Source: Gammaproteobacteria bacterium
GTDB lineage: Bacteria; Pseudomonadota; Gammaproteobacteria; Enterobacterales; Neiellaceae
DNA length: 64,000 nt
Direction: 5' to 3'
NCBI GenBank assembly: GCA_017425245.1
Contig: JAFOOX010000037.1
Coordinates: forward strand, 1-64,000
Shown here: positions 1-64,000 of the stretch, piece after piece
Layout of the letters: every line of letters begins with the position of its first letter
Position numbering within the stretch: position 1 is the first letter of the stretch
Notes under the pieces: generated by a model
Seen by the model: the letters and a program-made list of their open reading frames with translations, nothing else
Told to the model about the DNA's origin: nothing
The model's database searches: none
Program-made: the position numbers and the translations under genes

Positions 1-1
1 C

Positions 2-262
2 AGATGGCAACGAACAACGTTACGGACGACGCGCAATGCTCTCGGTGAATCTATGGCTGGCAGTAGCCCGCTGGCCAGCCCCCATACCCGGCCGTTTCTC
101 GGGTTGCGCACCTACTATCACCAGCTCAGGGCCAGTGGCAACCACGTACGCGCCGGGGTGGTAAAGGGTTATCTGGTGATTGACGAGTTTCGCAGCGGTT
201 ACGGACCAGTGGGGCAAGCGGCTGCCAAGGTGGTGAATGTGGCGGGAGCATTGGGTCTATGA
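2..262 (+). CDS. C-terminal end of an unrecognised protein (5' cut by window)
   Basis: The frame is open from base 2 and stops at 262, giving about 86 residues of a C-terminus; a methionine at 53 is probably internal. The visible part has a basic start and a Gly/Val/Ala-rich end and I see no family motif. Its stop overlaps the start of the next gene in an ATGA, so the two are probably co-transcribed and translationally coupled. Such tightly coupled pairs of unknown proteins next to defence genes are sometimes effector/immunity or toxin/antitoxin genes, but nothing in the sequence shows that here. Confidence 0.5.
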   Translation, partial: RWQRTTLRTTRNALGESMAGSSPLASPHTRPFLGLRTYYHQLRASGNHVRAGVVKGYLVIDEFRSGYGPVGQAAAKVVNVAGALGL

Positions 263-1143
263 GAGCACTGAAGAACCTGTTTTTGCCCCATGGGGGGCCT
301 GATTTTGGCGACTGCTACCAGATCCTCGTTGACTGTGGCACTGCCGACATCTCCCTGACTGTGCCTCGTAGCCCAAGGTTTCCTAAAAAGCCGTGGACAC
401 ATCCGACTCGACTTGACCTGACCAATCCCGACCTTATCCCCTATGAAACATATAGAGACTTCAAGGATGAGAGAACGCTCCATCCCTACATCGATATCGG
501 GGTGGGTGAATGGTTCTATCTGGCCCCCCGCCTTGATATCACGACTCAGGGTGAGCCTTACGTGTGTGCCACGGGCTGCTGGCGCATTGAGCGCACCAAG
601 CAGAACATTCAGATGGAGCCTGGCAACCTGCAGCGCCTCACCCAATACCTCAAGGACGACTATGCCATCTTCTTCGAGCAAGAAGGCGATGGCAAGGATA
701 CTTGCGGTCCCGCGTGGCGGGTTAAGAAGCAGCTCTATGACTTTTACAGTGGTCGCCACCATCCCATCGAGTTCTACGCCAGCGAGATCAAAGAGATTCT
801 GGCGGAAAAGTTGCCCAAACTGCCGGATGACTACACCGAAGTCACCTTCGGCAACACCAGTTGGGTGCGCTACAGCTATGTGCCGCACCGTGGCTTGCCC
901 ACTGCCATCAACTACTCATTGCCGCTGGATGCCAACCACCTGCTGACCATCAGTATCAGCCTGGTGCGCTTTCTCGAACGGGATGAAAAATGGCTGGCGC
1001 AGGCGCGCGCAGACTTTGATCGACTGGTCGCCGGCACCCAGGTGCATTATCGTCAGCTGGCGGGAGTTGATCCTCAAGCAAGTCGGGAGGAGACCGTTTT
1101 ACCCACGGCACTGCTTCGCCCGCTTACCAGCCGCGCCGGTTGA
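259..1143 (+). CDS. hypothetical protein, unrecognised family
   Basis: A 294-residue soluble-looking protein with no signal peptide or membrane segment. It is rich in aromatic residues and prolines (for example RSPRFPKKPWTHP near residue 40 and a GEWFYLAPRLDI stretch near residue 85), which points to a globular fold, but I do not recognise the family. Its ATG overlaps the stop of the upstream gene by 4 bp. The gene converges on the HNH nuclease gene, with only the CRISPR-like remnant between them; the degenerate second repeat overlaps its stop codon. Codon use looks normal, so I think it is a real gene. A role as an immunity or accessory protein is possible but unsupported. Confidence 0.6.
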   Translation: MRALKNLFLPHGGPDFGDCYQILVDCGTADISLTVPRSPRFPKKPWTHPTRLDLTNPDLIPYETYRDFKDERTLHPYIDIGVGEWFYLAPRLDITTQGEPYVCATGCWRIERTKQNIQMEPGNLQRLTQYLKDDYAIFFEQEGDGKDTCGPAWRVKKQLYDFYSGRHHPIEFYASEIKEILAEKLPKLPDDYTEVTFGNTSWVRYSYVPHRGLPTAINYSLPLDANHLLTISISLVRFLERDEKWLAQARADFDRLVAGTQVHYRQLAGVDPQASREETVLPTALLRPLTSRAG

Positions 1144-1221
1144 GTGGGTATAGGCAACGGTTATCGAGGGATATATCAACGGCGTAGCCAATCGGTTCAT
1201 CCCCGCAATTGCGGGGAACGG
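1132..1221 (-). CRISPR. Relict type I-E-like CRISPR repeat, 32-nt spacer-like segment, degenerate repeat start
   Basis: Read on the minus strand, 1221-1193 is a 29-nt sequence with the layout of a type I-E repeat. It has a GTTCCCCGC arm, an AATT loop, a GCGGGG arm and the 3' handle ATGAACCG. The core CCCCGC-AATT-GCGGGG is a perfect 16-nt palindrome. The next 32 nt (1192-1161), the usual I-E spacer length, lead into CCGTTGCC (1160-1153), which matches 7 of 8 bases of the repeat's 5' end; the rest of that second repeat is lost. Terminal repeats of arrays commonly decay at their 3' side. No cas gene or leader is visible. The hairpin may also act as a terminator between the two converging genes. 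Confidence 0.5.
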
Positions 1222-1222
1222 A

Positions 1223-2101
1223 CTAGCGGCCCTCTAACACATTCCCTTTAATCAACCTGGAAAGCTGTGGATCGTTGCGCACGAGCAAACACCAACAAGC
1301 AACGGCGGACAGTTCCGCCGATGGACTGATCATCTCCCGCATCCGAGCCCGAACCTCGGTCAGTTTCGCCTTGGCTGCCGGGTTATTGCCAGCGCTACAT
1401 CGGGCCTTGGCCTTTGTAAAGTCGTCGATCAACCTATCCACCTGTTGCCATACCTTGCGACGCGCTTCTGCCAACGGCGCATGCTCATTGAGTTTGAGCC
1501 GCTTAACTGTTTCGATGACACGCTCTTGGTCCCAAGCGGAGGAACCTGGAATGGGAACAACCTTGCCTTCTTCATCAAAAGCGATCAGCGCCACATCGTC
1601 GTCATCAATCGGGTCGAGCAGATAACGCGTTTCTGATTCCTCACAAGGCGCTGCGTAAGAGGAGCATAGCGAGCCGTTCTTGAGTGGAAACCAGCCACCT
1701 TTCTTGCGGTTGCCGACATTGCCGCAAACGCGGAAGTTCATGTAATCGAACGCCAGCCACCAGTAGCCATCACGCAGACCGGCATCCAGCGCCTTGGCTT
1801 CTTTCTTTGGCCGGAAATGCTCTACGTCGTAATGCGAGTACAGCTCGCGCACTTCCGAGAACCAGCACTTGCCCGCCGACAACGCCAACAGCCATTGCTT
1901 CAAGGCGCCCCAGTGAGCACTGTTGGCATCGATCAGGGCATTGCGTTCCTCTCGCTTTCCCGCAGCATCCAGGGCAGCCAAATCAGCCACCAGTTGAGCC
2001 GACTTCGCCAACCAGGCATCCCACTGCGCTTGCGTCCAGGGCACCCAGTTCGGGATATCGGTATCGGTGGGCCGCTTGTGCTCCAGGTCAATCCAAATCA
2101 C
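1223..2101 (-). CDS. HNH endonuclease, PtuB-like (Septu / retron-type, TIGR02646-like)
   Basis: This 292-residue protein carries an HNH core. KCWFSE (residues 78-83) precedes the catalytic-type YDVEHFRPKK (91-100), followed by the NFRVCGNVGNRKKG stretch (122-135) that ends the finger. This pattern is typical of the HNH partner of SMC-like ATPases in Septu systems and of some retron effectors. It starts with GTG in a GTGA overlap with the ATPase stop, so the two products are likely made in a fixed ratio and act as a complex. It is the last gene of the defence operon and its stop lies 1 nt from the CRISPR-like repeat. No reverse transcriptase or ncRNA gene is present, so a retron is unlikely. 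The presumed activity is nicking or cutting of phage or host nucleic acid once the ATPase senses infection. Confidence 0.8.
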   Translation of the reverse strand: MIWIDLEHKRPTDTDIPNWVPWTQAQWDAWLAKSAQLVADLAALDAAGKREERNALIDANSAHWGALKQWLLALSAGKCWFSEVRELYSHYDVEHFRPKKEAKALDAGLRDGYWWLAFDYMNFRVCGNVGNRKKGGWFPLKNGSLCSSYAAPCEESETRYLLDPIDDDDVALIAFDEEGKVVPIPGSSAWDQERVIETVKRLKLNEHAPLAEARRKVWQQVDRLIDDFTKAKARCSAGNNPAAKAKLTEVRARMREMISPSAELSAVACWCLLVRNDPQLSRLIKGNVLEGR

Positions 2102-3888
2102 GCGCCGTCCTCCTCGCGCAAGATTTCATCGATGATGGCATCGGCAATTTTGTCTTGCTCCGCTTGCTCCTCAGCCGTCAGAACCGGCTTACGGAAGCGC
2201 CGGTGCTGCGCCATTTTGCGCACAAAAAGCGCGTAATCCGGGTCGCGAAAGTCCGCTGTGGAAAAACCCAAGTCGGCCAATTCAGCAGAGAGACGGGTCA
2301 GTTCGGCATCTTCCTCAGGCGTCCGCGGCTGCTTAACGAACAACTCATTACGCCGAAAAAGGCGCCGCTCGGTTTCGATATCCAGCGTGGATGACAAACC
2401 AAACAGCTCGCTTTTCAGCAGCCCGGTCACCCCCATGCCTTGCGGGTGTTCATCGGGTACATCCACCAGCGTGCGGCCACCATTGCGGCGCAAGATATGC
2501 ACCTGCTCGCGCTTGAGGCTGCCCACCATCATAGGGTCATGGGTGGTGATGATGATCTGCGACTCTCCCTGCACCAGTGCAGCGTCGTCGGATGTCAGCA
2601 CGCCTTCTATGTCGTCGAAATAGCGCAGCTTCCAGATCGGGTTCAGATGGGTGTCGGGCTCATCGAGCAGGAACAGGCAATGGTCTTCGCGGGTGATGCG
2701 CATTAAGCCCAGCACCGTGAGCATCTGTAGCTCGCCTTCGGAAAGCTGGGTAAAGCTCACCTTGCCGCCGTGTTCGTCGCGCTTCTTCACCGTGATGCGC
2801 ACTTCATCGATCAGATCGCCAATGTAGGCGCCCTCAGCGTAACGGAAGAAGCTGTCGGTGCCGCCAACCAGCTCGCCCAGCTGCTTGAGCTTGTCTTGGC
2901 TGGGTACAAACAGATAGAGCTGCTTTTGCTTTTCACTGCGGCCCCGGAAGTCGATCTGTTTGGTCGCTTCCTGCTCGATGGGCGCCCAAGCCACCTGCCA
3001 GAGCTTATCGAGAAACTCGCTGACCACATTGCCACGCGCATACCAAAAGCGCGGGTCGCCTTCGTTCAGCTCCTGCCCGTCGAACTTGCCGCCTCGGCGC
3101 TTTTCTCGCAGGCGGTGCGGCTCCTTCAACACAAACAGGGCCGATTCCAGGGCTTCGATATGCAGGTTTTTGAGCACCTTCTGAAACACTGGATCAGTGG
3201 AGAGCAGGCAGGCCAGCAGCACCAACTGGCTGTGGCCACCACGGCAATAAAACAGGCGGCGCAGGCGGTCGTCGCCCGCTTGCCTCAAGCGTGAGGCGCG
3301 GCGCCGTTGAGCATCTTCGACGGCGCGAATATCCGCCTCAGAAGCGGAGAAGTTTTCCAGCAGCTGTTCCGACAGCACTTCATCGGTGGTGATCTCCTGG
3401 CGCTGGTTAAAACGGCGCTGATGCTCTTGAAACAGCGACTCGATACGCTCGTTGCGGCCGGAATAATAGGCAAAGATATGGGTGGGCAGCAGGCGCGGCC
3501 CACGACGGGGATCTTGGGGTACTTTGCCGGGCGGATCGTTCTTTGTCAGATACTCCTGGCTCACTCTGTCGCCATCCACCCACACATAAGGGCGTTTCTG
3601 TTTGGCGGTATCTGCCTCAATACGTACCGCGTGGCCACGGATGCTGTACTCCAGCGAGTAGTCAAACGCGGCATCCCGGTCCAGATCGATATCGCGGAAG
3701 ATGGTGATCAGCGCTTCGATCAAGTTGGACTTGCCGGTGCCGTTCTGGCCGATTAACGCATGGCTGCGGATCGGCTTGGGCCGTGCATCCGCGGGCGCGC
3801 CTACTGCTGGTTGCAGATATGACTCGAAGGTGATGTCGAGATCGCGCAGATTGCGAAAGGCCGGAATGCGGATGCGCTGCAACTGCAT
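2098..3888 (-). CDS. SMC/ABC-like AAA ATPase, PtuA-like, restriction-system associated
   Basis: An ATPase of about 596 residues with a RecF/SMC-like head. The N-terminus is IPAFRNLRDLDI, Walker A is IGQNGTGKSN (about residues 46-55), and a long middle insert follows. Near the C-terminus come an ABC signature LSEGE, Walker B LFLLDEPDTHLNP and a switch histidine in IIITTHDPM. This is the AAA_21/AAA_15 type used in Septu and other defence systems, and I recall a named family of restriction-system-associated AAA ATPases. The ATG at 3888 follows the hsdS stop by 1 nt; a GTG at 3897 would overlap hsdS by 8 nt. It is coupled to the HNH gene downstream. I infer that it is the sensor/regulator that controls the HNH nuclease, possibly by monitoring the restriction complex. 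Confidence 0.8.
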   Translation of the reverse strand: MQLQRIRIPAFRNLRDLDITFESYLQPAVGAPADARPKPIRSHALIGQNGTGKSNLIEALITIFRDIDLDRDAAFDYSLEYSIRGHAVRIEADTAKQKRPYVWVDGDRVSQEYLTKNDPPGKVPQDPRRGPRLLPTHIFAYYSGRNERIESLFQEHQRRFNQRQEITTDEVLSEQLLENFSASEADIRAVEDAQRRRASRLRQAGDDRLRRLFYCRGGHSQLVLLACLLSTDPVFQKVLKNLHIEALESALFVLKEPHRLREKRRGGKFDGQELNEGDPRFWYARGNVVSEFLDKLWQVAWAPIEQEATKQIDFRGRSEKQKQLYLFVPSQDKLKQLGELVGGTDSFFRYAEGAYIGDLIDEVRITVKKRDEHGGKVSFTQLSEGELQMLTVLGLMRITREDHCLFLLDEPDTHLNPIWKLRYFDDIEGVLTSDDAALVQGESQIIITTHDPMMVGSLKREQVHILRRNGGRTLVDVPDEHPQGMGVTGLLKSELFGLSSTLDIETERRLFRRNELFVKQPRTPEEDAELTRLSAELADLGFSTADFRDPDYALFVRKMAQHRRFRKPVLTAEEQAEQDKIADAIIDEILREEDGA

Positions 3889-3889
3889 A

Positions 3890-5647
3890 TCAGCCACCCA
3901 CCGCTTCAGTTAGCTTTTCACGCATCTCCGCCAGCGTCGGCTCCAAAATCCAGCCGCATGCCACCTCGGTTTTCAGTTGTGCATAAAAGGCATCGATCTC
4001 GCCACCGAAGCGTTGCCACAAATCCTTGGCGCTCATCTCGCCGTTATGGCGGGCCAAGATGGTGGCCAGCGGCGCCCGGTCCTTTACATCGGGTAGCCTT
4101 CCCAAACGCACAGGAGCAACCAGTTCAGTCTGTGGGGCTTTCATGGGTTCCTCTTCTTGTTCGACTGCGATGCCGGTTAGGCTTGAAACAACCGCCAGCG
4201 TCAGGGACTCAGCCAACTCCTGTTTCACCCTTAGCTGTCTTTCAAGCTTTTCGCACACGCCTTGGTAAGTGCGGAGCTTCACCAAAATAGCAACGCAAGT
4301 AGCCGGCGTTGGTACTGGCACAGGAACACTTCCTACCTGCGCAAGGTTGAGCCCTGGCTTGTCGCCGTATATGTAGCGAGCCAAAAAATTCCGACCGCCA
4401 AAGGTATTGATCATCCATGCGTGCACGAACTCGGCCAGCCAAGTTTCACGTAAACGAATCAGGGCGACGTGTTGACTGACATATGCGTCTTGGCTAAGTA
4501 CGGGAACCATCGCGCACTTACCCACATTCCCACCGGTAATCGTTAGCAGCAAGTCGCCTTGCCGAACAAGTGTGCGCTTCCCTTCGGCCTTAACTGGCAG
4601 CGACACAAACGCCGGATTCTCGAAGATCAACACATCGTGCTTGATGTCCTGCGACCGAATGAACGAGTCGCCGGTGTTGGATATGTAGGACTTCCATCCT
4701 CTTGAGCCGCTGGTGATGTACTCCGACAATTCTGCGAGGGTTTTCCAATGCCAGCCTCTGGGAAGTGGTGTAAGGCCATCCGCTAGGACGTCGGCCAAAT
4801 CTGGTCCCATCACCTCCGGGAGAAAAACTCCTCTCAGCGCGAGATCAAAAATCACATCTCGCAGCATACGAACATCCCCCGGCTCACTAAACAGCTGCCC
4901 AAAGTTGGCTTCCAGCCGTTTCCAGCTGTCTTGCAATTCGTGGGGGCTCTGGCTGCTGGCAACGGCTTGCAGCGTGGATTGGCGCAGATTGTTTTGTAAC
5001 GTGCGACGAGACCGCTGTTGCGCTTCCAGCTTGTCGCATAAGGCCATCAGCTCATCGACTTTGGCGACGATGTGTTCCTGCTCCTTTACCGATGGCAGAT
5101 CAATTGATTGGGCTTTAAGGATTGTTTGTGAGATGTTCTGTTGCGCGAGTCCCTTGCCTTGTGAAAACAAATGTTCTCGATTAGCACGAATAAAGATGAA
5201 CAGATAGGGTGTAAGAACGATGGCTTCATCTGGAATGCAATGGGCAATCGCCTGATTGGTTGCGCAGGCCATCCCAGCGATGCCCAGTTTGCCAATGGAT
5301 CCATACATTCCAATAAACAATGTGCCAGGTGGCACCAGCTTTGCAGAACTGTTCTCGAGGCCCTTCTGAGTGATTGATACAGATGCAGAATTAACTAGAC
5401 CATCATTTAGGTCACCAATGACCAGCCATGGAATGTCGCCACCATAGTAATCACCGTGGGTCTTTGCTGGGGTGCCCCCACTACCCCACTTCCCGATGTC
5501 GCCTAGAAGATACCTGCTTCTAGGTCCGATCTGATCATGCAACTTCCCCTGCATGGCAAACTGCAGAATGAGAAGCCTCAACTTCTCTACTCCTCCCCTC
5601 GCATTGGCAATATGCCCAAACTCGGCCAAAAACTGCTGTGCGTCCAT
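3890..5647 (-). CDS. hsdS: Type I restriction system specificity subunit HsdS, with a C-terminal extension
   Basis: A 585-residue DNA-recognition subunit of the HsdMS methylase and HsdRMS restriction complexes. There are two target-recognition domains. The first (about residues 45-190) contains GGTPAKTHGDYYGGDIPWL; the second (about 290-455) contains ITSGSRGW and GDLLLTITGGNVG. Each is followed by the conserved helical spacer (EQEHIVAKVDELMALCDKLE near 205; KLRTYQGVCEKLERQL near 460). Typical HsdS proteins end after the second spacer at about 400-480 residues. Here an extra 85 residues (501-585) follow a Glu-rich linker and look like a small winged-helix domain (APLATILARHNGEMSAKDLW, then DAFYAQLKTEV). 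The start overlaps the upstream nuclease stop in TGATG. The extension, encoded just before the ATPase/HNH pair, could link the modules. Confidence 0.9.
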   Translation of the reverse strand: MDAQQFLAEFGHIANARGGVEKLRLLILQFAMQGKLHDQIGPRSRYLLGDIGKWGSGGTPAKTHGDYYGGDIPWLVIGDLNDGLVNSASVSITQKGLENSSAKLVPPGTLFIGMYGSIGKLGIAGMACATNQAIAHCIPDEAIVLTPYLFIFIRANREHLFSQGKGLAQQNISQTILKAQSIDLPSVKEQEHIVAKVDELMALCDKLEAQQRSRRTLQNNLRQSTLQAVASSQSPHELQDSWKRLEANFGQLFSEPGDVRMLRDVIFDLALRGVFLPEVMGPDLADVLADGLTPLPRGWHWKTLAELSEYITSGSRGWKSYISNTGDSFIRSQDIKHDVLIFENPAFVSLPVKAEGKRTLVRQGDLLLTITGGNVGKCAMVPVLSQDAYVSQHVALIRLRETWLAEFVHAWMINTFGGRNFLARYIYGDKPGLNLAQVGSVPVPVPTPATCVAILVKLRTYQGVCEKLERQLRVKQELAESLTLAVVSSLTGIAVEQEEEPMKAPQTELVAPVRLGRLPDVKDRAPLATILARHNGEMSAKDLWQRFGGEIDAFYAQLKTEVACGWILEPTLAEMREKLTEAVGG

Positions 5648-6696
5648 CAGGCCTCCTCGCCACGGTTTTCCAGCCGCGCGCGTGAGCGGGTTATGGCTTC
5701 ATGCAGCTTGGCTTGCAGCACTTCTCGGGGCGGCAGGGTGGTGAGGTATTCGGCAACGTGGATGCCAGTTTGATCCAGCTCCAGCAGTTCGATCTGCTCC
5801 TGCTTTTTACCGCTGCACAGGATGATACCAAGGGGCGGTGCTTCACCCGGCTCCTGCTCGTGCTTGGTCAGCCAGCGCAGGTAAAGCTCCATCTGGCCTT
5901 TGTATTCAGCCTTGAACTCACCCAGTTTCAGCTCGATCACCACCAGCCGTTTCAGGCGGCGGTTGTAGAGCAGCAGATCGATGTAGAAATCGTCGTGGTC
6001 GATCTGAATGCGCTTTTGGCGGGCAACGAAGGTAAAGCCGGCGCCCAGCTCCAGCAGGAAGTTTTCCAGCTCGCGCAGGATGGCGTCTTCCAGGTCTTTT
6101 TCCAGATAGCGGTCCTGCAGCCCCAGAAAGTCCAGTACATAGGGGTCTTTCAGCAACAGCGCGGGCTTGAGCTCGCGGCTGGCGCGCAGGGCGGCCAGTT
6201 CGCTGGCGATCAGCTCCTCAGGCTGGCGCGAGAGCGCGGTGCGCTCAAACAACATCGAGTCCAGCCGGTCTTGCAGGGTGCGGGTGCTCCAGCCTTCCTG
6301 CTGGCACATCTGCAGGTAGAAGTCGCGCTTGAGCGGATCGTCGATGTAGATCAGGGTCTTGATGTGAGTCCAGCTCAATTGTCTCTGCACTGCGGAGACA
6401 ATATCCGCTGAGGGAAAGCTCTCGGCAAAGCGCAGCATGTGGCGCAGGTTTTTGGCCGAAAAGCCGCGCCCGTAATCAACCTCCAGTTGTCTCGACAGCA
6501 CCGAGACAACCTGCTCGCCGTAGGTGGCCCGCTCACTGCCAAGCACCTCAGTGCGGATGCGGTGGCCGATATGCCAATAGAGCATGGTGAGCGCACTGTT
6601 AACGGTGACAGCCAGTTGGCTGCGGCTATGCTCGATCAACTGGCGAATGTCGCCCAGCAATTGCGGCGTGCCGCCCGCCGTTACCTCAGGCGTCAT
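5647..6696 (-). CDS. YhcG/DUF1016-family PDDEXK nuclease
   Basis: A 349-residue protein with the N-terminal DUF1016 helical domain (YWHIGHRI near residue 41, YGRGFSAKNLRHMLRFAE near 75) and a C-terminal PDDEXK nuclease fold. The nuclease motif is visible as D240 in DDFYIDLLLYN and E255-x-K257 in VVIELKLGEF, followed by the conserved GQMELYLRW helix. Members of this family are often found in type I restriction operons between the methylase and specificity genes, as here. It overlaps hsdM by 4 bp (ATGA) and hsdS by 1 bp (TGATG). All predicted catalytic residues are present, so it should be an active DNase. Its exact role in defence is not established; it may degrade fragments made by HsdR or act independently. 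Confidence 0.88.
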   Translation of the reverse strand: MTPEVTAGGTPQLLGDIRQLIEHSRSQLAVTVNSALTMLYWHIGHRIRTEVLGSERATYGEQVVSVLSRQLEVDYGRGFSAKNLRHMLRFAESFPSADIVSAVQRQLSWTHIKTLIYIDDPLKRDFYLQMCQQEGWSTRTLQDRLDSMLFERTALSRQPEELIASELAALRASRELKPALLLKDPYVLDFLGLQDRYLEKDLEDAILRELENFLLELGAGFTFVARQKRIQIDHDDFYIDLLLYNRRLKRLVVIELKLGEFKAEYKGQMELYLRWLTKHEQEPGEAPPLGIILCSGKKQEQIELLELDQTGIHVAEYLTTLPPREVLQAKLHEAITRSRARLENRGEEA

Positions 6697-8471
6697 GCTT
6701 CGGCCTCCGGGCTGAAGTGGTGCGCCAAGGCAGCAGCCAACTCGCTCTTGAGCTGGTTCTCGGTCTCTTCAATTTCGCCCAGCAACTTTTTGTACTTCTC
6801 CAACAGCAGGTCGGGATCGTGCGTTTCCTCCTCCGGCGCGTTGGGGTTCTTGATATCAAGGTTGAAGATGGGCCAGTAGAGACGGTCGCCCGCTGCTTGC
6901 GCATCACGCGCTTGCAGGCGCAAGGGTTCCGCTTTGGCTCGTAGCTCGGCAATCTGCGCTTCGATTTTTTCGCGGTAAGCGGCATCGGTGCTGCCCACTA
7001 AGCTGCTGCGTAAGTCTTTAGCCTCGGCTTCCAGCGCGGCAGCCTGATTGTTCAGCTCTTCGGCGCGCTGCCAATGCGGCTGTGCAGCGGCTTCAGCCTG
7101 TTCGCGCTTGGCTTTGAAATCGACCTTCCAGGCACGCTCATTTTCCACGCGATCGGCAAAGTCGTTGGCCTCATCCCCCCACCACTCCTGTTCAGGCTTG
7201 AACTCCTCCAACCGGATCGGCTTGGTTTTGGAGTAGCTCTTGTAGCCCGGCGGGTAGGGGTGCTCATAGAACCAGATGGTATCGGTATGAAAGTGTTCGC
7301 TGCCATCATCCACCGTGCTGCCCTTGGTAAAGAACAGCAGATTGGTTTTGATGGTGGTGTACGGGGCAAACACCCCCTTGGGCAGGCGGATAATGGTGTG
7401 CAGCTTGCAGTCGCGCAGCAGCAACCGTTTCAGCGAGCCCTTGACGCCATCGCCAAACAGGAAGCCATCAGGCAACACCACGGCGGCACGGCCATTGTCC
7501 TTCAACAGCTTTTTGATGATGAGCGCCATGAACATGTCAGCAGTTTCGCGTGTCTTGAGGTCCGCTGGGTAGTCGCTGCCAACGCCATCATCTTCATAGC
7601 CACCGAAGGGCGGGTTAGTGATGATGCAGTCAACTTTTTCGCTGGCCCGCCACTCGTTCCACCCTTTGCCGAGGGTATTTCTGTGCTCAATCTGACTGGG
7701 CACATCTATGCCATGCAGCAGCATATTGGTGGTGCACAGCAGGTGGGGCAGCTGCTTTTTCTCGATGCCATGGATCAGCGCTTCAATGGCGCGTTTGTCT
7801 TCAGCGCTCGATTTGGTGGTGAGCTGATGGCGGAAGTGGTCAATGGCGGCGGTCAAGAAACCACCGGTGCCACAGGCCGGATCCATCACTGTTTCGCGCT
7901 TGTCCAAGCGCGGGTTAACACGGTCGGCCATAAAGGCGGTGATGGCGCGCGGTGTGTAAAACTCGCCCGCGTTACCGGCGCCGCGCAGGTCATTAAGCAT
8001 TTGCTCATAGACATCGCCCAGGCTGGCTCGGGTTTTGAAGTCATGGAAGTTGATCGCCTCTTCCAGCTTCTCGATCACGGCGAGCATCTGCGGGCCAGAC
8101 TTCATGTAGTTGTTGGCATCACGGAATACTTCGCGGATCACCTTGTGCTGGGGGCTCTTGCTGGCATTCAGCTCTTTGAGCTCCGGGAACAGATCGTTGT
8201 TGACGAAGCTGATCAGATCACTAGCCGCAATCTGCGGCTTCTTTTTACCCTCGGCATCTACTGTGTAGGCTGCCCAGTTGCGCCAGCGGCAGTCTTCCGG
8301 CAGCGGCGATTTGTAGTCCGAGTTGTCGTCTTCCCATTCCTCTTCACGCTGATCAAATACTTTGAGAAACAACATCCAGGTTAACTGTCCGAGGCGCTGG
8401 GCATCGCCATCGACGCCGTCGTCCTTGCGCATGATGTCCTGGATCGATTTGATTGTGCTGCTGAGATTCAT
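6693..8471 (-). CDS. hsdM: Type I restriction system N6-adenine methyltransferase HsdM
   Basis: A 592-residue DNA adenine methylase that protects host sites together with HsdS. It has an N-terminal helical HsdM_N domain (STIKSIQDIMRKDDG). SAM motif I is MDPACGTGGF (196-205) and catalytic motif IV is ITNPPFGG (284-291). Near the C-terminus is a long Ala/Glu/Lys-rich coiled coil (about residues 450-530), which typically packs against HsdS. All methylase motifs are intact. It lies 38 bp downstream of hsdR and overlaps the DUF1016 gene by 4 bp. The order hsdR-hsdM-(nuclease)-hsdS is common in this subfamily. Confidence 0.95.
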   Translation of the reverse strand: MNLSSTIKSIQDIMRKDDGVDGDAQRLGQLTWMLFLKVFDQREEEWEDDNSDYKSPLPEDCRWRNWAAYTVDAEGKKKPQIAASDLISFVNNDLFPELKELNASKSPQHKVIREVFRDANNYMKSGPQMLAVIEKLEEAINFHDFKTRASLGDVYEQMLNDLRGAGNAGEFYTPRAITAFMADRVNPRLDKRETVMDPACGTGGFLTAAIDHFRHQLTTKSSAEDKRAIEALIHGIEKKQLPHLLCTTNMLLHGIDVPSQIEHRNTLGKGWNEWRASEKVDCIITNPPFGGYEDDGVGSDYPADLKTRETADMFMALIIKKLLKDNGRAAVVLPDGFLFGDGVKGSLKRLLLRDCKLHTIIRLPKGVFAPYTTIKTNLLFFTKGSTVDDGSEHFHTDTIWFYEHPYPPGYKSYSKTKPIRLEEFKPEQEWWGDEANDFADRVENERAWKVDFKAKREQAEAAAQPHWQRAEELNNQAAALEAEAKDLRSSLVGSTDAAYREKIEAQIAELRAKAEPLRLQARDAQAAGDRLYWPIFNLDIKNPNAPEEETHDPDLLLEKYKKLLGEIEETENQLKSELAAALAHHFSPEAEA

Positions 8472-8509
8472 CGAGTGCTTCTTTTGGTTTGGCGATGGCC
8501 GAGCGGGGC

Positions 8510-10918
8510 TCAGGCCTGCTTCTGTTCAGATAAGTCGTAGAGCGCTTGCTCCAGCTCACTCACCGCTTGGGTGTATTGCTCAACGCCGCCAAAAATGCCG
8601 CGACGGATCTGGGTCTTGCTACCGAATTGGTCAAAGGGCGGCAACTCCAGCACCTTGGCATCTTCGATGTCCTGAACGCCGTGGTCGGCAAACTTGTCGA
8701 GCAGGGCCTCAAGCACGGCTCGGGCTTGCTCTCCATACTTGCCGAAGGCATCGCGCTTTTTGACACTGTTGGCTCGCTCCCGGCGGGTGAGCGGTTTTTG
8801 GTCGAAGGCAACATGAGCGACCAGATCAAACAGATCCAACTCACTGCCATTCGCCACCGCTTGTTGCAAAGTCTCGAGCTGTACGCCCTGTTCAGTGAGC
8901 GCTTCGAGCACGGCTTGCTTGCGCTCCGTGCCGTTCCAGCGACGCAAGAAATCGGTCAAGGTACCGAATTCGGCTTGCAACCGTTTCTTGATATCGTCCT
9001 TGAGCAGGACGCGGAAATCCTCGGTGATCAGCTTGCCGTCGGCATCCAGATATTGCGAACGCTCCACCGCCACCTGCACAGTGACATCGTCGATAACATA
9101 CTTGATGCGTCCCTCGCCCCCACCCGTTCCTTCACCAGTGGCACCGAGCTCGTAGGGCGGAGGCGTGGGTTCACCCGTGCCCGGCACCTCAGTAACCTCA
9201 GGCGGCAGAACGGGATCCTCAACACCAGACTCATAGACAACAACGGGTTCACCATCAAAGTCCGGATCAGCAAACAGGCGCGTGGCCCCCTTGAAGTCCA
9301 TGATGGTGAAGTACAGCTTTTGGTAGTCCTCACGCAGCCTCGTGCCACGGCCAATGATCTGCTTGAACTCCGTCATTGAGTTGATGGTCTGGTCGAGCAC
9401 GATCAATTTGCAGGTTTTGGCATCAACCCCTGTCGTCAGCAGCTTCGAGGTAGTGGCAATTACCGGATAGGGCTCGTCGTTGTCGATAAAGTAGGAAAGC
9501 TGGGCCTTGCCTTCGTTATCGTCGCCGGTGATGCGCATGACGTAACGACGGTTGCTGGCAGCAGCCGGGATCAGCTTTACCAGCTCTTGGCGCATCCGCT
9601 CGGCATGCTCCTGGTCATCGCAAAAGACGATGGTCTTGGCCATTGGATCCGTGGCTTTGAGGTACTCCCAAACTTTTCGGGCAACCAGCTTGGTGCGATC
9701 TTCCAGCACTAACGTGCGGTCAAAGTCCTTACTGTTGTACTGGCGCTGTTCAACCGCTTGACCATGCTTATCGACTTTGCCCTTTTCCGGTGTGTATCCC
9801 ACTGCATCCACATCCGTGGCAATGCGAATAACCTTGTAGGGGGCCAGAAAACCGTCTTCGATGCCCTGCTTGAGCGAGTAGGTGTAGACCGGTTCGCCGA
9901 AGTAGGTGATGTTGCTGACCTCTTTGGTCTCCTTCGGGGTGGCGGTAAGCCCTAAATGGGTGGCTTGACTGAAATACTCAAGCACTTCACGCCAGGCTGA
10001 ATCTTCGGCGGCACTGCCGCGATGACACTCATCGACCACAATCAGATCGAAGAAGTCAGCGGGAAACTGCTTGTAAATTTGCTTCCACTCATCCTTACCG
10101 GTGACGGCCTGATAAAGGGCGAGGTAGATCTCGTAGTTCTTCTTGATCTCGCGGTTGGCAACCTTGTGCATTACCTCGCCAAAGGGGGCGAAGTCCTGTT
10201 GCATGGTTTGGTCAACAAGGATGTTTCGGTCTGCCAGGAACAAGATGCGTTTTTTGGCTTTGGCCTTCCACAGGCGCCAGATGATCTGGAACGCGGTGTA
10301 GGTTTTTCCGGTGCCAGTCGCCATGACTAGCAACACCCGCTGCTGGCCTTTTGCCACCGCTTCGATAGTACGGTTAATGGCGACACGTTGGTAGTAGCGA
10401 GGCTCCTTGCCGCTGCCATCAGTGTGGAACGGTTGTTCGACCAGTTTGATCGCCTCGGGAGCGGTCATCCCTTTCCACTGCTGATAAAGGGGCCAAAGAT
10501 CGTCCAAGCGAGGAAATTCGCTGAGCAGGAGCTCACGCTCTACCGGCTGGGTAAGCCCTGTCCGATCATGCAGCAGAAAACCTTGCCCATTGCTACTGAT
10601 GGCAAACGGAGCATCGAGCATCTCGGCGTAGGCCAAGGCCTGTTGCATGCCATGCCCAATGGAAAACTTGGCTTGCTTGGCTTCAACCACGGCAATCGGG
10701 ACATTAGGCCGGGCATAGAGCACGAAATCCGCGCGCTTGGGGCCTCCTGGCACTTCCGGGTTCTTGATACGAGCGGCGAGGTTGCCCCGAACGACAACAC
10801 GCCCATCGGTCAGATTCACTTCTTCATGAAACTGATGTTGATGCCAACCCGCCTGCAACATCGCTGGCGTGATGCACTTGGTGCAGATGTCGCGCTCGCT
10901 GAGCTGGCGTTGGTCCAT
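8510..10918 (-). CDS. hsdR: Type I restriction system ATP-dependent translocase/endonuclease HsdR
   Basis: An 802-residue motor and nuclease subunit. The N-terminal PDDEXK nuclease is seen as ADFVLYARPNVPIAVVEAKQ (D and E-x-K near residues 64 and 79-81). The SF2 helicase core has Walker A MATGTGKT (199-206), DECH (296-299), GLTATPK (323-329) and the C-terminal IIGRGTRLRED motif. The C-terminus resembles the EcoEI R_C type. I prefer the ATG at 10918 because GGAG lies 10 nt upstream; the ATG at 10951 has no ribosome site. It is the promoter-proximal gene of the defence operon, so the restriction subunit is encoded before the protective methylase, which implies post-transcriptional control of restriction during establishment. 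Confidence 0.93.
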   Translation of the reverse strand: MDQRQLSERDICTKCITPAMLQAGWHQHQFHEEVNLTDGRVVVRGNLAARIKNPEVPGGPKRADFVLYARPNVPIAVVEAKQAKFSIGHGMQQALAYAEMLDAPFAISSNGQGFLLHDRTGLTQPVERELLLSEFPRLDDLWPLYQQWKGMTAPEAIKLVEQPFHTDGSGKEPRYYQRVAINRTIEAVAKGQQRVLLVMATGTGKTYTAFQIIWRLWKAKAKKRILFLADRNILVDQTMQQDFAPFGEVMHKVANREIKKNYEIYLALYQAVTGKDEWKQIYKQFPADFFDLIVVDECHRGSAAEDSAWREVLEYFSQATHLGLTATPKETKEVSNITYFGEPVYTYSLKQGIEDGFLAPYKVIRIATDVDAVGYTPEKGKVDKHGQAVEQRQYNSKDFDRTLVLEDRTKLVARKVWEYLKATDPMAKTIVFCDDQEHAERMRQELVKLIPAAASNRRYVMRITGDDNEGKAQLSYFIDNDEPYPVIATTSKLLTTGVDAKTCKLIVLDQTINSMTEFKQIIGRGTRLREDYQKLYFTIMDFKGATRLFADPDFDGEPVVVYESGVEDPVLPPEVTEVPGTGEPTPPPYELGATGEGTGGGEGRIKYVIDDVTVQVAVERSQYLDADGKLITEDFRVLLKDDIKKRLQAEFGTLTDFLRRWNGTERKQAVLEALTEQGVQLETLQQAVANGSELDLFDLVAHVAFDQKPLTRRERANSVKKRDAFGKYGEQARAVLEALLDKFADHGVQDIEDAKVLELPPFDQFGSKTQIRRGIFGGVEQYTQAVSELEQALYDLSEQKQA

Positions 10919-11217
10919 ATCCTGTACTCTCCAGTTACTAACGCTCGTCATTTTGGTTAGCTACGCCACTATCAACAGCTGACAGCTAAAACGCCCACAC
11001 TCAACCGCTCTGGTTTACCGGTTTAGCTGCTGCCGTCACACCCGTGAGAGATGATTTTCCGCGCACTGGCAAAGTTGGCGCCAAAGCGCCACGAGTCTAA
11101 AAGAGAGCAGGCGCGACGGCCATAGCTACATGATGCGCAAAGCCAACTAGGCGCCCTGCCGCAACATTAACGGACTGTTACTCAGGCTGAACGATCGGAT
11201 ATCGCGATGCGTGACCC
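10919..11217. other. Intergenic region between hsdR and bioD; presumed hsdR promoter
   Basis: About 300 bp with no convincing gene. It holds a short perfect hairpin (TGGCGC-CAAA-GCGCCA, 11076-11091) and a tandem-like GGTTTACCGGTTTAG at 11017-11031. I see no tRNA, integrase or clear att repeat that would mark how the island was inserted, and no intrinsic terminator with a T-run for bioD. The defence operon promoter must lie here, on the minus strand. Confidence 0.5.
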
Positions 11218-11931
11218 TTAGGGCTTACCAATCTCAGGCGAGATTATTGCTGCCCCCAATAACGGCCGCAGGTCAAAATCAGCAGCGGTAGCACCATAGG
11301 CTAGGGTTGCCAGGCGGGGGGCGCCGAGGCGCGCCTCAAGGGTGGCGATGTTATCGGCCAGGGCGTTCATCTCGGGGTCGATGCAGTTGGCCACCCAACC
11401 CAGAAGCGGCAGACCATCGGCGCGGATCGCCTCGGCCGTCAGCAGCGCATGGTTAAGGCAGCCCAAACGCATCCCCACCACCAGCACTACGCCGCCAGCC
11501 CTTCTGTCCGCCAGCAGCGCCTTGGCCAGATCGGCCAAGGTCTCATGCTCGTTCAAAGGCACCCGCCAGCCGCCGGCCCCCTCCACCAGCAGCAACTGCG
11601 GCTGCCATGGGTGAAAGGCCTCAACGGCATCCAGCAGCTCGGCCGTCGTTACCGTGCGCCCCACCCGCGCTGCCGCCAGATGGGGCGACAAGGGATCGGG
11701 CAGTGTCACCGGATTGATAAGGGTATATGGCAATGGCTCGGCGCAGGCCTGCTGCAATGCCTGACCATCTTCGTTATACCAGTGGCCATCCGCCCCCTGC
11801 TCCGCCCCTGCGGCTACCGGTTTAAATGGCAGGGCGCGCACGCCAGCCTGTGACAGCGCCTTGAGCAACAGGCAGCTGACATAGGTTTTGCCAACACCGG
11901 TATCAGTGCCGGTGACAAAAAGGGTACGCAT
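11218..11931 (-). CDS. bioD: ATP-dependent dethiobiotin synthetase BioD
   Basis: A 237-residue enzyme that closes the ureido ring of dethiobiotin from 7,8-diaminopelargonate, CO2 and ATP. The N-terminal P-loop TGTDTGVGKT, the VEGAGGWRVPL motif near the middle and WVANCIDPEM are hallmarks of the family. The ATG at 11931 overlaps the bioC stop (TGATG), so it is coupled. It is the last gene of bioBFCD. The C-terminal tail after LATLAYG is short but normal in length. Confidence 0.96.
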   Translation of the reverse strand: MRTLFVTGTDTGVGKTYVSCLLLKALSQAGVRALPFKPVAAGAEQGADGHWYNEDGQALQQACAEPLPYTLINPVTLPDPLSPHLAAARVGRTVTTAELLDAVEAFHPWQPQLLLVEGAGGWRVPLNEHETLADLAKALLADRRAGGVVLVVGMRLGCLNHALLTAEAIRADGLPLLGWVANCIDPEMNALADNIATLEARLGAPRLATLAYGATAADFDLRPLLGAAIISPEIGKP

Positions 11932-12743
11932 CAACCTTGTCCTCGCTGCAGTTCAATCACCACCAACTGCCAACTGGCAGGCAAAAGGCCATCAGCGCTC
12001 CGCCACTGTTCATAATGATCCGCCATCGCCTGCAGCTGGCGGCGGCTGAGGGGCTGGTGGCGGGCTTCACCGACCAGCGCGTTGGCTCCCAGAGTTTTTA
12101 GCTCGCGCAGCAGCGCCCGCACCTCGTCATAACGGCTGACAAAAGGCTGCAGTTTGACCTCCGCCCGGGCAAAGCCCGCAGCCTGTACCTGCGCCTCAAT
12201 ATGCGCCAGCGGCAGAAAATGGTTGATATGGGCGCGGCCATCAGCGGCGCTAAAGGCGCTCTTCAGTTCGGCCAGCGAGCCTTCAGCCAGGGTCGAGATC
12301 AGTGCCACCCCACCGGGCTGTAGCAGTCGCCTGCACTCGGCCAGCACTGGCCCCAATCCATCCAGCCACTGCACCATCAGGTTGGAGAAGATGCGGTCAA
12401 CACTGCCGTCCGCCAGCGGCAGCTGCTCGGCGTCAGCCACCAGCGCCTGATAGCCCCGCGCCTGAACGCGCGCCACCATGCTGGGGGCAAGATCCACCGC
12501 CAGTAGATCGGTCGCATGAGTCGCCAGCACCGGCAGATGAGCACCGGTGCCACAGCCCAGATCCAGCAGCCGCTGCCCCCGTGGATGCTTACCCAATCGC
12601 GCCAGCAGCGCGGCAGCCCCCGCTTGCTGCAACGCCGCACCATCGCCATAGCGGCCAGCCGCCGCACTGAAACGGCGGGCCACCAACGCCTTGTCGATTG
12701 CGGCCCCGTTTAGCCGCTCACCACTCACGCCTTGGGCCAGCAT
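11931..12743 (-). CDS. bioC: Malonyl-ACP O-methyltransferase BioC
   Basis: A 270-residue SAM-dependent methyltransferase that methylates malonyl-ACP, disguising it so that fatty acid synthesis can build the pimeloyl chain of biotin. Motif I LLDLGCGTGAHLPVLA is near residue 60, DLAPSMV and ADAEQLPLADGSVD follow, and SNLMVQWL is characteristic of BioC. The ATG at 12743 has GGAGG 10 nt upstream and overlaps bioF by 19 bp. A GTG at 12728 in a GTGA overlap with the bioF stop is an alternative start. No bioH is adjacent, so the esterase partner must be elsewhere. Confidence 0.93.
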   Translation of the reverse strand: MLAQGVSGERLNGAAIDKALVARRFSAAAGRYGDGAALQQAGAAALLARLGKHPRGQRLLDLGCGTGAHLPVLATHATDLLAVDLAPSMVARVQARGYQALVADAEQLPLADGSVDRIFSNLMVQWLDGLGPVLAECRRLLQPGGVALISTLAEGSLAELKSAFSAADGRAHINHFLPLAHIEAQVQAAGFARAEVKLQPFVSRYDEVRALLRELKTLGANALVGEARHQPLSRRQLQAMADHYEQWRSADGLLPASWQLVVIELQRGQG

Positions 12744-13894
12744 TGATCCAGAGCCTCCAGCAAGCGGTCGATATCCTGCTCATCATGCAGGGCGCTCAGG
12801 GTGATGCGCAGGCGAGCCTGACCTGCCGGCACCGTGGGTGGGCGAATGGCACCAGTCCACAGGCCGCGCTGACGCAGGGCATAGGCTAGATTCAGGGTTT
12901 GAGTCACATCGCCAATCAACAGCGGCTGGATAGCGCTGGTGCTGGCCATCAACGGCAGCCCCAGTTCAGTGGCGCCGCGGCGGAAACGCTCCACCAGCGC
13001 CAACAGCCGCTGACGCGGCCCGGCATCGTCGCGGATCAGCTGGATCGCCGCCTGAATGGCCATCGCCTGGGCCGGCGGCATGGCGGTGGTGTAGATGTAA
13101 TGGCGGCAGAAGTTGGTCAGGTAGTCGATGGTCTGCTCATCACTGGCGACAAAGGCACCACCGACCCCGCAGGCCTTGCCGAAGGTGGCCATGTACAAGG
13201 GCAGTTCGCTGGGGCTGACCGCCGCCAGCGCGCCACGGCCATCACCACTGACGCCGATGCCATGGGCATCGTCAATCAGCAGGCTGGCGCCATGGTCACG
13301 GCACGAGGCGGCCATCTCGGCCACAGGTGCGCCGTCGCCATCCATGCTGAACACCCCCTCGCTGACCACCAAGGTGGCGGCCTCGGGGCTGGCCGCCTTG
13401 TCGAGCCAACGCGCCAGATCGGCCAGATCGTTATGACCAAAACGGACCATCCGCGCGCCGCTGGCCAGGCCGCCATCAAGCAGGCTGGCATGGTTGAAGC
13501 GATCCTGCAGCAGCCGGTCGCCGGGCTTGAGCAGGCTGCTGAGCAGGCCATGGTTAGCGGCAAAACCGCTGGAGAACAGCAGCACTGCCGGATAGCCGGT
13601 GAACTCGCACAGGGTTTCGGCGAGGCTCATATGGGCCCGGCAATGGCCGGTGATCAAGGCCGAACCACCACTGCCCACGCCATAGCATTCGGCGCCACGC
13701 TGCCAGGCGCGGATCACCAGCGGATGGCGGGCCAGCCCCAGATAGTCATTGCCAGCAAAATTCAAATAACGCTGGCCGGCGGTTTCAATCTCGCGCCCAG
13801 TGCCCGCCTCAAACAGGCTATTGCTGCGCTTTAGGCCATAGCGCTCGCGCTCGGCCAGCGCTTCATTCATGCGCGCCCGCAGGGTCTTATCCAT
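12725..13894 (-). CDS. bioF: 8-amino-7-oxononanoate synthase BioF
   Basis: A 389-residue PLP enzyme that condenses pimeloyl-ACP with alanine. It shows NFAGNDYLGLARHP near the N-terminus, the GSGGSALITG region, the cofactor-binding LLIDDAHGIGVSG and the PLP lysine in TFGKACGVGGAFV. The start ATG at 13894 lies 3 nt after the bioB stop; an in-frame TTG precedes it. Full length and all key residues are present. Confidence 0.96.
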   Translation of the reverse strand: MDKTLRARMNEALAERERYGLKRSNSLFEAGTGREIETAGQRYLNFAGNDYLGLARHPLVIRAWQRGAECYGVGSGGSALITGHCRAHMSLAETLCEFTGYPAVLLFSSGFAANHGLLSSLLKPGDRLLQDRFNHASLLDGGLASGARMVRFGHNDLADLARWLDKAASPEAATLVVSEGVFSMDGDGAPVAEMAASCRDHGASLLIDDAHGIGVSGDGRGALAAVSPSELPLYMATFGKACGVGGAFVASDEQTIDYLTNFCRHYIYTTAMPPAQAMAIQAAIQLIRDDAGPRQRLLALVERFRRGATELGLPLMASTSAIQPLLIGDVTQTLNLAYALRQRGLWTGAIRPPTVPAGQARLRITLSALHDEQDIDRLLEALDQCWPKA

Positions 13895-13897
13895 CAA

Positions 13898-14959
13898 TCA
13901 GAGGGCCGCCGCGTCGTAGAACCGCACCTCAGACGTCGGCTGGCGCAACTGGGCATGTTGGGCGTCGAGCTGGTCGGCGTTGAGATCGCGCCGCTCGGCC
14001 TTAAGCCCCAGCCGCTCAAACAGTTTCATGTCGTCGCTGGCTTCCGGGTTGGGGGTGGTCAGCAGTTTTTCGCAATAGAAAATCGAGTTGGCCCCAGCCA
14101 TAAAACAGAGTGCCTGCATCTGGTCGTTCATCTTGGTGCGCCCGGCCGACAGCCGCACATGAGAGGCTGGCATCAGGATACGGGCCACGGCCACGGTGCG
14201 AATGAACTCGAAAGAGTCGAGATCCTCAACATTCTCCAGCGGCGTGCCCTCGACCTTGACCAGCAGGTTGATCGGTACGCTCTCCGGGTGCTGTTTCATG
14301 TTGGCCAGCTGCAGCAGCAACCCGGCGCGATCGCGGCGCGCTTCGCCCATACCGACAATGCCGCCAGAGCAGACCTTCATCCCCGCCGCCCGCACATGAT
14401 CGAGAGTGTTGAGACGATCTTCGTAGGTGCGGGTGGTGATGATGTCGCCGTAAAACTCCGGCGAGGTGTCGAGATTGTGGTTGTAATAATCGAGCCCTGC
14501 CTCACCCAGTGCCAGCGCCTGGTTGGCGTTGAGCATGCCAAGGGTCATGCAGGTCTCAAGGCCGAGGGCCTTGACCTCGCGCACCATCGCCAGCAGCTGC
14601 GGCATGTCGCGCTCTTTGGGGTTCTTCCAGGCCGCGCCCATGCAGAAGCGGGTCGCGCCCTGGGCCTTGGCTTTCTGGGCCTCTTCCAGCACCTGCTCCA
14701 GCGCCATCAGCGCCTCTTTGTTGAGGCCGGTGTTGTAGCGGCTGCTCTGCGGGCAGTATTTGCAGTCTTCGGGACAGCCACCGGTCTTGATCGACAGCAA
14801 GGTGCTGACCTGCACCGTATTGGCATCGAAATGCTGACGATGCACCGTTTGCGCCTTGAACATCAGGTCGTTGAACGGCAAATCAAACAGGGCAGTCACT
14901 TCATCGACGCGCCAATCGTGGCGCAGGCTGCTGGCAGTGCTGGTTATGCTGCTGGTCAT
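13898..14959 (-). CDS. bioB: Biotin synthase BioB
   Basis: A 353-residue radical SAM enzyme that inserts sulfur into dethiobiotin. The 4Fe-4S motif C-x3-C-x2-C is seen in [19 protein letters not shown], and the [2Fe-2S]-region residues and [13 protein letters not shown] are present. I place the start at the ATG 14959 (MTSSITST). The frame continues 24 residues upstream, but that segment would run through the operator. The ribosome site is weak. It is the first gene of the minus-strand bio operon, divergent from bioA across a 100-bp regulatory gap. Confidence 0.96.
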
Positions 14960-15024
14960 AAGAGGGGCTCGCAAAGTGCTGGCAAGGGCTGGACTTGAGG
15001 GCAGCTTGCCGGTCACTCTAGGCA

Positions 15025-15057
15025 CTGTCAATCACGCAGTAGCACCAAGGTTTACCG
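15025..15057. promoter_or_regulatory. Putative BirA (biotin repressor) operator between bioB and bioA
   Basis: The known BirA operator is TTGTAAACC, a 14-16 nt spacer, then GGTTTACAA. Here 15049-15057 reads GGTTTACCG (7 of 9 bases) and 15025-15033 reads CTGTCAATC (6 of 9), separated by 15 nt. The right half overlaps the presumed bioA ribosome site and lies just before its GTG. The position in the divergent bioB/bioA gap matches that in Escherichia coli, which supports the call despite the imperfect left half. Confidence 0.55.
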
Positions 15058-15059
15058 CT

Positions 15060-16352
15060 GTGCATTTTATCGACACCACCAGCGCCCTCGCCTTCGACCG
15101 CAACCACCTGTGGCACCCCTATACCAGCATGAGCCAGCCGCTGCCGGTCTATCCGGTGGTGGCTGCCAGCGGCTGCGAACTGCAGCTGGCCGATGGCCGG
15201 CTACTGGTTGATGGCATGAGCAGCTGGTGGGCCAGCATCCACGGCTACAACGTCGCTGAGCTGAACGCCGCCATCCATGAGCAGCTGGGCCAGATGAGCC
15301 ATGTGATGTTTGGCGGCATCACCCACCCCCCGGCGGTGGCTTTGGGCCAGCGGCTTCGCGCCCTGCTGCCGCCGGCGCTGGAGTGCATCTTTCTGGCTGA
15401 TACCGGCTCGGTGGCGGTGGAAGTGGCGGTGAAGATGGCGCTGCAATACTGGCAAGGGGCAGGCCAGCCCCAGCGTCACAAGCTGCTGGCGCTGCGCCGT
15501 GGTTATCACGGCGATACCTGTGGCGCCATGGCGCTGTGCGATCCGGAAACCGGCATGCACAGTCTGTTTGCCGGGGTGCTGCCCAACCACTATTTTGCCC
15601 CGGCGCCGCAGTGCCGCTTCGATGGCCCCTACGACGGCAGCGACTTTGCCGCCTTCAAAGCCGAGTTTCTGGCCCATGAACATGAGCTGGCAGCGGTGAT
15701 CCTTGAGCCGATCGTGCAGGGCGCCGGCGGCATGCGCCTCTACCACCCGCAGTATCTGGCCGATGTCGCCGCCCTGTGCCGCGACCATGAGGTGCTGCTG
15801 ATCGCCGATGAGATCGCTACCGGCTTTGGCCGCAGCGGCAAGCTGCTGGCCTGCGACCACGCGGGCGTAGTGCCCGACATTCTGTGCCTGGGTAAAGCAC
15901 TGACCGGCGGTTACCTGACCCTGGCCGCCACCATCACCAGTCGCCATGTCGCAGAAACCATCAGCCAGAGCGCGGCCGGGGTGTTTATGCACGGCCCCAC
16001 CTTTATGGGCAACCCGCTGGCCTGCGCCGTGGCCTGTGCCAGCATCGATCTGCTGCTGGCCAGCCCCTGGCAGCAACGGGTGGCCGCTATCGAGGCAGGG
16101 TTAAGAGCCGGCCTCGAACCCTGTCGCCAGCTGCCCGGCGTGGCCGAGGTGCGGGTGCTGGGGGCCATTGGTGTGGTGGAGATGAGTGAGCCGGTCGATG
16201 TAGCCACGCTGCAGCGCCAGTTTGTCGAACTGGGGGTGTGGATCCGCCCCTTCGGCCGCCTGATCTACCTGATGCCACCCTTTGTGATCCGCCCCGACCA
16301 GTTGGCCTGCTTATGTGGCGCAGTGGTCACGGTACTCACCCCTGAAGCATAA
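15060..16352 (+). CDS. bioA: Adenosylmethionine-8-amino-7-oxononanoate aminotransferase BioA
   Basis: A 430-residue class III PLP aminotransferase that makes 7,8-diaminopelargonate using SAM as amino donor. Recognisable segments are DRNHLWHPYTSM at the N-terminus, DGMSSWWASIHGYN, RRGYHGDT, LIADEIATGFGRSGK and the PLP lysine in CLGKALTGGYLTLA. The frame is open back into bioB, but the protein start fits a GTG at 15060 (MHFIDTTSAL) with AAGG 9 nt upstream. That start gives the normal family length. It converges on the kinase gene downstream. Confidence 0.95.
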   Translation: MHFIDTTSALAFDRNHLWHPYTSMSQPLPVYPVVAASGCELQLADGRLLVDGMSSWWASIHGYNVAELNAAIHEQLGQMSHVMFGGITHPPAVALGQRLRALLPPALECIFLADTGSVAVEVAVKMALQYWQGAGQPQRHKLLALRRGYHGDTCGAMALCDPETGMHSLFAGVLPNHYFAPAPQCRFDGPYDGSDFAAFKAEFLAHEHELAAVILEPIVQGAGGMRLYHPQYLADVAALCRDHEVLLIADEIATGFGRSGKLLACDHAGVVPDILCLGKALTGGYLTLAATITSRHVAETISQSAAGVFMHGPTFMGNPLACAVACASIDLLLASPWQQRVAAIEAGLRAGLEPCRQLPGVAEVRVLGAIGVVEMSEPVDVATLQRQFVELGVWIRPFGRLIYLMPPFVIRPDQLACLCGAVVTVLTPEA

Positions 16353-16366
16353 GTGGCTAGCCGGCG

Positions 16367-16819
16367 TTAAGGTACGTAGCGCTTGGCCATTGCCTCAATA
16401 GTGCCGGCATCGACCCCATGCAGGTTGCGGGCGACACACAAGGCGCGGTGAGCGGGATCGGTCGGCTGGCCGATGGTCAGCAGTCGCAGCCGATACCCTG
16501 CGCTTTCGGCCATGGCCGCATAGGGCTGCCATTCGCGCTTCTCCAGGTTGGTGTTGGCGCAGATCAGCAGTGGCAGCCGCTGGCCGCAAAGGTCGGCAAA
16601 GCGCTGGCGATTCCAGGCATGAGCCTCGCCCAGCCGCTGCGGGTCAAAGTAGTAGCCGGCTGCGGTCTCGAAGAAATCATCGGTGGTACAGACGCCGGCG
16701 TAGCGCAATGGCGCGGCCAGCAACGGCAGGAAGCGGTCGCACAGGCGCCGAGCAAAATGACTCTTTCCAGCGCCGGGCAGACCACGCAAGATCAGGGCTT
16801 GGGGGCGGAGCCAGGCCAC
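16367..16819 (-). CDS. Small AAA_33-type P-loop kinase-like protein
   Basis: A 150-residue ATP-binding protein with Walker A LRGLPGAGKSHFARRL at residues 12-27 and a TTDDFF segment. LLICANTNLEKREWQPYAAMAESAGYRL resembles the region of polynucleotide-kinase-like and N4BP2-like proteins where the substrate lid begins. It begins with GTG 3 nt after the upstream stop, so it probably shares a transcript with the cysG-like gene and dcd. The substrate is unknown; kinases of this kind act on nucleic acid ends, nucleosides or small metabolites. Confidence 0.75.
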   Translation of the reverse strand: MAWLRPQALILRGLPGAGKSHFARRLCDRFLPLLAAPLRYAGVCTTDDFFETAAGYYFDPQRLGEAHAWNRQRFADLCGQRLPLLICANTNLEKREWQPYAAMAESAGYRLRLLTIGQPTDPAHRALCVARNLHGVDAGTIEAMAKRYVP

Positions 16820-16822
16820 GAC

Positions 16823-17725
16823 TCAGCTGCCGCAGCGGTGAGGCTGCCAGCCACGCTGACTGGCCAGCTCGGCCAGTGCGGCCAGCGCATCGCCATTGCC
16901 AATGGCCAGGGCCACTTCCGCCCCATGAGGCAAAGGCAGCAAAGCGGGTATGGACTCGATGATTGCGTCGCGCCGACAGAGATCCAGCAGCCGCTGATCA
17001 ACATCCCCCAGCAGCCACACCCGCTCCGCCTGCTGCAGCTGGCGCAGTTGGCGCAGACTGAGCTGATCGGTACTCTCTGGCGGCTCTAACAACCATAAGC
17101 GCGGTTGATCATCCTGGCTGAGGGCCTGATGCAGCGCCTGCTCGGCATCCACCTCGCCGTGCCAGGCCGCGTCGAAAAAGCGCTCCCACACCCGGCGCCG
17201 CTGATTGAGGTCGAGCAACTGCTGCTTGAGCCGCGGCCGCTCGCGTTCGGCCACAGTTATGAAGGCGGTCAGCGCCTCCGGGATCACCCCTTCCAGCAGG
17301 GTGCGCAGCTTGCGCGCCAGTACCGGCGCACTGCCACCCGTGGTAAAGGCCAGTTGCAACGATCCGCGCACCACCCGTGCCGGAAAGGCCACATTACCGA
17401 GATTGGCATCGCTAACCACATTGACCAGCAAACGGCGGCGACGGGCACCATAGGCGATCTGCTCGTTAACCTGGCGATCCGGGGTGGCGGCGATCACCAG
17501 CGCCCAGGGCTCCTCCAGCTGCTCGTCGGCAAAGCGAGTAGGAAAGTGACGCAAACGGCCAGCATCCGCCCAGCCATCCACCTGCACCGCCAGTTTGGGA
17601 GCGACCACGGTCACCGCCGCCCCCTCCTGAAGCAGTTCGCCGATACGGCGCTGGGCCACCTCGCCCCCGCCAACCACCAGCACCGGCGCCCCAGCCAGAT
17701 CGATAATCAGCGGCAGGCCGGCCAT
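16823..17725 (-). CDS. CysG-like siroheme synthase N-half with a vestigial methyltransferase tail
   Basis: A 300-residue protein. Residues 1-150 match the precorrin-2 dehydrogenase / ferrochelatase half of CysG: VLVVGGGEVAQRR, VIAATPDRQVNEQI, VNVVSDANLG and TTGGSAPVLARKLRTLLEG. Residues 160-200 match the linker helices (RRRVWERFFDAAWHG). Residues 207-255 still follow the start of CysG's uroporphyrinogen methyltransferase domain: LSLRQLRQLQQAERVWLLGD and LLDLCRRDA correspond to CysG's LTLKGLQQIQQADVVVYDR and NLVRRDA. The glycine-rich SAM loop is gone and the protein ends there, where true CysG is about 460 residues. The Asp normally after NVV is Ser, with Asp next. It may be an NAD-dependent dehydrogenase for siroheme only. 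Confidence 0.8.
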   Translation of the reverse strand: MAGLPLIIDLAGAPVLVVGGGEVAQRRIGELLQEGAAVTVVAPKLAVQVDGWADAGRLRHFPTRFADEQLEEPWALVIAATPDRQVNEQIAYGARRRRLLVNVVSDANLGNVAFPARVVRGSLQLAFTTGGSAPVLARKLRTLLEGVIPEALTAFITVAERERPRLKQQLLDLNQRRRVWERFFDAAWHGEVDAEQALHQALSQDDQPRLWLLEPPESTDQLSLRQLRQLQQAERVWLLGDVDQRLLDLCRRDAIIESIPALLPLPHGAEVALAIGNGDALAALAELASQRGWQPHRCGS

Positions 17726-17727
17726 GC

Positions 17728-18312
17728 TCAGCGATCCTGACTGATGCGACTGGCCACTGCGCTCTGCTGGTCACGGTACTTGGCATCGTCACGCTTGTTG
17801 TACGGGCGCGCCGCCGGGGTGGTCAGAGTTTCGAAGTTAAGAGCGCCAATCTTCATCTTCGGCCGTAACGCTAACGGTAGTTTGCCGCTGTTGATGAACT
17901 CCAGCACGATCCGGCCAGACCAGCCCGGATCGATGCGATGGGCGGTGACATGGACCATCAGCCCGAGACGGGCCAGCGATGAGCGGCCATCCAGCCAGCC
18001 GACGATGTCGTCAGGCAGGGTCACCGACTCCAGCGTCACGGCCAGCGCCAATTCGCCAGGGTGAAGAAAGAAGGCTTCGCCGTCGGGGATGTAGATCTCG
18101 TCGCTCATCACCCGGTCCAGTGCCAGCTGCACCTCTTCGCGCGGGCCGGAGAGATCGATGAAGGGGGCAGTGTGGTCGTTGAACACCCGGAAGGTGTTGC
18201 CCAGACGCACGTCAACGCTGACGCCGCTGATGAAATCCTGAGCCGGTGGTGGATCTATGGCGATCCGCCCTTCGGCCAGAAAGCGCTCGATATCAATGTC
18301 ACTCAAACGCAT
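17728..18312 (-). CDS. dcd: dCTP deaminase
   Basis: A 194-residue trimeric enzyme that deaminates dCTP to dUTP, the main source of dUMP for thymidylate in gammaproteobacteria. It shows [12 protein letters not shown] at the start, [23 protein letters not shown] with the conserved Arg-Ser-Ser, [12 protein letters not shown] with the catalytic-region residues, and the C-terminal [13 protein letters not shown] that closes over the nucleotide. It lies 20 bp after apbC and 2 bp before the cysG-like gene, suggesting one transcript. Confidence 0.97.
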
Positions 18313-18332
18313 GGATCAGGTTCCTGTAGTCG

Positions 18333-19364
18333 TTAATCAATAGCGATCGCCAAGGTGCTGGCAGCGGCTTGCTGCTGCCACAACGCCAGGCCAACGCGCT
18401 GGCCAATGGTGCGATAGATGCGGCTGACCGGGTGGTCTGGATCACGGGCGACAGTGGGCAGACCACCATCGGCGTCGGCACGGATGGTCGGATCAAGGGG
18501 GATCTGGCCCAGTACCGGCACCCCGCACTCCGCCGCCAGCCGGGCGCCGCCGGCATCGCCGAAGATGGCGCTGGCGGTGCCGCAATGGCCGCAGACGAAG
18601 TAGCTCATGTTCTCGACCACGCCGCATACCGGCACATGGACTTTGGTAAACATCGCCACTCCACGGCGGGCATCGGCCAGCGCCAGATTCTGCGGTGTGG
18701 TTACCACCACCGCGGTGCTGACCGGCACCGCCTGGGCCAGGGTCAGCGGGATATCGCCAGTGCCGGGCGGCAGATCCACCACCAGATAGTCGAGCTCTGG
18801 CCACAGGGTGTCGTTGAACAGCTGCTTGAGCGCGGCTGAGGCCATAGGCCCCCGCCACACCGCCGCTTCCTGCGGGTCCATGAGAAAACCCAGGGAGTTA
18901 CAGGCCAGGCCATGGGCATACAGCGGCGCCATCAAGGTGCCGTCGGGCGAATGTACGCGCTCGTCACTCTTGCCCACCATGATCGGCAATGACGGGCCAT
19001 AGATATCGGCATCAAGCAGGCCGACCCGAGCCCCTTCGGCCTTGAGCGCCAGCGCCAGGTTGACAGCGGTGGCCGATTTGCCCACCCCGCCCTTGCCACT
19101 GGCAACGGCAATGATGGCGCGCACCGGGCGCAACCGCTCGGTGGCCCGGCCATCAACACAGGCGGGAGCATGACTGCGCACCGCCACTGTGGCCAAACCG
19201 GCCGCATCAAGGCGACTGCGCAACTCCGCCACCAGCGCCTGGTTGAAATAGCCGAGGGTAATGCACTCGGAACTGACGGTCAGCGGCAAGGCAGTCAGCG
19301 GCAAACCCGACAGCGGCTCAGTCACCGTTGCCAGCAGGGCCTGCAGCTGTGAGAGGCGATCCAT
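18333..19364 (-). CDS. apbC: Iron-sulfur cluster carrier ATPase ApbC/Mrp
   Basis: A 343-residue Mrp/NBP35-family P-loop ATPase that carries Fe-S clusters to apoproteins. There is a short N-terminal DUF59-like segment and a deviant Walker A AVASGKGGVGKSATAVNLAL near residue 105. DADIYGPSLPIM follows, then LVVDLPPGTGDIP. The cluster-binding CxxC is present as FVCGHCG. It lies upstream of dcd. In many relatives metG is its divergent neighbour; here that place is taken by the palindrome-rich intergenic block. Confidence 0.95.
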   Translation of the reverse strand: MDRLSQLQALLATVTEPLSGLPLTALPLTVSSECITLGYFNQALVAELRSRLDAAGLATVAVRSHAPACVDGRATERLRPVRAIIAVASGKGGVGKSATAVNLALALKAEGARVGLLDADIYGPSLPIMVGKSDERVHSPDGTLMAPLYAHGLACNSLGFLMDPQEAAVWRGPMASAALKQLFNDTLWPELDYLVVDLPPGTGDIPLTLAQAVPVSTAVVVTTPQNLALADARRGVAMFTKVHVPVCGVVENMSYFVCGHCGTASAIFGDAGGARLAAECGVPVLGQIPLDPTIRADADGGLPTVARDPDHPVSRIYRTIGQRVGLALWQQQAAASTLAIAID

Positions 19365-19439
19365 GGCATTACCTAACAGGGAAAAACGGCGGCCAGTCTA
19401 GCACAACAGCGGCTTGCCCTCTGCGCTAGGCAAGCGGGT

Positions 19440-19469
19440 AACACATTGGTATGGCTAGACCAATGTGTT
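19440..19469. repeat. Perfect 11-bp inverted repeat upstream of apbC
   Basis: AACACATTGGT (19440-19450) and ACCAATGTGTT (19459-19469) are exact reverse complements separated by 8 nt. No T-run follows on either strand, so this reads as an operator for a dimeric regulator rather than a terminator. It lies 76 bp upstream of the apbC start and 83 bp upstream of the mini-ORF. Confidence 0.7.
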
Positions 19470-19473
19470 GCCT

Positions 19474-19495
19474 ACATGTGACGCACGTCACATGT
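19474..19495. promoter_or_regulatory. 22-bp perfect palindrome matching the CRP site consensus
   Basis: ACATGTGACG and CGTCACATGT (19474-19483 and 19486-19495) are exact reverse complements around CA. The core TGTGA-CGCACG-TCACA (19477-19492) equals the CRP consensus TGTGA-N6-TCACA at all ten positions. It lies 4 bp from the neighbouring palindrome. The centre is about 67 bp upstream of the mini-ORF start and 120 bp upstream of apbC. Other regulators of the CRP/FNR family could also bind. Confidence 0.6.
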
Positions 19496-19551
19496 TATTG
19501 ATCGATTCTGTTCGGCAACGCTTTCCCTACCACAGCCAAGGAATTGCCATT

Positions 19552-19635
19552 ATGCGAGCCATTCTTGCGTCTCTTGTGCTGCTTTTCAGCTCGCTGGCTG
19601 TTGCCGTCAACAGCAGTCACATGCCGGTCAACTGA
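19552..19635 (+). CDS. Putative 27-residue small protein with a signal-peptide-like sequence
   Basis: An ATG with AAGGA 9 nt upstream opens a 27-codon frame whose product (MRAILASLVLLFSSLAVAV, then NSSHMPVN) is almost wholly a hydrophobic signal-like or membrane segment. It is framed by a CRP-like palindrome upstream and a perfect inverted repeat over its stop codon, so it looks like a complete small transcription unit. I know no family match. Alternatives are a leader peptide, a small membrane protein, or an sRNA with a chance ORF. Confidence 0.4.
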   Translation: MRAILASLVLLFSSLAVAVNSSHMPVN

Positions 19636-19642
19636 CCGGCAT
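19621..19642. repeat. Perfect 10-bp inverted repeat over the mini-ORF stop
   Basis: ATGCCGGTCA and TGACCGGCAT are exact reverse complements separated by AC, giving a 22-bp palindrome. It covers the last codons and stop of the mini-ORF and lies 18 bp beyond the end of the converging membrane-protein gene. There is no clear T-run, so if it ends transcription it does so poorly; it may instead stabilise a 3' end or bind a regulator. Confidence 0.6.
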
Positions 19643-19660
19643 TGTGATCCGGATGTCTGG

Positions 19661-20752
19661 CTAGTTACGACGATAGCGCCACAGTGCCGCCAGGGCCACC
19701 AGCAGGCCAATGACCGCAATGCTGGCCACCAACCCCCAGCGCCGCGACTGCAGTCGCTGCGGATAGTGGGCATTGCCAGCCAGCAACATGCGGCTGAGCT
19801 GCTGCTCCCGCTGTCCCAGCTGCTGTGCCTCCTGCAGCTGAGCCAAAGCCTCCGCCACAGGTGCAGCCAGCGCCGTTTGCTCACAGGCTCCTTTGGGCCG
19901 ACCTGGCGATGGCTGAATCTCAGGCCAGCGCCAGGGCAGCGGATGACCGCGCCGCCAGCTGGCCATTAACATATGGCGATCCCACTGCAGTTCCCGCTCT
20001 AGACGGCGACTGACAGCCAACATCCGTTGTTGGCTGGCCAAACAGCTAGCCTTTTGCCGTTCGACCTGCAGGCGCTGGCGCAACAACTCAGCGGCACTGC
20101 CCAGCATCCAACCGTAGTCACGCTTTACCGCCTGATAGCGATCAGCGATCCGGGCAATACTGGCGGTACAACCGCGGGGCACCGCCGGCCACAGAGATTC
20201 CAGCGCCTGCTGTTCACCGCTGACCCGGTCGATGGCGTTGAGCAGCATTTCAACATCGTCGCTCACGGCAGTTTCATCGAACGCTTTAGCCCTGGCCTCA
20301 AGTGCAGCGACGGCAGCCTCCGCCGCCGCAGCGCTTTGTTCGCAACGCCGGGTTGCCAACTGCGGTGAGGTGCGGGCAGCGGTGCCCTTGCTACGGCTGC
20401 CCCCACCCATGCGCTGGGCGCGACCGACGTTATCCACCGAGCCATCCCACAGCCGGTAGTTGCCGGCATACAGCTGCTGCAACTCGGCACAACCGGGCGC
20501 GGCGCGGCTGGCGCAACCCCGCTGGTGGTAATCGCGAATAGCGCGGTTGACCAACAGCCCTGAATCAACGCACATCTGCCAAGCCATCAGATTCCAGTTT
20601 TCGATCGGCTGGCAGTAGCGGCGCAACACCTCACGGGCGTTGCCCTCGGCCACCGGCGAACCTATACCAGGCAAACGGGTCGGCACCGCCGGACTGGCCA
20701 GTGCCACAGCGCTGGCCAGCATCAACAGCAGTACACCAACCATCCTGACCAT
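19661..20752 (-). CDS. Hypothetical secreted, C-terminally membrane-anchored protein coupled to ndh
   Basis: A 363-residue protein of unknown family. Residues 1-20 form a signal peptide (VGVLLLMLASAVALA). The mature part has several cysteines (YCQPIENWN, QMCVDSG, RGCASRAAPGC) and Ala/Glu/Gln-rich helices likely to form coiled coils (about 120-330). Residues about 338-358 are a single membrane helix followed by RYRRN, so most of the protein should sit in the periplasm. Its ATG overlaps the ndh stop (TAATG), so its translation is coupled to that of NADH dehydrogenase II. The E. coli locus has ycfJ at this place, but I see no resemblance to it. Function unknown; a link to the respiratory chain is only contextual. 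Confidence 0.75.
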   Translation of the reverse strand: MVRMVGVLLLMLASAVALASPAVPTRLPGIGSPVAEGNAREVLRRYCQPIENWNLMAWQMCVDSGLLVNRAIRDYHQRGCASRAAPGCAELQQLYAGNYRLWDGSVDNVGRAQRMGGGSRSKGTAARTSPQLATRRCEQSAAAAEAAVAALEARAKAFDETAVSDDVEMLLNAIDRVSGEQQALESLWPAVPRGCTASIARIADRYQAVKRDYGWMLGSAAELLRQRLQVERQKASCLASQQRMLAVSRRLERELQWDRHMLMASWRRGHPLPWRWPEIQPSPGRPKGACEQTALAAPVAEALAQLQEAQQLGQREQQLSRMLLAGNAHYPQRLQSRRWGLVASIAVIGLLVALAALWRYRRN

Positions 20753-22047
20753 TAATGCAGCTTGAGAGTCGGGCGCAGCGCGCGGTTAAGACCACCAACC
20801 AGCATCATCAACCCGGTTTTGAAGTAACCATGCAGGGCGATCTGGTGCATGCGGTAAAGCGACACATAGACAAAGCGGGCAAGCCGACCCTCGATCATCA
20901 TCGAACCGCGGGTGAGGTTGCCCATCAGGCTGCCCACCGTGGAGTACTTGGAGAGTGACACCAACGAGCCGTGATCCTTGTAGACATAGGCCTCAAGCGG
21001 ACGCCCCTCAATCAGGGCGACGATATTGCGATAAGCCTGGGTGGCCATCTGGTGAGCAGCCTGAGCGCGCGGCGGCACGAAGCCACCACTCGGCTGCGGG
21101 CAGCTGGCGCAGTCGCCGATGGCAAAAATGTGAGGATCGCGGCTAGTCTGCAAGGTTGGCAGCACCACCAGCTGGTTGATCCGGCTCGATTCGAGGCCAC
21201 CGATCTCTCGCAGGAAGTCGGGCGCCTTAATACCCGCCGCCCACACCATCAGGCAGGCCGGGATCAGTTCACCACTCTTGGTCATCAGCCCGTCACTGCG
21301 CGCTTCAGTCACCATGGTGGCGGTACGCACCTGCACCCCCAGCTCGGTCAGTTCCTTGTGGGCACTGGCCGAAATCCGCTCCGGCAGCGCCGGCAGGATC
21401 CGCGGGCCCGCCTCCACCAGCGTCACCCGCAGCCGCTCGCGGCCGATGCGGGCAAAGCCATAGGAGGAGAGCACCTCAGCCGCCTTGTGCAACTCGGCCG
21501 ACAGCTCAACGCCGGTAGCACCGCCGCCAACGATGGCGATATCGATGTTGCCCTGATCGCCTTTGTTGTTAAGGGCCAGAAAGGCATTCATCAGCTCTTT
21601 GTGAAAGCGTTCCGCCTGTTCCGGGGCATCCAGGAAGATGCAGTGATCCCGTACCCCGGTGGTATTGAAGTCGTTGGAGATACTGCCAATGGCTAGCACC
21701 AGATAGTCGTAGGGCAGATGGCGCTCGGCGACGATCTGCTGACCGGCGTCATCAACAATGGGGGCAAGCGTGATGCTTTTGGCTTCGCGGTTGATGTTGC
21801 TGAGGCTACCCAGCTGAAACTCGAAATGGTGGTTGAATGCCTGAGCGCGGTAGCTGAGGGAATCGATACCGGCATCAAGAGAACCAGTAGCTACCTCATG
21901 CAGCAAGGGCTTCCACAGATGGGTCGATTTGCGATCAACCAAGGTAACGCTGGCCCAGCCCTTACGCCCCAGTTTGTCGCCCAGCCGGGTGGCCAATTCC
22001 AACCCGCCGGCTCCGCCGCCGACCACAATAATGCGCGTCTTGGTCAT
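20752..22047 (-). CDS. ndh: Type II NADH:quinone oxidoreductase
   Basis: A 431-residue single-subunit, non-proton-pumping NADH dehydrogenase attached to the inner face of the membrane. It shows the FAD-binding [18 protein letters not shown] at the N-terminus, [16 protein letters not shown], the second nucleotide fold [17 protein letters not shown] near residue 170, and FAIGDCAS. The C-terminal amphipathic helices ([17 protein letters not shown]) provide membrane attachment. It lies 68 bp downstream of ycfP. Confidence 0.96.
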
Positions 22048-22115
22048 GATCTGCTCCGCTTAAATCGCATGACCGGCCGGCCAAAAGGAGCCCGCCGAAA
22101 AAGAAAAGATGGAAC

Positions 22116-22667
22116 TCAGGCAGTCACTGGCGCCAGCTTGAACGCCTTGATGCGTTGCAGATGCTGGGCAATCTGCTTGAACTTGTGGCCCTGAGTCTCA
22201 TCCCACACCACCTCATAGTACGGGTCAAGGGCATTGGCAGTTGGTTGCTGATCGGTGGTTTCATCGTTGCGGGAGAGAATAACCAGGCTGCGAGCGCGGT
22301 TTTTGGTGCGGAACTCACTGACACATTTGCTGGCGATGTCCGCATACTCCTCCGGCCGATCGATACGGCCGACCATGTTCAGCTCAGGATGCAGGTTGGG
22401 ATTGAACAGCACCGATTTGATGCCCGCGAGAAAACCGATTCGTTCAGACCAGTAACCGCCCAGCCCCACGCCACAGATCAGTGGGCAGGCATCAGTGCTG
22501 CTTTCCAGATTGCGCTGCACCTCCTTGAGCAGGTGGCTCAAGTCATGGCGCGGATGAAGAGTGCTGTAGGTTACCGCCCGCACGTCCGGGTCGATGAACT
22601 TGAGTTGCAGCACTTTTTCGTGATTGCCGGGACTGGTGGCATCAAAGCCATGAAGGTAGATGATCAT
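22116..22667 (-). CDS. ycfP: YcfP-family alpha/beta-hydrolase-like protein (UPF0227)
   Basis: A 183-residue protein that begins [20 protein letters not shown], typical of YcfP. The nucleophile-elbow-like [14 protein letters not shown] has Gly where serine esterases have Ser, so it may not be a hydrolase. The ATG at 22667 gives the family length of about 180; the frame continues 16 residues upstream without support. The order nagZ-ycfP-ndh is the same as in E. coli. Function is unknown. Confidence 0.9.
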
Positions 22668-22780
22668 CCGCTGCTCCGCTTGCGTCTGTCGGCCATGGCC
22701 GCGTGCATCTTTCAACCGCCTGAATATGCCCCGGCATGCAGCCGGAGCTAAGCGCCCAAGCTGCTGACCGGGGTCGGCCG

Positions 22781-23779
22781 TTAGCCGGCGTGAAGTATAG
22801 CCTGAGCCGCCTGCCAGCGGCGATCACTGCGCAGAGTCTTCAAGCCCTCCGCTCGGGCGCCGCCCAGCGCCGCCAATTGGGGCCGAACCGGAGCAGGCGC
22901 TCCCCCCACCCACTCCACCACCTGCTCAGCAGCCTTACGATCATTGCATACCAGCAGCATGTCGCAGCCGGCGTCCAGTGCCGCTGCAGCTCGCTCGGTA
23001 ACGGAGCCAGCCACATGGGCGCCGGCCATGCACAGATCGTCAGAGAAGATCACCCCGTCAAAGGCCAGTTCACGGCGCAGTATCTGCTGCAGCCACAGTG
23101 GCGAAAAACCAGCCGGACTGTCATCCACCGCCGAATAGATCACGTGGGCCGGCATGACAGCCGCCAACAGTTGCTCCGCCATCAGCTGGCGAAACACCTC
23201 GAGATCGAGCTGGCGGATCTCAGCCTCGCTGCGGCGATCCACCGGGATGGCAATATGCGAGTCTTCACGCACGCTGCCATGACCCGGAAAGTGCTTACCG
23301 GTCGCACCCATGCCCGCAGCCATCATCCCGTTGATAAAGGCCCGCAGCAGGGTAACCGCCGTTGCCACGTCAGCACTGAAGGCCCGATCGCCAATCACTT
23401 CACTGATGCCATGCAGGTCAACCACCGGCGCAAAACTGATGTCGATACCGCAAGCGCGCACTTCACTAGCCATCACGTAGGCGGCGGCCTCGGCCTGGCG
23501 GCAGCCCTCAGCCAGATCGCCACCGCGCTCGAAACTGCCCATGGCGGGGATCAGGGTGAAATCGCGGCGGAAGCGTTGCACCCGCCCCCCTTCGTGGTCG
23601 ACCGCCAACAACAGTTCAGGGCGTACCGCGCGCACTTCGCGTACCAGCTCCAGCAGCTGGGCTTCCTCGACAAAATTGCGGGTGAACAGGATAAGCCCAC
23701 CCACGGCCGGGTGGGCCAGCAACTCACGCTCCTCGGCCTGCAGGCTGGTGGCGTTCAGATCGAGCATTACCGGACCCAT
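22781..23779 (-). CDS. nagZ: Beta-N-acetylhexosaminidase NagZ
   Basis: A 332-residue cytoplasmic family 3 glycoside hydrolase that removes GlcNAc from anhydro-muropeptides during cell-wall recycling. It shows [10 protein letters not shown] at the start, [12 protein letters not shown], the GH3 signature [16 protein letters not shown] with the catalytic His, and the nucleophile region [16 protein letters not shown]. Its start overlaps the holB 3' end by 13 bp. In beta-lactamase-inducing bacteria its products feed AmpR signalling, though no ampR is in the window. Confidence 0.96.
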
Positions 23780-24687
23780 GGTGAAACTCCTGTGGCTGGG
23801 TGAGTCGCGCTGCGCTGGCGCAGTGGGGCCAGGTCAGCCAGCAATTGATGAATGGCCAGGGACAGGTTACGCCCCGGCAGTTGCAGAGCGGCAGCGGTCC
23901 GCGCCAGCAGTTCCAGAGCGGCACCGCGAGTGGCCAGCGGCCATTCGGCGGCGGCCAACTGCCAGAGCATGGCGGCCACCGCCGGCCCCTGCTTGATCAG
24001 CAGCTCGGCCAGTGCGCCGCTATGACGGCCATCACGCCGCCATTGCAAAAAGGCAGTGGCCACCGGCAGCCATTGGGGCTGGGCCAATAATGCCAGCACC
24101 ATCAGCGGCGCATGAGCGCACAGGGCTGACAGTTCAACCCCCTCGGCTGTGGTGGCGTCGATCAGAGCAAGCACGGCGCCGCTGTCAGGGTGCGGCAGCG
24201 GCCAGTGCTGGCAGCGGCTGATGATGGTGGCCAGCAGCGACTCACGGCGGGCCGCCGTCAACAGCAACAGGGTGCCGGAGGGCGGCTCTTCAAGGGTTTT
24301 GAGCAGAGCGTTGGCGGCGTTGTCGGTCATCTGCGCCGCGTTTTCGATCACCACCACCCGCCGCCCGCCCAGATAGGCGGTGGTCGCCAACTGCTGTTGC
24401 AGGCTGCGCACCTCGTCAATGCCGATGCGGCCGTTATCTTCAGGCTTGAGCAAACGAAAATCGGGATGGGTGCCAGCCGCCCACAGCTGGCAGCTCTGGC
24501 AACGACCGCAGGGTAGCTCATCATCGCCCTTACAGAGCCAGCGCTGCGCCAACTGGCGGGCCAACGCTACTTTGCCCACGCCGGTCGGGCCGGTCAGCAA
24601 CAGCCCTTGGGGCAAGCGTCCTTGACGCAGCTGCCCGAGCAGCTGCTGCCACAGCGGCGCCAACCACGGATAGCGTTCCAGACTCAT
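23767..24687 (-). CDS. holB: DNA polymerase III subunit delta'
   Basis: A 306-residue clamp-loader subunit. It shows the AAA+ P-loop [18 protein letters not shown], the zinc-binding cysteines in [20 protein letters not shown], and [17 protein letters not shown] with the SRC sensor ([11 protein letters not shown]). The ATG at 24687 overlaps the tmk stop in ATGA; an in-frame start 9 codons upstream is less likely. As usual for delta', the P-loop is present but the subunit is not expected to hydrolyse ATP. Confidence 0.93.
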
Positions 24688-25331
24688 GCCACGGCGTCCT
24701 GCAGGCGCGGCCAACTGCCGGCCAGTGCCTGCTGCAGGGCGGTGGTCACGGAGGCTAGGGGCTGGCTGGCATCAATGGTCAGTGCCTGCGGGCAGTCGAC
24801 TGCCAGCTGCTGATAACGGCTGCGCACCCGCTCAAAGAAAGTCAGCGCCTCCTGCTCAATGCGGTCCAGCTGGCCACGCCCTTGAGCACGGGCCAGCCCC
24901 AGATCGGCAGGCAGATCGAGATAGAGGGTGAGATCGGGGCGGAACTCCCCCAGTGCCGCCTGTCGCACCGGCAAGATCAGCTCATCAGCCAAACCACGGC
25001 CGCCGCCCTGATAGGCCAAGGTCGACCAGTCGTGACGGTCGGCTACGACCCAGGCACCACGCTCCAAGGCGGGCCAGATCACCTGCTCCAGCAACTGGCG
25101 GCGGGCCGCATACATCAATAACAGCTCAGTGGCTGGCGCCACACGTTCGCCCTCTGGTGGCCGTTTAAACAAGGCGCGAATAGCCTCGGCCAGCGGCGTT
25201 CCACCCGGCTCGCGCACCCGTACCAGCTCAGACACGCCGTGCTGCTGCAGCCAGTCACAGACGGTGGCCACGGCGGTTGATTTACCCGCGCCTTCCAACC
25301 CCTCGATGACGATAAAACACCCTTTGCCCAT
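24684..25331 (-). CDS. tmk: Thymidylate kinase
   Basis: A 215-residue kinase that phosphorylates dTMP to dTDP. It shows P-loop [16 protein letters not shown] at the N-terminus, the DRx-type motif in [19 protein letters not shown], and the lid [23 protein letters not shown]. The ATG at 25331 overlaps the mltG stop (TGATG). The neighbours tmk-holB are adjacent in most gammaproteobacteria. Confidence 0.96.
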
Positions 25332-26344
25332 CACTTATCCAACCCCAGGATGTAACGGCGAACCGCTGCATTGTGCTCGTCGAGGGTGCGCGAGAACTGA
25401 TGCTCACCGTTACCGCGGCTAACGAAATAGAAGTAGTCAGAGACCGCCGGATTGAGCGTCGCATGCAAGGCCGCCCGGCTGGGCAGCGCAATCGGTGTCG
25501 GCGGCAGACCATCAATGGTGTAGGTGTTATAAGGGGTGGGCTGGCGCAGGTGGTCACGGGTGATCTTGCCCGCATAGCGGTCGCCCAGACCATAGATGAC
25601 AGTGGGGTCGGTCTGCAGACGCATACCGATGCGCATACGGTTGACAAATACCGAGGCGATCAGAGGCCGCTCGGGAGCGTGGCCGCTCTCTTTCTCGATG
25701 ATCGAGGCCATGATCAGTGCGGCGTAAGGGTCAGCATAGGGCAATCCGGCACTTCGTTTACCCCATTGCTGATCCAGCTCCGCACGCATGGTGGCGTAGG
25801 CATGCTGCAACAAGGCCAGATCGCTGCTTCCCAAATCTACAACATAGGTATCGGGCATTAACCAGCCTTCGGCATTGGCGACCGCCGGCTGCAGTTGCTG
25901 ACCAAGTGTCTCGACTGTGACATCCAAGGCCAGCGTCTGCTTGAGATCCGGAGTACGGCGCAGCAGGGCCAACACATCATTGACCTTCATTCCCTCGATC
26001 AGGGTGACGCTGACCTTAGCCGAATCACCGCTCATCAGCCGCCGCCACAGAGCCCCCAACGATTCGCCCGGATAAAGCCGGTAGGTTCCGGCCTGAATGC
26101 GTGTCCACTCAGGCCGCAGATGAACCAGATAGGGGGTTATCGGGTTGGCAGCAATCAAGCCCCTTCCCTGCAGCTCCTTGAGCACGGCCCGAGCGTGGCT
26201 GCCACGCGCCACGACCAACAGTTCAGCATCACGGTTCTGTAGCGGTTGCACCGCAACCTGCTTGGCCAGTTCCATAGTGCCTATGCCCACTACCACGGCC
26301 AGCAGAATAGCCAGAGCAATCAGACGCAACAGATGACGGATCAT
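25331..26344 (-). CDS. mltG: Endolytic murein transglycosylase MltG
   Basis: A 337-residue YceG-family protein with one N-terminal membrane helix ([20 protein letters not shown]) and a periplasmic catalytic domain. It shows a LysM-like [11 protein letters not shown] and the catalytic Glu in [35 protein letters not shown] and [14 protein letters not shown] follow. It cuts nascent glycan strands and is thought to terminate their extension. It overlaps pabC by 4 bp (ATGA) and tmk by 1 bp. Confidence 0.95.
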
Positions 26345-27150
26345 GCCATCACCTCAGCCAATTCCTGCTGCAGGTGGCTGATTGCTGGCCAGCCGGTGAA
26401 TTCGCGCTGCTGATAACGGCGCACCGGCACCAAGCCAAAGGTTGTATTGGTTAACATCAATTCATCCGCCTCATCCAGTGCCGTAGCCGCGACGCAAAGC
26501 TGACGCACCGCTTGACCACGAGCAGCAAAAGTATCCAGTAGTAGCTGACGCATCACCCCGCTGACGCCGCAACGCTCAAGCGACGGGGTGTGCCAGATCC
26601 CATTAGCGCGCCACCACAGATTGGCAGCGGTCGCTTCCACCAGCATCCCGGCGTCATCAACGCAGATCCCTTCATCGGCACCGGCACTGACAGCAGCTTG
26701 GCGCAGCAACACCTGCTCCAGCCGATTCAGACTTTTCAGGCCCGCTAACAGCGGTTGGCTGCCAAGGGGCTGGGGCAACAGAACAGTAACAATACCCTGC
26801 TGCCGCCATTGCTGACGATGCGCAGGCAGCGGATGCCGTGAGAGCACGCGATTGGGGGCGCCGACGCCGGCAATGGCATAACCACGACCACCGTAGCCAC
26901 GGCTGATCACCACCTTGATAATGCAGTCATCACCCGCCGCCAGCTGTTCCACTTCAGCCCGGATCAGGGTCAGATCCGGCGCCGTGATCGCCAGCCGCTG
27001 GCAACCGCTGGTGAGACGCTCGACATGGCTGGACCACAGCAGGGGCACACCTGCACGGCACACCAAAGTGGTAAACAGACCGTCACCGTAGTTGAAACCA
27101 CGATCACTGATGCCGATCTGATCGAGCGGCTGGCCATTGACCAGAACCAT
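26341..27150 (-). CDS. pabC: Aminodeoxychorismate lyase PabC
   Basis: A 269-residue PLP enzyme that makes 4-aminobenzoate for folate. It shows GISDRGFNYGDGLFTTL near the N-terminus, the PLP lysine in CIIKVVISRGYGGRGYA, and LTNTTFGLVPVRRYQ. The ATG at 27150 follows GAGGGGG; the frame extends 7 codons upstream from a TTG. A terminator hairpin lies just upstream, between fabF and this gene. Confidence 0.93.
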   Translation of the reverse strand: MVLVNGQPLDQIGISDRGFNYGDGLFTTLVCRAGVPLLWSSHVERLTSGCQRLAITAPDLTLIRAEVEQLAAGDDCIIKVVISRGYGGRGYAIAGVGAPNRVLSRHPLPAHRQQWRQQGIVTVLLPQPLGSQPLLAGLKSLNRLEQVLLRQAAVSAGADEGICVDDAGMLVEATAANLWWRANGIWHTPSLERCGVSGVMRQLLLDTFAARGQAVRQLCVAATALDEADELMLTNTTFGLVPVRRYQQREFTGWPAISHLQQELAEVMA

Positions 27151-27168
27151 TAGCCCCCTCGTGAATGA

Positions 27169-27202
27169 CAAAAAGCCTGACCCTGGACGGTATCAGGCTT
27201 TG
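27169..27202 (-). terminator. Intrinsic terminator after fabF
   Basis: On the minus strand AAAGCCTGA and TCAGGCTTTTT pair as a 9-bp stem around a 12-nt loop, ending in a T-run at 27174-27170. It lies 22 bp after the fabF stop and just before pabC, so pabC and the genes after it may use a separate promoter or read-through. Confidence 0.8.
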
Positions 27203-27223
27203 GCAACTGCAAAGGCGCCAGGT

Positions 27224-28462
27224 TCACACCCGCTTGAGCAGAATCGAGCCGTTGGTCCCGCCGAAGCCGAAAGAGTTGGACAGGGCGTAGTCCATCTCGA
27301 CCTTGGCCGCGCCATGGGCCACGTAATCGAGATCGCAGCCGTCGTCGGGATTCTCAAGGTTGATGGTCGGCGGCACCACCTGATCACGGAGCGCCAGGGC
27401 GGTGATGATGGTCTCAACCGCACCAGCAGCCCCCAGCAGGTGGCCGGTCATCGACTTGGTGGAACCCACCTTGAGCTTGTAGGCGTGATCACCAAACACC
27501 CCTTTGACGGCGTTGGTCTCAGCTTTGTCACCAGCCGGCGTCGAGGTGCCATGGGCATTGATGTAACCGACGACCTCTGGGCTGACACCAGCATCAGCAA
27601 GGGCATTGACCATGGCCAACGCGGCGCCTTCGCCATCGGCAGGCGGCGAGGTCATGTGATATGCATCACCGCTCATGCCAAAGCCGACAATTTCAGCATA
27701 GATCTTGGCGCCACGAGCCTTGGCGTGCTCAAACTCTTCGACCACCAACACCCCAGCGCCATCTCCCAGGACAAAACCATCACGGTCTTTGTCCCACGGA
27801 CGGCTGGCACGCTGCGGCTCGTCATTGCGGGTAGACAAAGCTCGGGCGGCTGCAAAACCACCGAGGCCCAAGGGGGTACAGGCCGCTTCGGCGCCACCGG
27901 CCAGCATCGCATCAGCATCACCATAGGCGATCATGCGGGCTGCATGGCCGATGTTGTGAACACCCGAGGTGCAGGCGGTAACAATAGAGATGTTGGGGCC
28001 CTTGAGACCAAACATGATCGACAGATGGCCACTGATCATATTGATGATGGTCGAGGGGACAAAGAACGGTGAAATCTTGCGTGGACCACCACCCAGCAGG
28101 GCGTTATGGTTCTCTTCAATCAGGGCCAGACCACCGATCCCTGAACCAATGGCGGCACCAATACGATGGGCATTGGCATCGGTCACCTGCAGCCCGGAGT
28201 CCTGCATCGCCTGCATCCCGGCGGCGATACCGTACTGGATAAACAGGTCCATCTTCCGTGCTTCTTTTTTGGGCAGGTAAGCTTCAACGTCGAAGTCCTT
28301 CACCTGACCCGCAAAACGGGTCGAAAACGTAGTGACATCAAAACCCTCAACCGGCCCGATACCACTCTGACCGGCTAACAGAGCCTGCCAGCTACTCTCG
28401 ACGGTGTTGCCAACCGGGGTCAACATCCCCATGCCGGTAATCACGACACGACGCTTGGACAC
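27224..28462 (-). CDS. fabF: Beta-ketoacyl-ACP synthase II FabF
   Basis: A 412-residue condensing enzyme of fatty acid elongation, needed for temperature control of cis-vaccenate. It shows [14 protein letters not shown] at the start, the active-site Cys in [14 protein letters not shown], the catalytic histidines in [14 protein letters not shown] and [15 protein letters not shown], and [11 protein letters not shown] near the end. It is 71 bp downstream of acpP behind a terminator-like hairpin. Confidence 0.97.
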
Positions 28463-28489
28463 GCATTACCTCCAATGAATATCGCCGCT

Positions 28490-28517
28490 AAAAAAAAGGC
28501 GGCCGTGGCCGCCCTTT
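28490..28517 (-). terminator. Terminator-like hairpin between acpP and fabF
   Basis: On the minus strand GGCGGCC-AC-GGCCGCC forms a 7-bp GC-only stem followed by eight T residues (28497-28490). Located 16 bp after the acpP stop, it would end most acpP transcripts with partial read-through to fabF. This fits the need for far more ACP than enzyme. Confidence 0.8.
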
Positions 28518-28533
28518 CTGACTGGAGTCAGTC

Positions 28534-28840
<307 letters not shown>

Positions 28841-28901
28841 CACCATGATCGGCACGCCAAGCGCGGTCAAACCAGGCTTTGCGGCCGATCAAATTTATGA
28901 T

Positions 28902-29648
28902 TTAAACCATGTACATACCGCCGTTGACATGGAGGGTTTCGCCAGTCACGTAACCCGCCATGTCCGACGCCAGGAAGAGTACCGCAGCAGCGATCTCATC
29001 GACATGGCCGAGCCGGTTCATCGGCACCTGTGCGAGGATACTGTCTCGTTGTCCGTTGTCCAGTGCCCGCGTCATGTCAGTTTCAATAAAGCCGGGCGCG
29101 ATCGCGTTGACGGTGATACCACGGGAAGCGATTTCACGCGCCAGCGATTTGGTGAAACCGATAAGACCCGCCTTGGCCGCCGCATAATTGGCCTGGCCGG
29201 CGTTACCCATGGTGCCCACCACCGAACCGATGCTAATGATGCGGCCGGCGCGTTTTTTCATCATCGCCCGCATCACCGCTTTGGACAGCTTGAACAGCGA
29301 AGTGAGGTTGGTATCCAGCACCTCGTTCCACTCTTCGTCCTTCATCCGCATCAGCAGATTGTCGCGGGTGATTCCGGCGTTGTTTACCAGAATGTCGACA
29401 TCCCCCTTGGCCGCCTTAATCGCTTCGAACACCGCTTCGATGGAGGCATCATCGGTCACATTAAGGGTCAGCCCCTGCCCCTTGTCGCCCAGATAGGCAC
29501 TTATGGCAGCCGCGCCACTATCGCTGGTGGCCGTACCGAATACATAAGCGCCGGCGGCGACCAGAGTTTCAGCAATAGCTCGGCCAATACCACGGCTAGC
29601 ACCGGTTACCAAGGCCACTTTACCGTCAAGACTGATGGAGATGCTCAT
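28902..29648 (-). CDS. fabG: 3-oxoacyl-ACP reductase FabG
   Basis: A 248-residue NADPH-dependent short-chain dehydrogenase of fatty acid elongation. It shows the cofactor loop VTGASRGIGRAIAETL, the NNAG motif in ILVNNAGITRDNLLMRM, the catalytic Ser, Tyr and Lys in SIGSVVGTMGNAGQANYAAAK, and PGFIETDMT. The ATG at 29648 (MSISISLDGK) is preferred to an upstream start that would place 11 extra residues on the protein. Confidence 0.97.
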   Translation of the reverse strand: MSISISLDGKVALVTGASRGIGRAIAETLVAAGAYVFGTATSDSGAAAISAYLGDKGQGLTLNVTDDASIEAVFEAIKAAKGDVDILVNNAGITRDNLLMRMKDEEWNEVLDTNLTSLFKLSKAVMRAMMKKRAGRIISIGSVVGTMGNAGQANYAAAKAGLIGFTKSLAREIASRGITVNAIAPGFIETDMTRALDNGQRDSILAQVPMNRLGHVDEIAAAVLFLASDMAGYVTGETLHVNGGMYMV

Positions 29649-29664
29649 ATGCTGTTCCACAGGT

Positions 29665-30603
29665 TCAGTTAAGAATTTCACGGCTGGCGTTCAGCGATGC
29701 CAGATCATTTACGGCCAGACAATCAACCTCTTTGGCGATGCGCTTGACCAAGCCACTCAGCACTTTGCCCGGGCCCACTTCAACAAACTGGCGAACACCC
29801 TGAGTGGCCAGTTTTTCCACTGATTCAGTCCAGCGTACCGGTAAATAAAGTTGCCGCACCAGCGCATCGCGGATCTGATCTGGCTGGCTAGGGCTGGCGA
29901 CATCAACATTATTCAACACCGGCACCTGCGGCGACTGAATACTGATAGTCGTCAACAACGCCGCCAACTGCTCAGCCGCCGGCTTCATCAGCTCACAATG
30001 GGACGGTGCGCTGACCGGCAACGGCAAAGCGCGCTTGGCGCCGGCGGCCTTGCAGGCCTCGCTGGCGCGGGCAACCGCATCCGTATGACCGGCGATCACC
30101 ACCTGACCCGGACTGTTAAAGTTGACTGCGGCCACCACCTCATCACCGCGGGTCTGAGCGCAGATCTGGCGCACCTGATCATCTTCAAGCCCCAGGATCG
30201 CCGCCATCGCCCCTTCGCCAGCAGGCACCGCCTGCTGCATGAAACGGCCACGCTGTTCGACCAGGCGGATGGCATCGGCAAAAGCGATGGCGCCAGCGCA
30301 AACCAGCGCCGAGTATTCACCCAAGCTGTGACCGGCCATCACCGCAGGCTGAGCGCCACCCTGGGCGCGCCACAAGCGGTACAGAGCCACCGATGCAGCC
30401 AGCAGCGCCGGCTGGGTACGATGAGTCTGATTCAGCTCTGCGACCGGCCCACTGCTGGCCAACGCCCACAAATCGTAGCCGAGCACGGCAGAAGCCTCGG
30501 CAAAAGTATCGCGAACCACGGCATTATCAGCGCAGTCGGCCAGCATGCCGACGGCCTGAGAACCTTGGCCGGGAAAAACAAAAGCAAGATTGGCAACGGT
30601 CAT
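29665..30603 (-). CDS. fabD: Malonyl-CoA:ACP transacylase FabD
   Basis: A 312-residue enzyme that loads malonate onto ACP. It shows FVFPGQGSQAVGML at the start, the catalytic serine in AGHSLGEYSALV, and the histidine in PVSAPSHCELM. QFVEVGPGKVLSGLVKRI closes the protein. It lies between fabH (13 bp) and fabG (16 bp). Confidence 0.97.
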   Translation of the reverse strand: MTVANLAFVFPGQGSQAVGMLADCADNAVVRDTFAEASAVLGYDLWALASSGPVAELNQTHRTQPALLAASVALYRLWRAQGGAQPAVMAGHSLGEYSALVCAGAIAFADAIRLVEQRGRFMQQAVPAGEGAMAAILGLEDDQVRQICAQTRGDEVVAAVNFNSPGQVVIAGHTDAVARASEACKAAGAKRALPLPVSAPSHCELMKPAAEQLAALLTTISIQSPQVPVLNNVDVASPSQPDQIRDALVRQLYLPVRWTESVEKLATQGVRQFVEVGPGKVLSGLVKRIAKEVDCLAVNDLASLNASREILN

Positions 30604-30616
30604 CGCACAGTCTCCA

Positions 30617-31567
30617 TTAATAACGAATCAGGGCTGCGCCCCAGGCAAACCCACCACCGAAGGCCTCAAGCAGCAACAGGTGACCCCGCTGGATGCGACC
30701 ATCGCGCACCGCTTCGTCAAGCGCGATAGGCACCGATGCCGCCGAAGTGTTGCCGGTGCGATCCAGATTGACCACGACCCGCTCCATCGGCAGATCCAGT
30801 TTGCGCGCCGTAGCACTGATGATGCGCAGATTGGCCTGATGGGGCACCAGAAAATCGATCTGGTCCTGACTGACGCCGGTTTTCTCAAGCAGTTCCTCGA
30901 CCACCTCGGCCAGCTTGGTCACCGCCACCTTGAACACCTCGTTGCCCTTCATGGTCAACCAGCAAGGGGTGGCATCAGTGCGAGATGGCACCGGCAATTT
31001 GAGCAGCTCACCGTAACGGCCATCAGCACACAGATGAGTGCCGATGATCCCCTCGTCGCTGCTGGCGCCCAGCACCATCGCCCCGGCACCATCGCCGAAG
31101 ATGATGACAGTACCGCGATCGGCCGGGTCCACCAGACGCGACAAAACTTCGCTACCAACCAACAGGATCTTGCGGCAATGACCGCTGCGAATGAACTGGT
31201 CGGCAATCGACAGGATGTAGCTGAAGCCGGCACAGGCAGCGGAGACATCAAAGGCCGGAATGGCAGCAACGCCCAGTGCTGCCTGAATCTCGCAGGCGGC
31301 TGAGGGAAAATGGTTGGTGGCGCTGGCCGTGGCGCAGATGATCATGTCCAGCTCAGTGGCCGCGATGCCGGCGGCGTCCAGCGCCTGCTGGGCCGCTGCA
31401 GTCCCCATGGAGGCTACCGTCTCGTCGGCGCCGGCAATGCGTCGCTCGCGAATGCCAGTACGCTCGACAATCCATTCGTCGCTGGTATCGACCATCTTTT
31501 CCAGATCAGCGTTGGTTAATACACCGGCGGGCAGATAACTGCCGGTACCCAGAATTTTGCTCTGCAT
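30617..31567 (-). CDS. fabH: Beta-ketoacyl-ACP synthase III FabH
   Basis: A 316-residue enzyme that starts fatty acid synthesis from acetyl-CoA and malonyl-ACP. It shows [16 protein letters not shown] at the start, catalytic Cys in [14 protein letters not shown], the His and Asn in [11 protein letters not shown] and [14 protein letters not shown], and the C-terminal [13 protein letters not shown]. The ATG at 31567 lies 10 bp after plsX; the frame's extra 24 upstream residues overlap plsX and are unlikely. Confidence 0.97.
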
Positions 31568-31577
31568 CTGTTGCTCT

Positions 31578-32585
31578 TTAGAGAAGCGCGGCTTCGAGCT
31601 GGTCCTTGATGCGCGCCGGGACCTGACGCTGCACCTCAACGACCGCTTCGCCTATCGCATTGACGAACGCCGGAATATCCGCGTTACCGTGGCTCTTTAC
31701 CACAATGGCACGCAATCCTAGCAGACTAGCCCCATTGTACTGGTCGGGGTTCATGGTTTTCAGTAACTTGGCTACCCCCGGCAGCAACAGTGGCAACACC
31801 AGCTTGCCCAGCCAGCGTGGCTTGAGGCTGCCTTTGAGCTCCTCGACCAGGAACTGGGTAAGTCCTTCGCCGGTCTTGAGACAAACGTTGCCGACAAAGC
31901 CGTCACAGACGATAACGTCGGCACGGCCAGAAAAGAGATCATTGCCTTCGATAAAGCCGGTGTACTGCAGATCGCGGCATTCACCGAGCATACGCGCCGC
32001 CTGACGCACCTCCTCAGTGCCTTTGACCTCTTCAGCGCCGACGTTGAGCAATGCCACCCGTGGCCGCGCGATACCCTCAACCAGACGCGCCTTGACATGT
32101 CCCATAAGGGCGAACTGAAACAGGGTTTCGGCGCTGCAGTCGACGTTGGCACCCAGATCGAGCATATGCACCCGGCCACCACAATGAGTCGGCAGGGCCG
32201 CCACCAAGGCGGGGCGTTCAATACCCGGCAGGGTCTTGAGCTGCAGCTTGGCCATGGACATCAAGGCCCCGGTATTGCCGGCGCTGACGCAACCATCAGC
32301 GCGCCCGGCGGCAACCGCCTCCAGCGCCAGCCACATCGATGACTGACGGCGGCTGCGCAACACCTGGGCTGGCTTGTCAGCCATGGTCACCTCTTCCGGT
32401 GCATGGCAGATGTCGAGGCGATCGTGAGATTGACGGCCTAGCTGCTGACGCAGACGGACCGCATCACCAAACAGCTGGATATGGAGATTGGGGAAGCGGG
32501 AAAGTGCGGCGAGCGCTGCGGGCACAGTAACAGGGGGGCCAAAATCGCCCCCCATCGCATCTAACGCTAGGGTTAGACGTGGCAA
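31578..32585 (-). CDS. plsX: Phosphate acyltransferase PlsX
   Basis: A 335-residue enzyme that turns acyl-ACP into acyl-phosphate for phospholipid synthesis. It starts [20 protein letters not shown] and contains [46 protein letters not shown] and VVCDGFVGN-type segments follow. It lies 12 bp downstream of rpmF, the conserved arrangement. Confidence 0.96.
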
Positions 32586-32597
32586 GTGGCTTTCCGA

Positions 32598-32768
32598 TTA
32601 CTTGGAAATCACTTTTTTGCCGCGGTAATAACCATCAGCGGTGACGTGATGACGCAGGTGGGTTTCGCCACTGGTCTGGTCAACGGACAACGCTGCGGTA
32701 GTCAGCGCATCGTGTGAACGACGCATGCCGCGCTTGGAACGAGTTTTGCGGTTCTGTTGAACAGCCAT
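32598..32768 (-). CDS. rpmF: 50S ribosomal protein L32
   Basis: A 56-residue protein starting [20 protein letters not shown] and ending [11 protein letters not shown], a clear L32. The zinc-ligand cysteines found in some L32 forms are absent, as in E. coli. It lies 12 bp after yceD and 12 bp before plsX, linking ribosome and lipid synthesis on one transcript. Confidence 0.98.
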
Positions 32769-32780
32769 TTTGCCCTACTC

Positions 32781-33302
32781 CTATCGATCTTTTTTCAGTT
32801 GGCTCAGAGCCTCGAAGGGGTTACGCCGGGTGGCCTCCTCCGGGATCTCGCCGAATGTCATCGCCTTGGGATCCAGCGTGCAATCTGCCACGTCATGACG
32901 TGGAACGAGCGGCAGCGCGAGCAGCAACTCATCTTCCAGAAGCTGATGCAGATCCAGTTCCCCGTTATCATCCAGTTCAACCGGATCATAACTTTCGGGG
33001 ATAACCGTCTCGTCATCACCAGCAGCAACTGCGCAGTAGCTGAAAGGGATGTCGAGCGCCTGCTCGAGCGGTGAGCCGCACCGTTGACACTCGTGCTGCA
33101 CGCGGACGCTGATACGTCCCTTAATGACGGGCAACTTCTGGGCGTCAATCAGGCAGTCAAACTCCACCTGTGCGGGGCCTAACAGCGGCGCCACGTCACG
33201 GAGACGCGGCAGCTGTTCGGGAGCCACGATGCCGATATAAGACAGGCGCTTTTGCGCCGCTCGTACCGGATCGATTGCGTGGGGAAGCTTCACCTCTTGC
33301 AT
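32781..33302 (-). CDS. yceD: YceD-family protein (DUF177, 23S rRNA accumulation protein)
   Basis: A 173-residue protein starting MQEVKLPHAIDPVRAAQKRL, very like E. coli YceD. It keeps the HECQRCGSPLEQ cysteine pair, the acidic DELLLALPLVPRH segment and the ending NPFEALSQLKK. The family is needed for normal 23S rRNA levels. The ATG at 33302 matches the family start; the open frame extends 25 residues upstream. It is the first gene of the lipid cluster, divergent from maf. Confidence 0.95.
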   Translation of the reverse strand: MQEVKLPHAIDPVRAAQKRLSYIGIVAPEQLPRLRDVAPLLGPAQVEFDCLIDAQKLPVIKGRISVRVQHECQRCGSPLEQALDIPFSYCAVAAGDDETVIPESYDPVELDDNGELDLHQLLEDELLLALPLVPRHDVADCTLDPKAMTFGEIPEEATRRNPFEALSQLKKDR

Positions 33303-33418
33303 AGGGCGCGAATCATAATCACCCGGGGCCATCGAGTCAAAGAGAAAAAGGCCGTTTATGCAGCAGCGGGCCAGCACTGGTGCTTATAATCGGCCGGTTA
33401 CCCGTAATGGAGTCGCTC

Positions 33419-34033
33419 ATGCATCGACCGCTGATTCTCGCTTCAACCTCTCCCTATCGTCGCACCCTGCTGGAAAAGCTGGGGCTGCCGTTCTCCTGCA
33501 TCGCACCTAGGGTGGATGAGCAACCACTGGCGGGAGAAAGCGCCAACGCCCTAGTGGAGCGGCTGGCACTGGCCAAGGCCGCAGCGGTGGCGACGCAGTA
33601 CCCCGACGCGCTGGTGATTGGCTCTGATCAGGTGGCGGTGATCGACGGTGTGATTCTGGGCAAGCCGCACAGCCACGACCGGGCGTTTGCCCAGTTGCAG
33701 GCAGCCAGCGGCAAGACAGTGACCTTTCTCACCGGGCTGGCCCTCATTCACAAAGCTGGCGAAGCGGCGCTGTCACTGGTTGAGCCTTTCGAGGTCAAGT
33801 TCCGTTCGCTTGATGAGCAGACCATCGAACACTACCTGCGGCTGGAGCAGCCCTATGAATGTGCGGGCAGTTTCAAGAGTGAAGGGCTGGGCATTGTGCT
33901 GTTCGAGGCCCTGAACGGCCGCGATCCCAACGCCCTGATCGGATTGCCACTGATTGCCCTGAACGATCTGCTGGCCCGGCTCGGTTACGACATTTTGGCG
34001 GCCGCCCGCTCTGCTCAGTCGACGCGGACGTAA
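33419..34033 (+). CDS. maf: Maf-family nucleotide pyrophosphatase (YceF type)
   Basis: A 204-residue Maf protein. It shows LILASTSPYRRTLLEKLG, PRVDEQPL, VIGSDQVAVIDG and GRDPNALIGLPLIALNDLL. YceF-type Maf proteins hydrolyse modified nucleoside triphosphates such as 7-methyl-GTP. The ATG at 33419 has GGAG 6 nt upstream; a TATAAT at 33385-33390 may be its -10 box. The 3' end overlaps the converging DUF962 gene by 19 bp. Confidence 0.93.
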   Translation: MHRPLILASTSPYRRTLLEKLGLPFSCIAPRVDEQPLAGESANALVERLALAKAAAVATQYPDALVIGSDQVAVIDGVILGKPHSHDRAFAQLQAASGKTVTFLTGLALIHKAGEAALSLVEPFEVKFRSLDEQTIEHYLRLEQPYECAGSFKSEGLGIVLFEALNGRDPNALIGLPLIALNDLLARLGYDILAAARSAQSTRT

Positions 34034-34464
34034 CGGCGCAGGCACCATAACGGCCCGATCAGCAAAAACTGCAGATCGGTAAAGAACGCCGGACGCTTGC
34101 CTTCAATGTGGTGGCCAACAAACTGTGCCACCCAGGCCAACGCAAAAAGCAGAGCGCACAAGCTGAGCAACAATGCTTGGTTGTGAAACGCGGCAATCAC
34201 CCCGGCCAGCACGGCGATCGGCAGGATGACGATGGTCATCCAGCCGCCGGCATGGACGCTGAGGCGAAAATAGAAGGGCAAGGTGACCAGCCAGGCCAGA
34301 ACGCCCCAGTTGGCCCACAGCGGCAATGGCGACGGTAACGCCGCCAGAAAGGCAGTCAGAGTGGTCACGATCACCGGCACAGCAATGCGGTGAATCAGGA
34401 TATTGGCCGGATGGCGATGACTGTCGTCATACAGCGCCAGCCACTGTTCGAGATTGCGGCTCAT
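34015..34464 (-). CDS. DUF962 / Mpo1-like integral membrane protein
   Basis: A 149-residue protein with four predicted membrane helices and the family's opening MSRNLEQWLALYDDSHRHPANILIHRI. WVAQFVGHHIEGKRPAFFTD comes near the end. The His-rich motifs match Mpo1-like proteins, in which fungal members act as Fe(II)-dependent dioxygenases in alpha-oxidation of hydroxy fatty acids. Whether the bacterial member does this is unknown. It begins 5 bp after the hinT stop and converges on maf. Confidence 0.88.
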   Translation of the reverse strand: MSRNLEQWLALYDDSHRHPANILIHRIAVPVIVTTLTAFLAALPSPLPLWANWGVLAWLVTLPFYFRLSVHAGGWMTIVILPIAVLAGVIAAFHNQALLLSLCALLFALAWVAQFVGHHIEGKRPAFFTDLQFLLIGPLWCLRRYVRVD

Positions 34465-34468
34465 CAGC

Positions 34469-34822
34469 TCACCCCCGTGCCACCATGGCGCCCAGCGGCC
34501 GGCCGCCGAGCAGATGCATGTGCAGATGATAGACCTCCTGCCCACCATGCTCGCGACAATTGACGATCAGCCGGTAGCCATCGCTGGCGATACCCTGCTC
34601 GCGAGCCAGCCGCGCAGCAACGGTAAACAGGCGTCCAAGGGCCAACTCATCGGCCTCGGTCACATCGTCCACCGTTGCCACAAGCCGGTTGGGTACGATC
34701 AGGATATGGGTGGGCGCACGCGGATGGATATCACGGAAGGCAGTCACCAGCTCATCCTGATAGAGGATGTCGGCCGGAATTTCACGACGGATGATTTTGC
34801 TGAAGATGGTCTCTTGGGCCAT
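34469..34822 (-). CDS. hinT: HIT-family purine nucleoside phosphoramidase HinT
   Basis: A 117-residue HIT protein with [17 protein letters not shown] at the start and the catalytic histidine triad in [14 protein letters not shown]. It hydrolyses adenosine 5'-phosphoramidate and aminoacyl-adenylates. Divergent from the M61 peptidase gene and followed by the DUF962 gene. Confidence 0.96.
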
Positions 34823-34925
34823 GATCCCCCCCTGGTCCCGGTCATGTCGCCGGGTTGCTTATTGTCTGGCCCTTACGGTAGTCAAGATCGCTGCTGCTGA
34901 AAAGCAGCCATTCCGGAGTTTGCCG

Positions 34926-36689
34926 ATGTCGCTTCATTATCATGTCCATTGTCACGATCCTCACGCTCACCTGTTTGCGGTCGAACTGCAGTTGTCAGTA
35001 GCGACCGGCACCACGGAACTGTGGTTACCCAACTGGCTGCCGGGCAGTTATCTGATCCGCGATTTCGCCCGTCATCTGCAACAGCTGGAGTCAAACTGCG
35101 ACGGCCAGACCTGCACCGTCCACAAAGTCAGCAAAAACCGTTGGCAGGTGACGCATGGTACGGGCCTGTTGCGGGTTCGCTATCAGGTCTACGGCTTCGA
35201 TGAATCGGTGCGCGGTGCCTACCTCGATCAGTACCGGTTGTTCTTCAATGGCAGCAGCCTGCTCCTGGCCGTTAACGGACAAGAGCAGCGGGCGGTGACG
35301 CTCAGCCTGGGGCCCCTGCCCCACGGCGACTGGCAGCTGGCCACCACGCTGCCAGCCGATGACGAACATCCGGGCCAGTTTCGGGCCGCCAACTACCTGA
35401 CCCTGATTGATCACCCGGTGGCCGCAGCGCCGATGCAGTGGGGCCAGTTTGAAGTCGATGGCATCAACCATCGCATCGCTCTGGTTGGTGCTCCGAGCTT
35501 CGACATCGACCGTCTTTGTCGCGATCTGTCGATGGCCTGCCGCACTGTCCAGCAGCTATTTGGCGGCCCCTTGCCCTTCGACCAGTATCTATTTCTGGTC
35601 CAGGTCGAAGGCGATGGTTATGGTGGTCTCGAACACGCGGACAGCACCGCCCTTCTCTGCAGTCGCCGCGATCTGCCGCAGGCGGAAACCTTGGCCGATG
35701 ACGGCCATTACAGCGGCTTTCTGGCCTTGTGTACCCATGAGTATTTTCACGCTTGGAACGTCAAGCGGTTAGCTCCTGGGACCTTTCTCCAGCCCGATCT
35801 GGAGCATGAGGTCCACACAACGCAGCTGTGGTGGTACGAAGGGATCACCAGCTACTACGATGAACTGCTATTACTGCGTACCGGTTTAATCAGCCAAGAG
35901 CGCTACTTGCAGATGCTGAGTGAGACCTTGACCCGCGTCTTCCGCCACCCGGGCCGCCACTGCCAGCCGTTGCTGGAATCGAGCTTTGATGCTTGGACCA
36001 AGCTCTACAAGGCCGACGAAAACGCCACCAACAGCCAGATTAGTTATTACACCAAGGGGGCGATGGTCGGTCTGGCCCTGGACCTGAGGCTGCGCAGCCT
36101 AAATACGGGGCTCAGTCTGGATCAGCTGTTACGAACCCTGTGGCAACGCCATGGGCTGACGTTAACCGGCACCGATGAGGACACCGTGATCGCGCTAGTA
36201 GCCGAACTCGCCGGATCTGTCGTGGCCACTGAACTCAATCAGTGGCTGACCGCCAGCGACGATCCACCGCTGGCCGAGCTGCTGGCCAACGCCGGGGTGG
36301 ACCTGCAACTGCGACCGGCGCTCGGCCCGGACGACAAAGGCGGCTGGAGCCACCAGCTGGCCCCCCGTTTCAGTTTGGGTGCCGCCTACAAAAGCAACGC
36401 TAGTGGACTGGAACTGACCAGCGTGACAATAGGCGGCGCTGCCCATGGCGCCGGCCTGACGGCCCGCGACCTGCTCATCGCCTTCGATGGTATCAAGGCC
36501 ACCACCACGCGCTGGCAGGAACTACAACATTCGCCTGAAGGTACGAATGTCGAAGTCCATTTCTTCCGCCGGGATCACCTTCGCCAATGTCAGCTTACGT
36601 TACAATCGCCAAGCCCTGATAGCTGTGGGCTTAGGCTCACAGATCAGCGCCCTGCGTTTGACTGGTTGAACGCGCCCCTCTCTACTTAA
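34926..36689 (+). CDS. M61-family glycyl aminopeptidase with a C-terminal PDZ domain
   Basis: A 587-residue metalloprotease. An N-terminal beta domain (LHYHVHCHDPHAHLF, then ELWLPNWLPGSYLIRDFARH) is typical of M61. The zinc site HEYFHAWNVKRLAPG (HExxH near residue 271) and WWYEGITSYYDELLLLR give the catalytic core. A PDZ domain (about 490-560, AGLTARDLLIAFDGI) ends the protein. There is no signal peptide, so it is probably cytoplasmic. The ATG at 34926 has GGAG 9 nt upstream. The open frame starts earlier but overlaps hinT. Confidence 0.93.
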   Translation: MSLHYHVHCHDPHAHLFAVELQLSVATGTTELWLPNWLPGSYLIRDFARHLQQLESNCDGQTCTVHKVSKNRWQVTHGTGLLRVRYQVYGFDESVRGAYLDQYRLFFNGSSLLLAVNGQEQRAVTLSLGPLPHGDWQLATTLPADDEHPGQFRAANYLTLIDHPVAAAPMQWGQFEVDGINHRIALVGAPSFDIDRLCRDLSMACRTVQQLFGGPLPFDQYLFLVQVEGDGYGGLEHADSTALLCSRRDLPQAETLADDGHYSGFLALCTHEYFHAWNVKRLAPGTFLQPDLEHEVHTTQLWWYEGITSYYDELLLLRTGLISQERYLQMLSETLTRVFRHPGRHCQPLLESSFDAWTKLYKADENATNSQISYYTKGAMVGLALDLRLRSLNTGLSLDQLLRTLWQRHGLTLTGTDEDTVIALVAELAGSVVATELNQWLTASDDPPLAELLANAGVDLQLRPALGPDDKGGWSHQLAPRFSLGAAYKSNASGLELTSVTIGGAAHGAGLTARDLLIAFDGIKATTTRWQELQHSPEGTNVEVHFFRRDHLRQCQLTLQSPSPDSCGLRLTDQRPAFDWLNAPLST

Positions 36690-36719
36690 TCCGTCACCCC
36701 GAGAGGCTTGAAGACAAGC

Positions 36720-38744
36720 ATGAATCACATCGCCCGGGTCCTTGGCTGGTTCGATAACCTATCCATTGTTCGTCGCATTCTCGGTGGCTTTGTCCTGCTG
36801 GTGGGGCTGATGATTCTCGCCAGTGTCATCAGTGGCATTGCCATCGCTACGCTCAATCGCAACCTCAGCAGCGTAGCAGGGGAGCTGGTACCGCTGGTCG
36901 ATCAGGCCAACCAGGTTGGCATTGAGATGCTGACCGCCAACCGCCACTTCAAGGATGTGATCACCAGTCGCCAAAACAGCACCATGGATCAGAGCGAGCA
37001 GGCATTTAGCGCCAGCCGCAACGAGTTCCAGCAGCAGTTACTGGCATTGAAAAAGAAAGCTTCAAGCTACCCGGCCTTGATAAAAGCGTTAACGCCGCTA
37101 AAAACCATCGATGATCAGTTCTTCGATCTGGCCAATGTCACCATGCGCGACTATCGCGCCATCGTTGCCGATGAAGCCAATGTCAAAGCGGCCGCGGCCG
37201 ACTTCCAGCTCAACCTGCCCCAGCTGCGGCGCTTTGTTGGTGCGGCGGTACAAAATCTGGGCGATGACTATGTGCGTTTCATGGCCGACGAGTACCTGGC
37301 TCAACTCTCAATCGTCGAAAAGAATGCGGTGCTGATCCTGAGTTCGGATCAGTCCGCCACCATCGCCCCGCTGATTAAAGCCAATGAAGCCGCTTTCGCC
37401 GCCTATCAAAGTAAAGAGAGTGATCTGGCTGGCGAAATCGACAGCTGGGACAACGATGTAGGCTTCTATATCAAGGCATTCCACAAGGGTATCAAGGATA
37501 AAGACGGCGTCATTGCTCGTCATGTAGCCTTGGTCCAGAGTCAGGAACAGGTCTATGCCAACGCAAAGGAGGCCGCAGAGCTGATCGCCAGCGCCCTGAC
37601 CGCTATCGAACAAGTGATCGCCAGTGCCAATGGCGAAGTCACCAATGCGGTCGCCCGCGCCGAAGAGCGAGCCGGACGCAGCTTTGCAGTCAACGTCAGC
37701 ATTGCCCTGGTTTCAGTGATCGCCGCAGTGATCATCGGCCTGAGCAGCGCCATGGCCATCCGCAAGCCGCTGGCCGTATTGCGCCGCCAGCTCGGATCCA
37801 TGGTCGACGGCGACATGACCGTCAACAACAGCTATCGCAGCAACAATGAGCTGGGCGAACTGGCGGGCTGGGTGGCGCGCCTCAACCAGATGATGCGTGA
37901 CCTGCTCAGCCAGTTGTCCAATGCCTCGCATACCCTGTCAGACGTGGCCCGCGATAATCAGCGCAGTAGTACCCAGTCACGCGACGAACTGGATCGCCAA
38001 CGCCACGAAACCACCGGCGTCGCCGCAGCCATGACCGAGATGTCGGCGTCGATCCGCGAAGTTTCACAGTCAGCCAACGTCACACTGGAGAAAGTGCTGG
38101 AAGTAGAGGCAGCAGCCAATACCGGTCGCGAAGTGATGAGCCGCAACATCACCACCACCCACCAGTTGGCGGACAAGTTGCGTCATTCCAGCAAAGTGAT
38201 TGGTGAGGTAGAACAGTTCAGCAACCAAATCGGTCGTATTCTCGATGTGATCCGCGGCATTGCCGAGCAGACCAATTTGCTGGCACTCAACGCCGCCATC
38301 GAAGCCGCTCGGGCTGGTGAGCAGGGGCGCGGTTTTGCCGTGGTCGCGGATGAAGTGCGCAATCTGGCCCAGAAAACTGCCGCATCAACCAACGAGATCC
38401 GGCAGATGATTGAGAGTCTGCAAGGCGGCACCAAGCGTGCGGTGGTGGTAATGGCTGAATGCTCATCAGAAATGGAAAGCAGCGTCCATCAGGCCTCCGA
38501 TGCCAATAGCGCGATGGAAGAGATCCAAGGCATCATCAACCAAATTAGCGACATGAGTAGCCAGATCGCAGCCGCAGCGGAAGAGCAGCAGGCCACCTCG
38601 GAGGAGATTAGCCGCAACATCAACCGCATCTCCGACATATCAGACAGCAATTACCAGTCAGTCGAACGCATTGCGCTCACCAGCCAGCGGCTGGAGCAGC
38701 TGGCCGAAGAGCAAGACGCCCAGGTTCGTCACTTCCGCTTCTGA
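36720..38744 (+). CDS. Methyl-accepting chemotaxis protein
   Basis: A 674-residue chemoreceptor. It has a first membrane helix (about 18-45), a long periplasmic helical bundle (about 46-320), and a second membrane helix ([21 protein letters not shown]) leading into HAMP ([15 protein letters not shown]). The C-terminal signalling domain has the conserved hairpin tip [20 protein letters not shown]. The ligand is unknown. It ends QVRHFRF and lacks a C-terminal CheR/CheB tether. The ATG at 36720 is chosen; a TTG at 36708 is in frame. Its end overlaps the M23 gene by 16 bp. No che genes are nearby. Confidence 0.95.
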
Positions 38745-39574
38745 GTGTCAGACCGCGGCGGCACCAGCAGCTGCGGATCAAGGCGGGTTGAGAACCAATT
38801 GACCCGCCAGTCAAGATGGGGGCCGGTCACCCGGCCAGTCGCACCAACACGGGCGATCAGATCGCCTTGTTCCACTCGCTGTCCAGCCTTCACCTCAATC
38901 TTCGACAGATGAATAAAGGTCGAGGACAGGCCGTAGCCATGGTCAACAATCAAGGTGCCGCCAGAGAAATACATATCAGGTTCGACCAGAGTCACTAAGC
39001 CACCGGCAGGTGCATAGACCGGCGCGCCAGTGGGCGCAGATAGATCCAGTCCGTAGTGAGGATTGCGCGGTTCACCGTTAAAGATACGCTGACTGCCGTA
39101 GACGCCGCTCAGCCGCCCTTCGGCCGGCCAGATGAATGGCTGCAGAAAATAGCCAAGGTTTTCATCCCGCTTGCGAGCAGCTGCCAGCTTGCGGTTATCC
39201 TCTTTGATCCGCGCATCGACATTTGGATCTGGGTTGACGTATTTGGACGCCACCCCATTGATCTTCTGGATATCGTACTTACGCTTGTTGATGGTGATCG
39301 CCATCTGGCCACTTTGGCCAGGGCGATGCCAGCTCAGCTGGTGGCTGAGGGGTTCATCGCGACCGAAGCCAAACACGAAACGGCCATCACCAGTCAAGCG
39401 CAGAGCCTTACCGTTGAGGGTGAGTTGGGTCCCTTTGGGCGCAGTGCCCAGCACCATGCCACCCTGGATAAAATGGCCATCAAGAACAATCGGCCCCTGC
39501 TGACGCTGCTCACTTGCCGCTTCAGCAGTCAGCGCCGCCAGCCATAGCCACAGCACCTTTTTCCACACCTTCAT
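38729..39574 (-). CDS. M23 (LytM-type) peptidoglycan metallopeptidase
   Basis: A 281-residue secreted protein. Residues 1-19 form a signal peptide ([15 protein letters not shown]). A beta domain (about 25-100) precedes the M23 fold. The zinc motif H-x3-D is [13 protein letters not shown]. The second motif reads [10 protein letters not shown], so Asp replaces the second His of the usual HxH; the catalytic-type His stays and Asp could still bind zinc. I believe this variant recurs in relatives. Its start overlaps the upstream gene by 53 bp, an unusually long overlap that contains the whole signal peptide n- and h-regions. Confidence 0.9.
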
Positions 39575-40403
39575 ACACCCTCACGTCAATTCGTTTACCG
39601 GGCAGGCTCGATGCCACTACTGATGCAATGTGGCCAGCGATCTGTTCAATGGTGGTGTCCACAGTCACCTCCTCACACCAGTCGGCCGGCAGGGCGATGG
39701 CAAAATCACCCTGTCCTGCCCGGTAACCAAAGCACAGAAGCCCTCGCCCATCACCATGGGCAGCAAATGGGGTGTCGCCCCAGCCAATGCGATCCACTGC
39801 ATGAGCCAGATAGATCACCTGCCAACGCTGACACCACATGCGCGTTAATCCCTCGTCATATTGGCCATCAACAGCAATCCTCAACCGCGAGCGGTGACCA
39901 TGGGCAATACGCTGACAGTTGCCAGCATGCATGCGCAAACCATGGCTGTAGTGAAAATGGGGGGGGCCGATATCTTCATGACGCAAACTAATGCACACAT
40001 CAGTCACATTAGCCGGCAATAATGGTCGCAAACCGACGGCAATGGCTTCACTCAAGCTGGCACACGTTACCTCAGAGGCATCTAGCCAAGTCACCGCCTG
40101 CTCAGGGGCCACCATCCATACTTGGCCACGCGCAGTGGACATGCTGAGGCAGAGCATAGCGCTAGCCGCCGGTAACTGTTCAATACCGCTAAAAGCTATT
40201 GGCAAAAGCAGTTTGTGATCAAAAGTAGCATCCACATAACGTTTGATGGCACGTTTAGCGTCAGCGAAGTCGAACAACATCTGCTGCTCGTTGAGCTCTC
40301 CACTCAACTCCACATCAAGCAACCAGCTTTCGCCCACAATGCCGCGCTGCGGGCAGAGGTAGCTGGAGTCGATGGAGGTGAGCTTTTCTACAAAAAGGCG
40401 CAT
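39522..40403 (-). CDS. Two-domain 6-pyruvoyl-tetrahydropterin synthase / QueD-like protein
   Basis: A protein of about 293 residues made of two tandem PTPS/QueD (T-fold) domains. The first (1-135) keeps the DFADAKRAIK helix and the catalytic-type TFDHKLLLP, but its zinc positions are changed (SSYLCP and VGESW in place of AAH and HGH). The second (about 145-293) keeps the zinc histidines and catalytic Cys (HYSHGLRMHAGNCQRIAHGH) but lacks the Asp-His-Lys segment. Each half thus holds part of an active site. Single-domain QueD is about 120 residues. The start is ATG 40403 or 40409. A TATAAT on the minus strand at 40450-40445 may be its -10 box. It may act in queuosine or pterin metabolism. Confidence 0.8.
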   Translation of the reverse strand: MRLFVEKLTSIDSSYLCPQRGIVGESWLLDVELSGELNEQQMLFDFADAKRAIKRYVDATFDHKLLLPIAFSGIEQLPAASAMLCLSMSTARGQVWMVAPEQAVTWLDASEVTCASLSEAIAVGLRPLLPANVTDVCISLRHEDIGPPHFHYSHGLRMHAGNCQRIAHGHRSRLRIAVDGQYDEGLTRMWCQRWQVIYLAHAVDRIGWGDTPFAAHGDGRGLLCFGYRAGQGDFAIALPADWCEEVTVDTTIEQIAGHIASVVASSLPGKRIDVRVYEGVEKGAVAMAGGADC

Positions 40404-40491
40404 GTACATAATTCCAGGCAGCCGTGAGGCCACGGCGGTCGCACATTATAGCCGTTCGGCTGCCATCGCCCACCCCTGATGACGTATGGAC

Positions 40492-40520
40492 AAAAAACGC
40501 CAGCTCGAGGCTGGCGTTTT
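40492..40520 (-). terminator. Intrinsic terminator after malK
   Basis: CGCCAGC and GCTGGCG (40498-40504 and 40510-40516) form a 7-bp stem, extended by A/T pairs, around TCGAG. On the minus strand it is followed by six T residues. It lies 24 bp after the malK stop and ends the mal operon. Confidence 0.85.
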
Positions 40521-40544
40521 CGTCCGACTCAGGCGACCGATGGT

Positions 40545-41702
<1,158 letters not shown>

Positions 41703-41747
41703 TATCTGTCTCCAAAAATCCAATAGGCTTCGATGTCTGCCAAACCA

Positions 41748-42638
41748 TTAACCCTTGACGCCACCGGCTGTCAGGCCACCCACCAACCAACGCTGGGCCA
41801 GCATGAAGACAATCGTGATGGGCAAACCGGACATCACCGCAGCAGCGGCGAAGTCACCCCACAAAATGTTCTGTGGATAGAGGTACTGCTGGGCACCCAC
41901 GGCCAAGGTGTACTTGGCTGCATCCGTGATCAGCAACGAGGCCACCGGATACTCGGTAACCACACCGATAAATGACAGGATGAACACCACCGCCAAAATC
42001 GGCACCGACAACGGCAACAGAATCATGCGGAACGCCTGCCACGGCGTCGCACCATCAATGGCTGCAGCTTCTTCCAGCGACGGGTCGATGGTTTCGAAGT
42101 AGCCCTTGATGGTCCACACATGCAGGGCGATACCACTCATATAGATGAATACCAAGCCGGCATGGGTGTTGAGGCCCAGCGCCGGAAAGTACTGGCCGAT
42201 CTTGTCAAACATGGCGTAGATGGCAACCAGTGCCAGCACCGCCGGGAACATCTGAAAAATCAGCATGCCCTTGAGAATCAGCCCTTTCCCCGCAAATTTC
42301 ATGCGCGCAAAGGCGTAAGCACTGGTGGTCGACAGGACGACGATAAAGGCAGCCGTAATCGAGGCAATCTTCACCGAGTTCCACAACCAGGTCAGCACCG
42401 GGAAGGGGGGCGGGGTGATGCTGCCATCGGCCTCAACGACCGGGATCCCTAGCGCCAGACGCCAGTGATCGAGCGTGAAATGCTCGGGGATGATAGAGCC
42501 CACCGAGAAGTTACCTTGACGGAAGGAGATGGCAATCACCATCAGCAGCGGGAACACGATCAGCGCAAGGAAGAACCACATGAAAATGTGGGTGGCAACG
42601 ACACGGTAGATCAGTGATTTCGGTTGAACAATTGGCAT
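41748..42638 (-). CDS. malG: Maltose/maltodextrin importer permease MalG
   Basis: A 296-residue inner-membrane permease with six predicted helices and the EAA loop [20 protein letters not shown] that contacts MalK. The end [12 protein letters not shown] matches the MalG C-terminus that enters the MalK dimer. It lies 18 bp after malF. Confidence 0.95.
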
Positions 42639-42656
42639 CTTGGTTGACCCTCTCCG

Positions 42657-44321
42657 TTAAACCTTGTCCATCTTGGACAGCTTGAGGTTAAGGACAGCCA
42701 GCGCACCAACAATGATGAAGATGACAGTGGCAATAGCAGCAGCCAAACCATAATCCTGACCACCACCCCCTTCGAAGGCGATGCGGAAGGTGTAGCTGAC
42801 CAGAATGTCCGTGGTACCTGCAGGAACCGAGGCACCGATAATATCGGGGCGACCGGCAGTCAACAGCTGGATAAGGACGAAGTTATTGAAGTTAAAAGCA
42901 AAAGAGGCGATCAGTAGCGGCGTCAATGGACGCATCAGCAACGGTATAGTGATATGGAAGAAGTTATGGACCGGACCTGCACCATCCATCGCCGAGGCCT
43001 CATAGAGATCCTCAGGGATCGACTTCAGCAGCCCCATGCACAGGATCATCATGTAGGGATAACCCAACCAGGTGTTGACAATCAGAATCATCGTTCGCGC
43101 CAGAGCCGGTGAGGTGTACCAGTCCGGACGGATACCAAACAAGGTTTCCAGCACCAGGTTGATTTCACCAAAGTTCTGGTTGAACAACCCCTTGAATACC
43201 AGAATCGAGATAAAGGCCGGTACCGCATAGGGCAGAATCAGCATGACTCGATAGATGGCGCGCCCGCGCAGGAACTCCCATTGCACCAAGTTGGCCAGCA
43301 CCATACCAATAGCCAAGGTGAAGAACACCGAACCGGCAGCAAAGAGCACCGTCCATACGAAGATCTGGAAGAACGGCTGCTGGATACCCGGATCACTCAG
43401 TACCTTCCAGTAGTTGTCCCAACCAATGCCGACGGTGAAACCCGGCGACAGCGGTTTGCCGACAAACTCACCGTTTTCGTCAATGTACTGATAGAAGCCG
43501 ATATCAAAATTGGGGCGCAGATGCTTCTGGGTGCGGTTGTCAAACAAGGTGTTGCCGTCACTGATGATAGCCCCCGTATTTTTGACCACCACCCCGCCAT
43601 CGAGACGGCTGTACTGGGGACGAACTGCGGAATAGTTACCGACGCCCGCGCTCTGGTCAGCCATCACCAGCTTGCCGTCAGGCAGTTCGAAACGCAGGGC
43701 GCGCAGATGCTCACGATACTGGAATAGAACCTTGCGCTCGATTGCCGCAGCCTCAGGCAACTGTTCAACCTTCAACGCCTTGTGCGGCACTTCAACGCCC
43801 GGCATCAAATCAGGGTTGGCACCACGTTTCTTGATCTCGGCGGCGTCCCACATTGGCACCACCGTGGTCATGTACAGATCAGTGTTATCACCCTCAGTCG
43901 GGGTCAACAGGATACGAAATTTACCCTCGGGCGCAGCAAACAACGATGCCTGATAGGAACCTTCCTGAGCCTTGAAGGTCTGTTTGAGCAGGTAGTCCTG
44001 AGCACGCTCAAGCGGCAAGATATTCTTACTGGAGTAATTTGTGAAGGACAGCGCAACTGTGTACGCCATCGGGAACAGAATGAAGATGACCATGCCCGCA
44101 ACACCGGGGAAGATGTAGCGGTGAGCGTAGGTCTTCGGGTTCGTAAAGATGTAGATGCCCAACGACAGGACAAAGGTAGTCATCAGCGCGAAAGCGATCT
44201 CGCCATTGACATACATCAGGATGACGGAGTAGCCGCCGAAAAGAATCACCAAGCTAAGAATGAGCACTCTGAGCCAGGCGAAACGCGAGGAGGAACGATC
44301 CATTGCGTTTGAGGCACCCAT
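42657..44321 (-). CDS. malF: Maltose/maltodextrin importer permease MalF
   Basis: A 554-residue permease with eight predicted helices and the large periplasmic P2 domain (about residues 90-300) found in enteric-type MalF, which holds the binding protein. The EAA loop is EASAMDGAGPVHNFFHITIP. The ATG at 44321 has AAAGG 9 nt upstream. The mature order MalF-MalG-MalK2 forms the importer. Confidence 0.94.
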   Translation of the reverse strand: MGASNAMDRSSSRFAWLRVLILSLVILFGGYSVILMYVNGEIAFALMTTFVLSLGIYIFTNPKTYAHRYIFPGVAGMVIFILFPMAYTVALSFTNYSSKNILPLERAQDYLLKQTFKAQEGSYQASLFAAPEGKFRILLTPTEGDNTDLYMTTVVPMWDAAEIKKRGANPDLMPGVEVPHKALKVEQLPEAAAIERKVLFQYREHLRALRFELPDGKLVMADQSAGVGNYSAVRPQYSRLDGGVVVKNTGAIISDGNTLFDNRTQKHLRPNFDIGFYQYIDENGEFVGKPLSPGFTVGIGWDNYWKVLSDPGIQQPFFQIFVWTVLFAAGSVFFTLAIGMVLANLVQWEFLRGRAIYRVMLILPYAVPAFISILVFKGLFNQNFGEINLVLETLFGIRPDWYTSPALARTMILIVNTWLGYPYMMILCMGLLKSIPEDLYEASAMDGAGPVHNFFHITIPLLMRPLTPLLIASFAFNFNNFVLIQLLTAGRPDIIGASVPAGTTDILVSYTFRIAFEGGGGQDYGLAAAIATVIFIIVGALAVLNLKLSKMDKV

Positions 44322-44348
44322 TTGCACAACCTTTCCAAAAACGGAAGA

Positions 44349-44377
44349 AAACGGGAAGGGGGAAAATCCCCCCTCCC
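44349..44377 (-). terminator. Stem-loop between malE and malF
   Basis: GGGAAGGGGG and CCCCCCTCCC (44353-44362 and 44368-44377) pair as a GC-rich stem around AAAAT; on the minus strand it is followed by CGTTTTC. It lies 13 bp after malE. A hairpin here can protect malE mRNA or attenuate transcription, giving more binding protein than permease, as in E. coli. Confidence 0.7.
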
Positions 44378-44390
44378 AATGCTAGCGAAC

Positions 44391-45581
44391 TTACTTGACG
44401 ATACGCTTTGCAGCAGCGTCAAGAGCCTTGTCGACAGGCTGGCGACCAGAGGTCACGTTGGACAGGGCAGTAGCCATAGCCGACCAGAACTTGCCCATGG
44501 CAGCAACGTTCGGCATCGGTTCACCAGCCTGCGCGTTGGCGAAGGTGGCGGCGATGTTCGGATCAGCAGCCAGCTGCTTCATGAACTCTTTGTGAGCGGC
44601 AGCGCCCAGCGGCACGTCATCGTTGACCATTTTCAGGCCATCAATGGAGAGCACGTAATTCTCCAAGAACTCTACCGCGAGGTCTTTGTTCGGGCTGGCG
44701 GCGTTGATGGCACCAGCAAGTACGCCAACAAACGGCTTGGCAGCAGAGCCTGCGATGCTCGGAATGTAGGTTACGCCGAAGTCGATGTTGCTCTTCTTGA
44801 TGTTGGCCCAAGACCACGGACCATTGATCATCATGGCAATCTCGCCTTTGTTAAAGGCAGCGTCCATAACACCGTAGTCAGCACCTTTCGGCATGATACC
44901 GGCGTTGATCAAGTCAACCACGGTCTGTACGCCTTTTTTGGCGCCATCAGTAGCAACACCTGTGTCCTTGATGTCATACGCGCCGTTGGCATACTTGAAC
45001 ACATAACCACCATTCGCGGCGATCAGCGGCCAAGTGAAGTAGGTGTTGTTGTAATCCCACAGAATGGCGCGGACTTTACCGCCGCTCTTTTCCTGCAAGG
45101 TTTTGTCGAGGGCAGCGATCTCCTCAAAGGTCTTGGGCGGGTTCGGAACCAGAGCCTTGTTGTAGACCAAGCCGACCGCTTCTACAGCTACCGGATAGCC
45201 ATAAAGCTTGCCGTTGACAGTCACAGCGTCCCAGGTGAATTCTTCAACAGCAGTCTTGATCTTGTCGCTCGGCTTGATTTCAGTCAGCAAACCGGCAGCA
45301 GCCCAGTCACCGAAACGGTCGTGAGCCCAGAAAAAGACATCGGGACCGGAACCGGTAGAGGCAGCCTGCTGAAACTTGCCAGGGGCATCATCCGGGTGAG
45401 CAACAGAAACAGGCACGCCGGTATCAGCGGTAAACTTGTCGCCCACTTTCTGCAGGCCGTTGTAGCCCTTGTCACCGTTGATCCAGACCGTCAGCTGACC
45501 TTCTTCGATCGCTGCGTGCGCAGTTGCGGCGAGGCCCAACGTGGCCACTGCAATCGCAGAGGCGAGAATTGTTTTTTTCAT
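44391..45581 (-). CDS. malE: Periplasmic maltose/maltodextrin-binding protein MalE
   Basis: A 396-residue binding protein. The signal peptide is [19 protein letters not shown], cleaved after AHA. The mature start [18 protein letters not shown] and [23 protein letters not shown] are close to E. coli MalE. The ATG at 45581 has AAGGAAAGG upstream. First gene of the operon; the 248-bp region before it must hold the promoter, but I find no convincing MalT or CRP box. Confidence 0.96.
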
Positions 45582-45829
45582 TAGCCTTTCCTTTGTGTTG
45601 TTGACGAGTAAAGCTCCGTGCATCACGGGGTTCCCCACTCCAGCGCCATTCTAGACCAAGGGCTAAGTACCCTCACATGACATCCCTCAAATTTTCACGC
45701 CCCACTCGCCCACACAAACTACATATGGCTCGTAAGGTTAGAGCAAACGTTCGGTTATGGATGCATCTGACCAGTCTGCGGCCTCAGCATAGATGCGGTC
45801 TGGAAGTCCCGGCACAAGGCGCGTCCAAG

Positions 45830-46852
45830 TTAGTCCGATTGGCCGCCAAGGGCAACAGCAACCTCCTCTTCCGCCATGGCCTTGCGCAGTTGATCGATAA
45901 GGTTGGCTGGCAGGCGGGAGAAGGTTAGGGTGTCGTTGCTTTGGTCAAAGTGAACCTCCTGCCCAAACAGCGCACGGTCAAAGCTGATCGACATGCCGCA
46001 GCCGGCACCGGCGAAGCGGCTACCCTTGCGAAAACCTATGGGGGCAACCATGAATGCGTCCTGATCGATACCGCCTTCACTCAGCCACTGCTCCGCTTGC
46101 GGAGTTCCTGTCAGCTGTTCAACCAACTCCGCCACTTCTACACGCTGCACCGGCTCTCCCTGCTGGTAGCGTTCGCGGCACAACTTGCCCACACTCTGGG
46201 TAACTACCCGTTGCTCGGCCGGCGCCAACCCTTGGGCATCACAGGCCAGAGCGATACTTCGAGCCAGCGCCGCGCCTGTCGTCTGTGCTTCGCTGTCACG
46301 ACTCAACCCCAGCAGTTCAAACAGCGGATCGCCAACCTTGCGCCCCAGACGCCCGGCAAAACGTGCGCGGGGCGCTGCGCCAATATCGCCAGCCACCACC
46401 ATCTCCAGCACGCGAATACCGCGATCCACAGCTACGGCGCTAATGCCACGAACTTCAAGCTCGGCGGTGACGATAAAGCCTGGGCGTTCTTCGGTGAGTA
46501 CCAGCAACAGCGATTGCACGCCGCGCTCCTCCAGCAGCACCATCACCAGCAGTTCGGGCGCGGCCCCCTCTCCCTCTGGAGCAGCGGCAAACCACTGAGT
46601 AAAGGCTTGGGAAAACTGCTGACTCCAGGCCGCAAAAGCGGCAACGGTCAGCGGCCCAGTCAAGGACTGGCGTAACGGACTATCGCCTGCCGTAACCGCA
46701 ACACTGCCACCTGACCCGGTATATAGCTGCTGGCGGCAAGCCTCGACCAGATGCTCATGCTGACCGCCAACTACAACCGGCTGCCCCTCGTAACGTAGCG
46801 GCGATACGCCAGGCTCGGTGCGACGAAAAATGGCAAGGGCAGAGATCGGCAT
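45830..46852 (-). CDS. ndpA: Nucleoid-associated protein NdpA/YejK
   Basis: A 340-residue 37-kDa nucleoid-associated protein. It starts MPISALAIFRRTEP and keeps LVMVLLEERGVQSLLLV, an FAGRLGRKVGDPLFELLG-type segment and the C-terminal FDRALFGQEVHFDQSNDTL. The ATG at 46852 is chosen; the frame runs 13 residues further upstream. It is divergent from yejM. The small yejL gene that usually sits between them is missing. Confidence 0.92.
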   Translation of the reverse strand: MPISALAIFRRTEPGVSPLRYEGQPVVVGGQHEHLVEACRQQLYTGSGGSVAVTAGDSPLRQSLTGPLTVAAFAAWSQQFSQAFTQWFAAAPEGEGAAPELLVMVLLEERGVQSLLLVLTEERPGFIVTAELEVRGISAVAVDRGIRVLEMVVAGDIGAAPRARFAGRLGRKVGDPLFELLGLSRDSEAQTTGAALARSIALACDAQGLAPAEQRVVTQSVGKLCRERYQQGEPVQRVEVAELVEQLTGTPQAEQWLSEGGIDQDAFMVAPIGFRKGSRFAGAGCGMSISFDRALFGQEVHFDQSNDTLTFSRLPANLIDQLRKAMAEEEVAVALGGQSD

Positions 46853-46961
46853 GACAGGGCTCCCGTTATCAGCAGTGGCGCATGCTATCACGAGGCCCGG
46901 CGGCGACGAATGCTCAGCCCTTTGCTAGCATAGGGCCAAGCTGAACTGCGCCGAGCGCTTG

Positions 46962-48827
46962 ATGAAGACCTCCCTCTCCAACATCTCTTCCCCTCAGGAA
47001 ATCACATCACGCCTGGTCAGCTGGGGCCACTGGTTTTCCTTTGCCAACAGCCTGGGCGCCGCACTTTTCGGCATGCTCTACTTGTTGTTCAATCAGAGCC
47101 AAACCACCATCGCCAGCCTGTGCTTTAACATCATCTATGGCTTGGGCCATTTTGCCGTCCTTACCTTTATTGCCTACCTTATCCTGCTCTTCCCGCTCGC
47201 CTTCGTGGTCCGTCATCCGCGCAGCTATCTGATCATTGGCGCGCTGCTGGCCGCCGCCGCTTGGACAATGCTGGCACTCGATCTGCTGCTGTTCGCAAAG
47301 CACGGTTTACATCTGGCCCAGTACATGTGGGCAATACTACTGGAAGATGCCAAAGGGTTAACGGCGGCTCCGGGCTGGAGCTATCTGGCCTTCTTTTCAC
47401 TAATGCTGGCCATCCAATGGCCACTGGCCTTCGCCCTGTGGCGGCGTCGGACACTGCCCCATCGCCACAGAATCGCCCGCCGGCTTGCTGCCACCCTGGT
47501 TCTTTTCTTCCTGTGCGGTCACTTGGCATACATCGCAGCCGATGCTATCGGCTACGGCCCAATCATCGCAAAGCGCGAACTTTACCCGCTCTCCTATCCC
47601 ACGACCGCCCGCAACCTGCTTAGTGATTACGGAGTCAATCTCGATCAAAGGGTCGAGGGCCAGCAGCAACTGCGTTTGGCCATTAGCATGGAGCTTGAAC
47701 AGCAACCGCTGCAATTGGCCACGAAGTCAGATCTGGTTGTGGTGGTGATCGATGGTTTGCGCAACGATCTGCCGCTAGATCAGTTGATGCCAGCGACCTT
47801 AGCCTGGCGCCCAGTCCGCAGCATCAGCAACCACCATTACGCCAGTGGCAATAACGCCACGGACAGCCTATACGGTCTGCTTCACGGCGTGCCGCCAACC
47901 TACCGCAAGCCCTTAAGCAAGGTCACCGATAAAGCACCGTTGCTGCAATTGCTGGCCGACAGCGGCTATCGCGGCCACTACTTCGGCAACGCTGACCGCG
48001 ACACCCGGGATATGCTGCAGCGCAGCGGTTTGGCATCCGCCAAGATTGCGGACCCGGCACTGACACTCAGTGATGCTGACGCCCAAGCGGTGGCATCCGC
48101 CCTCGATTGGTGGCAGGCCAATGGCGATGTCCCAAGGCTACTGTTGCTGCATCTGACTGCCCCTTCCCAGCTGGCTTATCCAGCGAGCTTTGTCGGCCCA
48201 TACCAGCCGATTTTCGAGGGGGTATTCCTCAACGGCAACAATACCGACCGCAACAAAGTGATCAACCGCTATTACAACAGCATCAAATATAGCGACCAGT
48301 TGCTGGCGCCATTGCTGGCCACCATTAGCACCAGCAGTCCGAACGCGACCTTGGTGGTCACTTCGTCGTTTGCCCTTGGGCTGAATGAACAACAGGACGG
48401 TCGCTGGGGCATCACTCATCAGCTGTCGCGTGATCAGCTGCAGGTACCTTTGCTGATCAGTGGCCCAGTAGCGGCGCAACTGCGTCAAGATCCAAACCTG
48501 ACCACCAGTCACTACGATCTACTGCCAACCCTGGCTGCCGCAGGCGGCGTAAGCCTGCCACTGGACGCTGATGGTAAGCTGCCACTGGCAGGACGCTCGC
48601 TGCTGACCAACAGCACGGAACTCCCTCGCAACTGGCTGCTGGTCGGCAACCGCAACCACTTCGCCCTGATCGAGACTGAACGCACGACCGAGTTTCGTCA
48701 CGGACGTCAGCCACAGGTCTATGATATGCGCGGAAGGGTCATTGATGATGGCCCCAGCGGCAAGGCATTTTCCCGCGCATACAAAGAGATGCGACGCTAT
48801 CTGGCGCCCCCTGCAGAGAGCCAATAA
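46962..48827 (+). CDS. yejM: Inner-membrane sulfatase-like protein YejM/PbgA (LapC)
   Basis: A 621-residue protein with five N-terminal membrane helices (about residues 20-185, opening LVSWGHWFSFANSLGAALFG) and a periplasmic alkaline-phosphatase-superfamily domain. That domain shows VVVIDGLRND, SGNNATDSLYGLLHG, and HYDLLPTLAAAGG. In E. coli it regulates LpxC degradation through LapB and so sets lipopolysaccharide synthesis. The ATG at 46962 follows an in-frame TTG. It precedes the tRNA gene. Confidence 0.92.
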   Translation: MKTSLSNISSPQEITSRLVSWGHWFSFANSLGAALFGMLYLLFNQSQTTIASLCFNIIYGLGHFAVLTFIAYLILLFPLAFVVRHPRSYLIIGALLAAAAWTMLALDLLLFAKHGLHLAQYMWAILLEDAKGLTAAPGWSYLAFFSLMLAIQWPLAFALWRRRTLPHRHRIARRLAATLVLFFLCGHLAYIAADAIGYGPIIAKRELYPLSYPTTARNLLSDYGVNLDQRVEGQQQLRLAISMELEQQPLQLATKSDLVVVVIDGLRNDLPLDQLMPATLAWRPVRSISNHHYASGNNATDSLYGLLHGVPPTYRKPLSKVTDKAPLLQLLADSGYRGHYFGNADRDTRDMLQRSGLASAKIADPALTLSDADAQAVASALDWWQANGDVPRLLLLHLTAPSQLAYPASFVGPYQPIFEGVFLNGNNTDRNKVINRYYNSIKYSDQLLAPLLATISTSSPNATLVVTSSFALGLNEQQDGRWGITHQLSRDQLQVPLLISGPVAAQLRQDPNLTTSHYDLLPTLAAAGGVSLPLDADGKLPLAGRSLLTNSTELPRNWLLVGNRNHFALIETERTTEFRHGRQPQVYDMRGRVIDDGPSGKAFSRAYKEMRRYLAPPAESQ

Positions 48828-48831
48828 AGGG

Positions 48832-48859
48832 TTGCAACAGATCCGGGAATGAGTAAGAT
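48832..48859 (+). promoter_or_regulatory. Predicted promoter of tRNA-Pro
   Basis: TTGCAA (48832-48837) and TAAGAT (48854-48859) are separated by 16 nt and followed by a GCGCCC discriminator, as in stringently controlled stable-RNA promoters. It starts 4 bp after the yejM stop, about 30 bp before the tRNA. Confidence 0.6.
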
Positions 48860-48888
48860 AGCGCCCTGCCCGCAAGGGCAGTACTTTT

Positions 48889-48965
48889 CGGCGCGTAGCG
48901 CAGCCTGGTAGCGCACTGTCATGGGGTGTCAGGGGTCGGAGGTTCAAATCCTCTCGCGCCGACCA
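48889..48965 (+). tRNA. proL: tRNA-Pro (anticodon GGG)
   Basis: A 77-nt sequence starting CGGCGCGTAGCGCAGCCTGG and ending GCGCCGACCA. The acceptor arms pair (CGGCGCG with CGCGCCG), the D-loop AGCCTGGTAG and T-loop GGTTCAAATCC are standard, and CCA is encoded. The anticodon loop ATGGGGT, set between CTGTC and GTCAG, gives GGG. The T-T mismatch in that stem also occurs in E. coli proL, which this gene closely resembles. Confidence 0.95.
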
Positions 48966-48974
48966 AATTCCCTT

Positions 48975-49003
48975 AAAAACCCAGCCGAAACGCTGGGTTT
49001 TTT
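48975..49003. terminator. Bidirectional terminator between tRNA-Pro and uvrB
   Basis: CCCAGC and GCTGGG pair around CGAAAC, with five A on the left and six T on the right, so the hairpin has a T-run on both strands. It can end the tRNA transcript on the plus strand and uvrB on the minus strand, whose stop is 19 bp away. Confidence 0.9.
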
Positions 49004-49021
49004 ATTGGGTGCAGCAAACGC

Positions 49022-51055
49022 TCAGCCCAGTTTGACCAACGCCTCATGTAATCGCGCCACGTCATCGCGTAATGCGGCGGCCTGTTCAAACTCCAGATTA
49101 CGGGCGTGTTCGTACATCTGTTTCTCCAGTCGCTTGATCTCGGCCAGCAGCTCTTCCGGGTTGTGCAGACTGGCGCTGTAAGGCGCTGGTGGTTCCGCCA
49201 CCTTGCGCCCGCGCCGCGCCCGCTCGGCAGCCGGGGCGCTACCGTTGGCCTGCTCGCCCAGCTCCATGATGTCGGCGATCTTCTTGACGATGGCCTGCGG
49301 CACTATGCCGTGGGCTTCGTTGTGGGCCTGCTGCTTGGCGCGGCGCCGATCGGTTTCGTCGATGGCGCGCTGCATCGAACCGGTAATGCGATCGGCATAG
49401 AGAATCGCCTTGCCGTTGAGATGACGGGCAGCGCGGCCGATGGTCTGAATAAGCGAACGCTCGGAGCGCAGGAATCCCTCCTTGTCGGCATCGAGGATCG
49501 CCACCAGCGACACCTCGGGCATATCCAGCCCTTCGCGCAGCAGGTTGATGCCGACCAGCACATCAAACTTGCCGAGGCGCAGATCGCGGATGATCTCTAC
49601 CCGTTCCACGGTGTCGATATCCGAGTGCAGATAACGCACCTTGATGCCGTGATCATTGAGATAGTCGGTCAGATCTTCCGCCATACGTTTGGTCAGGGTG
49701 GTGACCAGCACCCGTTCATCGACAGCGGTGCGCAGCCGGATCTGCGACAGCAGATCATCGACCTGGGTGGCCACCGGGCGGATCTCCAGTTGCGGATCGA
49801 TGAGGCCAGTGGGCCTGACCACCTGCTCCACCACCTCGCCGTCAGATTTGGCCAGCTCATAATTGCCGGGGGTGGCCGACACATAAATGGTCTGCGGCGC
49901 CAGCTGCTCAAACTCATCAAACTTGAGCGGCCGGTTATCGAGTGCCGACGGCAGGCGGAAACCGTATTCGACCAGCGTCTCTTTGCGCGAGCGGTCGCCG
50001 CGGAACATGGCGCCAATCTGCGACACCGTGACATGGGATTCATCGATGATCAGCAGCCCATCGGCCGGCAGGTAATCAAACAGGGTTGGCGGCGGCTCGC
50101 CCGGTGCCCGGCCTGACAGGTAGCGGCTGTAGTTCTCAATGCCGGAGCAGTAGCCCAGCTCGCTCATCATCTCCAGATCATACAGCGTGCGCTGAGTCAG
50201 CCGCTGCTCCTCGACCAGCTTGTTGGCCTTGAGCAGCTCTTCACGCCGCTGCTGCAGCTCCACCTTGATCAGCTCGATCGCTTCAAGGATCCGCTCACGC
50301 GGGGTGACATAGTGGCTCTTGGGATAGATGGTGCAACGGCTCAGGCTGCGCTCAACATGGCCGGTCAGCGGGTCAAATTCCCACAGGTTGTCGACCTCGT
50401 CATCAAACAACTCCACCCGCACCGCAAAGCGTTCGGCTTCGGCCGGAAAGATATCGATCACGTCGCCGCGCACGCGGTACATGCCCCGTTCAAGCGCCAC
50501 ATCGTTGCGGGTGTACTGCAGCTCGGCCAGACGGCGTAACACTGCCCGTTGCTCGATCGGATCGCCACGCTTGAGATGCAGGATCATTTTGAGATAAGCG
50601 TCAGGGTCGCCCAGGCCGTAGATCGCCGACACTGAGGCCACAATGACCACATCGCGGCGCTCCATCAGCGCTTTGGTCGCCGACAGCCGCATCTGTTCGA
50701 TATGAGCATTGATGGCCGAATCCTTCTCGATGAAGGTATCGGTGGAGGGAACATAGGCCTCAGGCTGATAGTAGTCGTAGTAGCTGACGAAATACTCCAC
50801 CGCGTTATCGGGGAAAAACTCACGCATCTCGCCGTACAGCTGGGCCGCCAGCGTCTTGTTATGAGCCAGGATCAGGGTCGGCCGCTTGAGGGTATTGATG
50901 ACATTGGCCATGGTGAAGGTCTTGCCACTGCCGGTCACCCCAAGCAGGGTCTGGTGGGCCAGCCCGGACTCCAGACCCTCGACCAGTGCACTAATGGCTG
51001 CCGGCTGATCACCGGCCGGCGCATAGGGGGCACGCAGTTCAAAGTCACGACTCAT
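49022..51055 (-). CDS. uvrB: Excinuclease ABC subunit B
   Basis: A 677-residue nucleotide-excision-repair helicase-like subunit that loads onto damage with UvrA and recruits UvrC. It shows Walker [18 protein letters not shown], the beta-hairpin region [12 protein letters not shown], and DEcH-like [29 protein letters not shown] and the C-terminal UVR motif ([18 protein letters not shown]) follow. It overlaps the MATE gene by 4 bp. Confidence 0.97.
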
Positions 51056-52374
51056 GCCAGCCCCTCGCTTGTGTTAAACAATCGCCGACAAATCTGCCAT
51101 GACAGCAACGCCATCAACAGCGTACCTACCACCATGCCAGCAAACAGACCGGTCAGGCCAAACCAGTGGCTGCCCAGCCAGGCGCCCGGGATCACCAACA
51201 GGAAGAAACGCGCCACCGAGGCCAGCAGTGCCGTAGCCGGGCGCTGCAGGGCGTTGAGGGTGGAGTTGGAGAGAATGATCACCCCTTGGGCGCCGTAGCA
51301 CAACGGCAGGATCAGCAGCACCTGCTGGACCAGTGCTTGACCATCACTGCTGGAGGCGAAGGCCTGGGCAATCAGCGGGCTGACCAGCGCCAGCAGCAGA
51401 TAGACCAAAGCCTGCCACCAAAGCACAAAGCGAATCGCCTGGTTATACCCCTCAGCAGCACGATAACCCAGACCAGCAGCATGATTCTGGGCCACCAGCG
51501 GTGGTAACGACATCGACAGTGCCAGGATCAGTACCGTGGCCATAGTCTCAATGCGACTGTTGACCCCAAAGGCCGCGACCGCCAGTGGGCCATGCTGCGC
51601 CACCATCGCTGTCAGCACCGCCATCGCCAGCGGCGTCAACATGTTGGCCGCCGATGCTGGCACAGCAATGGCCAACAGCCGGCGCAGTAGCTCACGGCTG
51701 ACCCGGGAGAGTGGCGCCAGCAGCTGACGACGCTTGAGCATAACCAGCACCAGCAGGCTGCCAACCAGCCAGGAGATAACACTGGCGATCGCGGCACCTG
51801 CCATCTCCAGCCGTGGCAAAGGGCCGACACCGAAGATCAGCAGCGGGTCGAGAACAATGTTGACCAGTCCGCCCACCAGCATGAACAGGCTCGGCAACCG
51901 GGTATCACCGCGAGCGCGGAACACGGCATTACCCACCATCGGCAATGCCAGCAACACACAACCGGCGAACCACCAGTTCATATAGTCATGGATCAGCGAC
52001 AGAATGGCGCCGGAAGCCCCCATCGCCCGAAACAGCGGATCCTGCACCAGAGCACCGATGAGCGCCAACAAACCAACGGCGACGAGCGTCAACACTAAAG
52101 CCGTGGTAGCAACGCGACTGGCTCGCTCCTGATCGCTGCGGCCCACCGCATGAGCCACCAGCGCCGAGGTAGCGATACTCAGGCCAATGGTCAGGCTGAT
52201 CAGGGCAAAGGTGACGGGAAAGGTAAAGCTGATAGCGGCCAACGGCAGTTCACCGAGCAGGCTGACAAAAAAGGTGTCCGCCAAGCTGAAACTGAACATG
52301 GCGAGTAAGCCAACGACGACTGGGCCCGTTAAACGTCTCAGGGTTGGGCGAATCGGGTCGGACAGCAGATCCAT
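51052..52374 (-). CDS. MATE-family multidrug/Na+ (or H+) antiporter
   Basis: A 440-residue membrane protein with twelve predicted helices in two pseudo-repeats. It shows [21 protein letters not shown] near the N-terminus, [13 protein letters not shown], and [14 protein letters not shown] in the second half. These are typical of the NorM/DinF-type efflux superfamily. It is coupled by ATGA to uvrB downstream, an association I do not know as standard. The substrate cannot be told from sequence. Confidence 0.92.
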
Positions 52375-52874
52375 AGGGGCACCGGTGACCAGCAGGAGCC
52401 CATTCTAACGGATCACCGGCGACCGGCCCATCGCCCCGACGCGGGGACCTGAATTGCATTTATGGGGTTTTAACGTCAAATCTAGCTACTGGTGGTCTTT
52501 TTTATGATCTTTATGACCTGCGCAGTGCGAATGATTGATCGCTTATCGGAATTTTTGTCACACGTTTCTGGCCACCGCGACAAGGGGGAAAGCGTCTTTT
52601 TGAACCCTTGGTCAAGTCCCTGATCACGTTCTGATATGCCGCGTGATGGTAACACCGCACAATTCAGTGAAATGGATCACGATCGAGCGGCGAGAGAATT
52701 GCACAGGCTTAAAGAGTATTTTTGTGCTGTTCATTTTTTAATCAATGTGTTGCGGGACAATCTGCGAGACCACAATATAACCATATTAATCAAAATATTA
52801 AACTCACATATGAATAACCGGCCAACTGACCTATTGACACGGTAGAATGCGGGCTGGCGCCTGATGTAACAATC

Positions 52875-52909
52875 ACATCCACAGACTTATCCACAGGAGT
52901 CGTGGATAA
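52875..52909. promoter_or_regulatory. Cluster of three DnaA-box-like sites
   Basis: TTATCCACA at 52887-52895 is a perfect DnaA box. CGTGGATAA at 52901-52909 is an inverted box with 8 of 9 matches, and ACATCCACA at 52875-52883 matches 7 of 9. They lie within 35 bp, next to an AT-rich stretch to the left. This could bind DnaA as a regulatory or titration site; it is not in a known chromosomal oriC context. Confidence 0.5.
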
Positions 52910-53176
52910 GACTGAGCCAACAGCAACCAAAAGTGCGCTGATTGCGGGATCATGCAGCATCCCCGCAGATGCACCGGCAATGAGCATGGCGCTTTACGAG
53001 CTTTTCATAAAATGCGCCATTTTTGCGCACTCGTGGCAGCTTTGTCGCAATAAGGCCAAAATATCCGCTGTCAACTCCTTTTCCGCCGCCGTCCATGACG
53101 GGTTTGCTGCAAACTGGCCAACCAGCCCCTCATTTTCCTACAGGAGCAAAGCGCTGTTGGCTATGGCTGCTGCCAT

Positions 53177-53204
53177 AAAAAATGGGGCTGCAACTGCAGC
53201 CCCA
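53177..53204 (-). terminator. Intrinsic terminator of the sdh-suc operon after sucD
   Basis: TGGGGCTGCA and TGCAGCCCCA (53183-53192 and 53195-53204) form a perfect 10-bp stem; on the minus strand a run of six T follows (53182-53177, after the stem's last A/T pair). It lies about 20 bp after the sucD stop and ends the long TCA transcript. Confidence 0.88.
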
Positions 53205-53224
53205 GATTGACACCCTGCGGCAAC

Positions 53225-54097
53225 TTACCAGCCGGTGCGCTGACGCAAGGCGGCGCCAATATCGGCCAGCGAGCGCACTGTAGTGACCCCGGCCGCTTCC
53301 AACGCCGCGAACTTCTCAGCCGCCGTGCCCTTGCCGCCGGCGATGATGGCGCCCGCATGGCCCATGCGCTTGCCGGCCGGCGCGGTGACGCCCGCGATAT
53401 AGCTAACTACCGGCTTGGTCACATGCTGCTTGATGTAGGCGGCCGCTTCTTCTTCGGCGCTGCCGCCGATCTCGCCGATCATCACGATCGCCTCGGTCTG
53501 TGGGTCTTCCTGGAACAGCTTGAGGATATCGATGAAGTTGGAACCGGGGATCGGGTCGCCACCGATACCGACACAGCTCGACTGGCCGAAGCCTTCATCG
53601 GTGGTCTGCTTGACCGCTTCATAAGTCAAGGTGCCAGAGCGGCTGACAATGCCCACTTTGCCCGGCTTGTGAATATGGCCCGGCATGATGCCGATCTTGC
53701 ACTCGCCCGGGGTGATCACGCCGGGGCAGTTGGGGCCGATCATGCGCACGCCCGCTTCGTCCAGCTTGACCTTCACCTCGAGCATGTCGAGGGTCGGAAT
53801 GCCTTCGGTGATGGTAACGATCAGCTGAATGCCCGCAGCGATCGCTTCGAGGATGGCATCTTTGCAGAAAGGTGCCGGCACATAGATGACAGTGGCGGTA
53901 GCACCTGTGGCTTCGACCGCTTCGCGCACAGTGTTAAACACCGGCAGGCCAAGGTGGGTAGTGCCGCCCTTGCCGGGGCTGACGCCGCCGACCATCTGGG
54001 TGCCATAATCCAGCGCCTGCTGGCTGTGGAAGGTGCCCTGCCCGCCGGTAAAGCCCTGGCAGATCACTTTGGTGTCTTTATTGATGAGAATGCTCAT
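53225..54097 (-). CDS. sucD: Succinyl-CoA synthetase alpha subunit
   Basis: A 290-residue subunit. It shows the CoA-binding [18 protein letters not shown] near the start, [37 protein letters not shown], and the phosphohistidine in [16 protein letters not shown]. The ATG overlaps the sucC stop by 4 bp, keeping alpha and beta in balance. Last gene of the operon. Confidence 0.97.
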
Positions 54098-55263
54098 GCG
54101 TTGGCTCCGGCAGCAGCGACCACCTGTTTGGCGGCATCGGTCAGGGATGTGGCAGCAATGATGTTAAGGCCGCTGTCGGCCAGCTTCTTGGCCCCGAGAT
54201 CGGCGTTGTTGCCCTCAAGGCGCACCACCACCGGCACGCTGACCCCCACTTCGGCCACCGCACCGATGATGCCGTCGGCGATCAGGTCGCAACGGACAAT
54301 ACCGCCGAAGATGTTGACCAGCACCGCTTTAACCTGATCATCCGACAGAATGATTTTGAACGCTTCAACCACCCGCTCCTTGGTGGCGCCACCGCCAACA
54401 TCAAGGAAGTTGGCCGGCTGGCCACCGTGCAGTTTGATGATGTCCATGGTGCCCATGGCTAGGCCAGCACCGTTGACCATGCAGCCGATGTTGCCTTCCA
54501 GCGCCACGTAGTTGATCTCCCACTTGGCGGCATGGGCCTCGCGCGGATCTTCCTGCGACGGGTCCTGCATCTCCTTGATACGCGGCTGGCGATAGAGGGC
54601 ATTGCCATCAATATTGATCTTGCCGTCGAGGCAGAGCAGATCACCCTTGTCAGTGATCACCAGCGGGTTGACTTCAAGCAGGGCGAAGTCGCACTCGACA
54701 AACATCTTGGCCAGCCCCAGGAACAGCTGGGTGAACTGCTTCTGCTGTTTGGCATCAAGGCCCAGCTTGAATGCCAGCTCACGCGCCTGATAAGGCTGAG
54801 CGCCGACCAGTGGATCGATGATCGCCTTGTGGATCAGCTCCGGGGTCTCGTGGGCCACCTTCTCAATTTCGACCCCACCCTCGGTGGAGGCCATAAACAC
54901 CACACGACGGCTGGCGCGATCAACCACAGCGCCGAGGTACAGTTCTTTGCTGAAGGGCGATGCCGCTTCTACCAGGATCTTGTTGACCGGCTGACCCTTT
55001 TCGTCGGTCTGGTAGGTCACCAGACGGGCACCCAGCCATTTCTCAGCGAAGGCGCGCACTTCATCCTTGCTCTTGACCAGCTTGACGCCGCCGGCCTTGC
55101 CGCGACCACCGGCATGCACCTGACACTTGGCAACCCAGGCGCTGCCGCCGATCCGCTCAATCGCTTCAACTGCGGCCTGCGGCGTTTCCACCACAAAACC
55201 TTCGGCAACGGCCAGGCCGTAGTCACGAAACAGTTGTTTGGCCTGATATTCGTGGAGATTCAT
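54094..55263 (-). CDS. sucC: Succinyl-CoA synthetase beta subunit (ADP-forming)
   Basis: A 389-residue ATP-grasp subunit. It starts [17 protein letters not shown], with [26 protein letters not shown] and [29 protein letters not shown] binds the phosphate. It is separated from sucB by 86 bp with two small hairpins. Confidence 0.97.
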
Positions 55264-55291
55264 GAGGCTGATTCCATTGGCTTGTGAAAAA

Positions 55292-55338
55292 CCCGGCGCA
55301 ACCGGGCTGATGAGCAGGGCCGACGACGGTGCCGGCCC
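55292..55338. repeat. Paired GC-rich hairpins between sucB and sucC
   Basis: CCCGG-CGCAA-CCGGG (55292-55306) and GGGCCG, a 10-nt loop, CGGCCC (55317-55338) lie 10 bp apart in the 86-bp gap. No T-run follows, so they are likely mRNA processing or stability elements separating sucAB from sucCD. Confidence 0.5.
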
Positions 55339-55349
55339 GATTCTTGTGA

Positions 55350-56549
55350 TCAGATTTCCAGTAGCAGGCGGGTCGGATCTTCCAGCAGCTCCTTGACGGT
55401 CACCAGGAAGCCCACCGACTCGCGGCCATCGACAATGCGGTGATCGTAGGACAGGGCCACATACATCATCGGCCGGATCACGATCTGGCCATTGACCACC
55501 ACCGGCCGGTCCTGGATTTTGTGCATGCCCAAGATCGCACTCTGCGGCGGGTTGATGATCGGAGTCGACATCAGCGAGCCGAACACCCCACCGTTGGTGA
55601 TGGTGAAGTTGCCACCGGTCAGGTCATCCACAGTCAGCTTGCCATCGCGGCCTTTGACCGCCAGCTCTTTGATCGCCGTTTCGATCTCGGCCATCGACAG
55701 CTGGTCGGCATCGCGCAGCACCGGGGTCACCAGCCCACGCGGCGTGGAAACGGCAATGCTGATGTCGAAATAGCTGTGATAGACGATGTCATCGCCATCG
55801 AGTGCCGCATTCACTTCCGGATAGCGCTTGAGCGCTTCGACCACCGCCTTGACGTAGAAGGACATAAAACCGAGACGCACGCCGTGCTTCTTTTCGAAGG
55901 TTTCACCGTACTTCTTGCGCAGCTCGTTAATCGGCGCCATATCCACCTCGTTGAAGGTGGTGAGCATAGCGGTGTTGTTTTTGGCTTCAAGCAAACGTTC
56001 GGCGATGCGCTTGCGCAGCCGGGTCATGGGCACCCGCTTCTCGCTGCGCTCGCCGGTGGCCACTACCGCAGCCGCCACCATTGCAGGCGCGGGCTTGGCG
56101 GCCGGATCCGGCGCTGCGGCGACCTTGGCCACATCTTCTTTGACCAGACGGCCGTCAGGACCCGAACCAGCGACGCCAGCCAGCTGCTCGGACGTCACCC
56201 CCTGCTCGCCCATGGCGCGGCGCACCGACGGCGTCAGCACCGGCTCAGCGACTTTGGTGACGACCGGGGCTTCAACCGCGGCCGGCGCAGGCGCGCTGGC
56301 CGACGGGGCGGCTGCGCCACGCAGACGGCCGATCAGCTGCTCAGCCAGCACCGTGCTGCCGACATCGTGAAGGATCTCCTCGAGGACGCCGTCTTCCGGT
56401 GCCACCACTTCCAGCACCACCTTGTCGGTCTCAATATCCACCAGATTCTCGTCACGGCGGACAAAGTCACCGGCTTTCTTGTGCCAGGCAGCGATGGTAG
56501 CGTCAGCAACAGATTCCGGCAGTACCGGCACTTTGATTTCAATGCTCAT
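55350..56549 (-). CDS. sucB: 2-oxoglutarate dehydrogenase E2, dihydrolipoyl succinyltransferase
   Basis: A 399-residue E2 with one lipoyl domain (lysine in [19 protein letters not shown]). It has an Ala/Pro-rich linker (about 80-115), a peripheral-subunit-binding domain ([18 protein letters not shown]) and a catalytic domain ending in [16 protein letters not shown] with the HxxxDG site. It transfers succinyl to CoA. It lies 52 bp after sucA. Confidence 0.97.
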
Positions 56550-56601
56550 CTGAGGCGTTCCCTCTGGTCTTGCATGTAAGTTGGGTTGTCTCGGGCCGCC
56601 A

Positions 56602-59394
56602 TCAATTGAAGGCGGCGTGGATCAGTTCCTGCTGCTGCTGCAGGTGAAGCCCTGCGTAACCACAGGCGGGCGCTGCCGAAGCAGCACGGCCGGCGTACTT
56701 AAGGCTGGCCCCCTGCGGGATGGCCGCCCAGAAGTGGTGTTGGCTGCAATACCAAGCCCCTTGGTTTTGCGGTTCTTCCTGACACCAGACAAAGTCACGG
56801 GCGTTAACAAAGGGTGCCAGAGCCTCTGCCACTTCCGCATGAGGGAAGGGATAGAGTTGCTCGATGCGAAAAACGGCGACGTCGTCGATACCATTCTTGC
56901 GGCGGTAGTCGACCAGTTCGTAGTAGACCTTGCCAGAGCAGAACACCACCCGCTTGACCTTGGCCGGATCGAGCGCTTCAACCTCACCGATACAGTTCTG
57001 GAAACAGCCGCCAGAGAGTTCATCCAGGCTGGAGATAGCGGCCGGATGGCGCAGCAACGACTTGGGCGACATCACCACCAACGGCCGGCGCAACGGGCGC
57101 AGCACCTGACGGCGCAGCATGTGGAACACCTGGGCCGGCGTGCTGGGTACGCACACCTGCATGTTATGGTCGGCACACAGCTGCAGGAAACGCTCCAGAC
57201 GGGCCGAGCTGTGCTCGGGCCCTTGGCCCTCGTAGCCGTGCGGCAGCAGCATGACGAGGCCACAGAGGCGCCCCCACTTCTGCTCACCCGAGCTCAAGAA
57301 CTGGTCGATCACCACCTGGGCGCCATTGGCAAAGTCACCGAACTGCGCTTCCCAGATGGTCAGCCCTTCCGGCGACGCCGTGGCATAGCCATATTCAAAG
57401 GCCAATACCGCTTCTTCCGACAGCACCGAATCATAGACGTCAAAGGGCGCTTGATTCTCGGCCAGCTGGCGCAGCGGAATGTGGGCGGAGCCTGTTTTCT
57501 GGTCATACAGCACGGCATGACGGTGGAAGAAGGTACCGCGCCCCGAGTCCTGACCGGTCAGGCGCACCCGATAACCATCGGCCACCAGCGTGGCATAGGC
57601 CAGGGTTTCGGCGGCGCCCCAGTCAAGCAAGCGCTCGCCACGCATCATGGCGACCCGATCTTCGTAGAGCTTCTTGACCCGCGAATGGAGCACTACCCCT
57701 TCCGGCACTTCACACATCTTCTCGCCGAGGGCGAGCAGACGACCGATGTTGAAAGCGGTGTTGTGGGGCGTGTCCCAGTCCTGACCGACATAAGCCGCCC
57801 AGCTGACCGCCCGGCTCTCCATCGGCCGCCATTCCTTGACCACACACTCGCCACGATCCAGGGCATCGCGATAGCTGTTGACCAGCGTCTCGCCACCATC
57901 GGCCGGCAGCACCTTCTCGGCCACCAACCGCTCGGCGTAGATCTGGCGGGCGGTGGAATGGCTGCGGATCTTCTGGTACATCAGCGGCTGGGTGGCACCC
58001 GGCTCATCGGCTTCATTGTGGCCATGACGGCGATAGCAGATGAGATCGATGAGCACATCGCGTTTGAAGGTGTTACGAAAATCCAGCGCGATCTGGGCCA
58101 CCAGCACCACTGCTTCCACATCGTCAGCATTGACGTGGAAGATCGGTGCATGAACCATCTTGGCGATGTCGGTGCAGTACTGGGTGGAGCGGGTGTCCTG
58201 GGGGTTAGAGGTGGTAAAGCCGATCTGGTTATTAACCACGATGCGCACTGTGCCACCCACGCCAAAGGCGCGGGTCTTGGAGAGGTTGAAGGTCTCCTGC
58301 ACCACCCCTTGGCCAGCGATCGCCGAGTCACCATGGATGGTGATCGGCAGCACCTTGCTGCCATCGGTGCAACCGATACGCTCCTGACGGGCACGCACCG
58401 AGCCCATCACCACCGGATTGACGATCTCCAGGTGAGAGGGGTTGAAGGCCAACGCGAGGTGGACGTTGCCGCCCGGGGTGGCGAAGTCGGACGAGAAGCC
58501 CATGTGATATTTGACATCACCCGAGCCTTGAGGGTGATCGTCATGTTTGCCGGCAAAAGCATCGAACAGGTCTGACGGCTTCTTGCCAAGGACATTGACC
58601 AGCACGTTCAAACGGCCACGATGGGCCATGCCGATCACCGCCTCCTTGGTGCCCTGTTCACCGGCGCGTCGGATCAGCTCCTTGAGCATCGGGATCAGGG
58701 CATCGCCCCCTTCCAGCGAAAAGCGTTTGGCGCCCGGGAACTTGGTGCCGATATAGCGCTCCAGCCCCTCGGCAGCGGTCAAGGCTTCAGCAAAGCGCAG
58801 CTTGTCCTCGGCGGTATAGCTGCCTTTGGCCAGAATCGACTCCAGCCGCTGCTGCAGCCAGCGCTTCTCATCGGTGTTGGTCAGGTGCATGTACTCGGCA
58901 CCGATGGCGCCGCAGTAGGTACGCTTCAGGGCATCGACCAACTGACCAAGGACCATGGTCGGCTTGCCGATGGCGAAAGAACCGACACTGAACTCGCGGT
59001 GGAAATCTTCCGCCGTCAGCTCGTGAAAGGCCGGGTCCAGATCCGCCACCTGCTCCTGCTGCCACATGCCGAGCGGATCAAGCTCAGCGTGCTGATGGCC
59101 GCGGAAGCGGTAGGCGTTGATCAGCTGCAGTACCCGTACCTGCTTGGTGTCGGGGCCGGCAGCGACCACGGTACGGGTGCGCTGGCGGGCAACGGTACGG
59201 AAATGGTCGCGCACGCCGCTGTGCGATTCCTCGCTGGCGCCGACCTTGGGCAAGCCGTCAAAAATGGCGCGCCACTGAGCGTCGACCGAGACTGGATCCG
59301 TCAGATACTGATCGTAGATATCTTCGATATAGGCTGCATGGGTAGCAGAGAGATGCGAGGACTCAATCCACGCTTGCAAATGGCCGTTGTGCAT
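56602..59394 (-). CDS. sucA: 2-oxoglutarate dehydrogenase E1
   Basis: A 930-residue thiamine-diphosphate enzyme. It starts [20 protein letters not shown] and keeps [20 protein letters not shown]. The ThDP region [19 protein letters not shown] and [19 protein letters not shown] follows. [20 protein letters not shown] and [20 protein letters not shown] mark the second half. Its 5' gap to sdhB holds a GC-rich hairpin but no terminator T-run, so sdh and suc are probably transcribed together. Confidence 0.97.
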
Positions 59395-59464
59395 GATGAT
59401 TCTCGAAATCCGCGTTGCTGGCGCCGAGCACCTACAAAATACGCCAAGTTCCCGTTTTCGCCAC

Positions 59465-59492
59465 CCCGGCCGCCGCTAAATGTGCGGCCGGG
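59465..59492. repeat. GC-rich stem-loop between sdhB and sucA
   Basis: CCCGGCCGC (59465-59473) and GCGGCCGGG (59484-59492) are exact reverse complements around a 10-nt loop in the 124-bp gap. It lacks a T-run and lies 26 bp after the sdhB stop; it may protect or process the mRNA between the sdh and suc parts. Confidence 0.6.
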
Positions 59493-59518
59493 CGGCCTCT
59501 TCCTGAGTGGTGGGGGCG

Positions 59519-60232
59519 TTACAGCGAACGCTTCACCAGCATCGATTTGATCTCACCGATCGCCTTGGTCGGGTTCAGCCCCTTCGGGCACACCTGAACA
59601 CAGTTCATGATGCCATGACAACGGAATACGCTGTAGGCATCCGCCAGGCCATCCAGCCGCTCCTCACGCGCCGTATCGCGGCTATCGGCCAGGAACCGGT
59701 AGGCCTGCAGCAGACCGGCCGGGCCCACAAACTTGTCCGGGTTCCACCAGAACGACGGACAGGAGGTGGAGCAGCAAGCACAGAGGATGCATTCATATAG
59801 GCCATCGATGCGTGCCCGCTCTTCTGGCGACTGCAAAAATTCGCGCGCTGGCGGGATCTTGCTGTCGTTAATGAGGTATGGCTTGATGCGCTCATAGTTG
59901 TCGTAGAACTGGGTCATATCGACCACCAGGTCACGCACCACCGGCAACCCCGGCAACGGCCGAATTACCACATTGCCCTTGCCCAGCAGGTCAGAGAGCG
60001 GGGTGATACAGGCCAGGCCATTCTTGCCGTTCATGTTCAGGCCGTCGGAGCCACAGACCCCTTCGCGGCAGCTGCGACGGAAGGCCAGGGTCGGGTCCTG
60101 TTCTTTCAGCAGGATCAGTGCATCAAGCACCATCATGTCGCTACCGTCAGCGATCTCCAGCTGCATCGACCGCATCTGCGGCTTCTTGTCCGTCTCTGGA
60201 TTAAAGCGATAGACCGAAAAATAAACCAACAT
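59519..60232 (-). CDS. sdhB: Succinate dehydrogenase iron-sulfur subunit
   Basis: A 237-residue subunit with the three cluster motifs: CREGVCGSDGLNMNGKNGLAC for [2Fe-2S] is split over residues near 55-75, and CILCACCSTSCPSFWW and CHGIMNCVQVCPKGLNP carry the [4Fe-4S] and [3Fe-4S] ligands. It passes electrons from SdhA to quinone at SdhCD. It starts 13 bp after sdhA. Confidence 0.97.
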   Translation of the reverse strand: MLVYFSVYRFNPETDKKPQMRSMQLEIADGSDMMVLDALILLKEQDPTLAFRRSCREGVCGSDGLNMNGKNGLACITPLSDLLGKGNVVIRPLPGLPVVRDLVVDMTQFYDNYERIKPYLINDSKIPPAREFLQSPEERARIDGLYECILCACCSTSCPSFWWNPDKFVGPAGLLQAYRFLADSRDTAREERLDGLADAYSVFRCHGIMNCVQVCPKGLNPTKAIGEIKSMLVKRSL

Positions 60233-60245
60233 CGCTCACCCCCGA

Positions 60246-62012
60246 TCAATAGGTACGGGCTTTCGGCGGGAACGCCGGCCGCAGCTTCGGTGACATATTG
60301 ACCTCACGTTTGACCATCTCGTCGGTCTGCGGGTCATAGATCGAGTGGCACAGCCAGTTCTGGTCATCACGCTCCGGGAAATCTTCGCGGCTGTGAGCGC
60401 CACGGCTCTCGGTGCGGAAGTTGGCCGCCAGCGCCGAGGCGTAGGCGGTCTCCATCAGATTATCCAGCTCTAGACATTCGATGCGCTGAGTGTTGAACGC
60501 CTTGCTGCAATCATCCAGCTTGGCATCGGCCAAACGAGCCCGGATGGTCTTGAGCTCGGCCAGCCCTTCGGCCATCGCCTTGCCTTCACGAAACACCGAG
60601 AAGTTGAGCTGCATGCAGCGCTGCATATCCTTGCGGATCTGCACCGGGTTCTCACTGCCTGTGCCGCTGTCCCAGCGGTTGTAGCGGGCCATGGCGGCAT
60701 CAAGATCAGAGTCGCTGGCGTCGCGAGCCTCGATTTGGGCGTTGAGCACTTCACCCAGATGGCGGCCTGCGGCACGACCAAAGACCACCAGGTCGAGCAG
60801 CGAGTTGCCGCCCAGACGATTGGCACCGTGCACCGACACACAGGCGATCTCACCCACGGCGAACAGCCCCTGCACGTCATATTCACGGCCTTGAGCGTCA
60901 CGGCCGATCACCTGGCCAGTCACCCGAGTCGGCACGCCACCCATCATGTAGTGACAGGTCGGGATCACCGGGATCGGCTCACGCACCGGATCGACGTGGG
61001 CAAAGGTCCGCGACAGTTCGCAGATCCCCGGCAGACGCGATTCCAGTACCTCTTTACCGAGGTGGTCAAGTTTGAGCTTGATGTGCGGCCCCCAGGGGCC
61101 ATCACAGCCGCGCCCCTCGCGGATCTCGGTCATCATCGAGCGGGCAACCACATCACGGCCAGCCAGATCCTTGGCGTTGGGCGCATAACGCTCCATAAAG
61201 CGCTCGCCATTCTTGTTGAGCAGGTAACCGCCCTCACCGCGACAGCCTTCGGTGACCAGCACCCCGGCCCCGGCGATGCCGGTCGGGTGGAACTGCCACA
61301 TCTCCATATCCTGCAGCGGCACGCCAGCGCGGGTCGCCATGCCGACGCCGTCGCCGGTATTGATGTGGGCGTTGGTGGTGGAGGCAAAGATGCGGCCAGC
61401 ACCACCTGTGGCCAGCACCACGGCTTTGGTTTTGAAGTAGACCAGCTCTCCGCTTTCCATGCACAGGGCGGTGCAGCCAACGACGGCACCATCCTGATTT
61501 TTCACCAGATCCAGGGCATACCACTCAGAAAACACCTTGGTCTGGTGCTTGATGTTCTGCTGATAGAGGCAGTGCAGCAGGGCATGACCGGTACGGTCAG
61601 CCGCCGCAGCGGTACGCGCCGCCTGCTCACCGCCAAAATTCTTGGACTGGCCACCGAAGGGACGCTGATAAATGCGCCCGGCATCGGTACGGGAGAAGGG
61701 CAGCCCCATGTGCTCCAGTTCGATGATCGCCTCAGGGCCGGTTTTGCACATGTACTCGATGGCATCCTGGTCACCGATAAAGTCCGACCCCTTGACGGTG
61801 TCGTACATGTGCCATTCCCAGTTGTCATCATGGGCGTTGCCGAGGGCCACGGTGATGCCGCCTTGGGCGGATACCGTGTGCGAACGGGTCGGAAACACCT
61901 TGGACAGCAGCGCACAGCTGCGGCCAGCAGTGGTAATCGCCAGCGCAGCACGCATGCCGGCGCCACCGGCGCCAATCACCACGGCATCAAATTCATATAC
62001 GGGCAGCTTCAC
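60246..62012 (-). CDS. sdhA: Succinate dehydrogenase flavoprotein subunit
   Basis: A 588-residue FAD-containing catalytic subunit. It shows [16 protein letters not shown], the covalent flavin histidine in [17 protein letters not shown], the substrate-site segment [20 protein letters not shown], and [20 protein letters not shown]. The end [17 protein letters not shown] and [11 protein letters not shown] matches SdhA. It follows sdhD directly. Confidence 0.98.
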
Positions 62013-62360
62013 TTACACCCCCCACACAATCAGCAGACCAGCGCCGAAATAGCTAAGCACCAGCAAAGAGACGGCACCAAGCGCCACCGCACGCAACGAC
62101 GTGCATTTGAGGTAATCGGTGATCACCTGCCACAAGCCGATCCAGGCGTGAACCAACAGGCCAACCAGCGCCAGCAGGGTAAACACCTTCATCGGCAACT
62201 GGGCGAACAGCCCTTTCCAGCTCAGATAATCGAGCTGCGGATGGCACAGCAGGTAGCCGAACAGGAACAGCACCCAGCTGGCCAGCACCAGCGCTGACAG
62301 CCGCACCAGCAGATAATCGCGCACGCCGTTACGGCGGCTGATGGTTGGTTGCTTCACCAT
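62013..62360 (-). CDS. sdhD: Succinate dehydrogenase membrane anchor SdhD
   Basis: A 115-residue protein with three membrane helices. It shows RRNGVRDYLLVRLSALVLA, the heme/quinone region LLALVGLLVHAWIGLWQVIT followed by DYLKCTSLR, and the C-terminal LIVWGV as in E. coli. The ATG at 62360 overlaps the sdhC 3' end by 7 bp; a GTG 2 codons upstream is also possible. Confidence 0.95.
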   Translation of the reverse strand: MVKQPTISRRNGVRDYLLVRLSALVLASWVLFLFGYLLCHPQLDYLSWKGLFAQLPMKVFTLLALVGLLVHAWIGLWQVITDYLKCTSLRAVALGAVSLLVLSYFGAGLLIVWGV

Positions 62361-62734
62361 GACCACACCCCCAGCAGCAGCGTCAGCACCAGGGCCAGAG
62401 CGATGGCGATGGCCGCTGACTTACGACCGCTGCCGATCTCCTCGAACAGACCGCAATCCATCAGCAGATGACGAATGCCGGCGCACAGGTGGTAAGCCAT
62501 GGCGGCCATCACACCCACCATCAGCGCCCAGCCGAGCGGATGGTCGAGAGTCTGACGCACACAGTCGAAGGTCTGAGGTGATGAGAGGGACAGATGCCAC
62601 AGCCATAGCAGACCTCCGATCGCCACAAACAGCACAACGCCGCTGATACGATGCAGAATAGAGGCAACTGCCGTGACCGGCATGCGGATGGTCCGCAGGT
62701 CCAGGTTCACAGGACGACGTTGTCTGGGGTTCAC
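62354..62734 (-). CDS. sdhC: Succinate dehydrogenase cytochrome b556 subunit SdhC
   Basis: A 126-residue protein with three membrane helices. It shows RPVNLDLRTIRMPVTAVASI, the quinone-site SILHRISGVVLF, and the heme ligand region AYHLCAGIRHLLMDCG. The GTG start at 62734 has GGAG upstream. First gene of the sdhCDAB-sucABCD operon. Confidence 0.96.
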   Translation of the reverse strand: MNPRQRRPVNLDLRTIRMPVTAVASILHRISGVVLFVAIGGLLWLWHLSLSSPQTFDCVRQTLDHPLGWALMVGVMAAMAYHLCAGIRHLLMDCGLFEEIGSGRKSAAIAIALALVLTLLLGVWSW

Positions 62735-63068
62735 AGATTGGCGCTCCGTTAAATGAGCTGTAATTCTTATAGGCAGGACCGCAAAAGACGGTCCGCTTCT
62801 CCCGCGTCTTTGCGTCTGTCAATGCAGGACATTTGCCCTGCATCAAACAGTCAACAGATTATACGGCCGGCGCGAGAATCAGACCAACCCCGCGACTGCG
62901 CACTGTGAGCCAGCGCAAAGTGATGAGCAGCTAGCATATTTATGCATTTCTTTTGAATTGTTATTGAAATTGAAGTTTTACCCCTTCCCCCGGGGACCAA
63001 GGACAGTCAGAATCGGGCCCACGATTCGCGACACCGATTCGACATAACAAAAGCTGGAGGAGTGCCTC
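62735..63068. promoter_or_regulatory. Divergent sdhC/gltA regulatory region
   Basis: This 334-bp gap carries promoters for both TCA directions. On the minus strand a perfect TATAAT (62863-62858) with a weak TTGGTC 18 nt upstream is the likely sdh promoter. Its leader has two hairpins: ATGCAGG with CCTGCAT (62822-62828 and 62836-62842, approximately) and GGACCG with CGGTCC (62776-62781 and 62789-62794). An AT-rich stretch at 62935-62980 lies upstream of gltA. I see no clear ArcA, CRP or Fur site and do not claim one. Confidence 0.5.
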
Positions 63069-64000
63069 ATGGCGGATAGAAAGGCTGAACTACATATCGA
63101 CGGCAAGGTCATTGAACTGCCGGTGATGTCCCCGACCATTGGTCAGGACGTCATCGACATTCGTAGCCTGGCAGGCAATGGCTACTTCACCTATGACCCG
63201 GGCTTCATGTCCACTGCATCCTGCGAATCAGAGATTACCTACATTGACGGTGACGTCGGTATCCTCCGCCATCGCGGTTACGACATTGCCGATCTGGCCA
63301 ACAATGCCAGTTACCTTGAAGTCTGCTACCTGCTGCTGACTGGCGAGTTGCCCACCGAAGAGCAGTACCAAAAGTTCAAAAAACTGGTGTCGCAGCACAC
63401 CATGATCCATGACCAGATCAACGCCTTTTTCCGCGGTTTCCGCCGCGACGCCCACCCAATGGCCATCATGTGCGGCGTGGTCGGAGCCCTGTCGGCCTTC
63501 TATCACGACTCGCTCGATATCAATAACGAGCAGCACCGCGAGATCGCCGCTTACCGCCTAATCTCAAAGATGCCGACTATCGCGGCCATGTGCTACAAGT
63601 ACAACAAGGGCCAGCCATTCACTTATCCGAGAAACGATCTCGGCTACGCTGACAACTTTCTGCATATGATGTTCGCCACCCCATGCGAACCCTATGAGCC
63701 GAATCCGGTGGTGGCGCGTGCTCTCGACAAAATCTTAACCCTGCATGCTGACCACGAACAGAACGCTTCAACCTCAACCGTACGTTTGGCCGGCTCGTCA
63801 GGCGCCAACCCATTTGCCTGTATCTCGGCCGGTATCGCCTCGCTGTGGGGGCCGGCTCACGGTGGCGCCAACGAGGCCTGCCTGCGCATGCTGATGGAGA
63901 TCGAGAGCGTCGACCGGATCCCGGAGTACATTGCCAAGGCCAAAGACAAGAATGATCCGTTCCGCCTGATGGGCTTCGGTCACCGTGTCTACAAGAACTA
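63069..64000 (+). CDS. gltA: Citrate synthase (3' end beyond window)
   Basis: The first 310 residues of a type II (gram-negative, NADH-sensitive type) citrate synthase. It starts [20 protein letters not shown] and shows [37 protein letters not shown] with an active-site His, and [16 protein letters not shown]. The window ends in FGHRVYKN, just before the catalytic Asp region. GGAGGAG lies 6 nt before the ATG. It opens the cycle divergently from sdhC. Confidence 0.97.

Follow-up and report, generated by a model that had tools for sequence, protein, structure and literature searches.

At the edge of a restriction-modification and Septu island, in the 64,000-nt stretch of DNA analysed here (the window), a single 29-nt sequence at positions 1193-1221 on the minus strand is, judged by its sequence, a genuine type I-E CRISPR repeat. 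We consider it likely, with a probability of roughly 0.8, that this locus is what remains, without function, of an old type I-E array, most probably of its leader-distal end. The leader, the other spacers and the cas genes of that array would have been lost, one repeat would have stayed intact, followed by one spacer and by a terminal repeat that decayed past its first 8 bases, and the remnant would have been caught between a tandem cluster of immunity-like genes and a type I RM/Septu island that moved in, within unique DNA of about 190 bp. We infer the past array, the order of loss and the absence of function alike; the defence operon would have replaced the leader and the other spacers, as the earlier note on this DNA had envisaged, and no ancestral array was found.

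The intact repeat and its relatives

Read from 1221 to 1193 on the minus strand, the repeat is CCGTTCCCCGCAATTGCGGGGATGAACCG, 29 nt in length, with an intact stem and the loop AATT, and it folds as a hairpin. It has the form of the 29-nt palindrome G-TTCCCCGC-N4-GCGGGGAT-AACCG that characterizes type I-E repeats, and it fits 22 of the 22 fixed positions of the I-E pattern, including the ATGAACCG handle, with zero such fits expected by chance; the pattern was derived from this repeat itself, and independent support comes from its matches to full arrays elsewhere. The claim of a 29-nt repeat of I-E type is borne out on both counts, by the fit at all fixed positions and by the similar repeats in full arrays of other genomes. 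The 26-nt I-E core, TTCCCCGCNNNNGCGGGGATGAACCG, matches the window at one place only, even when 3 mismatches are tolerated, matches none of 100 shuffles of the window, and is single-copy in the whole 3.45-Mb host genome with up to 2 mismatches allowed. No further repeat lies upstream of 1221 at array spacing, the exact 29-nt repeat is found nowhere in the genome_contigs set, the exact 27-nt repeat is found in no viral contig, the version with the AATT loop was found nowhere else, and an Rfam search returned nothing relevant.

The comparison with the same and related genomes, which the earlier note had proposed, gave one copy in the host and, among 394 genomes of the order, arrays of the related type in five genomes besides the host, with 43-158 copies of repeats that start with CCG or CTG, have the same stem and recur with a 61-nt period. 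Repeats of full I-E arrays elsewhere differ from the one at 1193-1221 mainly in the loop, and one repeat copy (in genome G352) is identical to it outside the loop. Among the nearest plasmid relatives of the repeat, one lies just downstream of cas1e/cas2e in Azospirillum. A plasmid of Acetobacter persici has a lone I-E-like repeat (L130 2001-2031); no cas gene is annotated within 2 kb of it, and it is another possible orphan.

The spacer-sized segment and the putative second repeat

The intact repeat is followed by a spacer-sized segment of 32 nt, ATTGGCTACGCCGTTGATATATCCCTCGATAA, at 1161-1192 on the minus strand. Past this segment (1192-1161), the minus strand continues CCGTTGCC..., which agrees with the start of the repeat at 7 of 8 bases, and such a prefix occurs at that fixed offset with a frequency of 4e-4 (about 4 in 10,000). 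The putative degenerate terminal repeat, at 1132-1160 on the minus strand, reaches into the 3' terminus of gene 259-1143 and is recognisable over its first 8 nt only, its identity over the full length being 12/29, which 6% of the 29-mers in the window equal. With an exact 29+32 register, the arrangement described in the earlier note, a repeat followed after exactly 32 nt by a degenerate repeat start, holds, the degenerate repeat being real over those 8 bases only. Terminal repeats of intact I-E arrays in the same order are often degenerate and can retain the 5' part only, as at the array ends CCGTTCCCCGTAGGAATTACCGG... (L114), CTGTTCCCCGCATTTGCAGGGATGCTACT (L117) and CCGTTCCCCTCAGGCACGGGGATAAAACG (L113), and likewise in L116. 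This is how a leader-distal end should look, repeat decay having been described there (PMC4869251).

The 32-nt segment is without a convincing protospacer in phages or viral contigs. Of the searches that the earlier note had suggested for this segment, the one against phages yielded only 22-nt matches of 91% identity with an E value of 3, and the 21-nt core and the 19-nt 3' piece had no match in viral contigs. The 17-nt 5' piece recovered 13 viral contigs, with just 19-22 of the 32 bases identical, and these matches were taken as chance. A single match is notable, with 24/24 nt on plasmid p2 of Nostoc sphaeroides (E 1e-3). This site is intergenic, upstream of mobC on a mobilizable plasmid, recurs with one change on a plasmid of N. 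edaphicum (L081 301-324; L082 301-324) and, compared over all 32 nt, differs at positions 1 and 3; its flank is AAT, not an I-E PAM, and the sequence in common, CGGCTACGCC, is a short repeat on the Nostoc plasmid. The match is odd and partial.

The cas genes of the host

The earlier note had stated that no cas genes accompany the repeat, and the genome agrees: cas7e and cas6e are absent from the host assembly, which is 89% complete, and the resident Cas1 locus looks I-F. The search for I-E effector genes covered cas7e and cas6e. The single Cas1 match in the genome is on contig 31 (L027 56-8141), separate from the repeat, and has as neighbours a cas2-3-sized gene, four more genes arranged as in I-F loci and an array whose 28-nt repeat belongs to another family; judging by gene order and repeat, this locus is probably type I-F. 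The specificity of Cas6f (Csy4) is for its own hairpin, and an I-E repeat is not an expected substrate.

The defence island and its junction

The repeat region lies between two convergent genes. On one side, all on the minus strand, are a Septu pair composed of a PtuB-like HNH protein (1223-2101) and a PtuA-like AAA ATPase (2098-3897), and a type I RM operon (3890-10951) with HsdS (3890-5647), a PDDEXK DUF1016 protein (5647-6696), HsdM (6693-8471) and HsdR (8510-10951). The DUF1016/YhcG PDDEXK protein sits between hsdM and hsdS in this operon. The distance of 1 nt given earlier between the 5' edge of the repeat and the HNH stop is correct, the ptuB stop ending at 1223. On the other side is a plus-strand gene of unknown family (259-1143), with three paralogs in the genome (contigs 21, 71 and 39) and no Pfam, PADLOC or PHROG match to its protein. 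It is preceded by a lipase-like fragment, and the contig 21 copy has an HSQGA motif (1-1143; L032; L033; L034). The fragment and the gene are a probable effector/immunity pair, and the 1-1143 region probably consists of tandemly duplicated effector/immunity genes of a T6SS.

Homology breaks off on both sides of the repeat. At the DNA level, the 259-1143 gene resembles its contig 21 paralog up to 1063, and unique filler continues from there (1064-1131). Most of 42 relatives match PtuB as far as residue 284, position 1250, and the Shewanella salipaludis copy matches ptuB at the DNA level as far as 1253, leaving 28 nt without homology (1222-1249, minus strand) that encode the last 8 PtuB residues and the stop, and that may represent the bulk of another spacer or else a leader that has decayed. 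Between the end of PtuB homology and the repeat lie about 28-32 nt, nearly the length of one spacer; a join at an old border of repeat and spacer would agree with this distance, which is not significant alone. A search of 20 relatives with a 201-bp junction query gave no convincing homolog of the 186-190 bp between the homology ends. An I-E repeat near or after ptuB was found in 0 of the 42 related islands, and the Septu/type I RM island therefore does not include the repeat.

Weighing the explanations

Several findings argue for a remnant, namely, the exact single-copy I-E core, the exact register, the 7/8 prefix, the same-stem arrays in the order and their 5'-only terminal repeats, the 42 repeat-less islands and the missing cas7e and cas6e. 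Against it count the lack of any decay in the surviving repeat, unusual for a long-dead array, the weakness of the second repeat over its full length and the missing protospacer; moreover, an intact array at the same site was found in no genome, the same-genus genome being just 60% complete. A further point against a leader-distal origin is the CTAGT with which the 28 nt preceding the repeat finish, close to the TTAGT that closes the leaders of related arrays: the repeat could instead be the first of the array and these 28 nt the end of its leader, CTAGT|CCG resembling TTAGT|CCG. We regard this as unlikely, given that the likeness to related leaders ends after about 4 nt and that the next repeat is degenerate, as distal ones typically are; both polarities would be compatible with an array collapsed to one spacer. 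That the hairpin is of other origin, a terminator or REP-like element with a chance likeness to I-E repeats, agrees with its fold and its place between convergent genes and is nonetheless highly improbable, in view of the fit at every fixed position, handle included. The sequence is single-copy in the genome and is therefore not a REP-like or generic repeated element; no T-run adjoins the hairpin on either side, and it is therefore not an intrinsic terminator. The earlier note had named, as observations that would contradict it, the same hairpin at this gene end in relatives that lack an I-E system and many hairpin copies elsewhere; the hairpin has one copy in the genome and is missing from this gene end in the 42 related islands, and the leader-distal end of an old I-E array beside the defence operon is the best fit.

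The remaining possibilities attribute a function to the locus. The alternative raised by the earlier note is a CreA-like pseudo-array, in which a crRNA-like RNA made from the repeat and its 32-nt guide would send a I-E Cascade, which CreTA requires, to repress a host or toxin gene. A single ectopic repeat with a guide-sized segment and an intact stem is what such a unit would offer, and a CreTA module has one or two ectopic repeats, the first of them more diverged, and lies in physical linkage to a CRISPR-Cas locus (PMC9458426). Here, however, neither the linkage nor the cognate Cascade, sought through cas7e and cas6e, nor the more diverged first repeat was found, the only Cas1 locus is on another contig, and no seed match flanked by an I-E PAM occurs in the window, so that this alternative is doubtful in the extreme. 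It is just as doubtful that the locus is a Cas-less mini-array that borrows Cascade when its mobile island lands in an I-E host: the position at the very edge of the RM/Septu island is suggestive, but the 42 related islands lack the repeat, no viral contig has it in exact form, and a second intact repeat downstream, for a mature unit, is missing. Slightly less credible still is a single-repeat guide unit kept by selection at the island edge to supply crRNA-like RNA to a Cascade acquired in trans.

Comparison with known systems

As a leader-distal remnant, the locus would be the relic of an adaptive immune system since lost from a genome now equipped with type I RM, Septu and a probable I-F system, and a small case of defence turnover at one site, real but ordinary, that leaves knowledge of CRISPR unchanged. 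It shares with the type I-E arrays starting CCGTTCCCCGCA (G352, G343, G102) the 29-nt repeat, the stem, the type of 3' handle and the 32-nt spacing, whereas those arrays have 43-158 repeats and a conserved leader, and the loop here is AATT. The ectopic repeat and guide-length segment recall the CreA pseudo-array of CreTA (PMC9458426), from which the locus differs in that no Cascade and no linked cas genes were found and the order of degeneration is reversed. With orphan or isolated CRISPR arrays (PMC5294841), it has in common a real repeat, no cognate cas genes found and a likely origin as a remnant, but it contains one intact repeat only, below what array finders usually report.

Follow-up and report, generated by a model that had tools for sequence, protein, structure and literature searches.

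A palindrome cluster and 27-codon reading frame beside apbC as the likely remnant of a gene for a secreted starch- or glycogen-binding protein

Bacterial genes that have undergone internal deletion can persist as pseudogene remnants in which the promoter, start and terminator remain and most of the coding part is gone. The locus presented here, at positions 19440-19642 of a 64,000-nucleotide stretch of gammaproteobacterial DNA (the window), resembles such remnants in these respects but differs in that what is left forms a neat short open reading frame (ORF) with a signal peptide, and for that reason it looks like a small gene. The starch-binding domains (CBM20, CBM25, CBM48, CBM53; X25) of secreted alpha-amylases and pullulanases provide a second comparison. 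The gene at the same locus in a related genome likewise encodes a signal peptide followed by such domains, and several relatives of these proteins are encoded in the window's own genome; however, no catalytic domain of the related protein was matched by Pfam, and the window has lost all of the domains. With respect to CRP-activated promoters of enteric and related gammaproteobacteria, the window has a putative CRP site with a perfect TGTGA-N6-TCACA core, centred approximately 67 nt upstream of the start codon, and a CRP gene in its genome, although no -10 or -35 element is recognizable. Our main reading, to which we assign a probability of about 0.86, is that internal deletion of a gene encoding a secreted, probably starch- or glycogen-binding protein left this locus as its remnant.

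Inspection of the sequence confirmed that all elements named in the original prediction are present. An inverted repeat, AACACATTGGT-N8-ACCAATGTGTT (19440-19469, no strand assigned), has a perfect 11-nt core and extends to 19437-19472 with 14-nt arms which are 93% complementary, and its stem folds. It is followed by a perfect 22-bp CRP-type palindrome (19474-19495, also without strand; 10-nt arms, 2-nt centre) containing the core TGTGACGCACGTCACA, a TGTGA-N6-TCACA at 19477-19492. On the + strand, the ribosome site AAGGA (19538-19542) precedes the ATG at 19552 of the 27-codon ORF MRAILASLVLLFSSLAVAVNSSHMPVN (19552-19635), and a further perfect 22-bp palindrome with 10-nt arms (19621-19642) covers its TGA stop (19633-19635). 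A count of perfect inverted repeats (arms of 10 nt or longer, gaps no wider than 12 nt) gave six for the 64-kb window, whereas 20 sequences simulated with a first-order Markov model averaged 0.7. Three of these six repeats fall in the 203 bp of this locus, and none of the 20 simulations placed two within 210 bp. The palindrome cluster at 19440-19642 exceeds chance. The other three repeats of the window are perfect palindromic hairpins with adjoining A/T runs (40494-40520, 48975-49002 and 53183-53204); judged by eye, two are like intrinsic terminators and the third (53183-53204) is terminator-like with an A-run on one side only, so that strong hairpins as such are not rare.

The comparison included a single other genome of the window's genus (G001; 60% complete, 450 contigs), the window's own genome (G000) being 89% complete in 74 contigs. 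In the window, the cluster lies between a divergent apbC/mrp gene encoding a NUBPL-type iron-sulfur carrier (18333-19364, - strand; PF10609, E 4.9e-96) and a convergent, conserved gene of 363 aa without a Pfam match (19661-20752, - strand), which is also found in G001. Contig C114 of G001 carries, as in the window, apbC, a gene on the + strand (window orientation) and the 363-aa gene, after which comes the 3' end of an NADH-dehydrogenase-like gene (ndh). The 363-aa gene matched at 80% in G001 and partially, at 36%, in genome G004, where approximately 218 kb of one contig separates it from apbC. When 40 genomes were searched with the intergenic DNA, matches were obtained only in G000 and G001, with window positions 19506-19617 aligning to the start of the G001 + strand gene (E 4.9e-28, 84%). 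The ORF agreed with the region encoding the N-terminus of the G001 protein at 53 of 66 nt (22 codons), and the translated products at 73% over 22 aa (E 0.0017), beyond which the G001 frame stays open. The short ORF is not conserved as a short ORF, as the start and signal peptide in G001 enter a long frame. A small membrane protein, leader or small RNA had been proposed for this site; none of these is conserved as a self-contained unit, given that in G001 a large secreted protein begins with this start and signal peptide, and among 295 genomes the only other convincing match was this long form in G001. With respect to the order as a whole, the 27-aa sequence gave matches at E<=10 in 35 of 295 genomes, and below 0.1 in G000 and G001 only. 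A small RNA as the main reading was rejected: Rfam gave no match at gathering thresholds over 15000-24000, and the conserved block belongs to a coding gene, of which it forms the 5' end. A search of a plasmid collection returned just apbC and ndh homologues from distant organisms, and a search of literature listings found nothing on this locus.

In G001 the promoter block and signal peptide lead into a secreted protein of approximately 375 codons, in which the stretch LYLRGSFNGW and a starch/glycogen-binding-like domain come after the signal peptide. Matches of this protein to CBM53 (E 1.7e-5, 25.5 bits; cut-off 27.6) and AMPK1_CBM (E 6.3e-5, 23.5 bits; cut-off 26.8), and of its C-terminal part to the CBM20-like family CBM_20 (E 0.005, 16.9 bits; cut-off 23.3), were all below the Pfam cut-offs, and its best PDB matches were to GH13 pullulanase and to AMPK beta glycogen-binding domains (E 3.5e-4 and weaker). 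These matches suggest that the product of the original gene was probably secreted and starch- or glycogen-binding. The G001 copy (L004:1421-2547, - strand) changes reading frame once, near L004:2160-2290, reflecting either an error of the draft assembly or a second, independent loss. The C-terminal 286 aa of the G001 protein were absent from G000 by whole-genome search and were found in G001 alone, both among the 40 genomes and among the 394 genomes of the order.

Following codon 22, the window has 5 nt, CACAT (19618-19622, + strand), and then the hairpin GCCGGTCAACTGACCGGC, where G001 has 1,089 nt between the same anchors (L004:2481-1393). The core of the window hairpin is identical to the G001 hairpin at 17 of 18 bases, compared with 12 of 18 for the next-best placement, and the G001 hairpin sits 28 nt past the stop of the long gene, in the corresponding place before the 363-aa gene. 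Both hairpins fold; downstream of them is TTTT in G001 and ATTGTG in the window, and neither copy passed a scan rule of 5 T in 8. The sequence ACAGCAG is present at both ends of the G001 segment, and the exact breakpoints are ambiguous by several nt. As aligned, each flank is homologous to one end of the longer gene that occupies this locus in G001, and the middle is missing. The TGA which ends the 27-codon ORF is part of the hairpin at 19621-19642, and this palindrome is most likely the terminator of the old gene, its T-run lost and the TGA supplied by chance.

In the proposed history, the original gene would have possessed a promoter, probably CRP-assisted, a ribosome site, a signal peptide, a mature part of approximately 350 codons that included carbohydrate-binding domains and, 28 nt beyond the stop, an intrinsic terminator. 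An internal deletion of approximately 1.08 kb in the window lineage would then have fused codon 22 to the terminator, leaving a residual frame of 27 codons, of which 22 would be original and the remainder made by the deletion, up to the fortuitous TGA of the hairpin. We infer an ancestral long form, activation of the promoter by CRP, and a stub that has no function. The direction of the change is argued from anatomy, since a signal peptide without cargo beside a terminator is more easily produced by loss; polarity rests on a single relative, and none of the 394 genomes of the order provides an outgroup with the long part. Plain decay of a dead locus would not predict the state of the CRP site and first repeat, which G001 has in less perfect form than the window. 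The cluster of signals is genuine and its explanation ordinary, namely the two ends of a gene that lost its middle, and the locus gives no support to a new small protein or RNA; the ORF is most likely an ordinary gene relic. The claim that the neighbours left this density unexplained no longer holds for two elements, the third palindrome and the ORF; for the CRP site, too, it plausibly fails. The locus illustrates how truncation can leave something that resembles a regulated gene for a small protein: the signal peptide survives together with the promoter site, ribosome site and terminator, and the terminator even provides the stop codon. Scans for small proteins in single genomes that use such cues would call this ORF, and the locus of one relative reveals it as a stub.

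The original prediction was right that a CRP-type site precedes a signal-peptide start which has a good ribosome site, and the genome also encodes a CRP orthologue (395 bits, above the family cut-off). Exact TGTGA-N6-TCACA occurs three times in the 3.45-Mb genome, 19477-19492 being one of the matches; the third exact core (L124:1379-1394) is outside long open frames. Given the CRP orthologue and the presence of only three exact cores, CRP control of the original gene through this putative site is plausible. At the same position G001 has TGCGATACAGATCACG (L004:2623-2608, - strand), in which 8 of the 10 determining bases and 2 of the 6 spacer bases are kept. Neutral drift would keep 8 of 10 with a probability of 0.09 to 0.38, so the conservation of the site does not prove CRP control. 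At fourfold sites, identity between the window and G001 was 54% for the 363-aa gene; the 5' part of apbC gave 70% and the 3' part of ndh 67%. Over the promoter and 5' untranslated block of the original gene (19505-19551, + strand), 42 of the 47 aligned bases agreed (binomial p 0.0016 relative to 70%), and a search by consensus found no sigma-70-like promoter in the window or the G001 copy.

The divergent intergenic region contains both upstream palindromes, which stand 76-131 nt ahead of the apbC start and could be operators of apbC unrelated to the ORF, a view which is compatible with the ORF as a stub. We consider it unlikely, as the sites have diverged to a neutral level even though apbC has been kept: the CRP palindrome is identical at 13 of 22 positions, and the first inverted repeat, at 19 of 36, is not kept as a repeat. 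In addition, a Mrp/ApbC gene is not known to be a CRP target. Within the first repeat, a TTGG..GACCA 18-mer was identical at 13 of 18 positions, compared with 6 of 18 in its flanks (Fisher p 0.02, a post hoc comparison); this better-kept core leaves room for a regulator, and the first repeat is a possible candidate operator.

The deletion could also be an artefact of assembly, the real chromosome carrying the full gene. The window's genome is a draft, the CRP site and palindromes are undecayed, and each end of the G001 segment has a short repeat (ACAGCAG) that might have been collapsed; however, assemblies do not as a rule collapse at repeats as short as 7 nt, no trace of the missing 286-aa part was found in G000, and the T-run and hairpin flanks of the window differ from those of G001 as if diverged. 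An artefact is in our judgment very improbable. Equally hard to sustain is retention of the stub as a functional gene, in which a CRP-controlled 27-aa preprotein would yield a short peptide (about VNSSHMPVN) through signal peptidase, or would itself act through its membrane segment. The ribosome site, start and hydrophobic core are intact, the CRP core is perfect, and by eye AVA precedes the likely cleavage point, but the short form is present in no relative, the last five codons derive from untranslated DNA and the terminator, and matches to the ORF elsewhere in the order are chance-like. The stronger version, that the deletion created a CRP-controlled, secreted 27-aa micro-preprotein which is now under selection, its stop and terminator sharing 22 bases, is highly improbable. 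Hardly credible, too, is an ancestral short form into which G001 gained its starch-binding part by insertion, since, although the long part is found in G001 only, this would require the in-frame arrival of exactly a mature secreted protein between signal peptide and terminator, and no transposon gene was seen among the frames of the G001 segment.

In the window's genome, starch-binding-like stretches at E<=1 numbered 24, the last being the window ORF itself. By Pfam, five of six starch-binding or neighbouring starch genes contained an alpha-amylase catalytic domain and one contained CBM25. We infer that the lost protein belonged with this starch-degrading set; a CRP-controlled starch-binding protein fits the biology of an organism whose genome is rich in related starch-degrading proteins. 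Within 350 nt upstream of eight starch-related genes, no second TTGGT-N8-ACCAA was found with up to two mismatches, and shared regulation was rejected, no common design being seen in the eight regions. The other exact ATTGGT-N8-ACCAAT of the genome is inside the coding part of an alpha-amylase gene and was attributed to chance. There are also four sites with one mismatch, and the two of them that were examined are both inside open frames. CRP-like sites with up to two mismatches were located upstream of two of the eight genes, at -241 to -326, where the rate in the window itself would predict approximately 0.08 per 350 nt. The window's genome also encodes, at L116, L117, L118, L119 and L120, a rich set of secreted proteins of alpha-amylase type that carry starch-binding modules and PKD domains.
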